Assembly: GCF_002277955.1 (NCBI RefSeq)
Contig: NZ_CP018477.1
Location: 1,364,001-1,428,000, forward strand
From: Thermogutta terrifontis
GTDB taxonomy: Bacteria; Planctomycetota; Planctomycetia; Pirellulales; Thermoguttaceae
Direction: 5' to 3'
Length of the DNA stretch: 64,000 nt
The position numbers and the translations under genes were made by a program. The notes beneath the pieces are model-generated. The model was not told the DNA's origin and ran no database searches. It saw only the letters and a program-made list of their open reading frames with translations. Shown in pieces: positions 1-64,000 of this stretch. Each line of letters begins with the position of its first letter. Position 1 is the stretch's first letter.

Positions 1-2781
1 CAGACGCAGCCCTCCCAGCCGCCGCCCGCCGAAGGACAGCCGCAACCACCGGCCCCCGGTGCGGAGCAGGCCCCGGGTGCGGAGACGCCCGCCGGAGGAG
101 GCGGTCTTGTTGGACCGGTCCAGATTGAATACCTCGAGGGACTGGACGTGCTGGTGATCCGGGGTAATCGGCGGGACGTGGAACGGGTGATGCAGATCAT
201 CCGGCAAATCGAAGAACTCAGTGTGGAGACCGAACCGGAAATCCGCGTGGTGCTCCTCCGCCACGTGGACTGCGAGGCCCTGTTGACGATCCTCAACCAG
301 GTTTATCAGGCCGTGTATGCCGCTCGACGCGGCCCCATCACCATGATCGCCCTGGTCAAACCCAACGCCATTCTTCTGGTGGGGCGTCAGGAAGCCATTC
401 GCACCGTCCTGGAGCTCATCGGGAAGCTGGATCGGCCTGTTTCACCCGAAACCGAATTCAAAGTGTTCCCGCTCAAGCACGCCTCGGCTACCACGGTGGA
501 GCAACGGCTGACGACCTTTTATCAGAACCGAGGAGGTTTGGGAACAAGGATTCTCATCACGTCGGACTTCCGGTCCAACACGGTGATCGTCAAGGCATCT
601 CCTCGGGATATGCTCGAAATCGAGCAAATGATCGCCAAGCTGGACGTGCCCACCACCGAGGCGGTCAATGAAATCCGCGTGTTCACGCTGAAAAACTCGC
701 TGGCCAGTGAACTGGCCACGGTTCTGCAACAGGCCATATCAGCCACAGGCGCGGCAGGAGCGCTTCGACAGACGGCGACCGGTCAGGTGACCACAGCACA
801 GGCGGCAGGGCAGCAGCAGCAGCAGGAAATCCGCTCCACCCGGCTGCGGTTCCTCACCGTCGATACCGAAGGCAAACAGTTGCTCGAATCGGGGATCGTG
901 ACGGATGTGCGGATTACCGCTGACGTGCGTGCCAATGCTCTGGTAGTGTCTGCTCCTTCCGACAGCATGCCCCTCATTGCCGCTCTTATCGCGGAACTCG
1001 ATCGGCTCCCGTCGGCGGAAGCCCAGGTTAAAGTGTTCACGATCGTCAACGGAGATGCCCAGGCCCTGGCCGATATGTTGCAGACCCTGTTTGGGCAAAC
1101 GCTCACAGTGACTGCGGGAGCCGCCGGCGCAGCCGCTCAGCCGGCTTACCGAACAGGGGCACAAGAGGGCGAAAGCTCCCTGATTCCCTTGCGATTTGCC
1201 GTGGACGTGCGGACCAATAGCATCATCGCCAGCGGATCAGCGGGTGATCTGGCCGTCGTGGAAGCCATTCTCCTCAGGCTTGACGAATCGGAAATTATCA
1301 AGCGAAAGACGGAGGTATTCCGCCTGAAAAATGCCCCGGCCAACGATGTGGCCAGCGCCATCAACACCTATCTGACGAATGAGCGGCAGGTCCGCCAGTT
1401 AAACGTCAATGCCTTCAGCACGTTTGAGTTCCTGAGCAAAGAAGTCGTCATCGTTCCGGAGCCGGTGAGCAACAGCCTCATCGTCAGCGCCACGCCGGAA
1501 TACTACGACCAAATCGTGGAAATCATCACGCGGCTTGATGAGCGGCCGCCCATGGTCCTCATCCAGGTGCTCATTGCCGAAGTGCAACTGAGCAACACGG
1601 ACGAGTTCGGCATTGAGCTGGGTATTCAGGACCCGATCCTCTTCAACCGCAGCGTTGCCGGGGTGCCGGGATTCCTCTTCAACAGCACAGGTCCGCTGGG
1701 TAACAACACCTCCGCGCCATCGCCGGATGTGGTCGGTGCCCAGGCGATCTCCAACTTCGGGGTCGGCCGTGGGAATTCCACGCTCGGTTTCGGCGGTATG
1801 GTGCTTTCTGCATCCAGCGAAGCGGTGAGCGTATTGATCCGCGCACTCCGTCAGCAACGCCGGTTGGACGTTCTCAGCCGGCCGCAGGTCATGGCCCTGG
1901 ACAATCAGCCGGCCTTCGTCCAGGTTGGTCAGCAGGTTCCCACGATTACCGGAACTTCTGTGACGCAGAACGTGCAGGTGAACAGCGTGAGTTTCACCAA
2001 CACCGGTCTGATCCTCCTGGTTCGCCCGCGGATCAGTCCCGATGGTCAGGTGGTGATGGAGATCAATGCGGAAAAATCCGATGTCGGTCCCGAGTCTGAA
2101 GGGATACCGATTTCGGTCTCTGCTGCCGGGCAGGTCATTCGCTCGCCGCGAATCAACACCACGCGTGCCCAGACTACGGTCAGCGCGGCCGATGGTCAGA
2201 CAATCATCCTGGCCGGGCTGATTACCAAGAGCCGGTCGGTGACTAACCGGAGAATCCCTGGACTGAGTGATATTCCCATCCTGCGACATTTCTTCCGCTA
2301 CGACATTGACGAATCCTCGCGGTCCGAGTTGCTAATTATTCTCACGCCACACGTGGTCCGATCCGAAGAGGACATCGAGCGTGTGAAACAGATCGAAGCC
2401 GCCCGGATGCACTGGTGTCTGGCGGATGTGGTGGCGCTTCACGACGGCATGGCCCCGCCCGCTACAGGCAGCGTCGAACAGGGGCCCATGCCCACACCGG
2501 CAACCCCCAGCACCGAACGGCAGGAGGTGATTCCCACGCCCGCACCTTCGGGAGCGCAACCCACGCAGCCGATGAACGATGCACAAAGCCAGTTTAGCCC
2601 GTCGCCCATCCTGGGAGCTCCCGTTCCAACGCCTGGCTATGGGACGCCGACCGAACAGGTGGGTGTCAGCCATATCTCCGATAGTGCCCCGGCCGATCCT
2701 TCCAATCCATTTCGGCAGGAAACTGGTGCGTCTGCCGGTGCTACAAGAACACGCCCAACGGGATCGCCATCGGGACGATAG
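1..2781 (+). CDS. Secretin (GspD/PulD-type outer-membrane channel), 5' truncated
   Basis: The reading frame is open from base 1 (Gln/Pro-rich linker, then IEYLEGLDVLVIRG), so the gene starts left of the window; the GTG at 148 is internal. About 926 residues are visible. At least five repeated secretin N-type modules (xVFxLKNAxAxxVAxxL pattern: RVVLLRHVD, KVFPLKHAS, RVFTLKNSL, KVFTIVNGD, EVFRLKNAP) precede the secretin channel domain, which carries VLIQVLIAEVQL, DVLSRPQVMALDNQPA, the VGQQVPTITG segment and the family signature IPGLSDIPILRHFF. The C-terminal 130 residues are Pro/Thr-rich and low complexity. Secretins form the outer-membrane gate of type II secretion or type IV pilus machines; which one cannot be told without the upstream genes. 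The number of N modules is higher than in classical GspD (N0-N3), as seen in planctomycete secretins. Confidence 0.93.
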   Translation, partial: QTQPSQPPPAEGQPQPPAPGAEQAPGAETPAGGGGLVGPVQIEYLEGLDVLVIRGNRRDVERVMQIIRQIEELSVETEPEIRVVLLRHVDCEALLTILNQVYQAVYAARRGPITMIALVKPNAILLVGRQEAIRTVLELIGKLDRPVSPETEFKVFPLKHASATTVEQRLTTFYQNRGGLGTRILITSDFRSNTVIVKASPRDMLEIEQMIAKLDVPTTEAVNEIRVFTLKNSLASELATVLQQAISATGAAGALRQTATGQVTTAQAAGQQQQQEIRSTRLRFLTVDTEGKQLLESGIVTDVRITADVRANALVVSAPSDSMPLIAALIAELDRLPSAEAQVKVFTIVNGDAQALADMLQTLFGQTLTVTAGAAGAAAQPAYRTGAQEGESSLIPLRFAVDVRTNSIIASGSAGDLAVVEAILLRLDESEIIKRKTEVFRLKNAPANDVASAINTYLTNERQVRQLNVNAFSTFEFLSKEVVIVPEPVSNSLIVSATPEYYDQIVEIITRLDERPPMVLIQVLIAEVQLSNTDEFGIELGIQDPILFNRSVAGVPGFLFNSTGPLGNNTSAPSPDVVGAQAISNFGVGRGNSTLGFGGMVLSASSEAVSVLIRALRQQRRLDVLSRPQVMALDNQPAFVQVGQQVPTITGTSVTQNVQVNSVSFTNTGLILLVRPRISPDGQVVMEINAEKSDVGPESEGIPISVSAAGQVIRSPRINTTRAQTTVSAADGQTIILAGLITKSRSVTNRRIPGLSDIPILRHFFRYDIDESSRSELLIILTPHVVRSEEDIERVKQIEAARMHWCLADVVALHDGMAPPATGSVEQGPMPTPATPSTERQEVIPTPAPSGAQPTQPMNDAQSQFSPSPILGAPVPTPGYGTPTEQVGVSHISDSAPADPSNPFRQETGASAGATRTRPTGSPSGR

Positions 2782-2839
2782 GACGGCACATCCAAGGACG
2801 TCGGCATAACGGAAATCCGGGATACGGAGATCGACACAT

Positions 2840-4066
2840 ATGCGGTGGAATTGGCAAGGAAGCAAAACCCCAACCCCGGATGGAACCGTCAGCGAGAAGC
2901 CGGGGGCACAAACCGGGAATTTGCCGCTCTGGATTTGCACCCTCGCGGCCCTTCCGGCTTTGGCGGTTGGGTGCGCGCGGTTCGACCTGCGGCGGAATAT
3001 TCCCTGGCAGGAGGCTTCCGATAAGCCAGTGCAGTCCGTCGTGGTGTTCTGGACAGAAGCGCTCATCGAACGCCGTTCCGGCCCCCCTTATCGGGGATTC
3101 GGCGGTCGCGTTTATTTTTACCCGGCCGACATGAGTCGCCCCATGAAAGTACGGGGAACCTTGGTCGTCTATGCCTTTGACGACAATTTACCACCGCCCG
3201 AGAACCTGAAGCCCGTGCGGAAATTTGTCTTCACCAATGAGCAACTGGAAAAGGTTTACTCGGACTCCAAACTGGGACCGTCCTACAACATCCTGATTCC
3301 CTGGGATGAATTTTCCCCCAAAGCCCAGCGAATCAGCCTCATCGCCCGGTTTATTCCGGAAAATGGTCCATCGGTGGTCAGCGAGCAGGCGAGGGTTTTC
3401 CTCCCCGGTTTGGATTCTTCCTTTCTAGCCGGGCAAACAAGCCAGAATGGGGCAGCAGCGCAACCCACGGCTCAACACAAGGTCGTTCAGGACCGTGCGG
3501 TCGTGCCGACTTCTACAACACAAAGCGGGACAAGTGGATCGGCCGGAGTCATCCCGGCCGCTGGGACGGCTGCCCGGGAAAGTAAGGCTTCGTCCACGTC
3601 GGACAATCCCGAAGCTGAACGGGGTCAGTCTGACAACGGTGCAACGGCGCGACGGCGGATGCAGACGTTAACTTTGAACCTTTCGCGTCACGGGCAGGTG
3701 GGTCCAACCGGTCCCACCATTTCGGAGAACGATGGATCTGTTACGTCGCCCCCGGGCCGGGCATCATCCACCCTCGAATCCGCGTCACCGGCCAATGTGC
3801 TCCCAGGATCGCAGAACAGTGACCAGGAGGCAAAAGCAAACGGGGAAAGAACCCCCCGACCTGGAGAGCGTCAATTTCACCGCTGGTCGCCACCGGGAAG
3901 CCCGCTCACGTACTCCCCGCCGGAAGCTCCCGTCAGTCCGGGGACGCTTATTGGCCGGTTGGGCCAGCAACCACCAGTTCGTTCTGAACTTTATCAATTC
4001 CCGGCTCCAGTAGGAGCAACCGTTCCAGCACAAGCCGATCAATCGCTGAGGGAACCGTCCCCTTGA
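2840..4066 (+). CDS. Putative lipoprotein, unknown function
   Basis: A 408-residue protein starting 58 bases after the secretin stop, so probably co-transcribed with it. A hydrophobic stretch at about residues 29-43 ends in a lipobox-like LAVGC, suggesting export and lipidation. Residues about 60-190 form a compact region (SVVVFWTEALIERR, FGGRVYFYP, GTLVVYAFDD) followed by a long Ser/Pro/Gly-rich disordered tail. I do not recognise a named domain. Position next to the secretin suggests a possible accessory role at the outer membrane (inference). The last 119 bases overlap the 3' end of the convergent BON gene. Confidence 0.75.
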   Translation: MRWNWQGSKTPTPDGTVSEKPGAQTGNLPLWICTLAALPALAVGCARFDLRRNIPWQEASDKPVQSVVVFWTEALIERRSGPPYRGFGGRVYFYPADMSRPMKVRGTLVVYAFDDNLPPPENLKPVRKFVFTNEQLEKVYSDSKLGPSYNILIPWDEFSPKAQRISLIARFIPENGPSVVSEQARVFLPGLDSSFLAGQTSQNGAAAQPTAQHKVVQDRAVVPTSTTQSGTSGSAGVIPAAGTAARESKASSTSDNPEAERGQSDNGATARRRMQTLTLNLSRHGQVGPTGPTISENDGSVTSPPGRASSTLESASPANVLPGSQNSDQEAKANGERTPRPGERQFHRWSPPGSPLTYSPPEAPVSPGTLIGRLGQQPPVRSELYQFPAPVGATVPAQADQSLREPSP

Positions 4067-4757
4067 GGATCGCCGTCCGGCCTTCGACGGCCACCTGAAT
4101 ATTGGGCGGAGTGCCGTTGGCCAATCGCTGGCTGGTGACCCGCGAAACCAGGGCCGTCAATTCCTGCGACACCGTTTGAGATGCCGGTTGCGGGGCGCTG
4201 AATCCCACCCGAAGTGCGGAGGGAATAATATCCCGTTGCGTGCGACCGCGTCCCGCAGTTCCAAATCGCGAGGAGGTACGAGAACCCAGCGTGGATCGGT
4301 TGGAACCCAAAAGGCTGCTGCCACCTAGAAGCGACGTGCCCAGGGTGCTCCGCCCCAACGTGGAAAGAGAGCCGCGACTTGTCAACCCGGAAGTCATGCC
4401 GGAACGGCTTGTCCCGGTGCCCTGCACACTCAGCGGATTAAACGCCTCGGAAGCCTCCGCCCCGACGAAGGTATCCGAGCTTCCAAAGAGTTGCTCCGCC
4501 ATGTTGACGGACTGAATATTCATGAATTGGCCGCTGGTAATGGGAATGGAAGTTGAGGTGCCTAACCCCGTACTGGCCCGATTGCTCCCGGAAATCCGCG
4601 TGCTGGTGCCCGGCGTGAGACTGCTTCCCAGAGTTTGCGAGGTGCCAAAGAGGCTACTCCCCGTCGTCTGTGCGAAGGTGCTCGGTAATCCGGTCATAAC
4701 GCCGAAAAGCATGACAAATCCCAGAACAGCCGTGGCAAAAAGTTTGGATCGCTTCAT
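3948..4757 (-). CDS. Exported BON-domain protein
   Basis: The first in-frame ATG is at 4763, but AGGGAG sits 8 bases before the ATG at 4757 (MKRSKLFATAVLGF), which gives a normal signal peptide ending near TFAQ. The middle of the protein is Ser/Thr/Gly-rich low complexity with repeated SLLGS and TLGTS motifs. The last about 65 residues resemble a BON domain (VAVEGRTAILKGTVPS, RLVLERLLLLEPGI, VQNELVV). BON domains occur in periplasmic and membrane-associated proteins and may bind lipid or other envelope components. The gene is convergent with the lipoprotein gene and shares its terminal coding sequence with it in antisense. Confidence 0.75.
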   Translation of the reverse strand: MKRSKLFATAVLGFVMLFGVMTGLPSTFAQTTGSSLFGTSQTLGSSLTPGTSTRISGSNRASTGLGTSTSIPITSGQFMNIQSVNMAEQLFGSSDTFVGAEASEAFNPLSVQGTGTSRSGMTSGLTSRGSLSTLGRSTLGTSLLGGSSLLGSNRSTLGSRTSSRFGTAGRGRTQRDIIPSALRVGFSAPQPASQTVSQELTALVSRVTSQRLANGTPPNIQVAVEGRTAILKGTVPSAIDRLVLERLLLLEPGIDKVQNELVVAGPTGQ

Positions 4758-5049
4758 GACCATTACTCCCTAAGCCCACCAGGTGGGAGTCGCAAGTGAT
4801 AGTTTATCCCCCCATTCATCCTATTGCGTACCGTCGGCGTGGTCGAATCCCTCGCCGGACGGCATTAGTTGGTCGTCTTGCGGCTTTTGGTGATCCCAGC
4901 GGCCATATTCCAGCCTGCTAAGATATCGTCGAGCAATGGCCAAGCCGTTGGAGGAACTCCCATAAGATTAAACAACCGGCACGTCCCACGAGACCGGCCC
5001 AGGACTGCGCGAGGATTTGGAGCCCGTGCTCGGCGTTGTCAGTTTGATC

Positions 5050-5568
5050 TCAACACTTGTTTGCTCCAGAGTAGTGATGCCAAATTGATATCATTTTCCC
5101 GGCCACCTGACGGTAATGTTCCCCCAAAGGCCTTAGAATGACGCGGCGGGTGGACGAATCCACGATGCTCAGCTCTACATCCAGCCGATCGGGGGGAAGC
5201 ACGTCCGCCACCCTGTCCGCCCATTCCACAACGCAGATACCCGGCCTTTGGAGGTATTCCTCCACCCCCAATTCGAGAAATTCTTCGCTGTCTTTGAGGC
5301 GATAGACGTCAAAATGAAAAACGGGTATCTTACCGGGGTATTCATGAATGAGCACAAAGGTGGGACTGATGACGGCCGCCTCGGCCACTCCACACCCGCG
5401 GGCCAGCCCTTGCACAAATCTCGTCTTTCCCGACCCCAGCGGTCCAATCAGACCCACCAATGACGGGGGTGAGAGCAGCCCCGCCAGAAGCTCGCCGATT
5501 TTCCGAGTCGTTTCCTCACTGTTGGAAACGAAAATGTAGTCCGCTTTCGTGGCTGGATTGTCTGACAT
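5050..5568 (-). CDS. tsaE: tRNA threonylcarbamoyladenosine biosynthesis ATPase TsaE
   Basis: TsaE is the P-loop ATPase that works with TsaB/TsaD in making the t6A37 modification of ANN-decoding tRNAs. The start is set at MSDNPATK (ATG 5566-5568), giving 172 residues; an upstream in-frame extension exists but would overlap thiL and has no family counterpart. Walker A GPLGSGKT is at residues 42-49, followed by ISPTFVLIHEY, the HFDVYRL motif and GICVVEWADR, all typical of TsaE. It lies 79 bases downstream of thiL on the same strand, probably in one transcript. Confidence 0.93.
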   Translation of the reverse strand: MSDNPATKADYIFVSNSEETTRKIGELLAGLLSPPSLVGLIGPLGSGKTRFVQGLARGCGVAEAAVISPTFVLIHEYPGKIPVFHFDVYRLKDSEEFLELGVEEYLQRPGICVVEWADRVADVLPPDRLDVELSIVDSSTRRVILRPLGEHYRQVAGKMISIWHHYSGANKC

Positions 5569-5647
5569 CTGCTTTAAACACAAAGTCATCAAATCACGCC
5601 GGAAAACTGTCCATCTTATCCGCGGTCCATCACGATTGTGCGCCCCC

Positions 5648-6568
5648 TCAGGTGAATTTGTGCTCATAGCCCTTGGGCGGAAGAGCTGTTCGTTTTTTCC
5701 CTTTTTCCAACCAGAGCCCTTTCTCCGCAACAAACTCGCCAATGTCCGTGAGTTTAACGGAAAGGGGCTGATCCCTGAGCATGCGTTCCGCCTCGGCAGG
5801 CGGGACGGCCAGGATCAGCTCGAAGTCCTCCCCGTCGTAGAGTGCACGATCAAGCGGTTTCTGCTTGCCTTTTTCCAGCTTGACTATTCGGCAGGCAGCT
5901 TCCGATATGGGCACGCTATCGGCGTGAACAACGGCCCCACACCCGCTTTCCTGGGTCACCCGCCACAGATCGAGGGCCAGACCATCACTGACGTCAATCC
6001 CCGCGTGGACCTCATATGAGCGATACAGGAAAATAGCTTCCCAGACTCGGGGGGTGAAGGTCAGATGTTTGCCCAGTATGGATCCCCCAAAATCGCCCGT
6101 GACGATGATGCGGTCTCCCGGCCGGGCCCCGCTCCGGGAGAGCACGCCGCCAGGCGGCGGTAGGCCCAGAGCCGTGACACTGATGACCAAGGGACCATCC
6201 CAACTGTTTGTGTCTCCCCCCGCCACTGCGATTTGAAAGTCGCGGGCGAGCGGGAGCAGGCCCTCATAAAGTCGCTTCGCCAGTTCCATTCCGCCCTTTT
6301 GCGGCAGAACGAGCCCCACCACGCAAGCCTTCGGAGAAGCCGCCATAGCGGCGAGATCACTGAGGTTGACGGCAAGGGCCTTCCGCCCGATTTGCTCCGG
6401 CGAGGTCTGACTGCTGATGAAATCCACCCCGTCCATGAGAACGTCCGTCGTGATGACGCATTGCTGGATGTCAAGGTCGATCACCGCGGCGTCATCCCCG
6501 ATTCCGACGCGGACGCAGGGATATTTGGGTATCCGTTGACGGAAAAAGTTAATCAGCTCGAATTCCAT
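5648..6568 (-). CDS. thiL: Thiamine-monophosphate kinase ThiL
   Basis: ThiL phosphorylates thiamine monophosphate to thiamine pyrophosphate with ATP, the last step of cofactor synthesis in the cytoplasm. The protein has 306 residues, close to family length. Diagnostic motifs are VGIGDDAAVID near the N-terminus, TTDVLMDGVDF, NLSDLAAMAASPKA, VAGGDTNSW, VTGDFGGS, GIDVSDGLALDL and YDGEDFELILAV. It is the first gene of a thiL-tsaE pair. No strong Shine-Dalgarno sequence precedes the ATG. The 5' side is a long gap with hairpin repeats. Confidence 0.95.
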   Translation of the reverse strand: MEFELINFFRQRIPKYPCVRVGIGDDAAVIDLDIQQCVITTDVLMDGVDFISSQTSPEQIGRKALAVNLSDLAAMAASPKACVVGLVLPQKGGMELAKRLYEGLLPLARDFQIAVAGGDTNSWDGPLVISVTALGLPPPGGVLSRSGARPGDRIIVTGDFGGSILGKHLTFTPRVWEAIFLYRSYEVHAGIDVSDGLALDLWRVTQESGCGAVVHADSVPISEAACRIVKLEKGKQKPLDRALYDGEDFELILAVPPAEAERMLRDQPLSVKLTDIGEFVAEKGLWLEKGKKRTALPPKGYEHKFT

Positions 6569-6978
6569 AAACCGTCACTCAATCCGGAATGCAATCGCAC
6601 AACGGGCCCGTCGATTTCGCGGATCCTGCGTTTCTACGGTGCGGCAAAAAGCTGCCCTCATCCGGGAGTATTTCGCGTTCGCCGGCCGCCGTCGCGCCTG
6701 TTCCATCCTACGGATGACCCATCTTTAGGGACATTCCCGAAACTCCCTTTAGCTTACCGCATGACGTTCCCCTAGCGAAATACCCGCACCGTTGGAGAGC
6801 CTGCAGGTCCACCGAAAAAGGACTGGGACAACGGATTCTTTCGCAGGGCCGACTTTCCATCGTTTTCTCGGCGGCCTTAGCGGTACCATTCCCCATTTTG
6901 GGTGAAATATCCTCACTTTTCCTCCGCCGATACGGACGCGAACGTCCACGCGGGCTCAGCGCGAACGAGATTAAGCCC

Positions 6979-7068
6979 GGAGGGACCTCCTTGTCAGGTT
7001 GTCGGGTCCACTTTTCAACATTTGGATTGTCTATTGGGTTTCAACGGGCACGACAAGCATGTCCCTCC
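6979..7068 (+). repeat. Paired GGAG-foot hairpin element (family A), copy 1
   Basis: A 90-base element bounded by GGAGGGAC and, inverted, GTCCCTCC. Each end is a small hairpin with loop CTTGT (ACAAG on the other end) preceded by the foot GGAG. The left stem is degraded (GGACCTC against CAGGTTG). The right one is GGACATG against CGTGCCC. Confidence 0.65.
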
Positions 7069-7080
7069 GAAGCATTTCTC

Positions 7081-7107
7081 GGAGGGCCCCGCCTGTCAGG
7101 TCCGTTT
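7081..7107 (+). repeat. Degraded half element of family A
   Basis: GGAGGGCCCCGCCTGTCAGG, then TCCG, resembles the left end of family A, but the stem no longer pairs well. The expected right half is missing. A family B element begins 32 bases further on and may have replaced it. Confidence 0.45.
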
Positions 7108-7138
7108 GTCAACATTCGATATTCCATTGACTTCGGCA

Positions 7139-7185
7139 GGGACTGAAGTCCCGCGCCGAAAGCGGGGCTAAAGCCCCGCACTCCA
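7139..7185 (+). repeat. Double-hairpin element (family B), copy 1
   Basis: Two adjacent hairpins: GGGACTGAAGTCCC, then GCGGGGCTAAAGCCCCGC, separated by a short GCCGAA-type spacer and ending in ACTCCA. Read on the minus strand it starts TGGAGT followed by the GCGGGGC stem, so it also carries a GGAG foot. Confidence 0.7.
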
Positions 7186-7191
7186 CATCTC

Positions 7192-7273
7192 GGAGGGACC
7201 TGCTTGTTCAGGTCCGCCGTCCGACGTTCGATCATCCGTTCCCGTTCGTCGGGCACGACAAGCGTGCCCCTCC
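7192..7273 (+). repeat. Paired GGAG-foot hairpin element (family A), copy 2
   Basis: An 82-base element. Left end: foot GGAG, stem GGACCTG, loop CTTGTT, stem CAGGTCC. Right end on the opposite strand: foot GGAG, stem GGGCACG, loop CTTGT, stem CGTGCCC. The two stems differ in sequence but each is perfectly complementary. Confidence 0.75.
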
Positions 7274-7282
7274 ACTCCGAAG

Positions 7283-7310
7283 GTAGGGGCAATTCATGAA
7301 TTGCCCCTAC
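7283..7310. repeat. 28-base perfect palindrome (family C), copy 1
   Basis: A perfect palindrome with foot GTAG, half-site GGGCAATTCA and its exact mirror ending in CTAC. The same sequence recurs at 9946-9973, with close copies at 36248 and 44415. Confidence 0.85.
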
Positions 7311-7532
7311 AACACATCGCGCCCATGCCATCTCAGCGGTTTTAGCAGAGAGGGGGGATGCATCGGCGCGCCCGACTTGGCTCGGCCGGGCGAGTTGCAT
7401 ACGATTAGATGAACGTCTTCGCTCGGACACATGTTGGAATACGGGCCGAAGGCGTAAAGTATCCGAGTGCAAATTCCGATTTTGTCACTTTTGTGCGAAT
7501 GCAGAAAACTCGTAGCGGAGGTTGAGATCTTT

Positions 7533-7865
7533 ATGGCAGTGAGTCTGACCCCAGTAGCGGCATCAGAGATTAAACGCATCATTGAAGAGCAGAAACTCGA
7601 TTCCAATACTGTTCTGCGGATGGCGATCGGCGGGGGCGGATGCTCTGGGTTGCAGTATTCCCTTGGTTTTGATACGGAATACGATCCCAAGCTGGATTTT
7701 CGTTACGAATCGAACGGCATTTCCCTGGTTACCCGCAAGAAATACGCTCTTCACCTGGACGGCACAATTATCGATTTTGTGGACAGCCCGATGGGCCGCG
7801 GCTTCGTGATCAACAACCCCAATTATCCCCGTGGCGGTGGTTGCCCGGGCTGCGGCGGTCACTGA
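7533..7865 (+). CDS. HesB/IscA/ErpA-type iron-sulfur cluster assembly protein
   Basis: A-type carriers receive Fe-S clusters from the scaffold and deliver them to apoproteins. The start is set at MAVSLTPVAA (ATG 7533) because family members begin here and a GGAGGTTGAG-like Shine-Dalgarno site lies about 10 bases upstream; an in-frame extension to 7467 is unlikely. The protein has 110 residues. IGGGGCSGLQY holds the first ligand Cys (C37). The other two conserved cysteines are normally C-x-C near the end (CGCG), whereas here they are C104 and C107 in GGGCPGCGGH, a C-x2-C spacing. The gene stands alone, with no isc or suf neighbours. Confidence 0.9.
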   Translation: MAVSLTPVAASEIKRIIEEQKLDSNTVLRMAIGGGGCSGLQYSLGFDTEYDPKLDFRYESNGISLVTRKKYALHLDGTIIDFVDSPMGRGFVINNPNYPRGGGCPGCGGH

Positions 7866-7913
7866 CCGATTTGGGCCCGATCATTTTCCCCACGTCTCCG
7901 CCCAAATCGCATG

Positions 7914-9800
7914 TCACGCCCGGTCAGCTTCGGGGTGGATGAGGCTTTGCTCGGGGAAGATCATTGCTTCGGCGAATTTCCATCGAAAATCGGGGTCCGC
8001 CGACAGATCGACATGCTGGACCATCCGGGCAAGCTCTTCGGCATGGCGCCGGGCCTCGGCGGACACGAGCGCAAGTTCGGCCCCAAACAGGGACGTATTG
8101 CCGCAGAATCGAATGCGAGCCGTGGGAATGGCTGAGGGAAGCAGGCCCACCCTTTGGGCGTGACGCCGACGAATGTAGTTGCCAAACCCGCCCGCCAAAT
8201 AGACCGCCTGCACGTCCGAGGCAGACAGCCCTAATCGCCCCAGCAGTATTTCCGTTCCCGCCCGTATTGCCCCGATGGCGAGCTGGAGCTGACGCACGTC
8301 CTGCTGTGTGAGGAGAATCGGCTGCCCGGAGGACGTTTCTTCTCCTGGCACCACAAGAAAAGCCGGACGCCCCTCGTGCACAACGATCCGCTCACAAAGC
8401 GGTCCGCAACCAAGCGATCCCGCGATCTCAGGGCGGGCGTTGCATCCCGTCAGCCTTCCTTGCGGGTCGATGATGCCGGCGTCGAGAAGGATCGCGAGCA
8501 GGTCGAGCAGAGCCGATCCACACATGCCTGTGGGCCGCTGATTTCCAATCACCCGGTAACGCAACTCGCCCCCCTCATCGCGCCATACGTGTTCGATGGC
8601 GCCCTGGGTGGCACGCATGCCGGAACTGATCTTGGCCCCTTCAAAGGCTGGACCGGCCGCAGTGGCGGCGGCGTGGAGGTTCTGGCCATCGTAGACGACG
8701 ATCTCGCCATTGGTCCCCAGATCGACAAGCAGTGCCGGTGTCTCCCCCTCCAGCAGTCCGCTGGTAAGAACGCCAGCCACCGTGTCACCACCCACAAAAC
8801 CGCCGATGGCCGGAAACACATAGAGGTGACACTCCGGATGCAGCTCCAAGCCGATGTCCCTGGCCTGGCAGGAGACGGATCCCAGAGTAACCGGGGTGAA
8901 CGGATACCGACCCAAACTGAAAGGATGGAATCCGCACAGAAGATGCTGCATCGTGGTGTTGCCTGCGCAGGCCGCCTGGTAGATTTCATTCCGGGAAATC
9001 CCCGCGTCCCGAATAACAGTTTGGGCAAGATCGTTTAAAGCCTGGCAAACCGCGTGCTGAAGTTGTTGCAGCCCGTCGGGTCTTTCACACGCGAACTGAA
9101 TCCGGGAAATCACATCGTCGCCGAACTGAGTCTGGGGGTTAAGCCGCGCGGCCACCGCAATCGGCGTGGCAGCGTTAACATCCACAAGCGAAGCCACCAG
9201 GGTTGTGGTGCCCAAATCAAAGGCCAGACCGAAGTTTCTTTCTCGCGTATCGCCCGGTTCAAATCCCACGATGCTTTTTTCGGCAACCAAAGCGGTGAGC
9301 GTGTGTTCTGTGTGAGCGTACCGGGCGAGTTCGGCGATGGCGCTGAACGTGAGAGGCTGCGCGCCGGTCTGGCGATGTATCCTGTCCACAAGCGATCGCG
9401 CTTCGGAGGTGTCAAGTCGTGTGATGAGGTGTTTGTAAAATGGTGGCGTCCCCTTGCGCAGGCGGAGTTCTCCCCTCGAAGTGAGGATTTGATGGTGGCC
9501 GGTGGCCAGCGCCTCAGGCGGGATGATCACCACCAGCGGGGATGTGACGACAAGCTGACAGGCCAGCCGATGTCCTTCCGCGATCTCTTCCGGACTTAGG
9601 TGTCGCAGGTCGGCTTGAGTTGTGGGGGCGGTTCCGTGGACGACGCGAATCCGGCATTTGCCACAATGGCCCTCTCCGCCGCAGGGGAGGTTCAGCGGGA
9701 CGCCAAGCTGCCGTGCGATTTCGAGAAATGGGGTCCCCGGCGTTACCGACGCGGTTTTATCGAGAGGCTGAATAGCCAGTTCAACGCGCTGTTCTGACAT
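7914..9800 (-). CDS. Ferredoxin/ASKHA protein, RACo-like corrinoid activase (DUF4445)
   Basis: A 628-residue protein with an N-terminal plant-type [2Fe-2S] domain (C40, C46, C49 and C81 in LPCGGEGHCGKCR and GHRLACQL). A linker follows, then a large ASKHA-fold ATPase part: FGLAFDLGTTTLVASLVD, GNTTMQHLLCG, ALLVDLGTNGEIVVYDG, MCGSALLDLLAILLDAG, VYLAGGFGNYI. This is the layout of reductive activators of corrinoid proteins, which use ATP to return inactive Co(II) corrinoids to Co(I) for methyltransferases. No methyltransferase or corrinoid protein is nearby, so the partner is unknown. It is convergent with the IscA-like gene, with 48 bases between them. Confidence 0.88.
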   Translation of the reverse strand: MSEQRVELAIQPLDKTASVTPGTPFLEIARQLGVPLNLPCGGEGHCGKCRIRVVHGTAPTTQADLRHLSPEEIAEGHRLACQLVVTSPLVVIIPPEALATGHHQILTSRGELRLRKGTPPFYKHLITRLDTSEARSLVDRIHRQTGAQPLTFSAIAELARYAHTEHTLTALVAEKSIVGFEPGDTRERNFGLAFDLGTTTLVASLVDVNAATPIAVAARLNPQTQFGDDVISRIQFACERPDGLQQLQHAVCQALNDLAQTVIRDAGISRNEIYQAACAGNTTMQHLLCGFHPFSLGRYPFTPVTLGSVSCQARDIGLELHPECHLYVFPAIGGFVGGDTVAGVLTSGLLEGETPALLVDLGTNGEIVVYDGQNLHAAATAAGPAFEGAKISSGMRATQGAIEHVWRDEGGELRYRVIGNQRPTGMCGSALLDLLAILLDAGIIDPQGRLTGCNARPEIAGSLGCGPLCERIVVHEGRPAFLVVPGEETSSGQPILLTQQDVRQLQLAIGAIRAGTEILLGRLGLSASDVQAVYLAGGFGNYIRRRHAQRVGLLPSAIPTARIRFCGNTSLFGAELALVSAEARRHAEELARMVQHVDLSADPDFRWKFAEAMIFPEQSLIHPEADRA

Positions 9801-9945
9801 CTGAGATGAAACTCACTCACCTGGAGTCTATTGGATGTGCAAAACTATAGATTATCAGCCCAAAGAGCCACGTGCCAATGGAAGATTCCGCCGACTCAGC
9901 CGACCTTTTCCAAAAGACCATGAGATCCCACAGGGACAAAGTGTT

Positions 9946-9973
9946 GTAGGGGCAATTCATGAATTGCCCCTAC
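9946..9973. repeat. 28-base perfect palindrome (family C), copy 2
   Basis: Identical over all 28 bases to the copy at 7283-7310, lying 2.6 kb away on the other side of the RACo-like gene. It sits upstream of the decayed recombinase remnant. Confidence 0.85.
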
Positions 9974-10015
9974 CGATAAACCTGCGTCGTGTCCGCGAAA
10001 TAGGAAACGTCGTTT

Positions 10016-10037
10016 GGAGGGGCATGCTTGTCGTACC
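10016..10037 (+). repeat. Degraded single hairpin of family A
   Basis: Foot GGAG, stem GGGCATG, loop CTTGT, then CGTACCC. The loop and foot are conserved but the stem has two mismatches. No matching partner end is visible within 100 bases. Confidence 0.5.
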
Positions 10038-10108
10038 CGTCGTAACGCAATACACGGTCACGCGTTGGAAAGAGGACTGCGTCGGAGGTTGTTCTTTACG
10101 CGAACCAC

Positions 10109-10270
10109 GACCAGCTTTATGGCGACTTTTGCAACCTCAGGCATCTTTTCATCACGAATTTGCAGCGTGCCGGGCTTCCGCCAAAGATGGCCCAAACCCT
10201 TGCCGGCCGCAGCGAGGTACGACTGACGCTGGGCGTTTATATCCAAGTGAAATTGGCCGACCTACGCTAA
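10109..10270 (+). pseudogene. Decayed 3' fragment of a tyrosine recombinase/integrase
   Basis: In the frame ending at the TAA 10268-10270 the DNA reads DQLYGDFCNLRHLFITNL, then QRAGLPPKMAQTLAGRSE and VRLTLGVYIQVKLADLR. This matches the C-terminal catalytic region of phage-type integrases, usually HxLRHTFITNL, RxGVxPKxAQxLARHSDI and RLTLxxYTHV. Two family catalytic positions look lost: the His before LRH is Cys, and the box normally GHS or RHS is GRS; the Tyr of GVYI is kept. After the stop the same frame continues with a plausible tail (IASVSQLPGFG) before further stops. No upstream start or N-terminal domain is found, because the preceding 160 bases hold repeats. I read it as a remnant, not a gene. 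Confidence 0.72.
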
Positions 10271-10439
10271 GTAATCGCATCGGTGTCCCAACTGCCGGGT
10301 TTTGGTAGTGACGGTGGAGCGGACTAAGTCAAAACAGCCGCTTGAAATGGCCTTTATGGTACGCTTAGGCTGCTGGTCGGCTTATGGTTGCGCGAGCTCC
10401 CAACCACTGCGCGTCGTTGGCAACGATGCAGGCCAATAG

Positions 10440-11047
10440 TCAAAGGTAGTGGGTCTCATACCCGCTCCGCTTGCTTTCCCTGAAGAACCAGGCAAACAGT
10501 TCTGGACTCTTGCCCTCAAGTCGCTCCCATTCCTCTAGTAACTTCGCCTCCATTCGCTGGGGAAACACGAAGGCTACGCCAGAAGTCATTGTGACCGCTT
10601 CTACACGAATTGCTCGAAAGAAAAGCAGCAACCCTTCATATATCGTTTGGCTGAAGGCGATATCCGTCAGGATCTCCTTTTCCCCTGGCATGATTAGATT
10701 TTCAAGCATGATTTGGCCTTGCCTTTTCGAAATTCCGTCTACCCTGAATAGCCCCGTTCTTGCTCGGCACATTGCCGCCAACACTCGTCTTTCGCTGGGA
10801 CTCACGCTGCTCACCTCTTCGGCATAGCGTTCGACGCACGTCTTACCGTCTGCCTGACGCACTTCGTAAATTGCACAATCGAGAAGCGCGTTGGCATCGT
10901 CATCGCCACCAAAACGATTTCACGGTTTCGCGTCAGCTTCAGAAGGCGTGCCGCTTTTTCCAAGGTTGCTTGATCGAGATATTCTGCGGTGATCAGACTG
11001 TGCAACTTCGTGTTCACCATCCTGTAATGGCGATATTCCCTCAGCAT
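10440..11047 (-). pseudogene. Unknown gene broken by a one-base frameshift
   Basis: The ATG at 11045-11047 has a strong AAGGAG 8 bases upstream and opens MLREYRHYRMVNTKLHSLIT. The frame runs to LTRNREIV and then turns to nonsense. The other frame continues FGGDDDANALLDCAIYEVRQ and stays sensible to the stop at 10440 (ending SKRSGYETHYL). The switch falls at a run of four A on the plus strand (10911-10914); adding one base there restores a single 202-residue protein. This is either a real inactivating deletion or a homopolymer error. No named domain is recognised; the repaired protein is hydrophilic and alpha-helical in appearance. Confidence 0.7.
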
Positions 11048-11604
11048 GGGAAAAGCTCCTTACAGACGAAAGGCAGAATTGACGTCAGCCTCCCTGAGAC
11101 CGTGAAGCATGCGGCAACCCGCAGAGAACTATCGCTGACCGACAATTTCTTATGCCGCGCCATGTCCGATTTGTCCAGAAGGGTGACTCGTATCCCCTGT
11201 GTCCGACATCAATTGGAAAACGATGGGTTGGATCGTGGGAACGTGGATACGGCCCGCGCGAATTGGCGGAAAAGTCTGCCGTTTGTCCTCGTTTGTGAAG
11301 GGTTGGGTGGTTCCGTTGATCGTCGGTCCGATTTAGACTGCCGGTAAACGCACGCTCACAGCAAAAGATGCACATTGTTGTGCCGAGTGGTTGCGACGGG
11401 ATGCCCGATAACGTACTGCTCCGCCTTTCGCCTATATCACGATTTGCTTGGGTTTCCACTCGGCATGAAGTGCTCCAAGAAAACATCCGGCCAGCACGGC
11501 CCAGGGAATTGAAGCGACTGACAAGGGTTGCACCACTGAAGCGAGTAGGCCGCAAACCAAAACGGCCTGCGGCGGAACGAATCCAAAGCGGTTTGCGCGG
11601 AAAG
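11048..11604. other. Gap between unknown gene and tRNA-Arg
   Basis: Several short frames cross this stretch, but none shows a start with a Shine-Dalgarno sequence, a family motif or convincing composition. I see no repeat of families A-C here. It may be decayed accessory DNA, in line with the recombinase remnant to the left and the tRNA gene to the right. Confidence 0.4.
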
Positions 11605-11678
11605 CGTCCCCGACAGGACTCGAACCTGTAACCTTCGGCTCCGGAGGCCGACGCTCTATCCGATTGAGCTACGGGGAC
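11605..11678 (-). tRNA. tRNA-Arg (anticodon CCG)
   Basis: A complete cloverleaf of 74 bases on the minus strand. The acceptor is GTCCCCG/CGGGGAC with discriminator G, the D-stem GCTC/GAGC, the anticodon stem TCGGC/GCCGA with loop CTCCGGA (anticodon CCG, decoding CGG), and the T-arm ACAGG-TTCGAGT-CCTGT. No CCA is encoded after the discriminator. It stands alone, flanked by gene-poor DNA. Confidence 0.95.
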
Positions 11679-12233
11679 TCAGTTTAAAGTCCTATGGCTA
11701 TCGCCGCTTGTGTTCCACAGGTTGGGTCCGGAACCCAGCCTATTCCAGCCCGGAGAACTTAACTTTATTCTACAGCATCTTTTGCCCTCCGGCGATCCCG
11801 GCTGCCAGGCACCCAGCGCCCAATTCGGCAGGTCGGACATGCCATCACACGGGAAGGCCGGGCGAGACCCGGAACTCCACAAAGGCCACAGTCTTTAATC
11901 TACCAGGGAATTGTGTCGCTGAAAAGTAAAACGGCGCTGTCCACGGCCATAACATGGTGAGTCAGGCAGCATCGCTAACCGGTGGAAAGCTTTGCGATAC
12001 CCCAAACGTCAATCAACACGGCACTTGTTCCCGTCCGCCACCTGTCATCTTGCCCCAGCTGTCCGTGCGTTGCTCGGCTTTCCTGCGTGGTTGAATAGGG
12101 ATGGTGGAATGGCATCGGCCCGGCCGCGTCTGCGCACCACCCGGTGGTTTATAATGGGGGATTCCGCCCCGGCAAAAGGCTCCGGGGAGATTGTTTCGAT
12201 CAGCTTGGTTGGCTTTTTTGACGGAGGGCACGC
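11679..12233. other. Gene-free gap upstream of the POT transporter
   Basis: No supported gene. The right end holds the likely promoter of the transporter gene, listed separately. The tRNA-Arg promoter must lie at the left end on the minus strand, but no clear -35/-10 pair is visible. Confidence 0.4.
12136..12155 (+). promoter_or_regulatory. -10 box with overlapping palindrome, POT transporter gene
   Basis: A perfect TATAAT lies at 12150-12155, 78 bases before the transporter start. Directly before it is a perfect palindrome ACCACC-C-GGTGGT (12136-12148) in the spacer, which could be an operator. No good -35 box is present at the right distance, so initiation may need an activator. Confidence 0.38.
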
Positions 12234-13616
12234 ATGCTCAGGAAGCGTCTCGAATCCTTTCGAGAACAGCTTTTTTCCCGTCCGAACTACCCGACCGCTC
12301 CGATCCAAACCGAGGCGCTTCCGCCGGGTATTCCCTACATCATTGGGAATGAGGCCGCCGAGCGGTTCAGCTTTTACGGCATGCGGGCGATTCTCGTCGT
12401 GTTTATGACGCAGTACCTTCTGACAGCCGACGGCCATGCCGCCCCCATGACCGAGGCAGAGGCGAAATTCTACTTCCACCTTTTCAATATGGGCGTTTAT
12501 TTTTTCCCGATTCTCGGTGCGGTGCTGGCCGACATGTTCTGGGGCAAGTACCCAACGATTATCGGGTTATCGCTGGTGTACTGCTTGGGGCATGTTGCGC
12601 TGGCATGGGATGAGACCCGGCTGGGCCTGTTCCTGGGACTCGCCCTGATCGCGCTGGGGTCCGGTGGAATCAAGTCCTGCGTTTCCGCTCATGTGGGCGA
12701 CCAATTCTGCCGCGCAAATGCTCATCGGATGACCGAGGTGTTCGCGTGGTTCTACCTGGCGATCAACCTTGGGGCGGCCACGTCGTCGCTCCTTACGCCG
12801 TGGTTGCTCCGGATTTCCGGGCCCGGACTGGCCTTTGCTGTACCAGGGTTACTGATGGCCCTGGCAACGGCGGTGTTTTTTGCGGGACGATCGAAATTTG
12901 CCCATATTCCCCCGGCGGGACGAAAATTCTTGACGGATCTCGTCGACCCTGAAGGACGGCAGGCGCTGCTGCGGTTGGTGCCCCTCTTCGTGTTTGTCGC
13001 CATGTTCTGGTCTCTTTTTGATCAGTCGGGGTCAGCCTGGGTACTTCAGGCGGAAAAGATGAACCGACATTTCCTCGGGATTCACTGGGAATCTGCGCAA
13101 ATTCAGGCGGTCAATCCTGTGTTGATTCTCGTGTTGGTTCCCCTGTTCACGCGGGTTCTCTATCCCCTGGTGGACCGCTTCTGGAAGTTCACTCCGCTAC
13201 GCAGAATTTCGGTAGGCATGTTTGTGGCTGCTGGCTCTTTTTGGATCTCGGCGGTCATCGAGTCACTCATTCAGAGGGGATTGACCCCGACAATTGGCTG
13301 GCAAATCCTTGCTTATCTTGTGCTGACCTCGGCAGAGGTTTTGGTTTCCGTCACCTGCTTGGAGTTCGCTTACACCCAGGCCCCGAAACGCCTCAAGTCG
13401 CTTGTGATGGGCATGTATCTTCTTTCGGTTTCAATGGGGAATGCATTCACGGCGGCCGTGAATTACGTGGTCAAGCTGTATCATCTGGATGCACCCGGCG
13501 GCATCATGGCTGGGCCCGGTTATTTCTGGTTTTTTGTGATCACCATGCTGACCACGGCGGTACTTTTCAGCGTGGCGGCCACCTTTTACCGGGGGCGGGA
13601 CGTGCTCCAGGACTGA
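12234..13616 (+). CDS. POT/PTR2-family proton-dependent peptide transporter
   Basis: A 460-residue, strongly hydrophobic major-facilitator protein. The family signature is near the N-terminus: GNEAAERFSFYGMRAILVVFM. It contains the E-x2-E-R-F-type motif that couples protons to peptide uptake. LFNMGVYFFPILGAVLADMFWGKYPTI matches the second POT signature region, followed by GSGGIKSCVSAHVGDQF. POT proteins import di- and tripeptides across the inner membrane with protons. A GGAGGG Shine-Dalgarno site lies 6 bases before the ATG. A single-gene unit with its own likely promoter. Confidence 0.92.
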   Translation: MLRKRLESFREQLFSRPNYPTAPIQTEALPPGIPYIIGNEAAERFSFYGMRAILVVFMTQYLLTADGHAAPMTEAEAKFYFHLFNMGVYFFPILGAVLADMFWGKYPTIIGLSLVYCLGHVALAWDETRLGLFLGLALIALGSGGIKSCVSAHVGDQFCRANAHRMTEVFAWFYLAINLGAATSSLLTPWLLRISGPGLAFAVPGLLMALATAVFFAGRSKFAHIPPAGRKFLTDLVDPEGRQALLRLVPLFVFVAMFWSLFDQSGSAWVLQAEKMNRHFLGIHWESAQIQAVNPVLILVLVPLFTRVLYPLVDRFWKFTPLRRISVGMFVAAGSFWISAVIESLIQRGLTPTIGWQILAYLVLTSAEVLVSVTCLEFAYTQAPKRLKSLVMGMYLLSVSMGNAFTAAVNYVVKLYHLDAPGGIMAGPGYFWFFVITMLTTAVLFSVAATFYRGRDVLQD

Positions 13617-13713
13617 TTGCGCGGGCCAGCGTCTCGGCAAGCGACAAACGGTGTCGGCTGTGAACAGACGGGACGACGGAGCCCACAGCCCACGAATTTG
13701 CCTACAGGGGGAC

Positions 13714-13743
13714 TTGGCACGGAAACGATCTTTGTGGTTTAAT
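13714..13743 (+). promoter_or_regulatory. Candidate promoter of the S10 ribosomal operon
   Basis: TTGGCA (13714-13719), 18 bases, TTTAAT (13738-13743). It lies 170 bases before rpsJ in the 296-base gap after the transporter gene, where the operon promoter is expected. The match is moderate. Confidence 0.35.
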
Positions 13744-13858
13744 ACGGGAACCCACTCTGAATTGGAGGCGGCATGAGGACGTGAGGGGGTCTTGATCGCG
13801 ATTTTCCTTCCTGCCTCCCCGTTGAGAGAATCAAGCCCATCTGATATCATTTAAGTTT

Positions 13859-13879
13859 TTCGCCCTGAATCAGGGCGAA
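13859..13879. repeat. 21-base palindrome in the S10 operon leader
   Basis: TTCGCCCTGA, centre A, TCAGGGCGAA: a perfect inverted repeat 34 bases upstream of the rpsJ start. In the transcript it forms a stem just before the ribosome binding site, so it could be a leader hairpin or protein-binding site. Confidence 0.5.
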
Positions 13880-13912
13880 GAGGGATATTGTCCACAACCA
13901 GGGTGAAGCGAT

Positions 13913-14248
13913 ATGGCGGGCGTCCTGAATGAGATTATCCGCATCCGCATGGAATCCTACGACCACGCGGTGCTCGACCAGTGCGCAAAGGAAATTGTTG
14001 ACACGGCCAAGCGCACGCATTCGAAAGTGCATGGGCCGATTCCGCTCCCAGTGAAGATTGAGCGGTACACCGTGCTTTCCAGTCCCCACGTGGATAAGAA
14101 GGCGCGGCAGCAGTTTGAGATTCGGACGCACAAGCGATTGATTGACATCCTAGAGGCGACTCCCAATACCATTGAGCAACTGAACAAGCTGACGGCTCCC
14201 GCGGGGGTCGATATCAAGATTAAGGTCATTTCCCGCACTCGAAAGTGA
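13913..14248 (+). CDS. rpsJ: 30S ribosomal protein S10
   Basis: First gene of the ribosomal block. The protein has 111 residues, about eight more than E. coli S10 because of a short N-terminal extension (MAGVLNE) before [14 protein letters not shown]. Conserved segments [25 protein letters not shown] and RTHKRLIDI are intact. S10 binds the 30S head and doubles as NusE in antitermination. No tuf, fusA or rpsL gene precedes it, unlike the classical str-S10 order. Confidence 0.98.
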
Positions 14249-14413
14249 GGAAGTTGCTTTTTGGCTTTGCGGAAGAAATGGGGGTGGGCTGAGGGACGAC
14301 GGTAGGCGGACTTGGCGGTTGTCGGTAGCTGCGTATGACGTGGAAGCTTCAGGGGTAACGGCGGAGATGTCCGACGCGTCCCCTGGGGCAAGGCAGGAAA
14401 AGGTGAGCAAACC

Positions 14414-15103
14414 ATGGCACTTGGACTTTTGGGCCGAAAAGTCGGCATGACTCAGATATTCGACGAGGACGGCCGGGTCATTCCAGTGACAGTGATCCAG
14501 GCCGGCCCGTGCCACATTCTGCAGCTTCGAACGCTGGACCGGGACGGTTACGAAGCCATTCAAGTGGGGTATTTGGACAAACCTCGTCGGAAAGCAACTC
14601 GGGCAGAACGCGGGCACGTGGCCAAACTTGATAGCAAACGGCAGCGACTTTTAGCGGCAGCGGGGATACAAACTCTTCCGAAGGCTAACTGCGAACCCAA
14701 GCGGTTCATTCGAGAATTCCGGCATCCCGTGGATGGGTTTTCGGTGGGGCAGGTTCTGACGGTGGAGCTGTTCCAGGGTGTCAAGGCAGTGGATGTGACG
14801 GGCACCACGAAGGGACGGGGTTTTTCTGGTGTCATGAAACGCCATGGGTTTGCCGGTCAGGGGGCCAGCCATGGTGTCAAGAAAGTGCATCGCCATCCGG
14901 GTTCCACGGGCTGCAACACCTCGCCGGGGCGTGTTGTGCCGGGCCGTCGGATGGCGGGGCATTACGGCCACGAGCGATGCACCATTCGGAATTTGCAACT
15001 GGTGAAAATCGATCCTGAACGACACCTGTTGGTGGTGCGGGGTGCGGTGCCGGGTCCGGCGGGCGGGCTCGTGATCATTCGGCCGACCAACAAGGTTGGT
15101 TGA
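14414..15103 (+). CDS. rplC: 50S ribosomal protein L3
   Basis: The 229-residue protein begins [42 protein letters not shown] contains the conserved loop reaching the peptidyl-transferase centre, with the Gln that is methylated in E. coli. The C-terminus is [20 protein letters not shown]. The gap to rpsJ is 165 bases, unusually long inside this operon. Confidence 0.98.
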
Positions 15104-15183
15104 TAGTTCTGGCTATGGGAGCTAAGGCCAGTGTGGTGAGGTAGTCGAAGTCACCGCCAAGGGCATTGCAGGAATCGTGGAAT

Positions 15184-15822
15184 ATGGTGAGCATTCCCGT
15201 ATATAACCGGAACGGCGAGCAGGTCGACGTGTACGAGATCGACCCGGCGGAACTTGCGCCCAAGATCAACAAGCAGCTTCTGCACGACGCGGTCGTCATG
15301 TACCGAGCGAATTTGCGGCAGGGAACCGCCAAGTGCAAGAACCGATCGGAAACGGAGGGCTCCACCCGAAAGTTGTACCGGCAGAAGGGTACCGGTCGGG
15401 CGCGGGCCGGTATGCGTCGGACGCCGATTCGACGCGGTGGTGGTCGCGCACACCCGAAGCGCCCGCAGGACTGGTCTTATCGCCTGCCCAAAAAGGCGCT
15501 TCGGCTTGCCACCAGAATGGCGCTCGCGGCGCGAATTGCTGACAATGAGGTGGTGCTCATCGACGAACTGAAATTCGAACAGCCAAAAACCAAGGAAGCT
15601 GCCACCATTTTGAAGAACCTGGGCCTGCAGGACCAGCGGGTGTTGGTGACGCTCGAGAACTACGACGTCACGGCCTATAAGAGCCTCCGGAATATTGACA
15701 AAGTGGACACGCTGCCGGTGTCCGATTTGAACGCATACGTGATTCTTCGGCCGAAGAAGGTCCTGATGACGCGAGCGGCCCTCGACATGTTCCGCGCAAA
15801 GGCAGTGGGAACGGCCAGCTAG
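15184..15822 (+). CDS. rplD: 50S ribosomal protein L4
   Basis: The start is chosen at MVSIPVYNRNGEQVDVYEID (ATG 15184); an in-frame ATG six codons earlier has no family match. 212 residues. The extended loop with KLYRQKGTGRARAGMRRTPIRRGGG is the tunnel-lining segment. In enterobacteria L4 represses the S10 operon; whether that happens here is unknown. Confidence 0.98.
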   Translation: MVSIPVYNRNGEQVDVYEIDPAELAPKINKQLLHDAVVMYRANLRQGTAKCKNRSETEGSTRKLYRQKGTGRARAGMRRTPIRRGGGRAHPKRPQDWSYRLPKKALRLATRMALAARIADNEVVLIDELKFEQPKTKEAATILKNLGLQDQRVLVTLENYDVTAYKSLRNIDKVDTLPVSDLNAYVILRPKKVLMTRAALDMFRAKAVGTAS

Positions 15823-15840
15823 TGAGCGGAGTGCAAGCAG

Positions 15841-16155
15841 ATGTTGAGGAATACACCCAAGCCAGAGTTCAGCGGCCTTGAGCCTCACCAGGTGATCTTC
15901 CGGCCGCTGATCACCGAGAAGAACCACCACAAGGCAGAGCGATACAATCAATACGCCTTCGAGGTCAATCCGCTGGCCACGAAGGCGGATATCAAACGTG
16001 CGGTGGAAGAATTGTTCAATGTGAAGGTTCTCTGGGTAAACGTGCAGAATCGCCGGGGAAAGCCGCGGCGGGTGCGCTGGCGGATTGGGTACACCAAAGC
16101 CTGGAAAAAGGCGATCGTGAAACTCCATCCAGAATACAGGATCAATCTGTACTGA
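15841..16155 (+). CDS. rplW: 50S ribosomal protein L23
   Basis: A 104-residue protein at the tunnel exit, the docking site for trigger factor and SRP in the family. Conserved [42 protein letters not shown] and [12 protein letters not shown] are present. It starts 18 bases after rplD. Confidence 0.97.
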
Positions 16156-16177
16156 TAGAGCAAGGCGAGCCGTTCAT

Positions 16178-17035
16178 ATGGGAATTCGAGCCTACAAGCC
16201 GACATCGCCGGGCCGACGGGGCGCGACGGTCAGCGATTTCTCCGAGCTGACGCCGGGCGCCGAGCCGGAAAAGAGCCTTCTTGTTCCCCTGAAAAAGAAA
16301 GGTGGCCGGAACAACCAGGGAATCATCACCTGTCGCCATCGTGGCGGCGGGCACAAGCGGATGTACCGCCTCATTGATTTCAAGCGGAACAAGGATGGTA
16401 TCCCAGCGAAGGTTGATTCCATCCAGTATGATCCAAACCGCAGCGCGCGAATCGCGTTGCTTGTTTACGCGGACGGGGAAAAACGCTATATCATCGCGCC
16501 TGATGGGCTTAAACCCGGCGACACGGTAATGAGCGGCCCGGGGGCGCCTCCAAACATTGGGAATTGCCTGCCGCTTTCGGAAATTCCCCTGGGCATGCAG
16601 GTGCACAACATCGAGCTGATTCCGGGGAAAGGCGGCGTGATGTGTCGGGCCGCGGGGTGTTCCGCGACGCTGGTGGCACGGGATGCAAACTGGGCACAAC
16701 TCACGCTGCCCAGCGGCGAGATCCGTCGGGTGCCCGCGGCATGCCGGGCGACAATCGGCGCGGTGAGCAACCCCGACCATGAGGGCATCGTGCTGGGTAA
16801 AGCAGGCCGCAAGCGTTGGCTGGGCAGACGGCCCCACGTCCGCGGTACCGCGATGAACCCCATCGATCACCCCCATGGTGGTGGTGAGGGGCGATCGAAG
16901 GGTGGTCGTCACCCATGCAGCCCCACTGGAAAGCTGGCCAAGGGCGGTTACACGCGGAAACGAGGCAAGCCTTCCAACAAGGCAATTGTTCGGCGGCGGC
17001 GGTCCGTGCGATACGGGCAGTTGCCGATTCGCTGA
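16178..17035 (+). CDS. rplB: 50S ribosomal protein L2
   Basis: 285 residues. The C-terminal [21 protein letters not shown] segment, holding the His implicated in peptidyl transfer, is intact, as is [17 protein letters not shown] near the N-terminus. It lies 22 bases after rplW. Confidence 0.98.
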
Positions 17036-17089
17036 CGCAGGGTTAATCCATTGGACGAAAGACAAACCTCGACGTGACGGCAAAAGAAT

Positions 17090-17359
17090 ATGGGACGGTC
17101 ACTTAAAAAAGGTCCATACGTCGATGCGAAGCTCGCCGCGAAGGTCGAAAAACTGAATGCGGCGGGCAAGAAGGAACCTATCAAGACCTGGGCAAGAGCC
17201 TGCACGATCATTCCCGAGTTCGTCGGCCATACGTTTCTGGTTCACAACGGCAAGACGCACGTCAAGGTGTTTGTGACCGAGGATATGGTGGGACATCGGC
17301 TGGGTGAGTTCGCCCCCACCCGAATCTTCCGCGGTCATGGTGGACGTGGCAAGAAATGA
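17090..17359 (+). CDS. rpsS: 30S ribosomal protein S19
   Basis: An 89-residue protein beginning [15 protein letters not shown], with the usual [19 protein letters not shown] and [24 protein letters not shown]19 pairs with S13 in the 30S head. Confidence 0.98.
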
Positions 17360-17410
17360 TCGGGGTTGCGGGGAAGCCGTGCAAGGCTCACCGGGCTGTG
17401 AGGTGCGACA

Positions 17411-17779
17411 ATGCAAATGCAAGCGAGATACATTCCGTCGGAATATCGGGCGCTTTATCGATATGCGCGGATCAGTCCCCGCAAGGCGCGGCTGGTGGTG
17501 GATGTGGTCCGCAATAAGCAAGTCGATGAGGCGCTGGCCATTTTAAGCACGATGCCGCACCGTGCGGCACGGATGGTGGAAAAGGTCATCGCAAGTGCTC
17601 TGGCGAACGCAATCGATCAGCAGGAGCCCGATCCGAAGAAACTCCACGTGGTGAAAATTTGGGTGGACGAAGGCCCGCGTTTGAAGCGGCTCCGTCCAAT
17701 TTCACGGGGAATGGCGACGATCATTCAGCGGCGCATGTGTCACATCGGTGTGCACCTCGGTTATCCAGAGCGTGGCTGA
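17411..17779 (+). CDS. rplV: 50S ribosomal protein L22
   Basis: 122 residues. YRYARISPRKARLVVDVVRNKQVDEAL and the C-terminal beta-hairpin region LKRLRPISRGMATIIQRRMCHI, which lines the exit tunnel, are recognisable. Confidence 0.97.
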   Translation: MQMQARYIPSEYRALYRYARISPRKARLVVDVVRNKQVDEALAILSTMPHRAARMVEKVIASALANAIDQQEPDPKKLHVVKIWVDEGPRLKRLRPISRGMATIIQRRMCHIGVHLGYPERG

Positions 17780-17865
17780 ACAAGTGGAAAAACGATAGCG
17801 GACTGCAAGGCCGGATGTTCGACTAAATGCACGACGAATAACCGGAGCGTTGGGGAAAAAAGTTT

Positions 17866-18603
17866 ATGGGTCAAAAGGTAAACCCGATCGGCTTTCGAAC
17901 AGGCATCTTCCTTGACTGGAAGAGCCGGTGGATCGCCCCCAAGCGAGAGTTTGCGGATCTTTTGCTGGAGGACTACAAGATCCGACAGTATATCCTCAAC
18001 CGGCGGGAGCCCTCCCCCGAGCGCGGCGGTCGGGGCGAACGCCGGGCATACCCGATGATCTCTAAAATCGAGATCGAGCGAACGCGGGATGAGGTTCGGG
18101 TGATCATCTTCACGGCTCGGCCAGGGGTGCTGATTGGCGCGAAGGGCGGCCGGATCGAGCAACTCCAGCAGGAGCTTCAGGAGTTGACCGGGCGGCGGAT
18201 CAACCTCACGATCGAGGAGATCACACGGCCGGAGTTGGTCGCACAACTGGTGGCTGAATCCATCGCCGAGGAGCTGGAACGTCGGGTGAGTTTCCGCAGG
18301 GCCATGAAAAAGGCGATGGACGCAGCCATGGCCCAGGGGGCGAAAGGAATCAAGGTGCAGCTTTCCGGACGCTTGGGCGGTGCTGAAATGTCCCGTCGGG
18401 AGAAGCAGATTATGGGTTCGGTGCCGCTCTCCACGCTCCGGGCAAATATCGACTACGGTTTCGCCGAGGCCACCATTCCGCAGGGCCAGATCGGCGTTCA
18501 GGTGTGGATATATTTGGGCATGTTTAGCGAGGACGACAGCCATGGCCTTGATGCCAAAACGGGTCAAACATCGAAAAAGTCAAAGAGGGCGTATAAGGGG
18601 TAA
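17866..18603 (+). CDS. rpsC: 30S ribosomal protein S3
   Basis: 245 residues, starting [15 protein letters not shown]. The KH domain carries [20 protein letters not shown]; the C-terminal domain has [14 protein letters not shown] and IDYGFAEA. The last 62 bases overlap rplP in another frame, so the lysine-rich tail [10 protein letters not shown] is written across the L16 start. Confidence 0.98.
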
Positions 18604-18958
18604 GGCCACTCGCGGAAACCGTGTGGTCTTCGGCGAGTACGGATTGCAGGCGGTTCAGGGTGGCTGGATTCCCGCGGCCACGATTGAGGCCGGACGTATT
18701 GCAGCCCAGCAGTATTTGCGGGCGGGGGGTCGGCTGTACATCCGCATCTTCCCCCACAAGCCCATCACGTCTATCCCGCTGGAAACCCGCATGGGAAAAG
18801 GGAAGGGGGAGCCGGAGTACTGGGCGGCCGTGGTGAAGCCCGGCACGATTTTGTTCGAGCTGGGCGGCGTCTCGGAAGACGCGGCACGTCTGTGCTTCGC
18901 GCGGTTGGCCCACAAAATGCCGGTGAAGGTGCGATTCGTCCGTCGGCAGATGATGTGA
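18542..18958 (+). CDS. rplP: 50S ribosomal protein L16
   Basis: The family-conserved start [20 protein letters not shown] begins at ATG 18542, inside rpsC, giving 138 residues. [26 protein letters not shown] and [19 protein letters not shown] are all present. The 62-base overlap with rpsC is much longer than the usual few bases. Confidence 0.96.
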
Positions 18959-19028
18959 TGGATCGATTGGGCGTGATCATCGAGGCCGCAGGTGGTTGGT
19001 GAAAAGCACGAAATAGGATGAAGACACC

Positions 19029-19241
19029 ATGAAGGCGCGAGAGTTGCGCGAAATGAGTACCGAACAACTGGAGGCCCTCCTCCGAGAAACCTCGGAGGCG
19101 CTGTTCAGGCTCAGAATCCAAAAGCAGACCGAGCGCCTGGCGTCTCCGATGGAGCCCCGCATGAAACGCCGTCTCATTGCGAGGATCAAAACCATTCTCA
19201 ATGAGCGAGCCCGGGCGGAGGCGCAGAAGCAGGGGGCTTGA
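19029..19241 (+). CDS. rpmC: 50S ribosomal protein L29
   Basis: 70 residues, beginning MKARELREMSTEQLEALLRE, with the helical pair ending KRRLIARIKTIL. L29 sits at the tunnel exit beside L23. Confidence 0.95.
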   Translation: MKARELREMSTEQLEALLRETSEALFRLRIQKQTERLASPMEPRMKRRLIARIKTILNERARAEAQKQGA

Positions 19242-19341
19242 AAAGGCAAGAGGACGTTGGTTTGTGCAAATGTGGGAGAGCAACTAAAACAGGCACTGCA
19301 TTCGGAAACAGCATGGCGTAGACGAGAAGGTTGAAAGCAAT

Positions 19342-19701
19342 ATGCCGAGACGACGCGAGATCGGAATCGTTACAAAAGCCAATGTCCCGAAGATGAGGCG
19401 GGTGGAGATCATCCGTCTCGTCCAGCACCCACGTTACAAAAAGTATATCAAGCACCGCACGATTTGCTACGTACACGATGAGAACGACGAGTCTCGGGTG
19501 GGAGACCAGGTGGAAATTATGGAGTCCCGTCCGCTGTCCCGTCTGAAGCGGTGGCGGCTGGTGCGGGTGGTGGCTCGGGGGCGGGCGGAATTGATCGAAA
19601 AGCGGAAAGAGGTCGAGGTCGAGCTCCAGGCGGTGAGCAGGGGAGAGACAGGGGAAAACGAAGCTCAGGCCGGCGAAGCTTCCCAGCCGCCCAGCGGGTG
19701 A
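19342..19701 (+). CDS. rpsQ: 30S ribosomal protein S17, with C-terminal extension
   Basis: 119 residues against about 85 in most bacteria. The OB-fold core is standard (GIVTKANVPKMRRVEI, YKKYIKHRTICYVHDE, VGDQVEIMESRPLSRLKRWRLV). The last about 30 residues are an acidic, Gln/Glu-rich extension (ETGENEAQAGEASQPPSG) with no counterpart in E. coli S17. Confidence 0.96.
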   Translation: MPRRREIGIVTKANVPKMRRVEIIRLVQHPRYKKYIKHRTICYVHDENDESRVGDQVEIMESRPLSRLKRWRLVRVVARGRAELIEKRKEVEVELQAVSRGETGENEAQAGEASQPPSG

Positions 19702-19820
19702 CGTGGATATAGAAAAGAAGGTGAAGGTGGCTGGGAAACCGTCAGGGTCGAGTACGAAGAACAGAAACGTGCGACCTAGGGGGATTCAACTGGCAGGGAA
19801 CGCGACGAGAGGTTCAGGCC

Positions 19821-20189
19821 ATGATTCAGATGCAAACCCGGCTCGATGTAGCCGATAACACGGGCGTCAAGGAGTTAATGTGCATCAAAGTCCTGGGAGG
19901 AAGCCGGCGTCGCTATGCGACGTTAGGTGACATCGTGGTGTGCAGTGTGAAGGGGGTGATTCCCGGCAGCACGTTCCAGAAAGGGGCGGTGGTGCGGGCC
20001 GTGATTGTTCGCACCCGAAAGCCGAAACGCCGTCCCGACGGGAGCTATGTGCGGTTCGACAGCAATGCCGCGGTGATCGTCGATAATGAAGGAAATCCGA
20101 GGGGGACACGTATTTTCGGGGCGGTAGCAAGGGAACTGCGGGAAAAGAACTTCATGAAGATCGTGAGCCTCGCGGCCGAGGTGGTGTGA
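19821..20189 (+). CDS. rplN: 50S ribosomal protein L14
   Basis: 122 residues beginning [27 protein letters not shown], ending [20 protein letters not shown]. Standard length. The stop overlaps the rplX start by one base (TGATG), indicating translational coupling. Confidence 0.98.
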
Positions 20190-20539
20190 TGCGAATCCGA
20201 GTCGATGACATCGTCGAAGTGATTTCCGGAGACGATAAGGGCGTTCGCGGTCGCGTCCTCCGCGTGGACCGCAAAGAGGGTCGCGTGGTGGTCGAAGGCG
20301 TGAACGTGGTCCTCAAGCACGTTCGCCCGTCGCGACAGGCCCGGCAGGGTGGTCGTCTTTCGAAGGAACGACCGATCCAGATGTCCAACGTGATGCTGGT
20401 ATGCCCGTCGTGCGATCGGGCGACGCGGGTGGGGGCTCGATTTCTGCCGGATGGGTCCAAGGTCCGGTATTGCAAGAAGTGCAACGCGAACATTGGAGTT
20501 ATCTCGCCCCCACGGAAGCGTGTGACGCAAAAGGCTTGA
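20189..20539 (+). CDS. rplX: 50S ribosomal protein L24, zinc-ribbon form
   Basis: 116 residues from the ATG at 20189. The KOW motif is near the N-terminus (DDIVEVISGDDKGVRGRVLRVD). The second half holds CPSC and CKKC pairs (VCPSCDRATRVG, KVRYCKKCNANIG), a zinc-binding arrangement present in many but not all L24 proteins. Confidence 0.96.
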   Translation: MRIRVDDIVEVISGDDKGVRGRVLRVDRKEGRVVVEGVNVVLKHVRPSRQARQGGRLSKERPIQMSNVMLVCPSCDRATRVGARFLPDGSKVRYCKKCNANIGVISPPRKRVTQKA

Positions 20540-20558
20540 AACGAGAGATTGATGGACT

Positions 20559-21104
20559 ATGGAACCGCGGTTGCTGGAAAAATATCGGAAAGAGGTCATA
20601 CCGGCCCTCCAGAAAAAGCTGGGCCGGAAGAATATCCTCTCGCTTCCCCGCCTCGAAAAGATCGTGATCAACATGGGGGTGGGAGAAGCTAAGAAGGAAA
20701 AGAAGTACCTCGACGAGGCCGTGGATGCACTCACCCAGATTGCCGGTCAGAAGGCCGTCGTCACCCGTGCCAAAAAATCCGTGGCCGGCTTTCAGGTTCG
20801 CCAGGGAATGGCCATCGGGTGCAAGGTAACCCTGCGTGGGCGGAGGATGTATGAGTTCCTCGATCGGCTCATTTCTATCGCCCTACCGCGGGTTCGCGAC
20901 TTTCGGGGGCTCAATCCACGCTCGTTTGACGGGCGGGGGAATTATACCCTTGGGTTGAGCGAGCAAATGGTTTTTCCGGAATTGAATCCGGATAAGTATT
21001 CCCGAACCCAGGGGATGGACATTTGCATCGTGACCACAGCGAAAAATGATGATGAAGCGCGAGAGTTGCTTCGCCTTCTGGGGATGCCGTTCAGAAGCGA
21101 GTAA
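20559..21104 (+). CDS. rplE: 50S ribosomal protein L5
   Basis: 181 residues, contacting 5S rRNA in the central protuberance. [42 protein letters not shown] and [22 protein letters not shown] are conserved family segments. Confidence 0.98.
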
Positions 21105-21136
21105 CTGGATTTGCCAGGCGTAACAGGACTTAACCG

Positions 21137-21322
21137 ATGGCGAGTAAATCCAAAATTGCAAAATTCCACAAAAAGCCCAAATTCAGCACGCGGTTTCGGA
21201 ACCGGTGCCGGATTTGCGGAAGACCTCGAGGCTTCTATCGCCGATTCGGCCTGTGCCGGATTTGTATCCGCAAGCTGGCTGATCAGGGGATGATTCCTGG
21301 TTTGATGAAGGCGAGCTGGTAA
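21137..21322 (+). CDS. rpsZ: 30S ribosomal protein S14, type Z
   Basis: A 61-residue short form with two CxxC pairs binding zinc ([20 protein letters not shown]). Ends [16 protein letters not shown]. The long zinc-free S14 of E. coli is about 100 residues. Symbol rpsN is also used for this gene. Confidence 0.97.
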
Positions 21323-21338
21323 AGGGATAAACGTGCCT

Positions 21339-21734
21339 ATGATGACCGACCCAATCGCCGATATGCTGACCCGGATTCGTAATGCGATCCGCGTGGAGCG
21401 GCCCCATGTCGATGTGCCGGCGTCCCGGCTTAAGCGCGGACTCGCTGACGTGTTGAAACGAGAAGGGTACATCTGGGACTGGGAAGAAATTCCGGGACAG
21501 CCTCGTGCCACGTTGCGGTTGTATCTGAAGTACGGTCCGAACGGCGAACAGGTCATTCGTCACATACGTCGGATCAGCAAACCTGGGCGGAGGATTTACA
21601 GCCGGGCGGCCGACCTGAAGCCCGTGCTCAACGGATTGGGAATTTTCATTCTCAGCACCAGTCGCGGGATCCTTAGCGACCGGGAAGCGCGGACGCGGAA
21701 TGTCGGGGGCGAGATCCTGTGCGAAGTGTGGTGA
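21339..21734 (+). CDS. rpsH: 30S ribosomal protein S8
   Basis: 131 residues from MMTDPIADMLTRIRNAI. The in-frame GTG at 21333 lies nearer the AAAGGG Shine-Dalgarno site (spacing about 6) and may be the true start, adding two residues. The C-terminal SRGILSDREARTRNVGGEILCEVW is the conserved rRNA-binding end. S8 is the translational repressor of the spc operon in E. coli. Confidence 0.96.
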   Translation: MMTDPIADMLTRIRNAIRVERPHVDVPASRLKRGLADVLKREGYIWDWEEIPGQPRATLRLYLKYGPNGEQVIRHIRRISKPGRRIYSRAADLKPVLNGLGIFILSTSRGILSDREARTRNVGGEILCEVW

Positions 21735-21789
21735 GAGATACCACGGCCGACGGCCACGCGAATTCAAAGGCGAGGATGAGTGAGCTGCC

Positions 21790-22335
21790 ATGTCGCGAAT
21801 AGGAAAACGTCCGGTACCGATTCCTCAAGGCGTTAAAGTAACCGTGGAGGGACGGCTCATCACGGTGGAGGGGCCCAAGGGGCGACTCCAGTGGGAGCAT
21901 CGTCCGGAAGTCCAGGTCACTGTGCAGCAACAGCCGCACCAGGTTGTGGTGCAGCGGGTGCAGGAGACACGGCTGGCCCGGGCATTGCATGGGCTGACTC
22001 GGGCCCTGATCAATAACATGATTGTTGGCGTAACCCAGGGCTACGAAAAGCGCCTGGAGATCGTAGGCGTCGGTTACCTCGCGGCGGTGCAGGGGCGGAC
22101 GCTGCAGCTTCGCGTGGGATACGCAAACGAGCTGCAGGTGCCGATTCCCGACGGGCTCGAAGTGACCTGCCCCGATCAGCAGCACATCGTGATTCGGGGA
22201 ATTGATAAACAGAAAGTCGGCAACTTCGCGGCATCAGTCCGTGCTTTGCGCAAGCCCGATCCTTACAAAGGCAAAGGCATTCGGTATCAGGGCGAGCACA
22301 TCCGCATGAAGGAAGGAAAGGTGTCGGCGAAGTAG
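21790..22335 (+). CDS. rplF: 50S ribosomal protein L6
   Basis: 181 residues beginning MSRIGKRPVPIPQGVKV. The C-terminal signature PDPYKGKGIRYQGEHIRMKEGK is complete. Two tandem alpha/beta repeats typical of L6 are visible. Confidence 0.98.
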   Translation: MSRIGKRPVPIPQGVKVTVEGRLITVEGPKGRLQWEHRPEVQVTVQQQPHQVVVQRVQETRLARALHGLTRALINNMIVGVTQGYEKRLEIVGVGYLAAVQGRTLQLRVGYANELQVPIPDGLEVTCPDQQHIVIRGIDKQKVGNFAASVRALRKPDPYKGKGIRYQGEHIRMKEGKVSAK

Positions 22336-22444
22336 TGTTTGAACCGCGGCAGGTTGTCAGAGTCTGCTGGCACGATCAGTGTGATGAGCTTGTAGGAAGC
22401 AGGCGGTCCGAGAACAGAAAACACAGCATAAGAGAGAGTGAGCC

Positions 22445-22942
22445 GTGAGTCAGCTTAAACGTTTACAGCGGCGACGGTTGCGGCGAATGTATCGGGTGCG
22501 TAACAAACTCAAGAGGGTCTCCACGCGACCCCGATTGAGCGTGTTCCGCAGCCATAAACATATTTACGCCCAGATTATCGACGATACCCAGGGGCGGACC
22601 CTGGCGGCGGCCAGCACGGTGGAAAAGGACATCCGCGACATGGTGGGCGGATATGGTGGCAACATCCAGGCGGCCACCGTGGTGGGACGCATCATCGCTG
22701 AACGGGCCCTGGCCGCGGGTATTCGCCAGGTCGTGTTCGATCGCGGACCGTATAAGTATCATGGTCGGGTGGCGGCCCTGGCGGATGCTGCCCGCGATGC
22801 TGGGCTGGATATCGGGCCCAAGAAGGAGGTTCAGGCGGCTTCTGTACAGGAAGAAACTGACAAGAAAGGCCAGAAGACAAAAGGTGGCGGCAAGGCCGAA
22901 GCCACCAATAAAGGCAAAGGTGGGGAGAAAAACAAATCCTGA
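22445..22942 (+). CDS. rplR: 50S ribosomal protein L18, with lysine-rich tail
   Basis: It starts at GTG 22445 ([22 protein letters not shown]). The core [20 protein letters not shown] and [26 protein letters not shown] is standard for this 5S rRNA-binding protein. At 165 residues it is about 45 longer than usual, because of a Lys/Gly/Glu-rich tail ([20 protein letters not shown]). Confidence 0.96.
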
Positions 22943-22971
22943 TTGTGGATACAGAGAAGTAAGGGTCACTC

Positions 22972-23463
22972 ATGGCAACAGACCTTGAACCGATCCGTGG
23001 CCAACTGATCGAAAAAGTCCTCAGCGTCCGCCGGTGCGCGGCCGTCGTTAAGGGGGGACGCCGGTTCAGCTTTACCGCGCTGGTGGTCGTTGGTGACGGC
23101 ATGGGCAAAGTAGGCTGGGGGTACGGAAAAGCGAATGAGGTCCCACCGGCCGTTGCCAAGGCGATCAAAGACGGAATGCGGCGGATGAAGCCGGTTACCG
23201 TTATCGATGGCACGATTCCCCACAAGGTGTGGGGAGAATTCGGAGCCGCCAAGGTCGTGCTCATCCCGGCAGGACCGGGAACGGGCGTCATTGCGGGTGC
23301 GGCGGTGCGGGCGGTCTGCGAGGCGGCCGGGATCAAAAACATCCTGACCAAAAGCTACGGAAATACCAACCCCATCAACCTGGTGAAAGCCACGATGAAC
23401 GCCCTCGAACAGTTGCGATCGAGGGCTGAGGTTGAACGATTGAGAGGGACATCACTGGCATGA
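22972..23463 (+). CDS. rpsE: 30S ribosomal protein S5
   Basis: 163 residues. [34 protein letters not shown] and the [30 protein letters not shown] segment are conserved. The stop overlaps the rplO start (ATGA), so rpmD (L30), which normally lies between them, is absent here. Confidence 0.98.
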
Positions 23464-23960
23464 ATATTGATCAGGTCAACCGAGGTATCGTAAAACATAA
23501 AGCGCGAAAGAGAGTCGGCCGGGGACCCAGCTCGGGACACGGAAAGACCTGCGGTCGTGGGCATAAGGGTGCACGGTCCCGGAGCGGTTGGCGTCAGAAG
23601 GCCGGCTTTGAAGGCGGTCAGATGCCCCTTATCCGTCGCGTGCCTAAGCGGGGCTTCAATAACGCGCGATTCGCACCCCGGATTGCCGAGGTCAATGTGG
23701 AGGTCCTTGAGAAGCTGTTTGCCGATGGGAGCGAGGTGAACCCCGAGGTCCTCAAGGAGCGGGGGGTGATCAAAGGGGCGTTTGACGAGGTGAAGATTCT
23801 CGGCGATGGCGAGCTCACCAAGAAGCTCGTCGTTGCAGCCCATCGGTTCAGCCGCTCGGCGAAAGAAAAGATTGAAAAGGCCGGTGGTCAGGCGGTGGTT
23901 CTGCCGGGTAAAACACCCGTGGAGGAAAAAAAGAAACAGAAGAAGGCGGCCACGACCTGA
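23460..23960 (+). CDS. rplO: 50S ribosomal protein L15
   Basis: 166 residues. [21 protein letters not shown] and [24 protein letters not shown] are the family hallmarks. The C-terminus ends in a Lys-rich stretch. The ATG overlaps the rpsE stop by four bases. Confidence 0.97.
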
Positions 23961-24014
23961 TGACGCGGTGAAAATGGATTAGCTGGCAGTGCCTGACACG
24001 GGACGGTCCGGTGT

Positions 24015-25376
24015 ATGTGGGAAAAAATTCGCATTATCTTCACGATCCGTGAACTTCGTCAGAAGATCCTGCTAACGCTTCTCCTTCTGGCGATTTACCG
24101 TATCGGTGAGCAAATTCCCGTGCCGGGCGTCAATACCGAGCGGATGACAGCCATTTTCCGCAGCGAGGCCGCCGGTGGGTTCCGCGACCTCCTGGATCAG
24201 ATCACCGTGTTCGCGGCCAGCCGCCTGGACCAGGCCACCATCTTCGGCCTGGGAATCATGCCCTATATCTCGGCATCGATCATCTTCCAGCTTCTCGCCA
24301 GTGTTTATCCGCCCCTCGAAAAGCTGAAGAAGGAGGGGCCGGCGGGCTATAAGAAGATCAACGAGTACACGCGCTACGCCACTGTGGGAATTTGCATCAT
24401 CCAGAGCTGGATGTATGTGGCCTGGCTAAGCGCCCAGGGATTCGTGCGCCCGGAGTATACCTACGGCGAAGGACAGGGCGTTTACTTCTCCTGGTTCCTC
24501 ATGGCCGTCATTACGATGACGGCGGGGACCACCTTCCTTATGTGGCTGGGGGAGCAGATCGATGAGTACGGCGTGGGTAATGGGATTAGCCTCCTTATCA
24601 TGGCGGGAATTTTGGCCCGGATGATCCCGGCCTTGTATCAGGAGCTGCGGCCAGTTTTCGACGAGGGGCTTGAGCTAAGCAGCACTGGCGGCAAACTCGG
24701 GTTCGACACCCTGGCTGTGCTGTTTGTCCTCTTCGTCTCGGTTGTGGCGGGAGTCGTCTATATGACCCGCGCGCAGCGGCGGATCCTCACGCAGAGTGCG
24801 AAGCACGTGCGAGGTCGCCGTGTGTACGGGGGAGCTCGGGATTATCTGCCGCTCCTTGTCAATCAGGCGGGTGTGATGCCGATCATCTTTGCCAGCAGTC
24901 TCCTGCTGTTCCCGCTGACGTTTTTCCAGACGCTTGCCCATTGGTATCCCGGATCGGCGTGGATCGCCGCCCTCGCTAATGTCTTTCACCGTGGGGACGG
25001 TTTCTGGTACAACGCGATGTACATCGGGTTGATTTACTTCTTCTGCTACTTCTGGACTGCGATCACTTTCAACCCCAATGAGATTGCCGAGCAGCTCAAG
25101 GACAACGGAAGCATTATCATGGGCTATCGGCCGGGGCGTCGCACTGCGGAATATCTCGAAAAGGTGATGGTGCGAATCACCTATGTGGGGGCGGGCTTTC
25201 TCGCGGCGGTGGCGATTATCCCGACGATCGTCGCGGACTGGCTGGGAGTCAACTATCAGATCGCTCAGTTCTACGGCGGCACGAGCCTTCTCATCGCGGT
25301 GAGCGTCGCCTTCGATCTGGTGCAGAAAATCGATAGCCACATCGTGATGAGAAACTACAAGGGCTTGCTAGAGTAA
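24015..25376 (+). CDS. secY: Protein translocase subunit SecY
   Basis: A 453-residue membrane protein with about ten transmembrane helices, forming the protein-conducting channel. IRELRQKILLTLLLLAIYRIGEQIPVPG, the plug/TM2 region FGLGIMPYISASIIFQLL, MWLGEQIDEYGVGNGISLLIMAGI and FNPNEIAEQLKDNGSIIMGYRPG are diagnostic. It lies in its usual place, between rplO and adk. Confidence 0.98.
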   Translation: MWEKIRIIFTIRELRQKILLTLLLLAIYRIGEQIPVPGVNTERMTAIFRSEAAGGFRDLLDQITVFAASRLDQATIFGLGIMPYISASIIFQLLASVYPPLEKLKKEGPAGYKKINEYTRYATVGICIIQSWMYVAWLSAQGFVRPEYTYGEGQGVYFSWFLMAVITMTAGTTFLMWLGEQIDEYGVGNGISLLIMAGILARMIPALYQELRPVFDEGLELSSTGGKLGFDTLAVLFVLFVSVVAGVVYMTRAQRRILTQSAKHVRGRRVYGGARDYLPLLVNQAGVMPIIFASSLLLFPLTFFQTLAHWYPGSAWIAALANVFHRGDGFWYNAMYIGLIYFFCYFWTAITFNPNEIAEQLKDNGSIIMGYRPGRRTAEYLEKVMVRITYVGAGFLAAVAIIPTIVADWLGVNYQIAQFYGGTSLLIAVSVAFDLVQKIDSHIVMRNYKGLLE

Positions 25377-25464
25377 CGTGGGCTTCGTTCGGTACATTCC
25401 CCGGTGAGGTTAAAGGTGGGGCGGATGAGTCGTTTCGTTTTGGCTTCGGGCGAGGGTACAGAGG

Positions 25465-26028
25465 ATGAGAATCGTATTCATTGGGCCTCCGGGAGCGGGA
25501 AAAGGGACCCAGGCGCAGAAAATTGTCGAACGGTACATGATCGCGCATTTGTCCACGGGTGACATGCTCCGTGCGGCCCGGGACGCTAAGACGCCCCTCG
25601 GGCTGAAGGCCGACGAATTTATGTCGCGGGGGGAATTGGTCCCCGACGACATCATCATTGACCTGATTCGGGAGCGTCTGCAATCACCGGACTGCCGCCG
25701 CGGTTATTTACTGGATGGGTTTCCCCGGACGATCGCGCAGGCGGAGGCGCTCGACGCGATGCTGGCTTCCCAGAATACCCCGCTCGATGTGGTGCTGGAA
25801 TTGCAGGTTCCGGAGGATGAGTTATTCAGGCGTTTGGCCGGACGAGGTCGGGCGGACGATAAACCGGAAGTCATTCGCCAGCGACTCGTGGCATATCGAA
25901 CGCAGACAGAGCCCCTGCTGGATTACTACCGCCGAAAAAACTTGCTCCGCAGCGTCGATGGGGTGGGGACGGTGGATGAGATTTTCGAGCGTATTCGTGC
26001 CATCCTCGACGAGTTTGCCGGGGCGTAA
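25465..26028 (+). CDS. adk: Adenylate kinase, short-lid form
   Basis: 187 residues; interconverts AMP + ATP and two ADP. P-loop GPPGAGKGTQ, AMP-binding HLSTGDMLR and GFPRTIAQAEALD are present. The lid between LAGRGRADDKPEVIRQRL and the end lacks the longer zinc-finger-like insert of 215-residue adenylate kinases. In the secY-adk-map order common to many bacteria. Confidence 0.97.
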   Translation: MRIVFIGPPGAGKGTQAQKIVERYMIAHLSTGDMLRAARDAKTPLGLKADEFMSRGELVPDDIIIDLIRERLQSPDCRRGYLLDGFPRTIAQAEALDAMLASQNTPLDVVLELQVPEDELFRRLAGRGRADDKPEVIRQRLVAYRTQTEPLLDYYRRKNLLRSVDGVGTVDEIFERIRAILDEFAGA

Positions 26029-26082
26029 TGAGCCGCAGGTCGGCGGGAGGGGCCTCCGAAGAGACCAGGGAGTCTACGAGGT

Positions 26083-26934
26083 GTGATCAATTTGCGCTCG
26101 CGAAGCGAAATCCTAAAAATGCGGAAGGCGGGGCTGGTCGTATGGAAGGCCCTCCAGCTTGTGAAGGCACTCGTGCGGCCCGGCGTGAAAACGAAAGACA
26201 TTGACCAGGCCGTCGAAGAGTTTTACCGGAAGTGCAAAGCGGAGTCGCTGTTTAAAGGATACCCGGGCAAAGTACCGTTCCCCGCCGTGACGTGTATCTC
26301 GGTGAACGACGAGGTCGTTCATGGAATTCCTGGGGAGCGGGTCATCGCGGAGGGGGATATCGTCAGCGTTGATACGGGATGCCGGGTCGATGGTTGGTGT
26401 GGGGATGCCGCGGTGACAATTCCCGTTGGGAATGTGGCGCCGCAGGTGGCCAGACTGGTGGATGTGACCAAGCGGACCCTGGATCTGGCCATCGAACTGG
26501 CGGGGAAGAAGACCTACTGGAGCGAGGTGGCGGCCGCCATGCAGGACTACGTGCGAAGCCACGGCTTCAGCGTAGTCGAGGCCTTTGTCGGGCACGGAAT
26601 CGGGCGGCAAATGCACGAAGAGCCCCAGGTGCCCAATTTTGTCAACGAATTTTTCCTCCGCCGGGGGGATTTTCGTCTCCAACCAGGGTTGGTGATCGCC
26701 ATCGAGCCGATGGTCAATTTGGGCACCAAAAAGGTGAGACTGAGCCGTGATTACTGGACCCAACTAACGGCAGATGGAAAGCCGAGCGCCCATTTCGAGC
26801 ATACCGTTGCAATCACCGAAGAAGGGCCATACGTCCTGACGGGGCCACTCGGTCCGATGGACGAGCAAATGGGGTTTGATCCTGAAAAGGAGGGGTGTCT
26901 GGCCCTTCTGGAAATCGAAAAACAATCTTCATGA
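26083..26934 (+). CDS. map: Methionine aminopeptidase, type I
   Basis: Removes the initiator methionine from nascent proteins. Starts with GTG (26083), MINLRSRSEILKMRKAG. Metal-binding residues are visible in VSVDTGCRVDGWCGDAAVT, GHGIGRQMHEEPQVPNF, IAIEPMVNLG and HFEHTVAITEEG. At 283 residues it is about 30 longer than typical; the extra residues lie near FFLRRGDFRLQ and at the C-terminus. infA, which often follows map, is absent from the 113-base gap. Confidence 0.97.
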   Translation: MINLRSRSEILKMRKAGLVVWKALQLVKALVRPGVKTKDIDQAVEEFYRKCKAESLFKGYPGKVPFPAVTCISVNDEVVHGIPGERVIAEGDIVSVDTGCRVDGWCGDAAVTIPVGNVAPQVARLVDVTKRTLDLAIELAGKKTYWSEVAAAMQDYVRSHGFSVVEAFVGHGIGRQMHEEPQVPNFVNEFFLRRGDFRLQPGLVIAIEPMVNLGTKKVRLSRDYWTQLTADGKPSAHFEHTVAITEEGPYVLTGPLGPMDEQMGFDPEKEGCLALLEIEKQSS

Positions 26935-27047
26935 TGCCCTGCACCCGAGGGCCATTGTGGGGTGGGGACGCTTGAGCATTCTCACCTAAGAGCGTTATAC
27001 TTGAATTTTTGCCTACTCCGAAGGACTGTTACGGGGGATAATCGGCA

Positions 27048-27161
27048 ATGAAAGTGCGAGCAAGTGTCAAACGGCTGTGCGGTAACTGTAAGGTGGTCCG
27101 ACGAAAGGGCCGCCTGTACATCATTTGCTCCAACCCACGGCACAAGCAGCGGCAGGGTTAG
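27048..27161 (+). CDS. rpmJ: 50S ribosomal protein L36
   Basis: A 37-residue gene: [20 protein letters not shown], then [17 protein letters not shown]. The zinc ligands C11, C14, C27 and H32 are all present (the C+ form). The location between map and rpsM is standard. Confidence 0.97.
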
Positions 27162-27237
27162 GAGGCAGGGACCGCGCAGGCACTTAAGGTGATAAAAAAT
27201 AGCCGGAATATAACTAAGAGGACGGCGGAGTTCAGAA

Positions 27238-27621
27238 ATGCCAAGAATTTTGGGTGTTGATATTCCCGGGAATAAGCCAATCGTCATCGCGCTGCGGTAC
27301 ATCTACGGCGTTGGTCCCGCCATTGCCAAGGAGTTGTGCTATAAGGCAGGGATCGACCCACACATCCGCGCGAATCAACTGCGGGAGGATGAACTGGCCC
27401 GGCTGGCGACGCTCCTGGATAAAGACTACGTCGTTGAGGGTCAGCTTCGGCGACAGATAGCCCAGAACATCAACCGGTTGAAGGAAATTAACTGCTATCG
27501 GGGGATTCGGCATCGTCGTGGTCTGCCGGTCCGGGGACAGCGGACGCGGACGAATGCCCGGACGCGGAAAGGTCCGCGTAAGACGGTCGCCGGAAAGAAA
27601 GGCGTCAAGGACCTGCGGTGA
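27238..27621 (+). CDS. rpsM: 30S ribosomal protein S13
   Basis: 127 residues. It begins [21 protein letters not shown] with the helix-two-turn-helix [15 protein letters not shown], and has the C-terminal tail [23 protein letters not shown] that reaches the P-site tRNA. Confidence 0.98.
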
Positions 27622-27799
27622 TCAGCCAGGCGTGCCCTTTGTGGCATGCCAGGATGGTGAGTCAGGTATCATCGCGGCGATTTTGTACGCTGTTTGAGTA
27701 GTTTGAGTTTTCCCAGGGGTTTGTTGTTGGGCAGGTTGTTGGAGACAAGGTCAAGGTGTTCTAGAGCGTTAGAAGCTCTTTTGGAGGAGAGGTCAGGTC

Positions 27800-28186
27800 G
27801 TGCCGAAGGCAACGGGTAAACGGAAAAAGGTTCGACGTCACGTCACGCAGGCCATTGTGCACATCAAGACGACTTTCAACAACACAATGGTCACGGTGAC
27901 GGATCTGAAGGGAGAAACGCTGTGCTGGGCAAGCGCGGGTACCTGCGGCTTCAAGGGAAGCCGTAAAAGCACTCCTTATGCTGGCCAAATGGCGGCGCAG
28001 CAGGCCGCCGAGAAGGCCATCAAAATGGGGGTCAAAGAAGTAGAGGTCAAAGTGAAGGGCCCCGGCGCTGGCCGCGAGAGCGCGATCACCGCTCTTCAGA
28101 CGGCGGGGCTGATCATCAAGTCGATCGAGGATGTGACCCCGCTGCCGCACAACGGTTGTCGGCCGAAAAAGCGGCGTCGCGTTTGA
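27800..28186 (+). CDS. rpsK: 30S ribosomal protein S11
   Basis: 128 residues from a GTG start (27800). [53 protein letters not shown] identify it. The 178-base gap before it, after rpsM, holds no gene; it may carry an internal promoter or leader. Confidence 0.98.
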
Positions 28187-28325
28187 TGAGCAAAGGCGTG
28201 AAGATGGTTCGTTCGCATCGGCGTGGTCCGACGCAGTGAGTCGAAGTGGTTGAACTTTGAAAGTGTCAAGATAATTCTCGCAAGGCGATCCGACTGAAAG
28301 GCTGATTGGAAGGACGTGTAGCAAA

Positions 28326-28952
28326 ATGGCTCGATATACGGGACCAGTGTGTCGCTTGTGCCGCCGCGAGGGCATGAAGTTGTTTCTGAAAGGAACGCGG
28401 TGCGACACCGACAAATGCGCTTTTGAACGGCACAAGGCTACTCCTGGTATGCAGGGGGTTTTGCGGAGTAAGCCTACCGACTACGCGCTGCACCTGCGGG
28501 AAAAACAGAAGCTCAAGAGGTACTACGGGGTCCTCGAGCGGCAGTTTCGCCGGTATTTCCAGATGGCCACCCGTTCGCCCACCAACACGGGTGAGGTGCT
28601 CCTGTCACTTCTGGAAAGACGGCTGGATAACATTGTTTACCGACTGGGCTTTGGACTGTCGCGGGCACAAGCCCGGCAAATCGTGCGTCACGGTCACATT
28701 CTCGTGAACGGCCGGAGGATCGATATTCCGAGTTATTTGGTGAATCCGGGCGACGTTATCACGGTCAAGAATCGGCCGCGGAGTCTCGAACTTGTCAAGC
28801 GCAATTTGGAGGAGCGGCAGCCGAACGTGCCGGATTTCCTGAACCTCATTCCCGGCCAAATCCCGGAAGGGCATGTGCTCCGTAACCCAACCCTGGAAGA
28901 TGTTTCCATTCCGGTGCAGCCGCAGTTGGTGATCGAGTTCTGCTCTCGGTGA
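28326..28952 (+). CDS. rpsD: 30S ribosomal protein S4, zinc-binding form
   Basis: 208 residues. The N-terminus MARYTGPVCRLCRREGMKLF with CDTDKCAF gives four cysteines for zinc. The S4 RNA-binding domain runs LLSLLERRLDNIVYRLGFG, ARQIVRHGHILVNGRRIDIPSYLVNPGD. S4 nucleates 30S assembly. Confidence 0.98.
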   Translation: MARYTGPVCRLCRREGMKLFLKGTRCDTDKCAFERHKATPGMQGVLRSKPTDYALHLREKQKLKRYYGVLERQFRRYFQMATRSPTNTGEVLLSLLERRLDNIVYRLGFGLSRAQARQIVRHGHILVNGRRIDIPSYLVNPGDVITVKNRPRSLELVKRNLEERQPNVPDFLNLIPGQIPEGHVLRNPTLEDVSIPVQPQLVIEFCSR

Positions 28953-29000
28953 GGGGGAAACCGGTAAAGCGATATTGGGATCTCAAACTGGAGGCGTTGT

Positions 29001-29993
29001 ATGCGTGTACGCTGGCGCGGGCTCGAGCTACCGAGTCAGGTCATCTGCGATAAGAGCACCCTTACGGATCGGTACGGAAAATTCATCGCCGAACCGTTCG
29101 AGAGGGGGTTTGGTACAACGATCGGCAACAGCCTGCGACGGATTCTGCTGTCCAGTCTGGAAGGGAGTGCCGTAACGCGCGTGAAGATTCAGGGCGCGCT
29201 CCACGAGATAACTTCGTTGCCGGGTGTGGTCGAGGATGTCACCGATATCATCCTGAACGTGAAGTCGTTGGTGGTTCGCAATCACAGCTCTCAGCCGCGG
29301 ATTTTGCGAATCAACAGGCACACCCGAGGTGTCGTCACCGCAGCGGACATTGAGCCGGACGACCAGGTCACGATTGTGAATAAGGATCATGTGATTGCGA
29401 CGCTCACCGACGACGTGCCGTTTGTGATGGAAATGACGGTGGAAAACGGCCGCGGCTATGTTCCGGCCAGCGAGCACACGCCACAGATTTCGGAGATTGG
29501 CGTGATCCCGGTGGATGCGATGTTCAGCCCGGTCGTGAAAGTTCGTTACGAAGTGGAAGAGACCCGCGTCGGCCAGAAAACAAACTACGACAAGCTGACG
29601 CTGGAAATCTGGACCGACGGGTCGATCACACCGGAGCTGGCGCTGGTGGAAGCGGCCAAGATTCTCCGCAAGCATCTCAACCCGTTTGTGCAGTATAACG
29701 AGCTCGGACCGAAGGTATTTACGGATGGGCGGAGTGTCGCCGGATTGGAACCCAGTCAGGATGCCAAGCTGGGGATGCCGATCACGGATCTCAAGCTGTC
29801 GTCGCGCACGCTGAATGCTCTGGAGCTTGCGAATATCCGAACGGTACGCGATCTGGTGTCTCACACGGAAGAGCAACTCCTGGATTTGCGGAATTTCGGT
29901 GAGACGGCTCTAGCGGAGGTCAAGGAGAAGCTGGCGGCTTTGGGATTGCGATTGGGCATGCGGTCGCCGGCGACCTCGGGAGGAGCAGTCTAA
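29001..29993 (+). CDS. rpoA: DNA-directed RNA polymerase subunit alpha
   Basis: 330 residues. The N-terminal dimerisation/assembly domain has [27 protein letters not shown]; the C-terminal domain has [48 protein letters not shown], which binds UP elements and activators. It sits between rpsD and rplQ as in the alpha operon. Confidence 0.98.
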
Positions 29994-30040
29994 ACGCAGC
30001 CATTGGCTAGAAATGAATGTAGGGAATACGGTTAGCTGCC

Positions 30041-30718
30041 ATGCGACATAGAAAACGTGGTCGATATTTAGGACGTAGCCCGAGTCATCGACGTGCTTTG
30101 CTGCGCAACCTGGCATCGGCGTTGTTCCTCACGGAAGGCGAGTTCATCTTCGAGGAGGAAGAGCCGTACGTGAGAGGGCGAATCGTCACAACACTGGCGA
30201 AGGCGAAGGAGGTTCGCCCGCTCGTCGAAAAGTGCATTACGATAGCCAAGCGAGTGCTGCCGTTGCTCGAGGAAGCCAAGCGGCTGGAACCGACGGCGCC
30301 GCGGAACTCAGAGGCCTGGCGGGCGTGGCGGCAGAGCGAGGCCTGGTACGAATGGAATCGCAAAATGGCACCGGTCGTGGCCGCACGGCGGCGGGTGCTC
30401 CGCCTTCTCGGTAATAATAAGGAGGCGATGCGGATCGTGTTTGAACGTGTCGCGCCGCGGTTTATTGATCGGCCGGGCGGATATACGCGGATCGTGCGGC
30501 TGGCCAAGCGGCGCGTGGGCGACGCGGGAATTCGTGCGATTCTGGAGTTTGTGGGGCGAAACGATCGGGTGAAGCGCCGGCGAACGATCAAACCGGAATT
30601 TGAGTCCGAGCCGGTGCTTGAAACGCCACCCTCACCCCCGGCAACGCAGGCACTGGAAGCCTCGCAGGCATCCAGTCAACCGACCGAGCAATCCGCTGGG
30701 GAACAAACAAACACTTGA
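30041..30718 (+). CDS. rplQ: 50S ribosomal protein L17, enlarged
   Basis: The core is clear: MRHRKRGRYLGRSPSHRRALLRNLASALFL at the start, and RIVTTLAKAKEVRPLVEKCITIAK and PRFIDRPGGYTRIVRLAKRRVGDAG later. At 225 residues it is nearly twice E. coli L17. There is an internal insert of about 50 residues (EAKRLEPTAPRNSEAWRAWRQ and following) between the two halves of the core, and a Pro/Ser/Gln-rich C-terminal tail of about 45 residues. Last gene of the block, followed by a terminator. Confidence 0.96.
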   Translation: MRHRKRGRYLGRSPSHRRALLRNLASALFLTEGEFIFEEEEPYVRGRIVTTLAKAKEVRPLVEKCITIAKRVLPLLEEAKRLEPTAPRNSEAWRAWRQSEAWYEWNRKMAPVVAARRRVLRLLGNNKEAMRIVFERVAPRFIDRPGGYTRIVRLAKRRVGDAGIRAILEFVGRNDRVKRRRTIKPEFESEPVLETPPSPPATQALEASQASSQPTEQSAGEQTNT

Positions 30719-31185
30719 GGGCAAGGGTTTCGGACCTGGCACGATTGGGGCCTACATTAAGAAGGATCGGACGAAATTCGCGATCGAAATGGCGGCGGAG
30801 TCAGGAGGCAATTGGCTCCGCCGTTTTTATTGCGCGCTGCTCGGAAAAATAGGTAAAGCGAAAAAATCTGCGTTAATTGGGTTGTTTAATGGTGGGGATA
30901 TTCTGGATGAATTGTCTCTAATGTCGCTCCCGACGTAACCAACGCGCGCTGGACTTAGGGGGATAGAGTTTTCTGCACCTTATCGAAAATGGTTGTCTTT
31001 TCTATTTTGTTGTGCAGGATCCGTGTTTTTCGTAAAAACCGCGGGTGCTTTCTCCGATGATTCAAAAAGGACGTTTAGGCGTGTGTTGACGGTCTACTGG
31101 TGCTCCCATCGGGGTGAACACACACTACCGAGACCGGCATCACCCTCTTGGGCAAACTGTGGTACCTAATCGTGGAGAGTCAAGG
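30719..31185. other. Gap between the ribosomal operon and the porin gene
   Basis: Its left third holds the operon terminator. The rest is AT-richer than its surroundings and must contain the porin promoter and leader, but I cannot choose among several weak TTGnnn/TAnnnT pairs. No gene is seen. Confidence 0.45.
30793..30828 (+). terminator. Rho-independent terminator of the ribosomal operon
   Basis: A perfect 8-base stem CGGCGGAG/CTCCGCCG with a 15-base loop is followed at once by TTTTT. It lies 75 bases after the rplQ stop. Confidence 0.85.
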
Positions 31186-32490
31186 ATGACTAAAAAATCC
31201 CTTTTTGGCAAACTGGCAGCCGCTTGCCTGTGTTTTGGACTGGGCGCAGGCAGCCTGCAGGCCCAAGTCTATCCAACGAGCTGGTCGGGACAGAATGGAG
31301 CGGCCGGCGTCCCGGGCTGCAACACGTGCAGCAGCTACGACGGTGGTGGATTTCTCTCCGATTTCTTCTACTGCGATCCGTGCCGGCCCACCGACCCGTG
31401 GAAACTGCCCACGCCCGGTTTTCTCGAACGGTGGGGTTTTGAGTTCGGAGGCTGGGTGGGCGCGGGCATCAGTGTCGTCGCCAATAATCCCGCCGACAAT
31501 TACAACGGTGTGGTCACGTTCAACGACCGCGACCAGGAGTTCCAGATGAACCAGCTCAACCTTTATCTGGAACGGCGTATCAACAACGGCGGCTACGGCT
31601 GGGATTGGGGTGGCCGTGTGGATGTCCTCTATGGAACGGATGCTCGGTTCACCCAGGCGATTGATGGGTTGGAATCGGACTGGAACCAGACGGAACGTTT
31701 CTATCAGGTGGCTCTGCCCCAGTTCTATTTCGACGTGGCCTACAATAGCTGGACGCTGAGAGGCGGTCACTTCTATTCGCCGGTCGGCTATGAGGCGGTT
31801 CCTGTTACGCAAAACTTTTTCTATTCGCACAGTTATTCCCACCAGTACGGCCAGCCCTTCACGCATACGGGGCTTTTGCTCAGCCGGTCGTTCAATCGGC
31901 TGGTGGTCACGGCAGGGCTCCAGCGGGGTAATGATCAGTTCGACGATACCGATGGTCGGAACGCGATCGGGTTCTTAGGTGCAGTCCGCTGGACGAGCGA
32001 GGACGATCGCTTCGGGATCGGGTTTGGGATTTCCGCGGATGAACAGGGCATCGATCGGCCCATCACGATCTACAGCCTGGTCGGGACCTGGAATGTCACT
32101 TCACGACTCCAGTGGGTTATTGAGCATACCTTTGGTGAGTCCGAAGATCCGCAAACCGGGAAAAGCCAGTGGTACGGTATCACCAACTACCTGTACTACA
32201 AGTTCAATCCCTGCTGGCAGACGGGCCTGCGGGTGGAATGGTTCCGCGACGAGGACGGTGTCCGGGTAGCGGGCATTGGGGATGGAAATCGCGCGACCGG
32301 GCCGTTCCCGGGGGACTTCTATGAAATCAGCTACGGTTTCAACTGGTCGCCGCACCCCAATCTTCGCGTGCGTCCGGAAGTCCGCTGGGACTGGTTTGAC
32401 GCCAACCGCCCAGTCTCTGTCCTCCCCTACGACGCAGGCGACCGCGACAACCAATTCCTGCTTGGTTGCGACTTTATCGTGACCTTCTGA
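31186..32490 (+). CDS. Outer-membrane beta-barrel porin, OmpL-like (BBP2 type)
   Basis: The start is at ATG 31186 (MTKKSLFGKLAAACLCFGLG, signal peptide ending at LQAQ). 434 residues. A short Cys-containing region (GCNTCSSYDGG, YCDPCRP) is followed by an alternating, aromatic-rich barrel sequence: WGFEFGGWVGAGISVVAN, QMNQLNLYLERRI, FYFDVAYNSWTLRGGHFYSPVGYE, FGIGFGISADEQG. It ends in FLLGCDFIVTF, a Phe-terminated strand expected of outer-membrane barrels. This matches the putative beta-barrel porin-2 family common in planctomycetes. Substrate unknown. Confidence 0.82.
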   Translation: MTKKSLFGKLAAACLCFGLGAGSLQAQVYPTSWSGQNGAAGVPGCNTCSSYDGGGFLSDFFYCDPCRPTDPWKLPTPGFLERWGFEFGGWVGAGISVVANNPADNYNGVVTFNDRDQEFQMNQLNLYLERRINNGGYGWDWGGRVDVLYGTDARFTQAIDGLESDWNQTERFYQVALPQFYFDVAYNSWTLRGGHFYSPVGYEAVPVTQNFFYSHSYSHQYGQPFTHTGLLLSRSFNRLVVTAGLQRGNDQFDDTDGRNAIGFLGAVRWTSEDDRFGIGFGISADEQGIDRPITIYSLVGTWNVTSRLQWVIEHTFGESEDPQTGKSQWYGITNYLYYKFNPCWQTGLRVEWFRDEDGVRVAGIGDGNRATGPFPGDFYEISYGFNWSPHPNLRVRPEVRWDWFDANRPVSVLPYDAGDRDNQFLLGCDFIVTF

Positions 32491-32522
32491 CAGGTGATCA
32501 TTCAAACGAGTCAGCCCACCTG

Positions 32523-32547
32523 GACGCCGGCTCAATGAGCCGGCGTC
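32523..32547. terminator. Hairpin between convergent genes, likely bidirectional terminator
   Basis: GACGCCGGCTCA and TGAGCCGGCGTC form a perfect 12-base inverted repeat with a one-base centre. It lies between the convergent stops of the porin and DUF4091 genes. The following sequence (TCTCCTTTAT) is only weakly T-rich. Confidence 0.55.
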
Positions 32548-32563
32548 TCTCCTTTATGGTCAC

Positions 32564-35500
32564 TCACTTTTGTAGTGACATGAGACGTTCAATCGCGGCA
32601 GCGATTTGCGCACGCCGTTGATAGATGGGATCGGGAGTCCGCGTGAAGGTCGTCATGTCTCGGGTGATCTGTGGGGGGACTTCCAGCAATTGCGCGAAGT
32701 TATCTCGCTCCTCCGGGGATAATTGGTTGCCATATCTGGTAAGCAAATCTGCCAGCAGCCAGAGCATTTCGTAGTCTTCGATGCCTTCGCGGAGCATTTC
32801 CCAGCGAATACTGGAGGCCGGTGGCGAAAGCACCGGATGGTCCGTTTTCCCGGGCACCGAGGCTTCTGGAGGCGGATAGATGAAGCGGCCATCGCCATTT
32901 CCCCAATGCCGTTTCACCCCTTTAGGGGTCGAATAACCCGAGACATATGACATCGGATCGTCGTACGGATCCTGAAAGCCGTCCGGAAAGGCAGCGGAGG
33001 AAGTCCAGTAATTGGTGGCCCAAACGAGAATTCCAGAAATTCGCCGTTGCCAGGTTTGCCAAAGCCACACCCGCAGTTCGGTTGCGGGATGGTCAATGAA
33101 CAGGGTGCAATACGGGGCTTTTGGGCCGGTGCATATGTACCACCAGAATCTCTCGCCCAATTGCCGACGTTCTTCAGCAACTTTGTGGTCGTAATTGGGG
33201 CTAATGGGGCACCAGATGTCCACATAACCATAAAGCGGCTCCACCGGTTCCTCGGTGAGCATCCTGGCCAGGCCGGGGGCGTATTTCTTCAATCGCGCCA
33301 TTCCGGCTTTGACAAACTCGTAATCCTTGGGCTCTGGCTCATCGAACCAGTAAACATACGCCATGTGAAGCCACCCTTTCTCGCGGAGATGCTCTTCAAT
33401 CTGCCGAACTTGGCTACTGAAGAGTGCCTGGTATTGCGGAGTGCTTTCCGCGAAACCGGCCAGGGAAGGTTCCACGCGGGAGTGGAACGTGCCTCCACCC
33501 ATCCCCTGAATTTGGACCATGAAATTTGTGAAATGGTACCGCCGGATGGCTTCTTCCATAGCGTTGTCGAACCTGGAAAAATCGATCACAGCTCGCGGAG
33601 GTTCCGCTTTGGGGTCGAATGTCACGCGGTACGGATCGAGGGGAGTGGGATTGTAGGGGCTAATTCGGTGGTCTGCAAAGCTTTGGAAGTATAGGTCGAG
33701 CACACGCCGGCGATCTTCCTCGCTTTGCACATTGTGATACCGAAAGGCCTGCCAGCAGTCGAATCCGAACGCCGTTTCAAGGTGATTCCGCTCAGGCAGG
33801 GCGAAATTCCAGACCTTGAGCTGAAGCGGTACCACGGCCTGCCATCCCGTGCCGGTCAGCCGAATCTCCCCGTGGTATTCCCCCGCTTCGGCGTTTCGGG
33901 GTACGCGAATCGTGACCCACAATGGCTGGTTCATTCCGGCAGAAAGGGATAGCGGATACTGGATCGGGGGGAGAGCGTCCGGCCACCAATCGACGACTCC
34001 CGTTGGGTCCGTGGGCGTATGCACAAAATGGTAGAAGACGCGATGGACGGTGACGTTCCCCGCATCAATGGAATAACCTTTTGGCCCCTGAAGATTGCTG
34101 ACCTCAACACGTTCCAGTGTGGTGCCATCCTCCGGACGAAGAACCAGTTGGACGGATTCATGATCGCCTTTGGCGGCCATCACGGTGATGCCCGACGAAC
34201 CACCTGCGTCCTTGGGGGCCGGTCGCTTCCGAGCGATCTTCCAATCTGCCTCGCACCACCATAGGACGACAGGGCCGGCCTTCGCCAGGTAGTTTCCATA
34301 ATCCGCGCGGTGATACTCGTGGACGGCCAGCGGGATCTCCAAGACTCCCAGCGCTCGGCCGTGCTGCTGAATTGTCAGGAAGGCTCTGTACACTCCGCAA
34401 GTTGTTACGGGGATGGCAAAGCCCAGCGTACGCGAGCCCCTCACCCGGCCAGGTTCGAGCACTTGGTCCTGGAGGATCGCCGTGCCGTCCGGAGCGTTCA
34501 CCGATACGCGAAAATCATAGCTTGACTCGGAAGGCAAAGATATTTCAAACAGATGCTGGCCATTTTCCGAGAAGCCCAAGTAACTCAGGCCAAGAGATGA
34601 CGCACCGGCCGGTAGCGAGCCCTCGGAAAGAATACCATAAATCGTTTGGCCGGTTACAGACGGTAGTTCTTTATCGAGCTCACCCTCGAATATGATACTG
34701 TCCACCTGCAGTGAGGTGTCCGAAGTGGCGCCCCGCAGCCTCAGCCACAGATCGGCGGCAGGCAAAAGTTCTCCCGGGAGAGAAACTTCCACGGCCCCCA
34801 ATTTGTCTCCCCGCGCGATTTCGGTCCAGGCCTTTCCGTTCCTGCTTATGGCGACACTGAGGGCACCGCGGGTGTAATAGTTGATGTTGACCACGAGCCG
34901 TCCCCGGACGAACTGACAGCCGGGAAGATTGAAGTGATAGATGACCTCATTTTGGCCAGAAATAACCCATCGCGATGTGTTGAACCCCGCCGTTGCCCGC
35001 TCCAACACTCGATGATCGTTACTGCCGTACTGGTTGAATAACGCGTTGAAAAGATAGTGCCGGTTCTCGATTCTTTCCCCGCGGCCAAGGGTAATCGCCC
35101 CGTGTTTGCTGTAGATGGGCAGGGCCGGTCGGAGTTGTACAGCGTCGTATTGAATGGTGCCCCGCACCTCCCATTGACCGAGGCGAAACTGTGTGGTGGT
35201 CACCTGATCCGGCACACGGAAGGCCGCCTGGAATTCGCCCCATTCGGTATCAGGGAACGTCCAGTCGTGATTGACTTCCGCCGGACCGATGATCGCACAA
35301 CCACCCGAAGCGCCGAGCCGACGCCCCTTCACAGTCATGACATATCGCGCGCCGGGTTGGAGGACCACCTGTGCCATCCACGCATTACTCCCCCGGCCAT
35401 CCCCGGTGACTTCGAGGATGTCCTTTTCTACCCACCGTCCGCTCCCACCAGACAGACGCCATCCTACTGGTTCGGCTTCGCCCGCTCGGAAATCTCCGTT

Positions 35501-35683
35501 GGGAGGCAGGGAAAGCCCCACGGCTTCGTTACCAGCGGCCGGCACTGGGAAGAACATCGCCAGAAGAATGACGGCGACCCAACTCCCGTGGCGGAATGGG
35601 GTTAGAGCTTCCTTCACCCGAAGTTCAGGGCCAAGAGACTGTGAACCAAAAACGTTATCGGCACGCAGAAACTGAGGGGCCAT
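32564..35683 (-). CDS. Large exported DUF4091 protein, glycoside-hydrolase-like
   Basis: The ATG at 35683 has GGAG 6 bases upstream and is preferred over the GTG at 35695; 1039 residues. An N-terminal hydrophobic stretch (WVAVILLAMFFPVPAAG) is preceded by about 35 residues, long for a signal peptide, so an internal GTG at 35617 may be the true start. The first part is beta-rich, with two carbohydrate-binding-like regions (NGDFRAGEAEPVGWRLSGGSG; FNLPGCQFVRGRLVVNINYY). The C-terminal half has LPERNHLETAFGFDCWQAF, YVYWFDEPEPKDYEFV, WYICTGPKAPYCTLFIDHPATELRVWLWQTWQ, and SSIRWEMLREGIEDYEMLWLLADLL, matching DUF4091. Substrate unknown. Confidence 0.82.
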   Translation of the reverse strand: MAPQFLRADNVFGSQSLGPELRVKEALTPFRHGSWVAVILLAMFFPVPAAGNEAVGLSLPPNGDFRAGEAEPVGWRLSGGSGRWVEKDILEVTGDGRGSNAWMAQVVLQPGARYVMTVKGRRLGASGGCAIIGPAEVNHDWTFPDTEWGEFQAAFRVPDQVTTTQFRLGQWEVRGTIQYDAVQLRPALPIYSKHGAITLGRGERIENRHYLFNALFNQYGSNDHRVLERATAGFNTSRWVISGQNEVIYHFNLPGCQFVRGRLVVNINYYTRGALSVAISRNGKAWTEIARGDKLGAVEVSLPGELLPAADLWLRLRGATSDTSLQVDSIIFEGELDKELPSVTGQTIYGILSEGSLPAGASSLGLSYLGFSENGQHLFEISLPSESSYDFRVSVNAPDGTAILQDQVLEPGRVRGSRTLGFAIPVTTCGVYRAFLTIQQHGRALGVLEIPLAVHEYHRADYGNYLAKAGPVVLWWCEADWKIARKRPAPKDAGGSSGITVMAAKGDHESVQLVLRPEDGTTLERVEVSNLQGPKGYSIDAGNVTVHRVFYHFVHTPTDPTGVVDWWPDALPPIQYPLSLSAGMNQPLWVTIRVPRNAEAGEYHGEIRLTGTGWQAVVPLQLKVWNFALPERNHLETAFGFDCWQAFRYHNVQSEEDRRRVLDLYFQSFADHRISPYNPTPLDPYRVTFDPKAEPPRAVIDFSRFDNAMEEAIRRYHFTNFMVQIQGMGGGTFHSRVEPSLAGFAESTPQYQALFSSQVRQIEEHLREKGWLHMAYVYWFDEPEPKDYEFVKAGMARLKKYAPGLARMLTEEPVEPLYGYVDIWCPISPNYDHKVAEERRQLGERFWWYICTGPKAPYCTLFIDHPATELRVWLWQTWQRRISGILVWATNYWTSSAAFPDGFQDPYDDPMSYVSGYSTPKGVKRHWGNGDGRFIYPPPEASVPGKTDHPVLSPPASSIRWEMLREGIEDYEMLWLLADLLTRYGNQLSPEERDNFAQLLEVPPQITRDMTTFTRTPDPIYQRRAQIAAAIERLMSLQK

Positions 35684-35843
35684 GGCGAACTCCACTCAAC
35701 AACGAGCCGGTAATCCAGGATGAAAAACGCCCTTCCATCATCTAAATCAGAGGGGAACAAAACAAGAGGTGCCAATACCTGACTTTTCCTCCGCCGACAG
35801 GGCCGCGGTTGTCCATTTGGCTTGCGTCGGAGCGGATACAACC

Positions 35844-35924
35844 GGAGGGACCTGCTCGTCAGGTCCGCTTTCCGACGTGGGGGCAAGCCTTGCGTTTCGG
35901 CGGGCACGACAAGCGTGTCCCTCC
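35844..35924 (+). repeat. Paired GGAG-foot hairpin element (family A), copy 3
   Basis: 81 bases. Left end: GGAG foot, stem GGACCTG, loop CTCGT, stem CAGGTCC. Right end on the other strand: GGAG foot, stem GGACACG, loop CTTGT, stem CGTGCCC. Confidence 0.75.
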
Positions 35925-35996
35925 ATTGTGTGGAATGGAGGGTCGGGTTCTACCGCGACCGGTGCCCCCGGCTCCATCCGGATCAACGCCAAGGTA

Positions 35997-36046
35997 GTGA
36001 AGGCTAAAGCCTTCACCGAAAAGCGGCGATGAATCGCCGCACTCCA
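35997..36046 (+). repeat. Double-hairpin element (family B), copy 2, with changed stems
   Basis: Hairpin GTGAAGGCTAAAGCCTTCAC, spacer CGAAAA, hairpin GCGGCGATGAATCGCCGC, then ACTCCA. It has the same layout as the copy at 7139, but both stems differ in sequence while remaining fully paired. Confidence 0.7.
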
Positions 36047-36093
36047 TGGAGTGCGGGGCTTTAGCCCCGCTTTCCGCGCGGGACTTCAGTCCC
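36047..36093 (-). repeat. Double-hairpin element (family B), copy 3, inverted
   Basis: TGGAGT, then GCGGGGCTTTAGCCCCGC, then GGGACTTCAGTCCC: family B read from the other strand. It abuts copy 2 exactly, joining as ACTCCA/TGGAGT. Confidence 0.7.
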
Positions 36094-36128
36094 CGATGAA
36101 AGGCCATGGATGATCGAACGTTGAGCGG

Positions 36129-36152
36129 CGGACGTGACAAGCAGGTCCCTCC
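36129..36152 (-). repeat. Single family A hairpin (half element)
   Basis: On the minus strand: GGAG foot, stem GGACCTG, loop CTTGT, then CACGTCC with one mismatch. Its partner end is missing; the family B pair lies where it would be expected. Confidence 0.55.
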
Positions 36153-36160
36153 AAAAGGTC

Positions 36161-36241
36161 GGAGGGGCACGCTTGTCGTGCCCGGGAAAAGGGAATGGAT
36201 GATCCAATGTCAAACGGCGGACCCGACAAGCGGGTCCCTCC
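36161..36241 (+). repeat. Paired GGAG-foot hairpin element (family A), copy 4
   Basis: 81 bases. Left end: GGAG foot, stem GGGCACG, loop CTTGT, stem CGTGCCC. Right end on the other strand: GGAG foot, stem GGACCCG, loop CTTGT, stem CGGGTCC. This right stem has a third pairing sequence not seen in the other copies. Confidence 0.75.
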
Positions 36242-36247
36242 GACACT

Positions 36248-36275
36248 GTAGGGGCAATTCGTGAATGGCCCCTAC
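36248..36275. repeat. 28-base palindrome (family C), copy 3, imperfect
   Basis: Same foot GTAG and end CTAC as the perfect copies, with two changes: a central GTGAA in place of ATGAA, and TGGCC in place of TTGCC. It follows a family A element by 6 bases. Confidence 0.75.
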
Positions 36276-36466
36276 AATTAGATTGTCCCCATGCCGTCTC
36301 AGTGGTTTTCGCGAAGATGGGGATGGATCAGGCGTCAATGCGGTTTTGTGATGCACGGCCCGAATTGACGAGAGTAGCCCGGGCGGGAGGTGGCTCTGAT
36401 CGAGAGTGTGCTTTTGCCACAGTATGTCTTAAACGAAGAAACTGTGCCCAGATCGAGCCTGCCCAC

Positions 36467-36496
36467 TTGTCAAAAAGCTTCGGAAAAGTCTATACT
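36467..36496 (+). promoter_or_regulatory. Sigma-70-type promoter of the aldolase gene
   Basis: TTGTCA (36467-36472), 18 bases, TATACT (36491-36496). It stands out in this GC-rich DNA and lies 189 bases upstream of the aldolase start, on the same strand. Confidence 0.55.
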
Positions 36497-36672
36497 TAAG
36501 GGCGCGATGTGTCGGCCGCTCTCCGATGCCACAGTATAACAGCACTTCTGAGAGTGAAGCAGCGAGAGTGCCTTGGAGACGGAACTGATGCTGCACGTTG
36601 CAAGTGGTGGAACGGGGCACCCAAAAGATGTTTTCGGTTTCAGGGTCTCCCATCCGCAAATCGCTTGATTGA

Positions 36673-37671
<999 letters not shown>

Positions 37672-37697
37672 GAGACGGCACCGCAGCCCGAATCGAT

Positions 37698-38588
37698 CTA
37701 GCGGAGCGGGGCGGTCGCGACGGTGTTCCCCTGGAAACTGGGATTGTTCTGCACCTGTGAGAGGCGGATGGCGATGAGCTTCTGCTCTCGTTTTCCGGAG
37801 GACGCCGCGGTGAAAAAGCGGCCGCCCAGGCTGCCGGGTTGATCAGGAACGCACGTTAAAAGAAGCATGTCACCCGGCGCGAGGTCCATCTTGATCGTGA
37901 GGTCATTCAGGACAATGCGGTCTCTCCGCATTTCCCACCGAACGAGTCCTTCCGTGGCAACGGGCTGAACACGGGGCTCCCCGTAATGGACTTCCGGTAC
38001 GAGTTGAATACAGACCGTTGCGTCCGGCTTGGGAGCGAGCGTCATCGCGAAGACTCCTTGAGCGCGATAGACGGTCTGTCCGACGATTTGGCCGTTGCTG
38101 TCGCGCCGCAACAGCGGTAGTTCGTCATAGACCGAGGAAGCAAGCAGTTCTGCCCGTTGATGAGGCTTGGTCTGGAGGTGGCGCCGCACGGGGGCCGACT
38201 CATCAGCATTACCGGGATCTTCTATTGTTTCCAGAGTATCTTGAGTGACCGGGGCGTCAGTTAGACGGAGTAGATCGGCAAGTTCCGGCGGCAGGGGACC
38301 GGCGATCCGTCCCACTCGGAATCCGTTGCGGTAAAGCTCTTTACGGGTCTCCGCGGGAATCGCCTGCTCGTCAACACTCTTCCAGAGCTTTTCCACGATG
38401 GGATTGCCGTAAGGGACGCGTACAAAAAAGATATCCACTGCAGCGCTGTCTGTATTCATAATGGGTGGATTCAGGGGTGATTTGTGGCCCACCTGAAGCT
38501 GCGTGCATCCAGCCGCAGCCAGAAGGAGCACACCCCTCAGCACGTGCAGCGTCAGCTCGTGAATTGTTGCGCCTCTCCAGGTGCGCAT
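37698..38588 (-). CDS. Putative lipoprotein, unknown function
   Basis: 296 residues. The N-terminal hydrophobic segment ends in LAAAGC (lipobox, Cys28), so the mature protein is probably lipid-anchored in the envelope. The remainder is soluble, with VDIFFVRVPYGNPIVEKLWKSVDEQAIPAETR as the most distinctive segment, and a C-terminal half of short beta-like strands (VCIQLVPEVHYGEPRV, MLLLTCVPDQPGSLGGRFF). No named domain recognised. Convergent with fba, 26 bases apart. Confidence 0.75.
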   Translation of the reverse strand: MRTWRGATIHELTLHVLRGVLLLAAAGCTQLQVGHKSPLNPPIMNTDSAAVDIFFVRVPYGNPIVEKLWKSVDEQAIPAETRKELYRNGFRVGRIAGPLPPELADLLRLTDAPVTQDTLETIEDPGNADESAPVRRHLQTKPHQRAELLASSVYDELPLLRRDSNGQIVGQTVYRAQGVFAMTLAPKPDATVCIQLVPEVHYGEPRVQPVATEGLVRWEMRRDRIVLNDLTIKMDLAPGDMLLLTCVPDQPGSLGGRFFTAASSGKREQKLIAIRLSQVQNNPSFQGNTVATAPLR

Positions 38589-38934
38589 GCGGAAACCAGC
38601 GTCCGTGCGGCAAACAGATAACTGAGTTAACTATGCAAATAGCCGACCTGTCCCATACGTCTTCCCACCCATAGGGGGACTTAGAGTAACGATCTTCGAT
38701 GCCCACGTCAACGGCAATAGGGTCTTTATGGCGGCACGCGGCAGGGCAGCACGCGGAACTGGGTGCCTGAGCAGGACTTAGCGTGCGAGATGAGGTCCAC
38801 GTGGCCAAGGCAGCGACCCGCTCGGACCGTAAGAAAACAGCGACCGGGGCAAAGGGCCCCGGCCGCCGAGAAAGGAGGAAATGGATGACGCCTTTTGTTG
38901 GTGATTGCTTCGCGGCGTCTTCCCTCAGGAATGT
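38589..38934. other. Gap between the lipoprotein and the Cys-rich protein genes
   Basis: No supported gene. An 85-codon plus-strand frame runs through here with a good AAAGGAGG site near 38872, but it ends inside the Cys-rich gene in antisense and has no recognisable product. A hairpin near 38844 is listed separately. Confidence 0.4.
38836..38862 (-). terminator. Possible terminator of the Cys-rich protein gene
   Basis: On the minus strand CCGGGGC, loop CCTTT, GCCCCGG is followed by TCGCTG and then TTTTC. The stem is strong but the T run is displaced by six bases, so the call is weak. Confidence 0.38.
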
Positions 38935-39603
38935 TCACATCGGTGGAAGTGGGGCCAGATTCACCGCCTGGATCTCGGAGACGGTGGCCGGTTTCAGACT
39001 GGCCGAATCATCCGGCTTCGGGGCAGCCTCCGGCTTCTGATCGGCAGGGCTTGGACTCGGGGCAGGTGATCCCTCACCTGAAGGAGCACAAACCCCACAG
39101 GCCTGAGCCGCCAGGCACTCCGCACACACGTACTGGACCACAGTTTTGTACACAGGCACCTCTACTTCGTATTCTTTCTTGACGAGTTTTTTGATGGATC
39201 GGGTGCGGCCGACCTGAGGTGGAACCGGGCAGGGCCGTTGGTGACCGAGGTCGTAAATCCAGCCCGACAGAATTCCGGAAGGCCGCGCGCGGGAATCGCA
39301 GGACTGGCATCCCAGGTCGCAGCCGTCGGCAGCGCCGCAGGCATCGCAGCCGGGATCGCAGGATCGCCCGGGATGGCTGGGCAACATCGTGCACACATCC
39401 GCGGCTTCCACGCACCAGCAGTATTTTTTGATCTTTTCAACGCCGCACTCGATGCGGCAGACCTTCTGTTGGCACGGTCCCGGCCGGCCACAGACAGCGC
39501 ATCGCCCGGGTGAGCCACGCACCTCTGTCGGGTCACCCCCGAAAACAGGGTTCAGGGCACCCACGACGAGCAATAGTCCCGTCCACCAGTATTTTGGACT
39601 CAT
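38935..39603 (-). CDS. Cys-rich exported protein, unknown function
   Basis: 222 residues with a signal peptide (MSPKYWWTGLLLVVGALNPVFG) and a strong GAGGAGGATAG Shine-Dalgarno site. Some 22 cysteines fall mostly in paired patterns (CAVCGRPGPC, CRIECGV, YCWCV, CDPGCDACG, CDLGCQSC, CAECLAAQACGVC). A basic segment SIKKLVKKEYEVEVPVYKTV precedes the last cluster; similar KKxxVPVYK segments recur in planctomycete exported proteins (recollection, not checked). The C-terminus is Pro/Ala/Ser-rich. Disulfides or metal binding are both possible. Confidence 0.75.
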   Translation of the reverse strand: MSPKYWWTGLLLVVGALNPVFGGDPTEVRGSPGRCAVCGRPGPCQQKVCRIECGVEKIKKYCWCVEAADVCTMLPSHPGRSCDPGCDACGAADGCDLGCQSCDSRARPSGILSGWIYDLGHQRPCPVPPQVGRTRSIKKLVKKEYEVEVPVYKTVVQYVCAECLAAQACGVCAPSGEGSPAPSPSPADQKPEAAPKPDDSASLKPATVSEIQAVNLAPLPPM

Positions 39604-39717
39604 CGACCTATCCTCCTCGGTTGGTTGGCCTTCCTGGTATTTCGCACGAAAATCCCGACGTGTTTGTTGACTTTATGTCGGAGAGTTCTTCATCTGAGGC
39701 TCGCTTAGCAGAGCCTG

Positions 39718-41127
39718 TCAGAAGTCCACTTGGGCACGCATTTCGAAGACGTTGATGTCAGAGTTAGGCGCGTTGTTAGCCGGGCTCACCTGAGCATGGA
39801 CGTAGTTGAACATCAACCGCATGTAAGGATTCCAGTACCAGTTGATGCCGAAGGTGTGGTCGGCAGTGGTTCCCCCGAGCACACCCGCATCGTCCAGGTC
39901 GAGCCAGGAGTACCGGTATGCCAGCTCCCAGGCACCCCAGCCGGTTTCCACGTCACCGTCACAGGTTCGCACGCGGAAGAAGTTCTCGATAGGTTTCACG
40001 CGATCAAACGCTCCTTTTTCGCGGTTGTAGGAGCGGCTCTCTCCCGTGAGGAAGTAGCTCATCTGGACATACGCCCCGTGGAAAGTGGGATCGGCGCCCG
40101 CGCTGCGATTGTAGAAGGCCACGAGATACTCCGACTGGATCGAGAACGGCCCATAGACGAAAGCGATTTCCGGATCCAGCAGGTGGTAATCTTCCACGTT
40201 GGTGATGATGCCGGTATCCACGACGCGGGGACCGACGGCAACTTCGGGACGAACCCGAATGCGCTGGTTGGGATCATCCACATCGCGATAGCTGTAACCC
40301 AAACCCAGGTGCAACAGTCCGCGGCCACTGGTCGCTTCGTCGTACCAGGGCAAATAGGTTGCCCGCATGGTAAACGCATAGCCGCCGTTATCGTTGGCTG
40401 CGTAAGGTGGGGTGTCCTTAATCGAGCGGAACCCACCGAAGGCAAAGGTCATCCGTTCGTTTTCGGAGACATGGTACGAGGCGACGCCCACATTTCGAGC
40501 GGGCACAAAGGCACTGTTGAGGGTGCTCCGTTCCATGAAGGTGATGTATCGACTCGAGGTAAGCTCTTCCAGAGAGAAGGGTTCCTTGAAATGTCCGATC
40601 TGCACGTAGTTCAACCATGGTAGGTCTTTCACGCCGATGTAAACGTCCTTGAAAGAGGTATGCTGATCGTCGGTTGAATCTCGGGCTGCGAAGTCGACTT
40701 CGATTTTGTAATTGAAGACATCAAACCCTTCTCCAAACGCCCCCAGGCGTGCCGTGCGGAACTGCACGGTATCCTGGGCGTCGCCGAATGTCGCCATACT
40801 ACCGGCCCCCTGGCCGAAGGACACGGCATCGACATAGACGCGTCCGTCGACATTGACCGACATTTTTCCCGCATTTTTTTTGGCCGCCGCCGCTTCTTTC
40901 GCCTTGATGTCGGCCAGGGCCTTTTCCAACTGGGACACTCGCTGGGCCAGCTCGTCTTGTGATCCGCTGGCAGACGGCCCGGCTTGCGAGCCCACAATGT
41001 AGGCCGGATCGAGGTACTGATAGGCATTCGAAGAGTTCTGGGCCCACAGGGAGCTCGCCCAAAGAGCCGCCCATGTGGTGCCGGCGACGAGACTCAGTTT
41101 CCACCAGCATCTTCGTTGTGTGAGCAT
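39718..41127 (-). CDS. OprP/OprO-type phosphate-selective porin
   Basis: The start is at ATG 41127 (MLTQRRCWWKLSLVAG, signal peptide ending SLWAQ) with GGAGGA about 8 bases upstream; 469 residues. A short coiled coil (DELAQRVSQLEKALADIKAKEAAAAKK) precedes the barrel, as in phosphate-selective porins. Family segments are VDGRVYVDAVSF, FRTARLGAFGEGFDVFNYKIEVDFA, DVYIGVKDLPWLNYVQIGHFKEPFSLEELTSS and SAFVPARNVGVASY. It ends FEMRAQVDF, a terminal Phe strand. Divergent from phoU, which supports but does not prove a phosphate link. Confidence 0.85.
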   Translation of the reverse strand: MLTQRRCWWKLSLVAGTTWAALWASSLWAQNSSNAYQYLDPAYIVGSQAGPSASGSQDELAQRVSQLEKALADIKAKEAAAAKKNAGKMSVNVDGRVYVDAVSFGQGAGSMATFGDAQDTVQFRTARLGAFGEGFDVFNYKIEVDFAARDSTDDQHTSFKDVYIGVKDLPWLNYVQIGHFKEPFSLEELTSSRYITFMERSTLNSAFVPARNVGVASYHVSENERMTFAFGGFRSIKDTPPYAANDNGGYAFTMRATYLPWYDEATSGRGLLHLGLGYSYRDVDDPNQRIRVRPEVAVGPRVVDTGIITNVEDYHLLDPEIAFVYGPFSIQSEYLVAFYNRSAGADPTFHGAYVQMSYFLTGESRSYNREKGAFDRVKPIENFFRVRTCDGDVETGWGAWELAYRYSWLDLDDAGVLGGTTADHTFGINWYWNPYMRLMFNYVHAQVSPANNAPNSDINVFEMRAQVDF

Positions 41128-41653
41128 GGGAGTGATCCTCCATCCGTGGGTTTTGTCAGCTTCCTTGAAATTGGCGAGCAGGAAACAAGCGCACAGCATG
41201 ACATTCCGTCGCGGGCATTTTGCTGAATCGATTCCTCATTGGCACTTGCTTTATTACACACAGCTTCCGACGCACGGCTTGCGCTTCAGGAATATTTGCT
41301 CTGAATGCCGCAGATTACCTGCACTTCCACGTTTGTGCTTTTGCGCGAAAGAGTTGCTTATCTTACCGCGTCGGTGGCCGCGGTGGTTGCGCCATCAAAC
41401 CGGGGAACAATCCTGGCGAACGGCCTGTTTACATGGGATTCCGTTCAGTGCCCTCATTTTGGGGGAGCTTCTGCAAGACGGTTTTTCAACGATAATTGCC
41501 CCCGTTGTGTGAAACGGCTTTCTGCCAGGGGAATCATCGCCTAAAATGACAGGACAATCCGCATCCTCAAAAAGCATGACGGTGAGTGTCTCAGAAGGGT
41601 AATCGTCAGACCCACTGTCACTGGAATGCCAATCCCTGTACGAGATCGGTGAA
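41128..41653. other. Divergent intergenic region, porin and phoU
   Basis: 526 bases with no supported gene. It must hold both promoters. I looked for a Pho-box-like direct repeat and found none that is convincing. Confidence 0.4.
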
Positions 41654-42331
41654 ATGAGCGTCCACTTGCATCGTGAACTCGACAGGCTCCGCGGACGGCT
41701 TCTCAGCTTGGCCGGGGAGGTGGAGCAACAACTTCAGAAAGCGATAACGGCGGTCCTCAATCGGGATCCGCAGTTGGCCGACGAGGTGGAAGCGGGCGAC
41801 CGCAAGATTGACCAGTTCGAAGTCGAGCTCGAGGAAGAATGCCTGAAAGTCCTCGCACTCTATCAGCCCGTCGCCGCTGACCTTCGATTCCTAATTACTG
41901 TTCTCAAGATCAACAATGATTTGGAACGGGTTGGGGATCTGGCGGTCAATATCGCCCGCAAAGCCCGAACACTATCCCAGATGCCGCCCGTGCGGATGCC
42001 GTTCGATCTGGACGGCATGTGGCGAAAGGTCCAGGAAATGTTGCGGCAAAGTGTGGACAGCCTGGTTAACGGGGATGCCGATGCGGCCGAGGACGTGTGC
42101 AAGCGGGACGAAGCTGTCAATGCCCAGAAAAAGGCGATTCGCCAGCAGGTCGAGCAACTGATCGAGCAACATCCCGATCAGGTCAAAACATGGCTCCAGG
42201 TGCTGGCCGTTTCCCGCAACCTGGAACGCGTCGCCGACCATGCCACGAATATTGCCGAGGACGTCATTTATCTCGTTCGGGGCCATATTGTCAGGCATCC
42301 CGCCCGGTTCCGCGACCGAGACCAGGATTGA
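41654..42331 (+). CDS. phoU: Phosphate transport system regulator PhoU
   Basis: A 225-residue all-helical protein made of two PhoU repeats. The metal-binding motifs are recognisable: LITVLKINNDLERVGDLAVNIA in the first repeat and LAVSRNLERVADHATNIAEDVIYL in the second. PhoU dampens PhoR signalling and limits Pst uptake when phosphate is plentiful. No pst or phoBR genes are in the window. The OprP-type porin is divergent from it. Confidence 0.95.
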   Translation: MSVHLHRELDRLRGRLLSLAGEVEQQLQKAITAVLNRDPQLADEVEAGDRKIDQFEVELEEECLKVLALYQPVAADLRFLITVLKINNDLERVGDLAVNIARKARTLSQMPPVRMPFDLDGMWRKVQEMLRQSVDSLVNGDADAAEDVCKRDEAVNAQKKAIRQQVEQLIEQHPDQVKTWLQVLAVSRNLERVADHATNIAEDVIYLVRGHIVRHPARFRDRDQD

Positions 42332-42503
42332 AACGATAAGCCTTTCGAAAACAGTGCCGCGGCGTTAGCGAACGATGACATCGCACCCTGCTCGACCGGG
42401 TCTACTCAGATCGCCCGTTGGTTCTTCGGGACATGGGCGTCCACAACGAGGCAGACGTCCCAGGCCACCGGCACTGAGCTTGGAGGCAATGAGCCGTTGA
42501 CTT

Positions 42504-43337
42504 TCAGGTCTTGGTCCGCGAGGGATGATAGTGGTACGGTGCCGGGATATATTCCACGGTGGGCTGGCCCCGTCGGGGCTGCGGATACAACTGGAGAAGT
42601 TGCACGAATTCGGTTGGCATATCCGTGCTCACCGGCAATCCCAATTGCTGGGCCATCTCGGCGGTAAGCGGGAAATCGTGCGTCCATGTGCCTTCCGAAA
42701 GCAGTCTGGCCACTTCATCGGCCTTCTCTTCGGGCATCTTGTCGCTGAGAAGTTCTTTGACGCACATTCTGACCTGGCTGATGGCCTTTTCGGCAATGTC
42801 TGCCAGAATGAGAGTTTGGTCGTCGATCTCGTCAGGCTTTTTCCTTTGCAACACCTTCAGAACCGAGGCGGCTGGCTGCTGATTAATCTGGGGGTCCACC
42901 GGTCCCAAGACGGCATGCTTGCACATGACAATCTCGTCGGCTGCGAGAGCAATGAGAGTCCCGCCTGACATCGCATAGTGGGGGACAAATACCGTGACTT
43001 TGCCCGGCCGGTGGTGGACTGCCCGAGCTATCTGGAGTGCGGCCAGCACCAGCCCTCCCGGTGTGTGCAGGACCAGATCGATAGGGATCTGTGGGTCGGT
43101 CAGTTGGATGGCACGGATGACTTCCTCGGAGTCATTGATATCGATATAGCGAAAGATCGGAAACCCCAGAAGGCTCATCGTTTCCTGACGATGGATGAGC
43201 ACGATCACCCGGGATTGGCGTTTCCGCTCGATGCGAGCGATCATCCGCTGCCGGGCCGCCTCGATCATTTTCTGGCGGAGCACCGGCTGAAGAGCAGAAA
43301 GCATGAGAAAAATCCAGAAGATGTCCATCACGTTCAT
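42504..43337 (-). CDS. SDH-type Clp-fold serine protease, membrane-anchored
   Basis: 277 residues from the ATG at 43337. An N-terminal hydrophobic helix (DIFWIFLMLSALQPVL) is followed by a basic stretch (RQRMIARIERKRQSR) and the Clp/crotonase-like core: VIVLIHRQETMSL, IPIDLVLHTPGGLVLAALQIA, VFVPHYAMSGGTLIALAADEIVM. MSGGT holds the probable nucleophile Ser; the motif matches the serine dehydrogenase proteinase (SDH) family, related to SppA. Likely faces the cytoplasm as a membrane quality-control protease (inference). It is convergent with phoU. Confidence 0.85.
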   Translation of the reverse strand: MNVMDIFWIFLMLSALQPVLRQKMIEAARQRMIARIERKRQSRVIVLIHRQETMSLLGFPIFRYIDINDSEEVIRAIQLTDPQIPIDLVLHTPGGLVLAALQIARAVHHRPGKVTVFVPHYAMSGGTLIALAADEIVMCKHAVLGPVDPQINQQPAASVLKVLQRKKPDEIDDQTLILADIAEKAISQVRMCVKELLSDKMPEEKADEVARLLSEGTWTHDFPLTAEMAQQLGLPVSTDMPTEFVQLLQLYPQPRRGQPTVEYIPAPYHYHPSRTKT

Positions 43338-43404
43338 CGCTGGCAATCTCCCTGAAAAGTGTTTGTTACAGCCTTAAAACGGCAGAACCTTTGCGCTCGT
43401 TCTC

Positions 43405-44139
43405 TCACCACTGAAGCCAGCCCAACTCGGTCTTGTATTCGTCGGGGTAACAATGGCGGCAGGGGCCACGTGATCGGAGGAAAAATGGACACAGGAGGAT
43501 TCCCGCCGCAAACCCCCCAATGTGCGCCCACCAGGCAATACCGCCCACTTGATCTGAGGGCAAGAGACTTCCCACTCCATTAAAAAACTGGATCAGAAAC
43601 CAGATGCCGAGGTACACAACCGCCGGGAAGGCAACGAACAACGGATAGAAGAAAACGGGAACCAGGGTGATAACGCGGGCATAAGGGTAGAGCACAAAAT
43701 AGGCACCCATAACGCCGGAAATGGCCCCAGAAGCCCCGATGGTGGGAACGGTGGAGTTCGGATTGGTAAGGACATGCACGATGCCCGCGATCACGCCGCA
43801 GCAGAGATAAAACAAAGTGAACCGCAGTGGGCCCATGCGATCCTCCACATTATCGCCGAAGATCCACAGAGTCCACATGTTCCCAACGATGTGGAGCCAG
43901 CCGCCGTGGAGAAACATGCTCGTCAAGAACGGCCAGTAGTCCAGCCGCATTCCCAAGAAGTAGGCCAGTTCCGGATGGGTGTAGCGATACGGGACGATGC
44001 CGAAGTGGTGGAAAAACTGTTCCAGGACGGGTGGAGGAAGTTCAAGCTGGAGAAGAAATACCAGAGCGTTGGCTAGTATCAGTATGTACATCGCCACGGG
44101 GGTGTTGCGGCTGGGAATGGTGTCATAAAGTGGGATCAT
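43405..44139 (-). CDS. Rhomboid-family intramembrane serine protease
   Basis: The start is taken at MIPLYDTIPSRNTPVAMYIL (ATG 44139), 244 residues; an upstream extension is unlikely. About six to seven transmembrane helices. The Ser-His dyad is visible: GASGAISG (Ser137) and WWAHIGGF (His206). LHGGWLHIVGNMWTLWIFGDNVED is the L1-loop/helix-2 motif. The protein ends in a short hydrophilic tail with a CRHC pair. It follows the SDH protease region on the same strand, 67 bases upstream of it, possibly in one unit. Confidence 0.92.
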   Translation of the reverse strand: MIPLYDTIPSRNTPVAMYILILANALVFLLQLELPPPVLEQFFHHFGIVPYRYTHPELAYFLGMRLDYWPFLTSMFLHGGWLHIVGNMWTLWIFGDNVEDRMGPLRFTLFYLCCGVIAGIVHVLTNPNSTVPTIGASGAISGVMGAYFVLYPYARVITLVPVFFYPLFVAFPAVVYLGIWFLIQFFNGVGSLLPSDQVGGIAWWAHIGGFAAGILLCPFFLRSRGPCRHCYPDEYKTELGWLQW

Positions 44140-44718
44140 TGTCTCGCACCCAGCATATGTCTTTGTTGTCTTCCCGAGCAAACCAAACCTCGCATTTCAA
44201 ATGACTGTCTCTCTCATTTTCAAAAACTCGAGCTTATGGTCAAGAATGTGGGCGGCTCAATCGTTCCCACTTTTTTCTCTTGCGAGAAAGAAACGTACGC
44301 CTTGGGCAGGAGCGAGATTCGCTCGCTAGGGTCGTAATACCGTCCGCATTCTGACATTGCACAGAGCGTTCCAATAACTGGGCTCGGTCTGGTTGGTTCG
44401 GTGCCTGTTTAGAAGTAGGGGCAATTCATCAATTGCCCCGACAAGACGTTGAACCTCTAGACGCTCGCAAGTCCTTACAAAAAGGTCGCGGGATCAGCGT
44501 GAGTCCTCCAGTTCAGAGAGCGTCGGCACAATGGTGAGGAAAAGGCAACCACACTACTACAGATGCCTGGGAGAAGTTGCAACACAGCACGGTATGCGGT
44601 TTCTCACGCCGTGTTGTTTGTCATATTGCAAAGGGCGTGGTTCGCCGAGCGTTCTGTTCGGTGTGTCCGAAAAAGCCACGATTTTGCCGTGATTGGAACC
44701 GACCTGGCGTCCCGGCAG
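44140..44718. other. Gene-free gap with one palindrome
   Basis: No supported gene. The only structured feature is a family C palindrome at 44415. The rhomboid promoter is expected at the left end on the minus strand, but no clear boxes are seen. Confidence 0.4.
44415..44442. repeat. 28-base palindrome (family C), copy 4, imperfect
   Basis: GTAG foot and GGGCAATTCA as in the perfect copies, then CAATTGCCCCGAC, so two bases differ. It stands alone, away from families A and B. Confidence 0.75.
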
Positions 44719-46260
44719 TCAATCGGCGTTGCCATCGTTTGTCGGGACGTTGGAAGAGCCTGGATCTGAGGACGAGCATTCAGTTTGGGAAGATTCTGAG
44801 AATAACCGTTGGCGGATTTCTCGTTCGCGTTTTTTATCCTGACGATTGAACCACCAGACGATGATTCCAATCAGCACCACCACGACCACCACAACACTGG
44901 TGAGAATCGTCGTCACCGTGCCCACCCGGCGGGCTGATGCCTCGGTGGCCAGACGCACTGCTTCACGCCCTATGAGAAGGGGTGCCAGTTGCCACGCATT
45001 GCGCGGGGTGTTCGGTGATAGCGCTGCCTGGGGTCGAAATGCCCAGGTCTTCATAAAGAAACCTGCCACCGCGAGATTCACCGCGTATCCCGGCCCTTCG
45101 CCGGGCAGGACCCCATGGGGAAGGTAGCGCACGCAGAAGACAATCGGGTAATTCTGGGAATCGTCAGTGAAAAGATAAATTGTGTAATAGTGGTCGATCC
45201 CAAAACGTTTTCGGATATCGGCATCTTCGACGGACACTTTCTCGATGCGTCTGGCCGTCCCGTAAAGCGCAAACAGCTTGCCCTGCTGGTGGGCAGGGTC
45301 ATTGAACAGAGGTACCACTGAAAACGTCGATTGACCGAGTCGGGCCAGTTCCGCCTGGGCCTCTTGCAGTAACTGGCCAGGTTCAGCACGGTCCACTGCA
45401 GCCAGAAGCTGATAGAAGCATTCTCGGTCTTTTCCCGTCAGACGATACTTTTCCAGGGGATCTGAGAGCGGTTCCTCTCCACTTTCGGAAGGTGCTTGGG
45501 GGGCAACAAAACGTTGTGGGGAGGTCTCCAAAGCAACGTCGTCAAACAGACTGCAATCCATTCCTAAACGGCCCAGCAGATTATTGGGAAACCAACCCGG
45601 GCGAGCGGTGACAAGCGTGGGCACCGGCCTGGGGTGCGTCTCCGCGAGTTTGAGAAACAGCCCCCGGATCACGGTTTTTTCGCGGAGCTGCCTCATCGTT
45701 TTCCACGCCCGCGGGATATCACGCGCATACACGAGATACTCAGCGTCCTGGTCTGTCACAACGCGGCAGGAGTAATAGTGTTCCAGACCCAACCGCTCGG
45801 TGAGTTCTTGTGGCACCGGAACCTGCATCCATTTCGTTGCCGTCCCCTCAATTTCCAGGAGTTTTCCCCGACAGGCCCGGGAATCGGGCGACACCGCATT
45901 CCAATCCGGAGGCGGTTGTTTCCATTCTTCGAGCTCTGTCGGCTGGAACATTCGGATATGAAACAGAAGCCGCAGAAGTAGTTCGCCCTCCTGGGGTTGC
46001 AAGGGTCGGCCGTCTTCCAGTCCCTCCCACATGCTGTCGCTGATTCCCAAACGTTGGAGGAACGCACGCGGCCCAGTTAGTGACGATGGCTCAGGGGTAC
46101 CGTGTTCCCTGCCGGAGTGGGCAGATGTTTTGAGAGGTTGCGGAGATGTTTTCTCGCCTGACGGTTGAGGCGAGCCGCTCTCTTCGGCAGCGATGAGGGT
46201 AAAACCAGCCCAGGCCGTCAAAAGAAACGTCGCTATTCGCGCCACCGTTTTCGCGGACAC
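44719..46260 (-). CDS. Exported membrane-anchored protein, unknown (paralog of next)
   Basis: 513 residues from a GTG start (46260) with AAAGGA 7 bases upstream. Signal peptide MSAKTVARIATFLLTAWAGF ending near IAAE; a single transmembrane helix near residues 455-480 (TILTSVVVVVVVLIGIIVWWF), then a basic cytoplasmic tail (NRQDKKREREIR). Two copies of a module of the type RGKLLEIEGTATKW and LEHYYSCRVVTDQDAEYLVYARDIP, then VIRGLFLKL, are seen in the periplasmic part; the second copy has KLFALYGTARRIEKV and DHYYTIYLFTDDSQNYPIVFCVRYLP. No named domain recognised. It is 11 bases downstream of a related gene. Confidence 0.72.
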   Translation of the reverse strand: MSAKTVARIATFLLTAWAGFTLIAAEESGSPQPSGEKTSPQPLKTSAHSGREHGTPEPSSLTGPRAFLQRLGISDSMWEGLEDGRPLQPQEGELLLRLLFHIRMFQPTELEEWKQPPPDWNAVSPDSRACRGKLLEIEGTATKWMQVPVPQELTERLGLEHYYSCRVVTDQDAEYLVYARDIPRAWKTMRQLREKTVIRGLFLKLAETHPRPVPTLVTARPGWFPNNLLGRLGMDCSLFDDVALETSPQRFVAPQAPSESGEEPLSDPLEKYRLTGKDRECFYQLLAAVDRAEPGQLLQEAQAELARLGQSTFSVVPLFNDPAHQQGKLFALYGTARRIEKVSVEDADIRKRFGIDHYYTIYLFTDDSQNYPIVFCVRYLPHGVLPGEGPGYAVNLAVAGFFMKTWAFRPQAALSPNTPRNAWQLAPLLIGREAVRLATEASARRVGTVTTILTSVVVVVVVLIGIIVWWFNRQDKKREREIRQRLFSESSQTECSSSDPGSSNVPTNDGNAD

Positions 46261-46271
46261 AGCAGATTCCT

Positions 46272-47267
46272 TTATTTGGCGAGAAATTCCGTGGACTTGG
46301 CAGTTGCGTTTTCGTTGCGGTCCTGATTGTCGTCGGCATTCGCCTGTCTCAGAACTGATTGATGGTCTGAACTCCCCGACGTTTTGGGGAAAAGCCTCTT
46401 TTCACGGACTCGCAACACGTACCAAAGAAAGAGAACGGTCAGAACAGCCGCGACGACGACGGCTACCAACGGGTTGGGGGGTGACTCTGCGGGCAGCGGG
46501 GATTGTGTGATGATCGGTTCCCAGCGAATGGACGGGGCCAGCACCACCGGTGCGAATCGCAGGCCATCCTTGGCCTGGTAAGCCCACCGCTTGAAAAAGA
46601 CTCCTCTGATGGCCGCCGGTTCTGAAATGCGTTCGCCGCGGGGGAAATGCTCGGGCAAGCGCAGGCAATAAACCACGATGGGGTCATTTTCTTCTTCAGG
46701 ACAAACCCATAACTGGTAATATTGAGAGATCCCCACGTCATTCGGAGGTGCGTGCAGGGGAAAGACGCCCATGACTCGACCGCGAAACTCGACGAGCTTG
46801 CCCCGGTAATCTCCTGGACGTCGGTACAGTTGGGCGAACGTGACACGTTGCGCGGGGGCTCGCCACAGCTCCGCGGCGGACACGTCCTGAAGGATCTGCA
46901 AAGTTCCAAACCAGGGGCCTTTCTCTTTGCTGCGGAAAGGGGCATCGTCACTGACCGATGAAAAATCTAACCTGGCAAGGCGCTCCTCGAGCGGCAGGGT
47001 CTGCCCACGCTTATCCTGTGAACTTCCCGAGCCAGCCTCTTGGACTTGGGTGCCATTGTTCTCCCGCAGAGAGACGGAGATGCCGTCAGCCACGACGCTC
47101 TCCTGCATAACGTGATTTGAATGCACAGGAGAGCTAGATCGCCGGGCCAGGAACCACTGCGGAACAATTGCTACCATGCCCAGCAGAAGTACCCATAACA
47201 GCAGTTGCCACTGCTGTTTCGGGGAGGGCAGGGGGGGTGACCGACGGTATCCGTCAAAACGAACCAT
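46272..47267 (-). CDS. Membrane protein with one RGKLVEFRG-type module, unknown
   Basis: The start is placed at MVRFDGYRRSPPLPSPK (ATG 47267), because the residues upstream look like non-coding translation; no strong Shine-Dalgarno site supports it. 331 residues. A transmembrane helix at about 21-40 (QLLLWVLLLGMVAIVPQWFL) and a second near the C-terminus (LVAVVVAAVLTVLFLWYVL). Between them is RGKLVEFRGRVMGVFPLHAP, ISQYYQLWVCPEEENDPIVVYCLRLP and AIRGVFFKRWAYQ, matching the module in the neighbour. The two genes form a tandem pair in one unit. Confidence 0.7.
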   Translation of the reverse strand: MVRFDGYRRSPPLPSPKQQWQLLLWVLLLGMVAIVPQWFLARRSSSPVHSNHVMQESVVADGISVSLRENNGTQVQEAGSGSSQDKRGQTLPLEERLARLDFSSVSDDAPFRSKEKGPWFGTLQILQDVSAAELWRAPAQRVTFAQLYRRPGDYRGKLVEFRGRVMGVFPLHAPPNDVGISQYYQLWVCPEEENDPIVVYCLRLPEHFPRGERISEPAAIRGVFFKRWAYQAKDGLRFAPVVLAPSIRWEPIITQSPLPAESPPNPLVAVVVAAVLTVLFLWYVLRVREKRLFPKTSGSSDHQSVLRQANADDNQDRNENATAKSTEFLAK

Positions 47268-47464
47268 GGGAATCACCAAGGGAGAATCATGGACTCCCAG
47301 GAGAGCAACCGCCTGCCTTTGCCTTCGCCCGGGATGCCATTGACACCGATCGATGTTGTATATCTCCGACCCGGGTTTCGCCGTTTCACATCCACACCCA
47401 TTTGCCGCCGGCATGACGGCTCTGCGATCCCCGGTCGTGGCGATTGTTGTTTTTCACTGGTGCC

Positions 47465-50400
47465 TTAACGCGATTCCTGAACCTCCTGGCGGATAATGCG
47501 GAACGGCTCGAACAATCCATAGGCAATTGTATCATACGCCGTTCCCGGCGGCGGTCCCTCGGCCGGGCCCTGGGCAAAAGCATGGGGCCAGGCGGATCCC
47601 CGAATGGTGCCCGCATGATGAGGTCCCAGCGTGTTCTTGAGCGTGCCCGTCACGACGACGGCTATTTCATTTTCACCGTCCTTGAGGAGCGGCGTGATCT
47701 CGCACCCATACGGTGGCCGATAGATCACCCCCGCTGGCGTGTCATTCACAAGCACCTGGGCGACGGAACCGTTCCACGCTCCCAGTCGAACAAGCCAGCG
47801 TCCGTCGGCCCGAGACTTTTGCACTGTCGTGCGGTAAGCTACCCGGCCTGGATAAAGTGGGCAACCCTGAGCATTCCAAGCCTCTCCAACATGCAAATCT
47901 TGAGGCGAGGTAATGACAAAACCTTTTTCGGCCGGGGTGACTGAAAAGTCGCCCAGCACATAGGCCGCGGCGGCCTCGTGAAACATCGTCATGGGAGAGG
48001 CGGTCGCCGTGACCAAATTCTCGCCCACCTTCACCAGCCCGGTGATGTCGATTTTGCCGAAGCTCTTGTCCAGCCACCAGCCGCTTGGCGGGGGAACCGG
48101 CTTGCCATTGCAGGTCACGGTGTAAAGGTCAGGCCTTTCCAACACGAGCCAAATCTGATTCGGAATTTTTTCTTTGATTTCAAAGCGATAGGTTAGTTGG
48201 AATCCGCTATCGGGCGGGAACTGCCTGCGGATGATTTCGTCCCGAAATTGCACGGCCCGATCCCACGGATTGCCTGGCAACCCGTGTTTCTGAAAGATCC
48301 AATTGCAGGCCGGCGCGAAATACATGCCCTGACGCACTTCATCCTGGATTTTGACGTCGAAATAGTCGAGCGTGAGCAGATTGGGGTCGAGCCGTTCTGC
48401 ATGGATTGGCCCCAGGGCAATCTCTTCTTCCGTGGTTGGTGCCTCAGGTGCGGGCGTATTGGCCCGATGGCTGAGAAAGAGCACAAGGGAACCAATCGGC
48501 GGAAGGTCGAAGGCAATTTCTATTGCTTCACCTTTCAGGACGAATGATGCAGGGCGAACCTCGCCCGTCTCCAGGTCCCAAACTTCGGCACCCAGATACC
48601 GGGCATGGATGGTCCCGGCAGCATGTTCGGAGTCGCTCGTATTGACGAGGAAAAGAATCTCCCCGTCCTTGAGCCGTCTTCTCTGATGGAGCAGCAAACC
48701 TCGCCGGCCTTCCTGTTGCGCAATCCGCACCGCCTGATCCTGCCGTTGGTCCAGCAGCTCCGGCAACTCGTTCTCATCCACCTTTTTCCAGCCGGGAAGA
48801 TCCCTGCACTCTTTCAGGGCCTCCGAGGGACGGCCATCAACGAGTGTCGGGCCGTCCCCACAAACCAGAACCGTGCCGCCGGCCAAAAGGAATTGCCTGA
48901 GAAGGTCAAGGGTTGTTTTTTCGAGGTTTTTACAGGTTTGAGGCAGCACAACGGTGTGATACTTCCGTTTTCCCACCACCAGGTACCCGTCCTGGACCTT
49001 GCCCAGATTGGCCATGATGTGTTCACATCCAAGGTCATACTCGATCTGGCCGAATTCCAGGCTTTTGACCAGGTTGAAGAAGTTTTCGCCGAGCTGTTCC
49101 AGGTGGGAGGACGTTGCCCGGTCCACCTGATAGAGCCACGCCGTGCTGGTGGGTTCCAGGATCAGGATTTCGTTAACGCGCTCACCGCTGGAAAGCACGA
49201 GCGAGAGCCGGGTGAGATAGTCGGCAATGACATGATACAAGGACCACCAGGGCTCGTGGTAGGAAAAGGACTGTGGATGATCCATCTTGCGGGCGCCGCG
49301 GATGGTGACGTAAGAGAGGTGCTCATCAAAGGTGTTGACGCCCAGCACTCCCAGCCAGTCCGCGATCCGCTTCATGTCCTGAAAGCGGAGGTCCCATCCA
49401 CCGGCCCCATACAGTTCGCACAGAGTGCGGGTTCGCCCACACTGGTCGGCCGCACTGGAGAGCTCCCGCACCGCCCGAATGTTGCCGAATTGTGCGTGTG
49501 TGTGTTCCGCATATTGATTCATCAGGCAATCGATGGCAGGTCGCTGATGCCAGGCATACATGGCCATGTTGTCAGGGACGAACCGGCAGAGCGGCCATTC
49601 GTGTTCCCAGTAATGTCCGGTGAATTCCAGTTGATGTTTTTCGCACCACTCAAAATACGGGCGGGCCCATCGTTCGACGAACAGATCCAGGAGTAGCCGA
49701 TAGTAATCATGGCGAACTTTTTTCCAGTCGCCCACCGAGTGCACCAGAGCGGGCAGGTGATCGACAAGGTTGTATCCGAATCGTTTTTCAAATTCCTCGG
49801 CGAGGTCCTCGGTCCAGGTGAGCTGGCCCGCGGAAAGCAGCCGTGGCTCGTCGGTGAATGATCCCGGTATTCTCTTGCCAAACGCTTCTCCGACTTCCCG
49901 CCGGTAGGCTTCCAGCGTGACTTGCAGAAACTTTTCCGTCACTCCGGGAAAAAGAAGATCCACGTAGGCCCGACCGCCGTGCCATGGGGAAGGTTCGGCT
50001 CGCACCAGTGAAAACACCAGGTACTGGCCATCAGGAAGGGGCTTTTTCTCCTTAATGATGGGCGTTACATTTTCGTAACGATCGGTTTCCAGACGGAACA
50101 CGGCGACGGCGTGGGGATCAATGTCCTGAACGCGTTTGACCTGTTTGACACTGAGGCCGCGTCCCACCGACTCCGGCATCAACTCGGGAACCCAGCCCCC
50201 GGCGAATCCCGAGGGATAAGAGTTCTCGTCGTAAATCCATACGTTCATGTCCAGTTTTTCCGCGGTGTTTAGCGCCAGCTTCCATAGACGAAACCATTCC
50301 TCGGAAAGGTAGGGAGTCATCAGTCCCGGACGCGGATGGACGAACACCTGCCTGACATGCTGGGAGGCAAGGTCCTCCATTGTGCCCACGATCTGCTCGT

Positions 50401-50587
50401 CCGTCAGCATGTCATTCCATACCCATAAAGGGGCGGAAGAATACTCCCGGGGCGGCTCGGACAGAAGTTGCTTCACCTCTTGCGAATTTTGCGGCACAGC
50501 CAACACAGCAGACTGGAACGACACCACTGTGAATGCCGCCGCGATAACTGCTTGCACCCTTTTCCGCTGGCTCTGGTCCCTCCACAT
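47465..50587 (-). CDS. GH106-like glycoside hydrolase (alpha-L-rhamnosidase family), exported
   Basis: The start is at ATG 50587 (MWRDQSQRKRVQAVIAAAFT) with AAAGGAC 7 bases upstream, giving 1040 residues with a signal peptide ending near VLAV. The N-terminal catalytic region carries APLWVWNDMLTDEQIVGTME, VFVHPRPGLMTPYLSEEWFR and the strong family signature WIYDENSYPSGFAGGWVPE; FTDEPRLLSAGQLTWTEDL follows. The C-terminal about 250 residues are beta-rich (NQIWLVLERPDLYTVTCNGK; RTTVQKSRADGRWLVRLGAW), like sugar-binding accessory domains. GH106 enzymes remove terminal alpha-L-rhamnose. Lies 101 bases downstream of the sulfatase fusion, in the same direction. Confidence 0.85.
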   Translation of the reverse strand: MWRDQSQRKRVQAVIAAAFTVVSFQSAVLAVPQNSQEVKQLLSEPPREYSSAPLWVWNDMLTDEQIVGTMEDLASQHVRQVFVHPRPGLMTPYLSEEWFRLWKLALNTAEKLDMNVWIYDENSYPSGFAGGWVPELMPESVGRGLSVKQVKRVQDIDPHAVAVFRLETDRYENVTPIIKEKKPLPDGQYLVFSLVRAEPSPWHGGRAYVDLLFPGVTEKFLQVTLEAYRREVGEAFGKRIPGSFTDEPRLLSAGQLTWTEDLAEEFEKRFGYNLVDHLPALVHSVGDWKKVRHDYYRLLLDLFVERWARPYFEWCEKHQLEFTGHYWEHEWPLCRFVPDNMAMYAWHQRPAIDCLMNQYAEHTHAQFGNIRAVRELSSAADQCGRTRTLCELYGAGGWDLRFQDMKRIADWLGVLGVNTFDEHLSYVTIRGARKMDHPQSFSYHEPWWSLYHVIADYLTRLSLVLSSGERVNEILILEPTSTAWLYQVDRATSSHLEQLGENFFNLVKSLEFGQIEYDLGCEHIMANLGKVQDGYLVVGKRKYHTVVLPQTCKNLEKTTLDLLRQFLLAGGTVLVCGDGPTLVDGRPSEALKECRDLPGWKKVDENELPELLDQRQDQAVRIAQQEGRRGLLLHQRRRLKDGEILFLVNTSDSEHAAGTIHARYLGAEVWDLETGEVRPASFVLKGEAIEIAFDLPPIGSLVLFLSHRANTPAPEAPTTEEEIALGPIHAERLDPNLLTLDYFDVKIQDEVRQGMYFAPACNWIFQKHGLPGNPWDRAVQFRDEIIRRQFPPDSGFQLTYRFEIKEKIPNQIWLVLERPDLYTVTCNGKPVPPPSGWWLDKSFGKIDITGLVKVGENLVTATASPMTMFHEAAAAYVLGDFSVTPAEKGFVITSPQDLHVGEAWNAQGCPLYPGRVAYRTTVQKSRADGRWLVRLGAWNGSVAQVLVNDTPAGVIYRPPYGCEITPLLKDGENEIAVVVTGTLKNTLGPHHAGTIRGSAWPHAFAQGPAEGPPPGTAYDTIAYGLFEPFRIIRQEVQESR

Positions 50588-50688
50588 GGTTGAAGTCCTT
50601 TGAGCACGAGGAATTGCTCCCGGAAGCATCGTTTTGAAAAAACGCGAATTTCGGCGATGCCTTTCTGATGGTTGCATTTGCCCCCCCG

Positions 50689-53511
50689 CTACGGCCGTAA
50701 TAGCTCGATTTTAACGTAGAACGCCCCGCACAGGTCGTTTCCTTCGCTATCCTGGAACCATGCCTGGAGCTGGGTATCTCCCTCGGGTAATTCCATTTCA
50801 AAGGGTACGCCGATTGCATCGGGAGAGGTTTTGGCTCGCATCTCGTGTGTTCCAATACGAAGAACAGCGCCGTGGATTGGAAGGGCCTTTCGGTTTGTGA
50901 TGACGTTTACCAATGAGCGCCCGGCAACCGTCTGTTTGGGACCCGGCGAACCGAGCGGTTCCTCCGTGTGGAAAGGCCAGCGGCGCAGTTCAATCCGGTA
51001 GAGGCCGCCCCGCGTTATGCGTATATGGAACGGTCCCCCCCGCGGACCGCCCTCGGCCGCCGAAACGCGGTGGTGATTATCCACATCGACGCCTGCCCAG
51101 TAATTCGATGAAAGGATGACCGGGTTTTCCTGTTCTGTTCCCACAAGGATGGGCTGGTATTCGTACACCCTCTTTTCCACGCCCGACCACCAATCTTCAT
51201 AGAACGCGCGCATCCTGGCCACAATGTCCGGGCGCTGGGTGCTGAGGTCCCTTGTCTGGGCACGGTCCTCTGCTACGTTGTACAATTCCTTGCCATGGAC
51301 GAGTCGCCACGGGCCCCAAACCACGCAGGCGTCGTACTTGACAGCGCGAACCCTGCCGCCGTATTGAACGACAAACATGCGGTCCGGCAGCGTGGCATCT
51401 GGATTTCTCAGCACGCTCGCCAGACTGAGACCGTCGAAACGGACACCCTCGGGAGTAGAAAGGCCGCACAATTCGAGCAATGTCGGCAGAATGTCCTGAA
51501 TCTGCGTCGGCTGGTTGACCTCCCGGCCACCCTGGATACCTCCCGCTGGCCAGCGGATGAAACAGGGGACACGGTGTCCACCGTCGTAGTAACTGCCCTT
51601 GCCTTCTCGGAGACCGCCGTTGTACACCTGCCTGCCCGCCGTCCCGCCGTTGTCGGTCATAAAGATGACGATCGTGTTGTCGCGAAGCCCCGTCTCCTGG
51701 AGCCAGTTTTCCAGGCGTCCCATGTTCTCATCGATGTTGGCAATCATGCCGAAGAAATTAGCGACATTTGGTCGCACCAAACTCTGGTACGGTGCAGCAT
51801 CTTTTTCCTGGGCCCACAGGGGACCGTGCGGTGCGTTCGTCGCGATGTAGCACAGAAACGTCTCTTTCTGTCGGGCGCATTCAGACATCCACTCCAGCGC
51901 CTTGTCGAACCAGAAGTCGGTACAGTAGCGGTTCGCCTGCGCGACACGGTTTTCCTCTCGATAGCGAATGTTGACACAGTCGTTGTCAAACTCCACGTCC
52001 GAGGCTACTCCCCACCCGCCGAACCAGATGGCCTTGTCAAAGCCACGGTCGAATGGCCGGTCAGGGTAATGGTCTCCCAGGTGCCATTTGCCGAACTGCC
52101 CGGTGCGGTAACCGTTTTTTCGGAAGAGTTCGGCCATCGTGGGGATTTCGCGCCAGATCATATTGGTAGCTGCGGGTACGCTCCGTGCACCGTTACGGAG
52201 GGCGTCCAGGCCAGTCATGAGCTGGCCGCGGGTCGGAGTGCAGACCGGGGACACGTGAAAATCCCTCAGGCGGACACCTTCGCGGGCAAGGCGATCGATG
52301 TTGGGAGTGAACAGGATGGGATTTCCATGACAGGAAAGATCGCCAAAGCCCTGGTCATCCGTCAGCACGATGATGACGTTGGGACGCGAAAGAGGTGCCG
52401 TCACGGATTGAGCCCGGGGCCCACCCACTGGCTGCTGTTTCGGGAGAGAGAGTTTCCGGGGATCCAGGACTACGTGGCGGATCCTTTCCCGCTTCCAGGT
52501 GTAAGTAATATGGACCAGACCGTCGCGGGTTTGAATAACCGCAGGGTAGCTGAACTCTTCCGGTTCATCTTCCAGCGTCAGGACTTCCTTCCAGTCCACG
52601 CCGTCTTGGGAAAGTGCGACGCTCAAGGGTGAACGACCCCGAGTGGTTGGGTTATAGACCAGCAGTTGACGTCCGTCGGCCAGGGTCACGGCGTCGATGC
52701 CTGAGTTCGGGTTTGGGACAACAGTGCGCTGGACCGGTGTCCACGTATTTCCTCCGTCGTAAGACGCCGTCCAGAAAATACGCCCCTGCCGTGTTCTGCC
52801 AATGGCGACCAGTCTGTTGGGTGCAACCTGCAGGATGCTAGGCTGAATCGCGTCGAGAATTTCAGCACCATCAGGCGGGCTCACCTTGGTCCAGGTTTGG
52901 CCATGATCTTTGGTGATTTCAAAATGAATGCGCCATCGGCTGGGTCGTTCCGGTGTTTCCGTGCTGGAGGGGCAAATCCAGGTACCGTCTTCCAGCTCCA
53001 GCGGCTTGTTCTTGATCGGCCCAAGAAACCCGTCGGGCAACCGGACGGCAGGTTGCCATGTTTTGCCGTTGTCGGGGCTCTCTTTGACCATGCCCCACCA
53101 GCGACTTGGGCTGGGACCCACTTTGTAGAACAGGTAGATTTTGCCGTCTCGAGGGCGGAAGAGAACAGGGTTCCAGCAGGGATAGCGGCGACCATCCGCC
53201 TGCTCGCCCGTGGCCACCTGGACCGGCGCCGTCCATCGGCCGGCTTCGGATCGGCTCAACCAGATGCCCACATTTTCGGCGCCTTCCCGATCGCCTCCAA
53301 ACCATGCCGCCAAAAGACCGTCTTCCGTCTCCACGATTGTCGATGCGTGACAGCTCCGAAATGGGGCGGTCTCGAAAATGAACTCCTTTTGCACGATCGC
53401 ACCATCGGGAGATGCCTCGGCTGCGCTGGCAGGCTGACTGCCCGCCACCGCGGCACACACCAGCCCCATTGCCAGAGGAAACAGCCAGGACGGTTGTAAT
53501 GCTGTGCTCAT
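50689..53511 (-). CDS. BNR-sialidase-like / sulfatase fusion, exported
   Basis: 940 residues, signal peptide to about residue 30, GGGAG 8 bases before the ATG. Residues about 40-355 form a beta-propeller with Asp-box motifs (ESPDNGKTW, TKDHGQTW, SYDGGNTW, SQDGVDW) typical of predicted neuraminidases. A sulfatase domain starts at RPNVIIVLTDDQGFGDLS (376) and has the formylglycine site CTPTRGQLMTG (Cys424; C-x-P-x-R), then GKWHLGDHYPDRP and IFMTDNGGTAGRQ. The last about 130 residues are beta-rich. A formylglycine-generating enzyme is needed for activity; none is in the window. The fusion suggests one enzyme removing sulfate and another group from the same glycan, but the substrate is unknown. 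Confidence 0.9.
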   Translation of the reverse strand: MSTALQPSWLFPLAMGLVCAAVAGSQPASAAEASPDGAIVQKEFIFETAPFRSCHASTIVETEDGLLAAWFGGDREGAENVGIWLSRSEAGRWTAPVQVATGEQADGRRYPCWNPVLFRPRDGKIYLFYKVGPSPSRWWGMVKESPDNGKTWQPAVRLPDGFLGPIKNKPLELEDGTWICPSSTETPERPSRWRIHFEITKDHGQTWTKVSPPDGAEILDAIQPSILQVAPNRLVAIGRTRQGRIFWTASYDGGNTWTPVQRTVVPNPNSGIDAVTLADGRQLLVYNPTTRGRSPLSVALSQDGVDWKEVLTLEDEPEEFSYPAVIQTRDGLVHITYTWKRERIRHVVLDPRKLSLPKQQPVGGPRAQSVTAPLSRPNVIIVLTDDQGFGDLSCHGNPILFTPNIDRLAREGVRLRDFHVSPVCTPTRGQLMTGLDALRNGARSVPAATNMIWREIPTMAELFRKNGYRTGQFGKWHLGDHYPDRPFDRGFDKAIWFGGWGVASDVEFDNDCVNIRYREENRVAQANRYCTDFWFDKALEWMSECARQKETFLCYIATNAPHGPLWAQEKDAAPYQSLVRPNVANFFGMIANIDENMGRLENWLQETGLRDNTIVIFMTDNGGTAGRQVYNGGLREGKGSYYDGGHRVPCFIRWPAGGIQGGREVNQPTQIQDILPTLLELCGLSTPEGVRFDGLSLASVLRNPDATLPDRMFVVQYGGRVRAVKYDACVVWGPWRLVHGKELYNVAEDRAQTRDLSTQRPDIVARMRAFYEDWWSGVEKRVYEYQPILVGTEQENPVILSSNYWAGVDVDNHHRVSAAEGGPRGGPFHIRITRGGLYRIELRRWPFHTEEPLGSPGPKQTVAGRSLVNVITNRKALPIHGAVLRIGTHEMRAKTSPDAIGVPFEMELPEGDTQLQAWFQDSEGNDLCGAFYVKIELLRP

Positions 53512-53761
53512 GCAAGCAACTCCCAGAAAAAATCGATTCCTTCAAAGCGCAAGGCGCCTGAGACAGGAGGCACACATTCCTGTGACGAAAGCGTGGTCCC
53601 AGCGGCTCCACCACCCCAATCCATCTCCGCCCGTATTGAATCGCTGTCCCCGGACATACTACTTGCTTGTGTGACGGCTCGCAACCGTGCCGTGCCTCTG
53701 GGACCTGGAAGGGCAGACTTGTCGTAGCCAATGGCATGGGACGGTCGGTCCCAAGTTGACG

Positions 53762-53811
53762 AGGTGGACCTGACAAGCAGGTCCCTCCGAGGGACGGAGG
53801 GACCTGCCCGC
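53762..53811. repeat. Two abutting family A hairpins
   Basis: On the minus strand: GGAG foot, stem GGACCTG, loop CTTGT, stem CAGGTCC, ending at 53788. A second plus-strand start GGAGGGACCTGC begins at 53798 but its other arm has diverged. The pair is inverted about a short centre. Confidence 0.6.
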
Positions 53812-53894
53812 CGTGCCGGACGATACGCGCACAAGCGGGTGCCTGGCTCCGCCTCCTTTTTTCCAGCGACTGGAAAAAATCGCGCCCCTTTAAC

Positions 53895-53923
53895 TTGCCT
53901 GTGAAACATTTGTTTAATACAAT
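53895..53923 (+). promoter_or_regulatory. Promoter of the TetR-family gene
   Basis: TTGCCT (53895-53900), 17 bases, TACAAT (53918-53923). It lies about 100 bases upstream of the regulator start. A palindrome covers the -10 box. Confidence 0.55.
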
Positions 53924-53928
53924 CGTTT
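53904..53928. promoter_or_regulatory. Candidate operator of the TetR-family regulator
   Basis: AAACATTTGT, 5-base centre, ACAATCGTTT: an imperfect palindrome with 8 of 10 arm positions paired, lying across the -10 box. The 10-base word TAAACAAATG (its inverse is in this site) recurs at 54778-54787, upstream of the efflux genes. Confidence 0.4.
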
Positions 53929-54025
53929 GAAGGATAGTGGAAATGGAGGGGTTCCAGATTAAGGGAATCGCCTCGTCCGGGATGGCTGAGAGGAGGGCGT
54001 CCGACAAAGGACTCATCCGCTGAGT

Positions 54026-54724
54026 ATGTCGCATTTCCCTGAAGATACGAAAAGCCGCCTGTTGACCGCCGCCGGTGAGTTGTTTGCCGAACTCGGATAC
54101 GAGGGGGCCACGGCCCGGCAGATTTGCGAACGAGCGGGTGTCAATATCGCTGCTATCAACTACCATTTCAAGTCCAAAGAGCATCTCTATGTGGAGGCCG
54201 TAAAGGCGGCGGCGCCGCTGTTTCGTCCGGAGGAAGCCGATCTTGAGCGACGTCTGGAGGAACTGAAGCAATCAGGGGACCGGCATCAGGCTGCGCAACT
54301 GCTCGCTGATTACATCCGGCTGATGACGCGCCACATGATCGCCGAAGTCGTGCCGGAGTGGAAAGTCAAACTCATGATGCGGGAAATGCTCGAGCCGCAC
54401 GAAAGCTGTTGCGAGTTTTTCCGGCAGCACATCCAGCGCAACTTTACAATTCTGCTGGGAATACTGGAGATACTATTTCGTGAGGAAATGCCACCCGAGC
54501 GCAGAATTCAAACCGGCCTCAGCATCGTCGCGCAGTGCCTGCACTATCGCATGGCCCACGATGTGCTGGAATTTCTGGTGCCACCGGAGCTGAGGGGCAA
54601 ATTCACGGCCGAAGATGTTGCCCGACACATCATTGAGTTCACATTTTCGGCCCTCGGTTTGACGTTGCCGTTTGTCACCCAGTGGACGCAGGAAGCTGCT
54701 TCCTCCGCGAATGCTGGCAACTGA
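54026..54724 (+). CDS. TetR-family regulator, CecR-like
   Basis: 232 residues. The N-terminal helix-turn-helix is KSRLLTAAGELFAELGYEGATARQICERAGVNIAAINYHFKSKEHLY. The C-terminal ligand/dimer part (AQLLADYIRLMTRHMIAE, VPEWKVKLMMREMLEPHES, QHIQRNFTILLGILEIL) resembles the CecR/YbiH group, whose members control efflux genes. It is followed 179 bases later by an RND adaptor and pump on the same strand, so a role in their control is likely (inference). Confidence 0.88.
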   Translation: MSHFPEDTKSRLLTAAGELFAELGYEGATARQICERAGVNIAAINYHFKSKEHLYVEAVKAAAPLFRPEEADLERRLEELKQSGDRHQAAQLLADYIRLMTRHMIAEVVPEWKVKLMMREMLEPHESCCEFFRQHIQRNFTILLGILEILFREEMPPERRIQTGLSIVAQCLHYRMAHDVLEFLVPPELRGKFTAEDVARHIIEFTFSALGLTLPFVTQWTQEAASSANAGN

Positions 54725-54903
54725 GAGGGCAAATCGGGTAGTTGTCTTTTACCAAGTATGCCGCGGATGTGTAGACATAAACAAATGAGCTGAAATGAGA
54801 AAATGGGGCTTTGTCGCAGATTAAATTGGGGATCGCGGGGCACGTGTTATCCAAGCACTATGAGCTTCGGCGTTAATCCAGTTTCTGTCAGAGGAATCGG
54901 TTC

Positions 54904-56328
54904 ATGTTAGGGCGAGCTCGGGCGTCGCATTCAATAACGGTCCTGGAAAGGATCATCAATATTGTGGTACCGCCCCTCGTTGTGGCGCTTGGGGTGGTGG
55001 GGTTTTTGGTCTTGAAGGCACTCAGTAAACCCGTTCCCCGAGAGGTTCCCGAGCAGCCTCTGCCAGTGGTCCAGACGGCACGGGTGGTGAGGCATTCTGG
55101 CGGGCTGGAATTGGCCACGGATGGGCTTGTCGTTCCCTATCGGGAAATCCAACTGGCGGTCGAGGTGGACGGACGCATCGTAGAGAAAACACCCCAGTGC
55201 GAAGCGGGAACGTTCGTCACCAAGGGGACCCTTCTTCTGCGCATTGACAAGACAGACTACGAAATCGAGGTGAATCGCCTCCGCGAACAGTTGCGGCAGG
55301 CAGAAGCCGCGCTGGCAGAATGGGCGGTTGATGTTCAAAACACGCAAAAGCTTCTGGAAATCGCCCAGCAACAATTGGAAATAGCGAAACGTGATTATCA
55401 GCGGGCAGAGCGCCTTTTCGGAAGCAACGCCATCCCGCAGGCAGAATTTGATAACGCGAGGAAATCACTTCTTCTGGCCGAGCAGGAAGTGGTCAATCTC
55501 GAAAACCAGCTTCGCACGAAACAGGCTTCCAAGGATCGACTGGAGGCTGTGCGGGATCAGGCGGCCGTGCAACTTCAGAAGGCCGAAATTGACCTGGCCC
55601 GCACAGAAATTCGCGCACCTTCTGATGGAGTGGTGGTGAGCGACCTGGTGGAAGAAAACACCTATGTGCGGAAGGGGACGACCGTTCTCACTTTCGAGGA
55701 CACATCCTGTGCACAGGTCAATTGCCAGTTGACGATGCGACAGGTGGCCTGGCTGTGGGCCATGCTGGAGGGATCTTCGGTGGATGCAAAGTTGGCCACA
55801 GGTGAAGCCTACAAAGTCCCCAAGCTTCCCGTGACGGTGGAGTACGAATTGGACGGGCGGGTCTTCTATTGGGAGGGCACACTGGACGGCTACGAAGGTT
55901 TGGGCGTGGACGATCGGACACGCATGGTCCCCTGCCGGATTCTGGTACCGAATCCGACAGCGGTGAAATCGAAGGTCGTCGCCGATACTGTCCCTGAGGC
56001 TGCCGGGCCCGCCAGGCAGCCCCCAGCACTGGTTCGCGGGATGTACGTGGCCGTGCGGATCCATGTCAATCCGAAGATGACGGTCCTTCGCGTTCCCGAA
56101 CAAGCGCTCCAGCCGGGCAACGTGGTGGGACGGGTGCGGGATGGAAAGCTCCGCATGGTGCCGGTCGAGTTTGCCCAGGTGGTCCCGGAAGGAGCTCTGA
56201 TCATCGCGCCTCCGGAATTACTCCGGGAAGGTGATAGCGTCGTGGTATCTCCCACCCCCTTCGTGGAGAACAATCCCTTGGCCTTCTCTGACGAGGGACT
56301 TCCTGTCGAGGTGCAGTCGGTCCTATGA
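54904..56328 (+). CDS. RND efflux periplasmic adaptor (membrane-fusion protein)
   Basis: 474 residues. An N-terminal membrane helix (IINIVVPPLVVALGVVGFLVL) is followed by the biotinyl-lipoyl-like half-motif YREIQLAVEVDGRIVEKTPQCEAGTFVTKGTLLLRID, a long coiled coil (LRQAEAALAEWAVDVQNTQK and on to LEAVRDQAAVQLQKAEIDLA) and the closing IRAPSDGVVVSDLVEENTYVRKGT. Membrane-proximal beta domains follow. The stop overlaps the pump start by four bases (ATGA). Confidence 0.93.
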   Translation: MLGRARASHSITVLERIINIVVPPLVVALGVVGFLVLKALSKPVPREVPEQPLPVVQTARVVRHSGGLELATDGLVVPYREIQLAVEVDGRIVEKTPQCEAGTFVTKGTLLLRIDKTDYEIEVNRLREQLRQAEAALAEWAVDVQNTQKLLEIAQQQLEIAKRDYQRAERLFGSNAIPQAEFDNARKSLLLAEQEVVNLENQLRTKQASKDRLEAVRDQAAVQLQKAEIDLARTEIRAPSDGVVVSDLVEENTYVRKGTTVLTFEDTSCAQVNCQLTMRQVAWLWAMLEGSSVDAKLATGEAYKVPKLPVTVEYELDGRVFYWEGTLDGYEGLGVDDRTRMVPCRILVPNPTAVKSKVVADTVPEAAGPARQPPALVRGMYVAVRIHVNPKMTVLRVPEQALQPGNVVGRVRDGKLRMVPVEFAQVVPEGALIIAPPELLREGDSVVVSPTPFVENNPLAFSDEGLPVEVQSVL

Positions 56329-59300
56329 AATCCATTCTCCGCTGGTCGATTCGAAACTCCCCCGCGATGAACACGCTGCTCATCGGCATCGTGGTCGTGG
56401 GGTTGCTGAGTCTATTCCGGATGCGTCGGGAGGTCTTTCCCGAATTCAACCTCGACATGATCCTCATCACGGTACCCTATCCCGGTGCCAGCCCCACCGA
56501 AGTGGAGGAGGGGATCTGTCAAAAAATCGAGGAAGCTGTGCGCTCCGTGGCCGGGGTAAAAAAAACCTACGGAGTGGCACGCGAAGGGGCCGGATCAGTG
56601 ATTTTGGAATTGCGAAGTGACGTCGCGGATCCGCAACGGGTCCTCGACGAAGTTCGCTCGGAAGTGGACCGCATTCCCAGTTTTCCGGAACTCGCCGAAA
56701 AACCCGAGGTTCGGCTCATCACTTTTCGCCGGGCTGCGATCACCGTGGGAGTGATCGGGCCCGATTCGGATGATCCCCGCGCTGAACGGGCGCTCCGCGA
56801 GCTGGCGGAAAAAGTCCGGGACGAACTGGTCGCGCTTCCCAACGTCAATCAGGCAGACCTGATGGGGGTTCGCCCGTACGAGATTTCTATCGAAATACCC
56901 GAACATGTCCTCCGCAAATACGGGCTGACGTTGCAACAGGTGGCCCAGATCATCCGCCGGGAAAATATTGAGGTCCCCGGCGGGACGCTTCGATCGCATG
57001 CTCAGGAAGTTCTTCTCCGTGGAAAAAACAAGGGGCTGACGGGCAAGGAGATCGCTGAAATCCCCCTCATCACATCGCCGGATGGGACGATCCTGCGGCT
57101 CGGTGATGTGGCCACAGTTCGCGATGCCTTTGCGGATACGACGGCCTTCAGCCGGATCAACGGTCATCCGGGGATGGCCATCGTTGTTAGCAGTACGTCT
57201 GACGAGGACATCATCAAGACCACGCATGATGTTCATGAATATGTTGCCAGGAAAAAGTTGCCGCCGGGATATCAACTGGTGACCTGGGGCGATTTCTCGA
57301 CCTACGTGCGGGATCGCCTCAATTTGCTGGCCCGCAATGGCCTGCAGGGGCTGATCATCGTCTTTGTACTCCTTGCCATCTTCCTGGAGATTCATCTGGC
57401 GTTCTGGGTGGCCCTGGGCATCCCCATCGCGATGCTGGGAACGGCGATCATCATGCAATGGAGCGACCAGACGCTCAACATGATGTCGATGTTCGCGTTT
57501 CTGATGGCCTTGGGTATGCTCGTCGATGATGCCATCGTGATCGGTGAAAACGTTTATGTACACCGACAGATGGGCAAGAACTACATACAGGCGGCGGTGG
57601 ACGGCACGGCCGAGGTGATTCCGTCCGTCACCACCTCAGTCATGACGACTGTGATTGCTTTTGCGCCGCTGTTCTTTGTGCCCGGAATTATGGGGAAATT
57701 CGTTTGGCTTTTGCCCTTTGGTGTGATCACGATGCTCCTGGTCTCCTTGGCAGAGGCGATTTTCGTCCTGCCCTGCCACCTTGCCCACGACCCGCGTCAT
57801 CGCCGGGAGCGTGAACGCCGCCTGATGGAGCTGGAAGATTCCGCAGATGAGCAGGCTGCCGGAGGTGATGTTCCGGTCATACGAGGTCGGCGGCGTCGCT
57901 GGCTGGTGCTCCTCTGGCGAATGGCCAGTGTCGTTTTGATGGCGGCCGTTTTGATGTTTCTCGCCAGTGGTACCGTGCCGGGTGAGATTGCCTGGATTGT
58001 CTGGACGGCCATCGTGCTGGCCGTCGGAATTCCCCTCCTCGGGCTGTATTTACCAGCGATTGAGAAATTCACTAATGCGGTTAACTTCTATGCGGATTCG
58101 GTACTGCAGAGATTTATTGACCGGGTTTACACGCCGGTTTTGAAGTTGGCTCTTCGTTTCGCTCCGGTTAGTTTCAGTGTCGCTCTGGCTGCGTTGATCA
58201 CGGCCTTGGGCCTTGTGGCATCGGGACTCGTTCCCTTCATTCCCTTTCCCAAATTGGATTCGGAATCCCTGGAAGCCAATGTTTACTATCCCGCAGGCAC
58301 GCCTGAGGAGGTTACCAAGCGGGCGACTGCTGCGATGGAAGAGGCGATCTGGGAGATCGACCGGGAGTGGCGTGACAAAGGGATTCCGCTTGTCAAAACA
58401 GTTTATCGGGTAGTCGGAGAGACGTCGGCGGGGGCACTTCGGATAGGGAACGAACTTCCCACGGGCAGCCATTCGGGAAAGCTGGAAGTGGAACTCGTCA
58501 ACGCCGAACAGAGACCCGTCACGAGTGAAGTGATCGTGAAGCTGTGGAGAGAAAGGGCGATGAAGCTGGGGCGGAATTTCCCCGGGGCGGAAAGCGTGAC
58601 ATTTCAAAGCCAGTCGCGGGGGCCCGGGGGAGCGCCCATCGAGTTCCGGCTCCTTGCACCCGTCCACAAAATGCAGGAACTGGAAGAGGTCGTGGAAAAA
58701 TGCAAGGCGTATCTCGCTCAGGTTCCCGGCGTGTTTGACATCCAGGACGACGCGCGGGCAGGAAAGTGGGAATTCCAGATAAAAACCAACGATAAAGCCA
58801 AGGCACTGGGGGTAACCCTGGCCGATCTGGCAGGTACCATCCGCGCTGCTTATTACGGTGAAGAGGCCATGCGACTCCAGCGCGGCCGCCACGAAGTCAA
58901 AGTGATGGTAAGGTATCCGGAAGATGAACGCCGATCCCTGGCGCACTTTGAGGACATCCGCATTCGCGCGGGAAATGTGGAACGCCCCATTACAGAACTG
59001 GCTCAAATCAATATTCAGCGCGGTTATTCGCAGATCAACCGCATGGACCAGCTGCGCGCCATCGCCATTACGGCTGACGTCGATGAGGCCGTGGTCAACT
59101 CGCAGAAAATCGTGGAGGAGCTGAAATCAAAAGTGATCCCGCAATTGCTCGCCGATCCCCGCTATTCGGAGATCCAGGTGCGCTGGGAGGGAGCACAGGA
59201 GCAGACCAATGAATCCATCCAGGCGATGATTTGGGGATTACTCGTTGCGCTGGTCGCCATGTTCGCGCTGCTCACACTGGAATTCCGTTCCTACTTCCAG

Positions 59301-59879
59301 CCGATCATCATTCTACTCATCATTCCGTTCGGGCTGGTCGGGGCGATCGTGGGACACGTGGTCATGGGAATGCCGTTGACTTTGATGAGTATCTTTGGAA
59401 TGGTCGCTTTGACGGGCGTGGTGGTCAATGACTCGATCGTGCTGGTGGATTTCATCAACATGCGCGTTGAAAACGGCATGTCGGTGAAAGAAGCCATTGT
59501 CGATGCGGGAAGGCGGCGTCTTCGGCCGATCATGCTCACATCGGTCACCACGATTGGTGGGCTTGCACCATTGGTCTTCGAGCGATCCGCGCAGGCCCAG
59601 TTCCTCATCCCCATGGCTGTGACAATTTGTTTCGGCCTGGCGTTCACCACCGTCCTTTGTTTGCTGCTGGTTCCCGTGGTGTATCTGCTCTATAGCTGGA
59701 TCATGCCGGTGAGGGTGATCGAAGAACTGCCGGAAGAGGCTGTTCCCCGCGGTGCGGAGAGTGAGAGAATCCTGCAGCGAGAGCCAGAAAGTGAACGTGC
59801 GGCGATTGTCGAGTCGGCGTTTTCGATGGAAGAACCGGCAGAAACATCCGAGCCGCTCAACGCACCGCGAAGTTTCTGA
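56325..59879 (+). CDS. RND efflux pump, inner-membrane permease (AcrB/HAE1-like)
   Basis: 1184 residues, with the usual twelve transmembrane helices in two halves. WSIRNSPAMNTLLIGIVVVGLLSL is TM1; FPEFNLDMILITVPYPGASPTEVEEGICQKIEEAVR, FLMALGMLVDDAIVIGENVYVH and ALTGVVVNDSIVLVDFINMR are diagnostic. Proton-relay Asp residues lie in the LVDDAI segment. A charged insert between the halves (HRRERERRLMELEDSADEQA) is longer than in E. coli AcrB. The C-terminus has an acidic tail. No outer-membrane TolC-like gene is present in the window; the substrate is unknown. Confidence 0.95.
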   Translation: MKSILRWSIRNSPAMNTLLIGIVVVGLLSLFRMRREVFPEFNLDMILITVPYPGASPTEVEEGICQKIEEAVRSVAGVKKTYGVAREGAGSVILELRSDVADPQRVLDEVRSEVDRIPSFPELAEKPEVRLITFRRAAITVGVIGPDSDDPRAERALRELAEKVRDELVALPNVNQADLMGVRPYEISIEIPEHVLRKYGLTLQQVAQIIRRENIEVPGGTLRSHAQEVLLRGKNKGLTGKEIAEIPLITSPDGTILRLGDVATVRDAFADTTAFSRINGHPGMAIVVSSTSDEDIIKTTHDVHEYVARKKLPPGYQLVTWGDFSTYVRDRLNLLARNGLQGLIIVFVLLAIFLEIHLAFWVALGIPIAMLGTAIIMQWSDQTLNMMSMFAFLMALGMLVDDAIVIGENVYVHRQMGKNYIQAAVDGTAEVIPSVTTSVMTTVIAFAPLFFVPGIMGKFVWLLPFGVITMLLVSLAEAIFVLPCHLAHDPRHRRERERRLMELEDSADEQAAGGDVPVIRGRRRRWLVLLWRMASVVLMAAVLMFLASGTVPGEIAWIVWTAIVLAVGIPLLGLYLPAIEKFTNAVNFYADSVLQRFIDRVYTPVLKLALRFAPVSFSVALAALITALGLVASGLVPFIPFPKLDSESLEANVYYPAGTPEEVTKRATAAMEEAIWEIDREWRDKGIPLVKTVYRVVGETSAGALRIGNELPTGSHSGKLEVELVNAEQRPVTSEVIVKLWRERAMKLGRNFPGAESVTFQSQSRGPGGAPIEFRLLAPVHKMQELEEVVEKCKAYLAQVPGVFDIQDDARAGKWEFQIKTNDKAKALGVTLADLAGTIRAAYYGEEAMRLQRGRHEVKVMVRYPEDERRSLAHFEDIRIRAGNVERPITELAQINIQRGYSQINRMDQLRAIAITADVDEAVVNSQKIVEELKSKVIPQLLADPRYSEIQVRWEGAQEQTNESIQAMIWGLLVALVAMFALLTLEFRSYFQPIIILLIIPFGLVGAIVGHVVMGMPLTLMSIFGMVALTGVVVNDSIVLVDFINMRVENGMSVKEAIVDAGRRRLRPIMLTSVTTIGGLAPLVFERSAQAQFLIPMAVTICFGLAFTTVLCLLLVPVVYLLYSWIMPVRVIEELPEEAVPRGAESERILQREPESERAAIVESAFSMEEPAETSEPLNAPRSF

Positions 59880-60136
59880 CGGTCTCGCCACTATTTTTGA
59901 AATAAAGCTTTGTAAGCCCCATCATAAATAGAGCAGCGCGCGAATGTCTGGTCCTTTTTCGGTGCTGGCGGCCGACTGGTAAGGCGGAAAAAGCGGGTGT
60001 GCTGAACTCTGCCCGATACCTGTTCCACCCGGGAAGCCGGTTCCCTCTCACCTGTTTATCCGATTTGGTAGAATGACGCGAACGGTGGAGGGACAGGATC
60101 TTTGCAAGCCAACAACCAGCAGCAGGAGAGTTTGTG

Positions 60137-61159
60137 ATGAATCTGCGAGAGGAACGCTACGCCCGATTTGCTCTGGTTCGCGAGATGATGGAAACACCGG
60201 AGATTCTCGCCCGATTCGATCCTGCCGTGGCCGACGAAGCCTGCCGGATTGTGGAACAGACGAAACGGCTGTTCCTCACGGGCGAGGGTTCCAGCAGAAT
60301 TTTCCCGGCCAAGAATTTGATCTACGAGAATTTGCGACGCGGCGGGATATGGACAATCGCCACCGACGGTGCCCGGCAGGCCCACGAATACCGCCTTCAG
60401 GACTTTACGGTCTTCGCGGCCAGTAACAGCGGCAAAACCAAAGAGGTCATTTCCCTGTTCATGAAGCTGGCCGAAGAAAACCATCCGCGTCGGTTGGGGT
60501 TGACGGCCAACAAAGGTGTCAAACTCGAAGAGGTAAGCACCCAGTGCTACCACCTCACATGTGGTCCGGAAAACGCCGTGGCGGCCACGAAAAGCGTGGT
60601 TGAACAGGCGCTGTTCTATCGGGCACTTCTGGCCCAGGCAGAGGGTGACGACCTGCTTCGCGTTTCGCGCACTGAAGCGGCGGAAGCAGCCCGCCACGTT
60701 CTGGAAATGTCGATTGATCCTGGTCTGATTGAAAAGCTGGTGGCGGCACCGCTCATTTATTTTGCCGGGCGAAATAACGGTGTGGCGGAAGAGCTAACTC
60801 TCAAGACCAATGAAATCACACGGAAAAAGAGTGATTTTCTGGAAGGCACCTACGCTGTCCACGGCATCGAAGAGGTGATGGATGCCAATGAAGTGATGGT
60901 GGTCATCGATCTTTTCCCGGCCGAAATGGAAAAATTCCAGCAGGTGCTGGCGGAAAAAGTGGGTTTGACGATCATTGCCATTGCGGCCGAACCGACGATT
61001 TTCCCCACCATTCAGATTCCCACGGTGCCCGGCTATGAAACGGTCCTCCAGCTTTTGGCAGGCTGGAATCTGCTTGTAGAGGTGGGAGTTGCCATGGGAA
61101 TCGACCTCGATAAACCGGTGCGGGCCCGTAAAATTGGCAACGAATTTCAACCCGGCTGA
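60137..61159 (+). CDS. SIS-domain sugar-phosphate protein
   Basis: 340 residues from the ATG at 60137 with GGAG 8 bases upstream. Two SIS (sugar isomerase) domains: RLFLTGEGSSRIFPAKNLIYENLRRGG and VFAASNSGKTKEVISLFMKLAEENH in the first, PLIYFAGRNNGVAEELTLKTNEITRKKSDFLEG in the second. This is the arrangement of GlmS-type isomerase domains and AgaS-type deaminases/isomerases that act on amino-sugar phosphates. The glutaminase domain of GlmS is absent. Upstream of a PIG-L deacetylase on the same strand, 221 bases apart. Confidence 0.87.
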   Translation: MNLREERYARFALVREMMETPEILARFDPAVADEACRIVEQTKRLFLTGEGSSRIFPAKNLIYENLRRGGIWTIATDGARQAHEYRLQDFTVFAASNSGKTKEVISLFMKLAEENHPRRLGLTANKGVKLEEVSTQCYHLTCGPENAVAATKSVVEQALFYRALLAQAEGDDLLRVSRTEAAEAARHVLEMSIDPGLIEKLVAAPLIYFAGRNNGVAEELTLKTNEITRKKSDFLEGTYAVHGIEEVMDANEVMVVIDLFPAEMEKFQQVLAEKVGLTIIAIAAEPTIFPTIQIPTVPGYETVLQLLAGWNLLVEVGVAMGIDLDKPVRARKIGNEFQPG

Positions 61160-61380
61160 CGTCATTTCTCAGGAGGAAAGAACGGAAAGCGTCAGCCTGG
61201 CGTTTCTTCACAGCACTGCGGGCGGGGTGTCGGCGTAGCAGAATATGGGGCCGATTCCTGGGAAATTCGCGTGGGCTTCAAAGACGCTCCGCGAGGATAA
61301 CATAGTGAGATAGTCTGGAAATATTGAATCGTACAGTTTTGGACTATAGCGGTTCATAGAACGAAGGATTATCGCGTATC

Positions 61381-62202
61381 ATGGCACAGGGGATAGTCTA
61401 TAAACGGCGGCTGGGTGATCGAAAAATCGTCTCCTCCGATGCTCGCGAGATTTTCGACGATTGGCAGGACCAGCAGGAGAGATGGATGTTCGTTTCGCCA
61501 CACGATGATGATGTCGTGATTGGCGCGGGGCTGACCGTTCAGGCGGGACTTGCCGAAGGGGTCGAGGTTCACGTGGTTATCACCACCGATGGTCGGATGG
61601 GATACTGCCGCCTGCCGCAGCGGAGGACGATTGTACGCATTCGGGCGGATGAAGCGCAGGAGGCCTATCGTACGCTGGGCCTCCCTCCGGAAAGAGTACG
61701 CGCACTGGGATTTCCAGACTGTAATCTCAATGCTTACCGTGGACGGCATTTCACGACGATCGGCGATCCTACGGAAATAGAGGGGGCCAGCGGCCTTCAG
61801 AATGCGTTCCCTTATGTTCTGCGGCAAATACGGCCCACGCGCGTGTTTCTGCCCACCCCCACCGATCTGCATCCGGATCATAAAATCGTCTATGAGGAAA
61901 TGCTGATCAGTCTGTTCCACGCGCAGGGAAGTATTTGGCCGGAACTCGGACCCCCGATTCAAAAGGTTCCTGTTGTCTATGAGTACGCCACTTACTGCGA
62001 TTTTCCTGAACCGCCGCAGATTCAACTTGTAGTGCCCAGTGAATTTCACGAGCGGAAAATCAACGCCATCCGCTGCTTTGCCAGTCAGGAGCAAATCGAG
62101 GTGCTTGTCGAAACCCAGCGCCGTATCGGCCCTATTGAATATATTCGCCAGGTTGTCTTTAATTTGTATTCTCCAGAAAAATATTCACAGATCTTTGAAT
62201 AA
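61381..62202 (+). CDS. PIG-L-family N-acetyl deacetylase
   Basis: 273 residues. The zinc-binding PHDDD (residues 40-44) and the later DLHPDHK are the two metal motifs of the LmbE/PIG-L fold; VHVVITTDGRMGYC, ERVRALGFPDCNLNAYRG and RQIRPTRVFLPTPTD lie between. Family members remove acetyl from GlcNAc-type groups on sugars, lipids or cofactors (for example in bacillithiol or mycothiol synthesis). With a SIS protein upstream and a UDP-sugar dehydrogenase downstream, an amino-sugar role is likely (inference). Confidence 0.9.
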   Translation: MAQGIVYKRRLGDRKIVSSDAREIFDDWQDQQERWMFVSPHDDDVVIGAGLTVQAGLAEGVEVHVVITTDGRMGYCRLPQRRTIVRIRADEAQEAYRTLGLPPERVRALGFPDCNLNAYRGRHFTTIGDPTEIEGASGLQNAFPYVLRQIRPTRVFLPTPTDLHPDHKIVYEEMLISLFHAQGSIWPELGPPIQKVPVVYEYATYCDFPEPPQIQLVVPSEFHERKINAIRCFASQEQIEVLVETQRRIGPIEYIRQVVFNLYSPEKYSQIFE

Positions 62203-62252
62203 TGAAGAGATAGTTCCCCACTGACAGAAGTCAGTCGGTCTGCTCTGTAACC

Positions 62253-62283
62253 AAAAGCCCCCTTGGGTGATAACCAAGGGGGC
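62253..62283 (-). terminator. Rho-independent terminator of the UDP-sugar dehydrogenase gene
   Basis: A perfect 10-base stem GCCCCCTTGG/CCAAGGGGGC with a 7-base loop; read on the minus strand it is followed by TTTT. It lies 35 bases after the dehydrogenase stop and 50 bases after the converging PIG-L stop, so it may serve both. Confidence 0.7.
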
Positions 62284-62317
62284 CGAATATAGCGCTTCAA
62301 GAAGGTTCCCATCCAAG

Positions 62318-63640
62318 TTACGCCTTGCGGATTTTTTCGCGTCCGCATTTGACGTTTTTCGTCGCGTTCCGGGTATCGACGATTAAAGGAGCATGCTGAA
62401 CGATAAAGTCGTAGTCGTAGACCGAATGGTCCGTAGCAATCAGTACGCAATCCTGGGAGGCCAGAAACTCCGCCGTCAGTTCAGAACTGGTCATTTCCGG
62501 TACGCGGAAGTGCCGCATCTTAGGTAATTTAGGAATATACGGATCGTTGTAGGTCACAATCGCACCGCCGTCCAGCAGCATTTCCATGAGCGCGAAGGAC
62601 GGGCTTTCCCGGGGATCATCCACATCTTTTTTGTAGGCCATGCCCAGGATGCACACCTTGCTTCCTTTCAGCGGCTTCCCGTGTTCATTCAGCGCTTTAA
62701 TGACCTGGTGGATGACATACTCGGGCATGGAAGTATTGATCTCGCCGGCCAGTTCGATGAAACGGGTTGTCATGCCGTGCCGCCGTGCCAGCCAACTGAG
62801 GTAGAAGGGATCGATTGGAATGCAATGTCCACCAAGACCCGGACCAGGATAAAATGCCTGAAAGCCGAACGGCTTTGTTTTGGCTGCCTCAATCACTTCC
62901 CAAATATCAATTCCCAGTCGCTGGAAAAGGACTTTTAATTCATTGACCATCGCAATATTCACCGCCCGATAGGTGTTCTCCAGGATTTTGCAGGCTTCCG
63001 CTACTTCGGCGGAGGATACCGGAATCACCTGTACCACGGCGTGACTGTAGAGGGCGGTTGCCAGTTGCGTGCTCTTCGGTTCAATTCCACCGACCACTTT
63101 GGGAATCCGCTCGGCTGAATAGTTGGGATTGCCGGGGTCTTCACGCTCGGGGCTGAAAGCCAGATAAAAGTCCTGGCCTACTTTCAACCCGGTGGCTTCG
63201 AGAACTGGTAACATCACCTGCCGTGTTGTTCCCGGATAGGTGGTGCTTTCGAGAACCACGAGCTGATCTCGCCGCAACACCTTGGCGATGGCCTCGGTTG
63301 TGCCCTCGATGTACTGAAGATCAGGGTCCCGGCTCTCATTGAGCGGGGTGGGCACACAGATGAGAATGGCGTCCGGCTCGTTAAGCCGCGACATATCGGC
63401 GGTCGCTTCAAATCGCCCCGTGTTGATCCATTCCTGGATCCATTGGGACGGTATATGCCCGATGTAACTTTGACCGGCGTTCAGCTTCTGGACCTTTGCC
63501 TCATCAATATCAAACCCAATTGCCGAAAACCCCGCCCGAATGAACGCGCGAAGCAAAGGCAATCCCACATACCCCAGGCCGATAACGCCGACTTTGGCCT
63601 TTTTGTCGTTAATTCTCTGCAGGACCTCTTCGTACGTCAT
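62318..63640 (-). CDS. UDP-N-acetyl-hexosamine/UDP-glucose 6-dehydrogenase family
   Basis: A 440-residue NAD-dependent nucleotide-sugar dehydrogenase that oxidises C6 of the sugar to a carboxylate in two steps. The N-terminal Rossmann motif is VGVIGLGYVGLPLLRAF; FSPEREDPGNPNY, AEACKILENTYRAVNIAMVNEL and the catalytic GPGLGGHCIPIDPFYL (Cys273) follow; YKKDVDDPRESP is in the C-terminal domain. PGTTRQVM and FSPERExPGN are closest to the WbpA/UDP-GlcNAc dehydrogenase branch. AAGGAG lies 10 bases before the ATG. Product would be a uronic acid for surface polysaccharide. Confidence 0.93.
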   Translation of the reverse strand: MTYEEVLQRINDKKAKVGVIGLGYVGLPLLRAFIRAGFSAIGFDIDEAKVQKLNAGQSYIGHIPSQWIQEWINTGRFEATADMSRLNEPDAILICVPTPLNESRDPDLQYIEGTTEAIAKVLRRDQLVVLESTTYPGTTRQVMLPVLEATGLKVGQDFYLAFSPEREDPGNPNYSAERIPKVVGGIEPKSTQLATALYSHAVVQVIPVSSAEVAEACKILENTYRAVNIAMVNELKVLFQRLGIDIWEVIEAAKTKPFGFQAFYPGPGLGGHCIPIDPFYLSWLARRHGMTTRFIELAGEINTSMPEYVIHQVIKALNEHGKPLKGSKVCILGMAYKKDVDDPRESPSFALMEMLLDGGAIVTYNDPYIPKLPKMRHFRVPEMTSSELTAEFLASQDCVLIATDHSVYDYDFIVQHAPLIVDTRNATKNVKCGREKIRKA

Positions 63641-63890
63641 AACCGTGTGTCTCCTTGTGTGTCTAACTGAAAGCCCGTTGAGCTACCGAAATTTGGCGTG
63701 AGGCACCGCCAGGGTCATTGGCTGTAATCCCGCGAACGGGGGGTGCGCTGGCCAGGAAAAGCTTCCTGATAAGCTAATGTAGCATATTCCCTCGGCGGCG
63801 TACTGCGATGGTTAAGCCGAACTTCCTCACGCGAACCTGGGGACGCTGGTCACAAACGCATCGATGGATCCCGGCTACGCGTTTTTTTTA

Positions 63891-64000
63891 TCACGGAGGG
63901 GCGGGAACAACTCCATCCACGACGACTGTGCGGACGCTCCGGCCGTCGTTTTTGCCGCGGGAGATAAGGATTTTTCCTTTTGTGCGCAGATCGCCCGACT
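63891..64000 (-). CDS. Possible C-terminal end of a gene cut by the window edge
   Basis: On the minus strand an open frame enters from the right edge and ends at 63891: SGDLRTKGKILISRGK, then NDGRSVRTVVVDGVVPAPP. The composition is protein-like. It is too short to name a family, and no functional call is made. The bases between it and the dehydrogenase gene show no gene. Confidence 0.4.
   Translation of the reverse strand, partial: SGDLRTKGKILISRGKNDGRSVRTVVVDGVVPAPP

Follow-up and report, generated by a model that had tools for sequence, protein, structure and literature searches.

The 64,000-nucleotide stretch of the Thermogutta terrifontis genome analyzed here (the window; 1,364,001–1,428,000 of its contig) carries at positions 7192–7273 a short element made of two hairpins in inverted orientation. 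What kind of element is this, and does the pairing of its changing stems mean that the folded single strand, not the sequence, is under selection, as an earlier note on this DNA had concluded? We compared copies of the element, referred to as family A, in the window's own genome (G000, a single contig of 4,810,751 bp) and in a congeneric genome (G002, a draft of 1120 contigs). We consider it rather probable that family A is a non-autonomous, REPIN-like mobile family, moved in trans by a Y1 HUH transposase of the TnpA_REP (RAYT) kind.

Anatomy and abundance of family A

The element at 7192–7273 is laid out as GGAG-GGACCTG-CTTGTT-CAGGTCC ... GGGCACG-ACAAG-CGTGCCC-CTCC. Its array also contains a decayed copy (6979–7068), a lone end at 7081 and members of two further repeat families. 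The family A features of the window are:

6979–7068, + strand: decayed full family A element of 90 nt, first unit of the array; right end found by relaxed scan
7081–7103, + strand: single left end, GGCCCCG/CCTGT/CAGGTCC, with a hybrid stem; followed by a family B copy at 7132–7185
7192–7273, + strand: full family A element of 82 nt, with a variable left hairpin (type CCTG), a centre and a fixed right hairpin (type CACG)
7192–7195, + strand: left foot GGAG of the 7192 element, read from the sequence
7196–7215, + strand: left hairpin of the 7192 element, stem GGACCTG, 6-nt loop CTTGTT, stem CAGGTCC
7251–7269, − strand: right hairpin of the 7192 element, outside-in GGGCACG/CTTGT/CGTGCCC
7270–7273, − strand: right foot of the 7192 element, GGAG on the − strand
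10016–10038, + strand: single fixed-type end, GGGCATG/CTTGT/CGTACCC
35844–35924, + strand: full family A element of 81 nt, left loop CTCGT
36130–36152, − strand: single end, one-arm hybrid, GGACCTG/CTTGT/CACGTCC
36161–36241, − strand: full family A element in opposite orientation, 81 nt, variable end of type CCCG at 36241
53766–53788, − strand: single variable-type end, GGACCTG/CTTGT/CAGGTCC

The window thus holds 12 family A ends, where eight or more had been claimed: 10 from a relaxed scan plus the end at 7192 (6-nt loop) and a decayed end at 6979. Its full copies (90, 82, 81 and 81 nt) bear out the description of 81–90 bases with two inverted ends. A relaxed-scan match at 63181 and a 6-nt-loop candidate at 14199 were discarded as false positives. 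When three window elements were folded as DNA, 36161–36241 favoured a single long hairpin rather than two; for 35844–35924, 15 of 200 shuffled sequences folded equally well.

Three repeat families (A, B and C) share intergenic sites in the window. Family B copies at 7132–7185 and 36047–36100 interleave with families A and C in the same arrays, and family C "double foot" repeats (GTAGGGGC...GCCCCTAC) lie at 7283–7310, 9946–9973, 36248–36275 and 44415–44442, one copy ending in GCCCCGAC.

Across the whole G000 genome, the pattern GGAGG-N6-CTTGT occurs 302 times on the forward and 301 times on the reverse strand, against only 6 and 4 matches for a control, the same pattern read backwards; the abundance of family A is not due to chance. 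A tight end pattern detected 451 ends in G000 and 239 in G002. The full elements (n = 194) comprised 114 from G000 (571 kb examined) and 80 from G002 (439 kb), counts that give no density, as most of these stretches were chosen for containing copies. The search covered lengths of 74–100 nt and 5-nt loops only, which places the 7192 element outside the 194. Every one of these elements measured 80–88 nt, and 141 of them exactly 81 nt. The right end was GGGCACG in 167/194, and the left stem belonged to one of three types in 172/194 (GGACCTG 67, GGACCCG 60, GGACGTG 45). The two ends are therefore unlike and not interchangeable, the right being fixed and the left variable.

Hairpins were also picked by a perfect stem with foot and loop left free (634 readings on both strands, halved to 317). 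Their foot was GGAG in 303/317, and their loops were CTTGT (240), CTCGT (40) and CCTGT (20). The conserved GGAG foot claimed earlier is thus confirmed, and the conserved CTTGT loop needs qualification, being near-constant with variants that are not rare. The centre, previously called unconserved, is not: 114 centres had a mean pairwise identity of 0.651 versus 0.559 after shuffling, and sub-families are discernible in their alignment. Elements often stand in tandem, with 29 of 59 neighbouring right-then-left ends spaced 8, 11 or 12 nt apart. Half units of ~30 nt are common, and 103/104 of them start with a non-GGGC end.

Covariation of the stems

Ends were selected by foot and loop pattern alone, without use of stem pairing, from 362.5 kb (228 ends). 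Their seven stem pairs were Watson–Crick in 221, 211, 214, 222, 215, 204 and 218 ends. Three of the seven pairs are highly variable, and at these positions pairing collapsed when the partner was shifted by one base. The stem tips do change in concert (CCTG with CAGG, CACG with CGTG, CCCG with CGGG), as the earlier note had observed. Among distinct 23-mers, pre-filtered to at least 5/7 pairs and so biased upward, the paired fraction of cells was 0.833 in G000 (shuffled mean 0.599, maximum 0.633) and 0.850 in G002 (shuffled mean 0.666, maximum 0.707). Five stem types account for 164/228 ends, and G002 carries the same types as G000. Since the same few types are common to a second species, the copies do not represent independent events.

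Two IMG/VR contigs listed as viral, L292 (479–2632) and L293 (434–638, 11244–11324), carry full family A elements with further compensated types (left GGACGCG/CGCGTCC, right GGGCGTG/CACGCCC). These contigs are possibly host DNA of a Thermogutta relative, not virus. No RAYT was found in the IMG/VR loci by tblastn. Contig L298 and single matches in other IMG/VR contigs were rejected as family A, as they look like unrelated hairpins or chance; the L298 matches (4410, 9497, 10006) are GGGAGGG(C/T)CGCG-C(T/C)TGT hairpins in a GC-rich, unrelated contig and are not paired as in family A.

Fate of resident copies

Among G000–G002 orthologous ends (145 found, 36 gapped, 8 without an end in G002), 81 were kept in alignments of at least 1000 nt, and 33 of these passed a filter for conserved outer and inner neighbourhoods. 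The 23 left ends comprised 9 identical, 10 with a change on one arm and 4 with changes on both arms. One of those four is clean, one is mixed and decayed, and two have centres matching at 20/25 and may be replaced copies. The 10 right ends comprised 7 identical and 3 with a one-arm change. Divergence of the left stem (17/161 and 12/161) was no lower than that of the outer flank (35/580) or centre (45/576), and the left foot (2/92) and left loop (4/115) diverged less than the stem, on small counts.

A second comparison used 38 disjoint pairs of elements chosen for at most two centre differences. Their left stems were the same in 14 pairs, changed on one arm in 18, changed on both arms in 4 and mixed in 2. 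Stem differences were more numerous on the left (38/532) than on the right (10/532), and the paired changes, 8 in total, were confined to the two polymorphic positions. Foot and loop differed at 7/342 positions on the left and 15/342 on the right, against 35/1339 in the centre, a rate lowered by construction; the right foot and loop are thus not more conserved than the centre. Foot and loop in resident copies are not clearly protected.

Changes confined to one arm are the pattern that the earlier note had named as contrary to its reading, and they prevail in resident copies (10 one-arm versus 4 both-arm orthologous ends; 18 versus 4 pairs), though not in the population of stem types. Its conclusion that the folded strand is under selection accordingly holds in part: foot and loop are kept across copies and stems covary, but resident left stems diverge like their flanks, mostly on one arm. 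We conclude that resident copies are not tied to the stems they carry, and selection on the fold can hold only for copies that spread.

Some stems change as a unit. In the clearest case, L022:620 (G000) and L187:1338 (G002) differ by CCCG/CGGG versus CGTG/CACG with 25/25 of the centre and 24/25 of the outer flank unchanged. Further paired swaps with an unchanged or nearly unchanged centre occur in the tandem pair L241:4983/5076 and between L013:14104 and L286:8591; L235:5340 and L220:5277 show a paired swap plus one further one-arm change. Over the 172/194 elements with one of the three left stems, pairs at a centre distance below 0.12 shared the stem type in 22/27 cases in G000, 3/8 in G002 and 11/17 between genomes, whereas beyond a distance of 0.4 the share was 0.28–0.36 (chance 0.342). 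Stem type and centre are thus loosely linked, and only between near relatives.

These observations bring in an explanation whose chances we put a little short of even: that paired stem changes arise from DNA processes and not from selection on the fold. Copies would trade hairpin types through gene conversion or unequal crossover, the breakpoints lying in the conserved foot or loop; alternatively, template switching during replication would rewrite one arm from the other, and such switching is described as able to make compensatory stem changes in the accessible text of PMC8794818. The loose linkage of stem type to centre, the swaps with unchanged centres, and the excess of left over right stem differences together with the confinement of paired changes to two polymorphic positions all agree with it. 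It leaves unexplained the constancy of the foot across copies, the full self-complementarity of the common types and the new compensated types in related contigs, and one-arm differences outnumber swaps (18 versus 4). As resident stems diverge like flanks and types switch as units, exchange or template switching does contribute to the covariation. A narrower version, which we regard as doubtful, treats the variable stem as a cassette: both arms, with the loop kept, would be swapped for an existing type while centre, flanks and opposite end stay unchanged, amounting to hairpin-by-hairpin conversion, perhaps through a transposase exchanging single-strand ends or through template switching.

Genomic placement and signs of mobility

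The boundaries of family A have the consensus TC|GGAG...CTCC|GA (C in 70/80 elements, G in 72/80). No target-site duplication of 2–9 nt was found at the GGAG boundary in any of 80 elements. Because the TC and GA beside the boundary are conserved, the test was repeated with either boundary shifted outward by 0–4 nt, which gave at most 6/80, versus up to 5.4 by shuffling. The inverted ends, fixed length and high copy number would also suit a classical MITE, derived from a DDE transposon and bounded by 23-nt terminal inverted repeats. We think this unlikely: no tested boundary shows a duplication, and a stem whose sequence is free while its pairing is kept is unexpected for duplex recognition. 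A search for an autonomous parent likewise returned 11 pairs of facing ends 350–3500 nt apart, which enclose host-type open reading frames (ORFs); none visibly bounds a transposase, judging by eye from crude translations.

Family A avoids genes. Elements inside ORFs of at least 120, 200, 300 and 400 aa numbered 48, 15, 4 and 2 of 114, versus 93, 82, 68 and 53 expected. The midpoints of 56/114 elements fell "inside" six-frame ORFs of at least 120 aa, which we judged to be spurious, the share falling at longer cut-offs. A mostly intergenic position raises the question of a role in RNA, as a terminator, attenuator or mRNA stabiliser in intergenic transcripts, and 20 of 27 elements between tandem genes are co-directional with those genes (crude ORFs of at least 120 aa). 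Elements nonetheless occur in all three gene arrangements, with 15 flanked by convergent, 27 by tandem and 12 by divergent genes, and the only match above the gathering score of Rfam 15 in the window is one tRNA. Stem mismatches of the G.T kind are about as common as those of the A.C kind (56 versus 67 in G000, 40 versus 32 in G002), so nothing points to the RNA strand. As arrays also differ between species and two congeners lack family A, we regard a function at the RNA level as highly improbable.

The distribution is narrow. Of 119 genomes from the taxonomic family, 2 contained the tight end pattern, and two other congeners yielded no family A by that pattern or by BLAST. Orthologous arrays of G000 and G002 differ in content: G002 lacks ~230 nt of the array at L022:6240–6470, and also a 29-nt half unit exactly between CAACC and CGGAG, at a unit boundary, either difference being a gain or a loss. 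In G003 the intergenic region between the same genes spans 560 bp, holds no recognisable element and is too diverged to align. On the suggested check for loci empty in close relatives, array segments are missing from G002, and no clean single-element empty site was found in comparisons of G000 with G002 and G003. Separately, L112 (G002) and L027 18782–20000 (G000) are 99.3% identical over 1219 nt, the other long orthologous matches listed being ~78–94% identical; the stretch may reflect recent transfer or contamination.

Abundant intergenic sites able to form hairpins or a cruciform could also be kept by the host for a cruciform-binding nucleoid, gyrase or repair protein. The lack of copies in two congeners and of tight-pattern ends in all other genera examined from the family, together with resident left stems that show no visible purifying constraint, make such host-kept sites very unlikely.

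Candidate transposases

A mobile family of this kind calls for an enzyme acting in trans. G000 has one intact Y1 transposase, a RAYT (L011 1324–1911, − strand; G000:C1:896451–897032), which matches NF047646 at 83 bits (cut-off 80). It is flanked by family B repeats, with the foot GGAG-T (TGGAGTGCGG-foot), the loop TTTA and covarying tips (GGC/GCC 48/81, CGA/TCG 23/81). A single relaxed family A match at this locus, from a scan without a pairing test, was judged a coincidence. The second RAYT of G000 is a frame-broken relic at L161 bearing a GTAG...CTAC repeat; it was rejected as a family A partner and assigned to family C because of that repeat. G002, though rich in family A, gave no NF047646 or PF01797 match in its 1120-contig draft, even at E values up to 10.

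Homologues of the intact RAYT come mostly from Verrucomicrobia and also from Planctomycetes, Acidobacteria, Hydrogenedentes and others, and many of them have TGGAG-foot hairpins nearby. All 256 tetranucleotides were scanned beside perfect hairpins in the flanks of 63 of 67 homologues, the four most distant (L096–L099) being left out. The top four feet by loci were TGGA (42), GAAA (39), GAGT (33) and GGAG (33); all but GAAA, a flank word of another kind, are overlapping parts of TGGAGT. GGAG adjoins 33/63 homologue genes, with 109 matches near the genes versus 4.7 expected from distal flanks, and is absent as a foot at the other 30 loci. Loops at homologue loci include CTTG (12) and CCTTGT (6), and at the single loci L085, L060 and L076 stems change while the loop stays. 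None of the 67 homologue loci yielded a family A end in a strict-loop scan, and the foot differs in its setting: GGAG joins the stem directly in family A, whereas the clade's own repeats read GGAGT-GCGG. Family A shares the GGAG-foot grammar of RAYT homologue loci, but the intact RAYT of G000 is a candidate partner, not a demonstrated one. Alternatively, the real partner may have been lost, or may be a class 3 enzyme (foot CnGA) that escaped recognition.

Relation to known repeats

Family A shares much with the REP doublets (REPINs) and RAYTs of Pseudomonas fluorescens SBW25: inverted short palindromes, a similar total length, high copy number, extragenic and clustered positions, and single-strand hairpins. 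Of the REP and REPIN hallmarks, it shows inverted doublets at fixed spacing, a short palindrome that folds into a stem-loop immediately 3' of the foot, high copy number and an extragenic location. It differs from SBW25 REPINs in its GGAG foot, its unlike ends, its near-constant loop with a changing stem and the lack of a family A RAYT among those found. The REP foot GT[AG]G is replaced by GGAG, and no RAYT flanked by family A was found in the loci scanned; because of these two findings we describe family A as REPIN-like in its working rather than as a true REPIN. Set against published REP and REPIN descriptions, rather than ISfinder-type catalogues, it is an abundant REPIN-like family with a non-canonical foot.

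Several of its properties have precedents. Compensatory hairpin changes were already noted in SBW25 REPINs, according to the accessible text of Bertels and Rainey 2011 (PMC3116915). For group 3 TnpA_REP, the text available from PMC8266576 describes single loop positions as essential, cleavage as impaired by stem mismatch and changes of stem blocks as milder; the REPs concerned (Stenotrophomonas, Marinomonas) resemble family A in a short perfect stem, essential loop bases and a need for pairing, and differ in a GTAG foot. GTAG-/CGTC-tagged palindromic repeats, as far as the consulted sections of PMC3733652 describe them, are known in Planctomycetes, carry a tag at one end of the stem-loop, form dimers and fall into groups, as in family A, with complementary stem changes drawn in IUPAC code; the tag of family A matches neither. 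Compensatory changes in REPIN hairpins, complementary variation of REP stems and the dependence of group 3 TnpA_REP on loop and pairing are thus already known.

The repeats of class 3 TnpA_Y1, in the part of PMC6006769 consulted, have the foot CnGA and high copy numbers and occur in Planctomycetes, Acidobacteria and Proteobacteria. Family A resembles them in copy number, and its foot may be of this kind: C precedes GGAG in 70/80 elements, so CGGA fits CnGA. Neither G000 nor G002 yielded a recognisable class 3 gene with PF01797 or NF047646, models that may miss class 3. The family C repeat inside the frame-broken L161 relic matches what is described for TnpA_Y1 subclass 2.4. As a word, GGAG is absent from the main text of PMC3733652, PMC8266576 and PMC6006769, whose supplements may tabulate the foot, and a literature search returned no paper treating GGAG together with REP sequences in planctomycetes. 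No planctomycete repeat system with a GGAG foot was seen in the literature searched.

Proposed mechanism and implications

From these lines of evidence we infer movement itself, a RAYT of the G000 clade as the transposase and the rules of recognition. Each 81-nt unit would act as an inverted pair of single-strand hairpins, on which a Y1 HUH transposase of the TnpA_REP/RAYT kind would work in trans. The enzyme is predicted to recognise an end by its unpaired GGAG foot and its CTTGT loop, carried by a paired stem whose sequence hardly matters, and to cut next to the foot, moving the unit without target duplication. New copies would land beside old ones, building the tandem arrays with their short linkers and 30-nt half units. 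Stems would covary because only folding units are amplified, stem types then being shuffled among copies, and an inserted copy would decay freely. Stem types may thus persist because folded copies spread, while also being reshuffled.

If this model is right, it carries the REP/RAYT scheme over to a second foot, GGAG, among planctomycetes and their relatives. Family A would offer a natural case of a near-fixed foot and loop with varying stems, one that lets the rules of recognition be deduced from genome sequence. A caution comes with it: DNA palindromes can covary without each copy being under selection. Were the cassette reading true, stem covariation would arise without compensation by point mutation. 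With two congeneric genomes rich in copies, the shares of selection, exchange and template switching become measurable.
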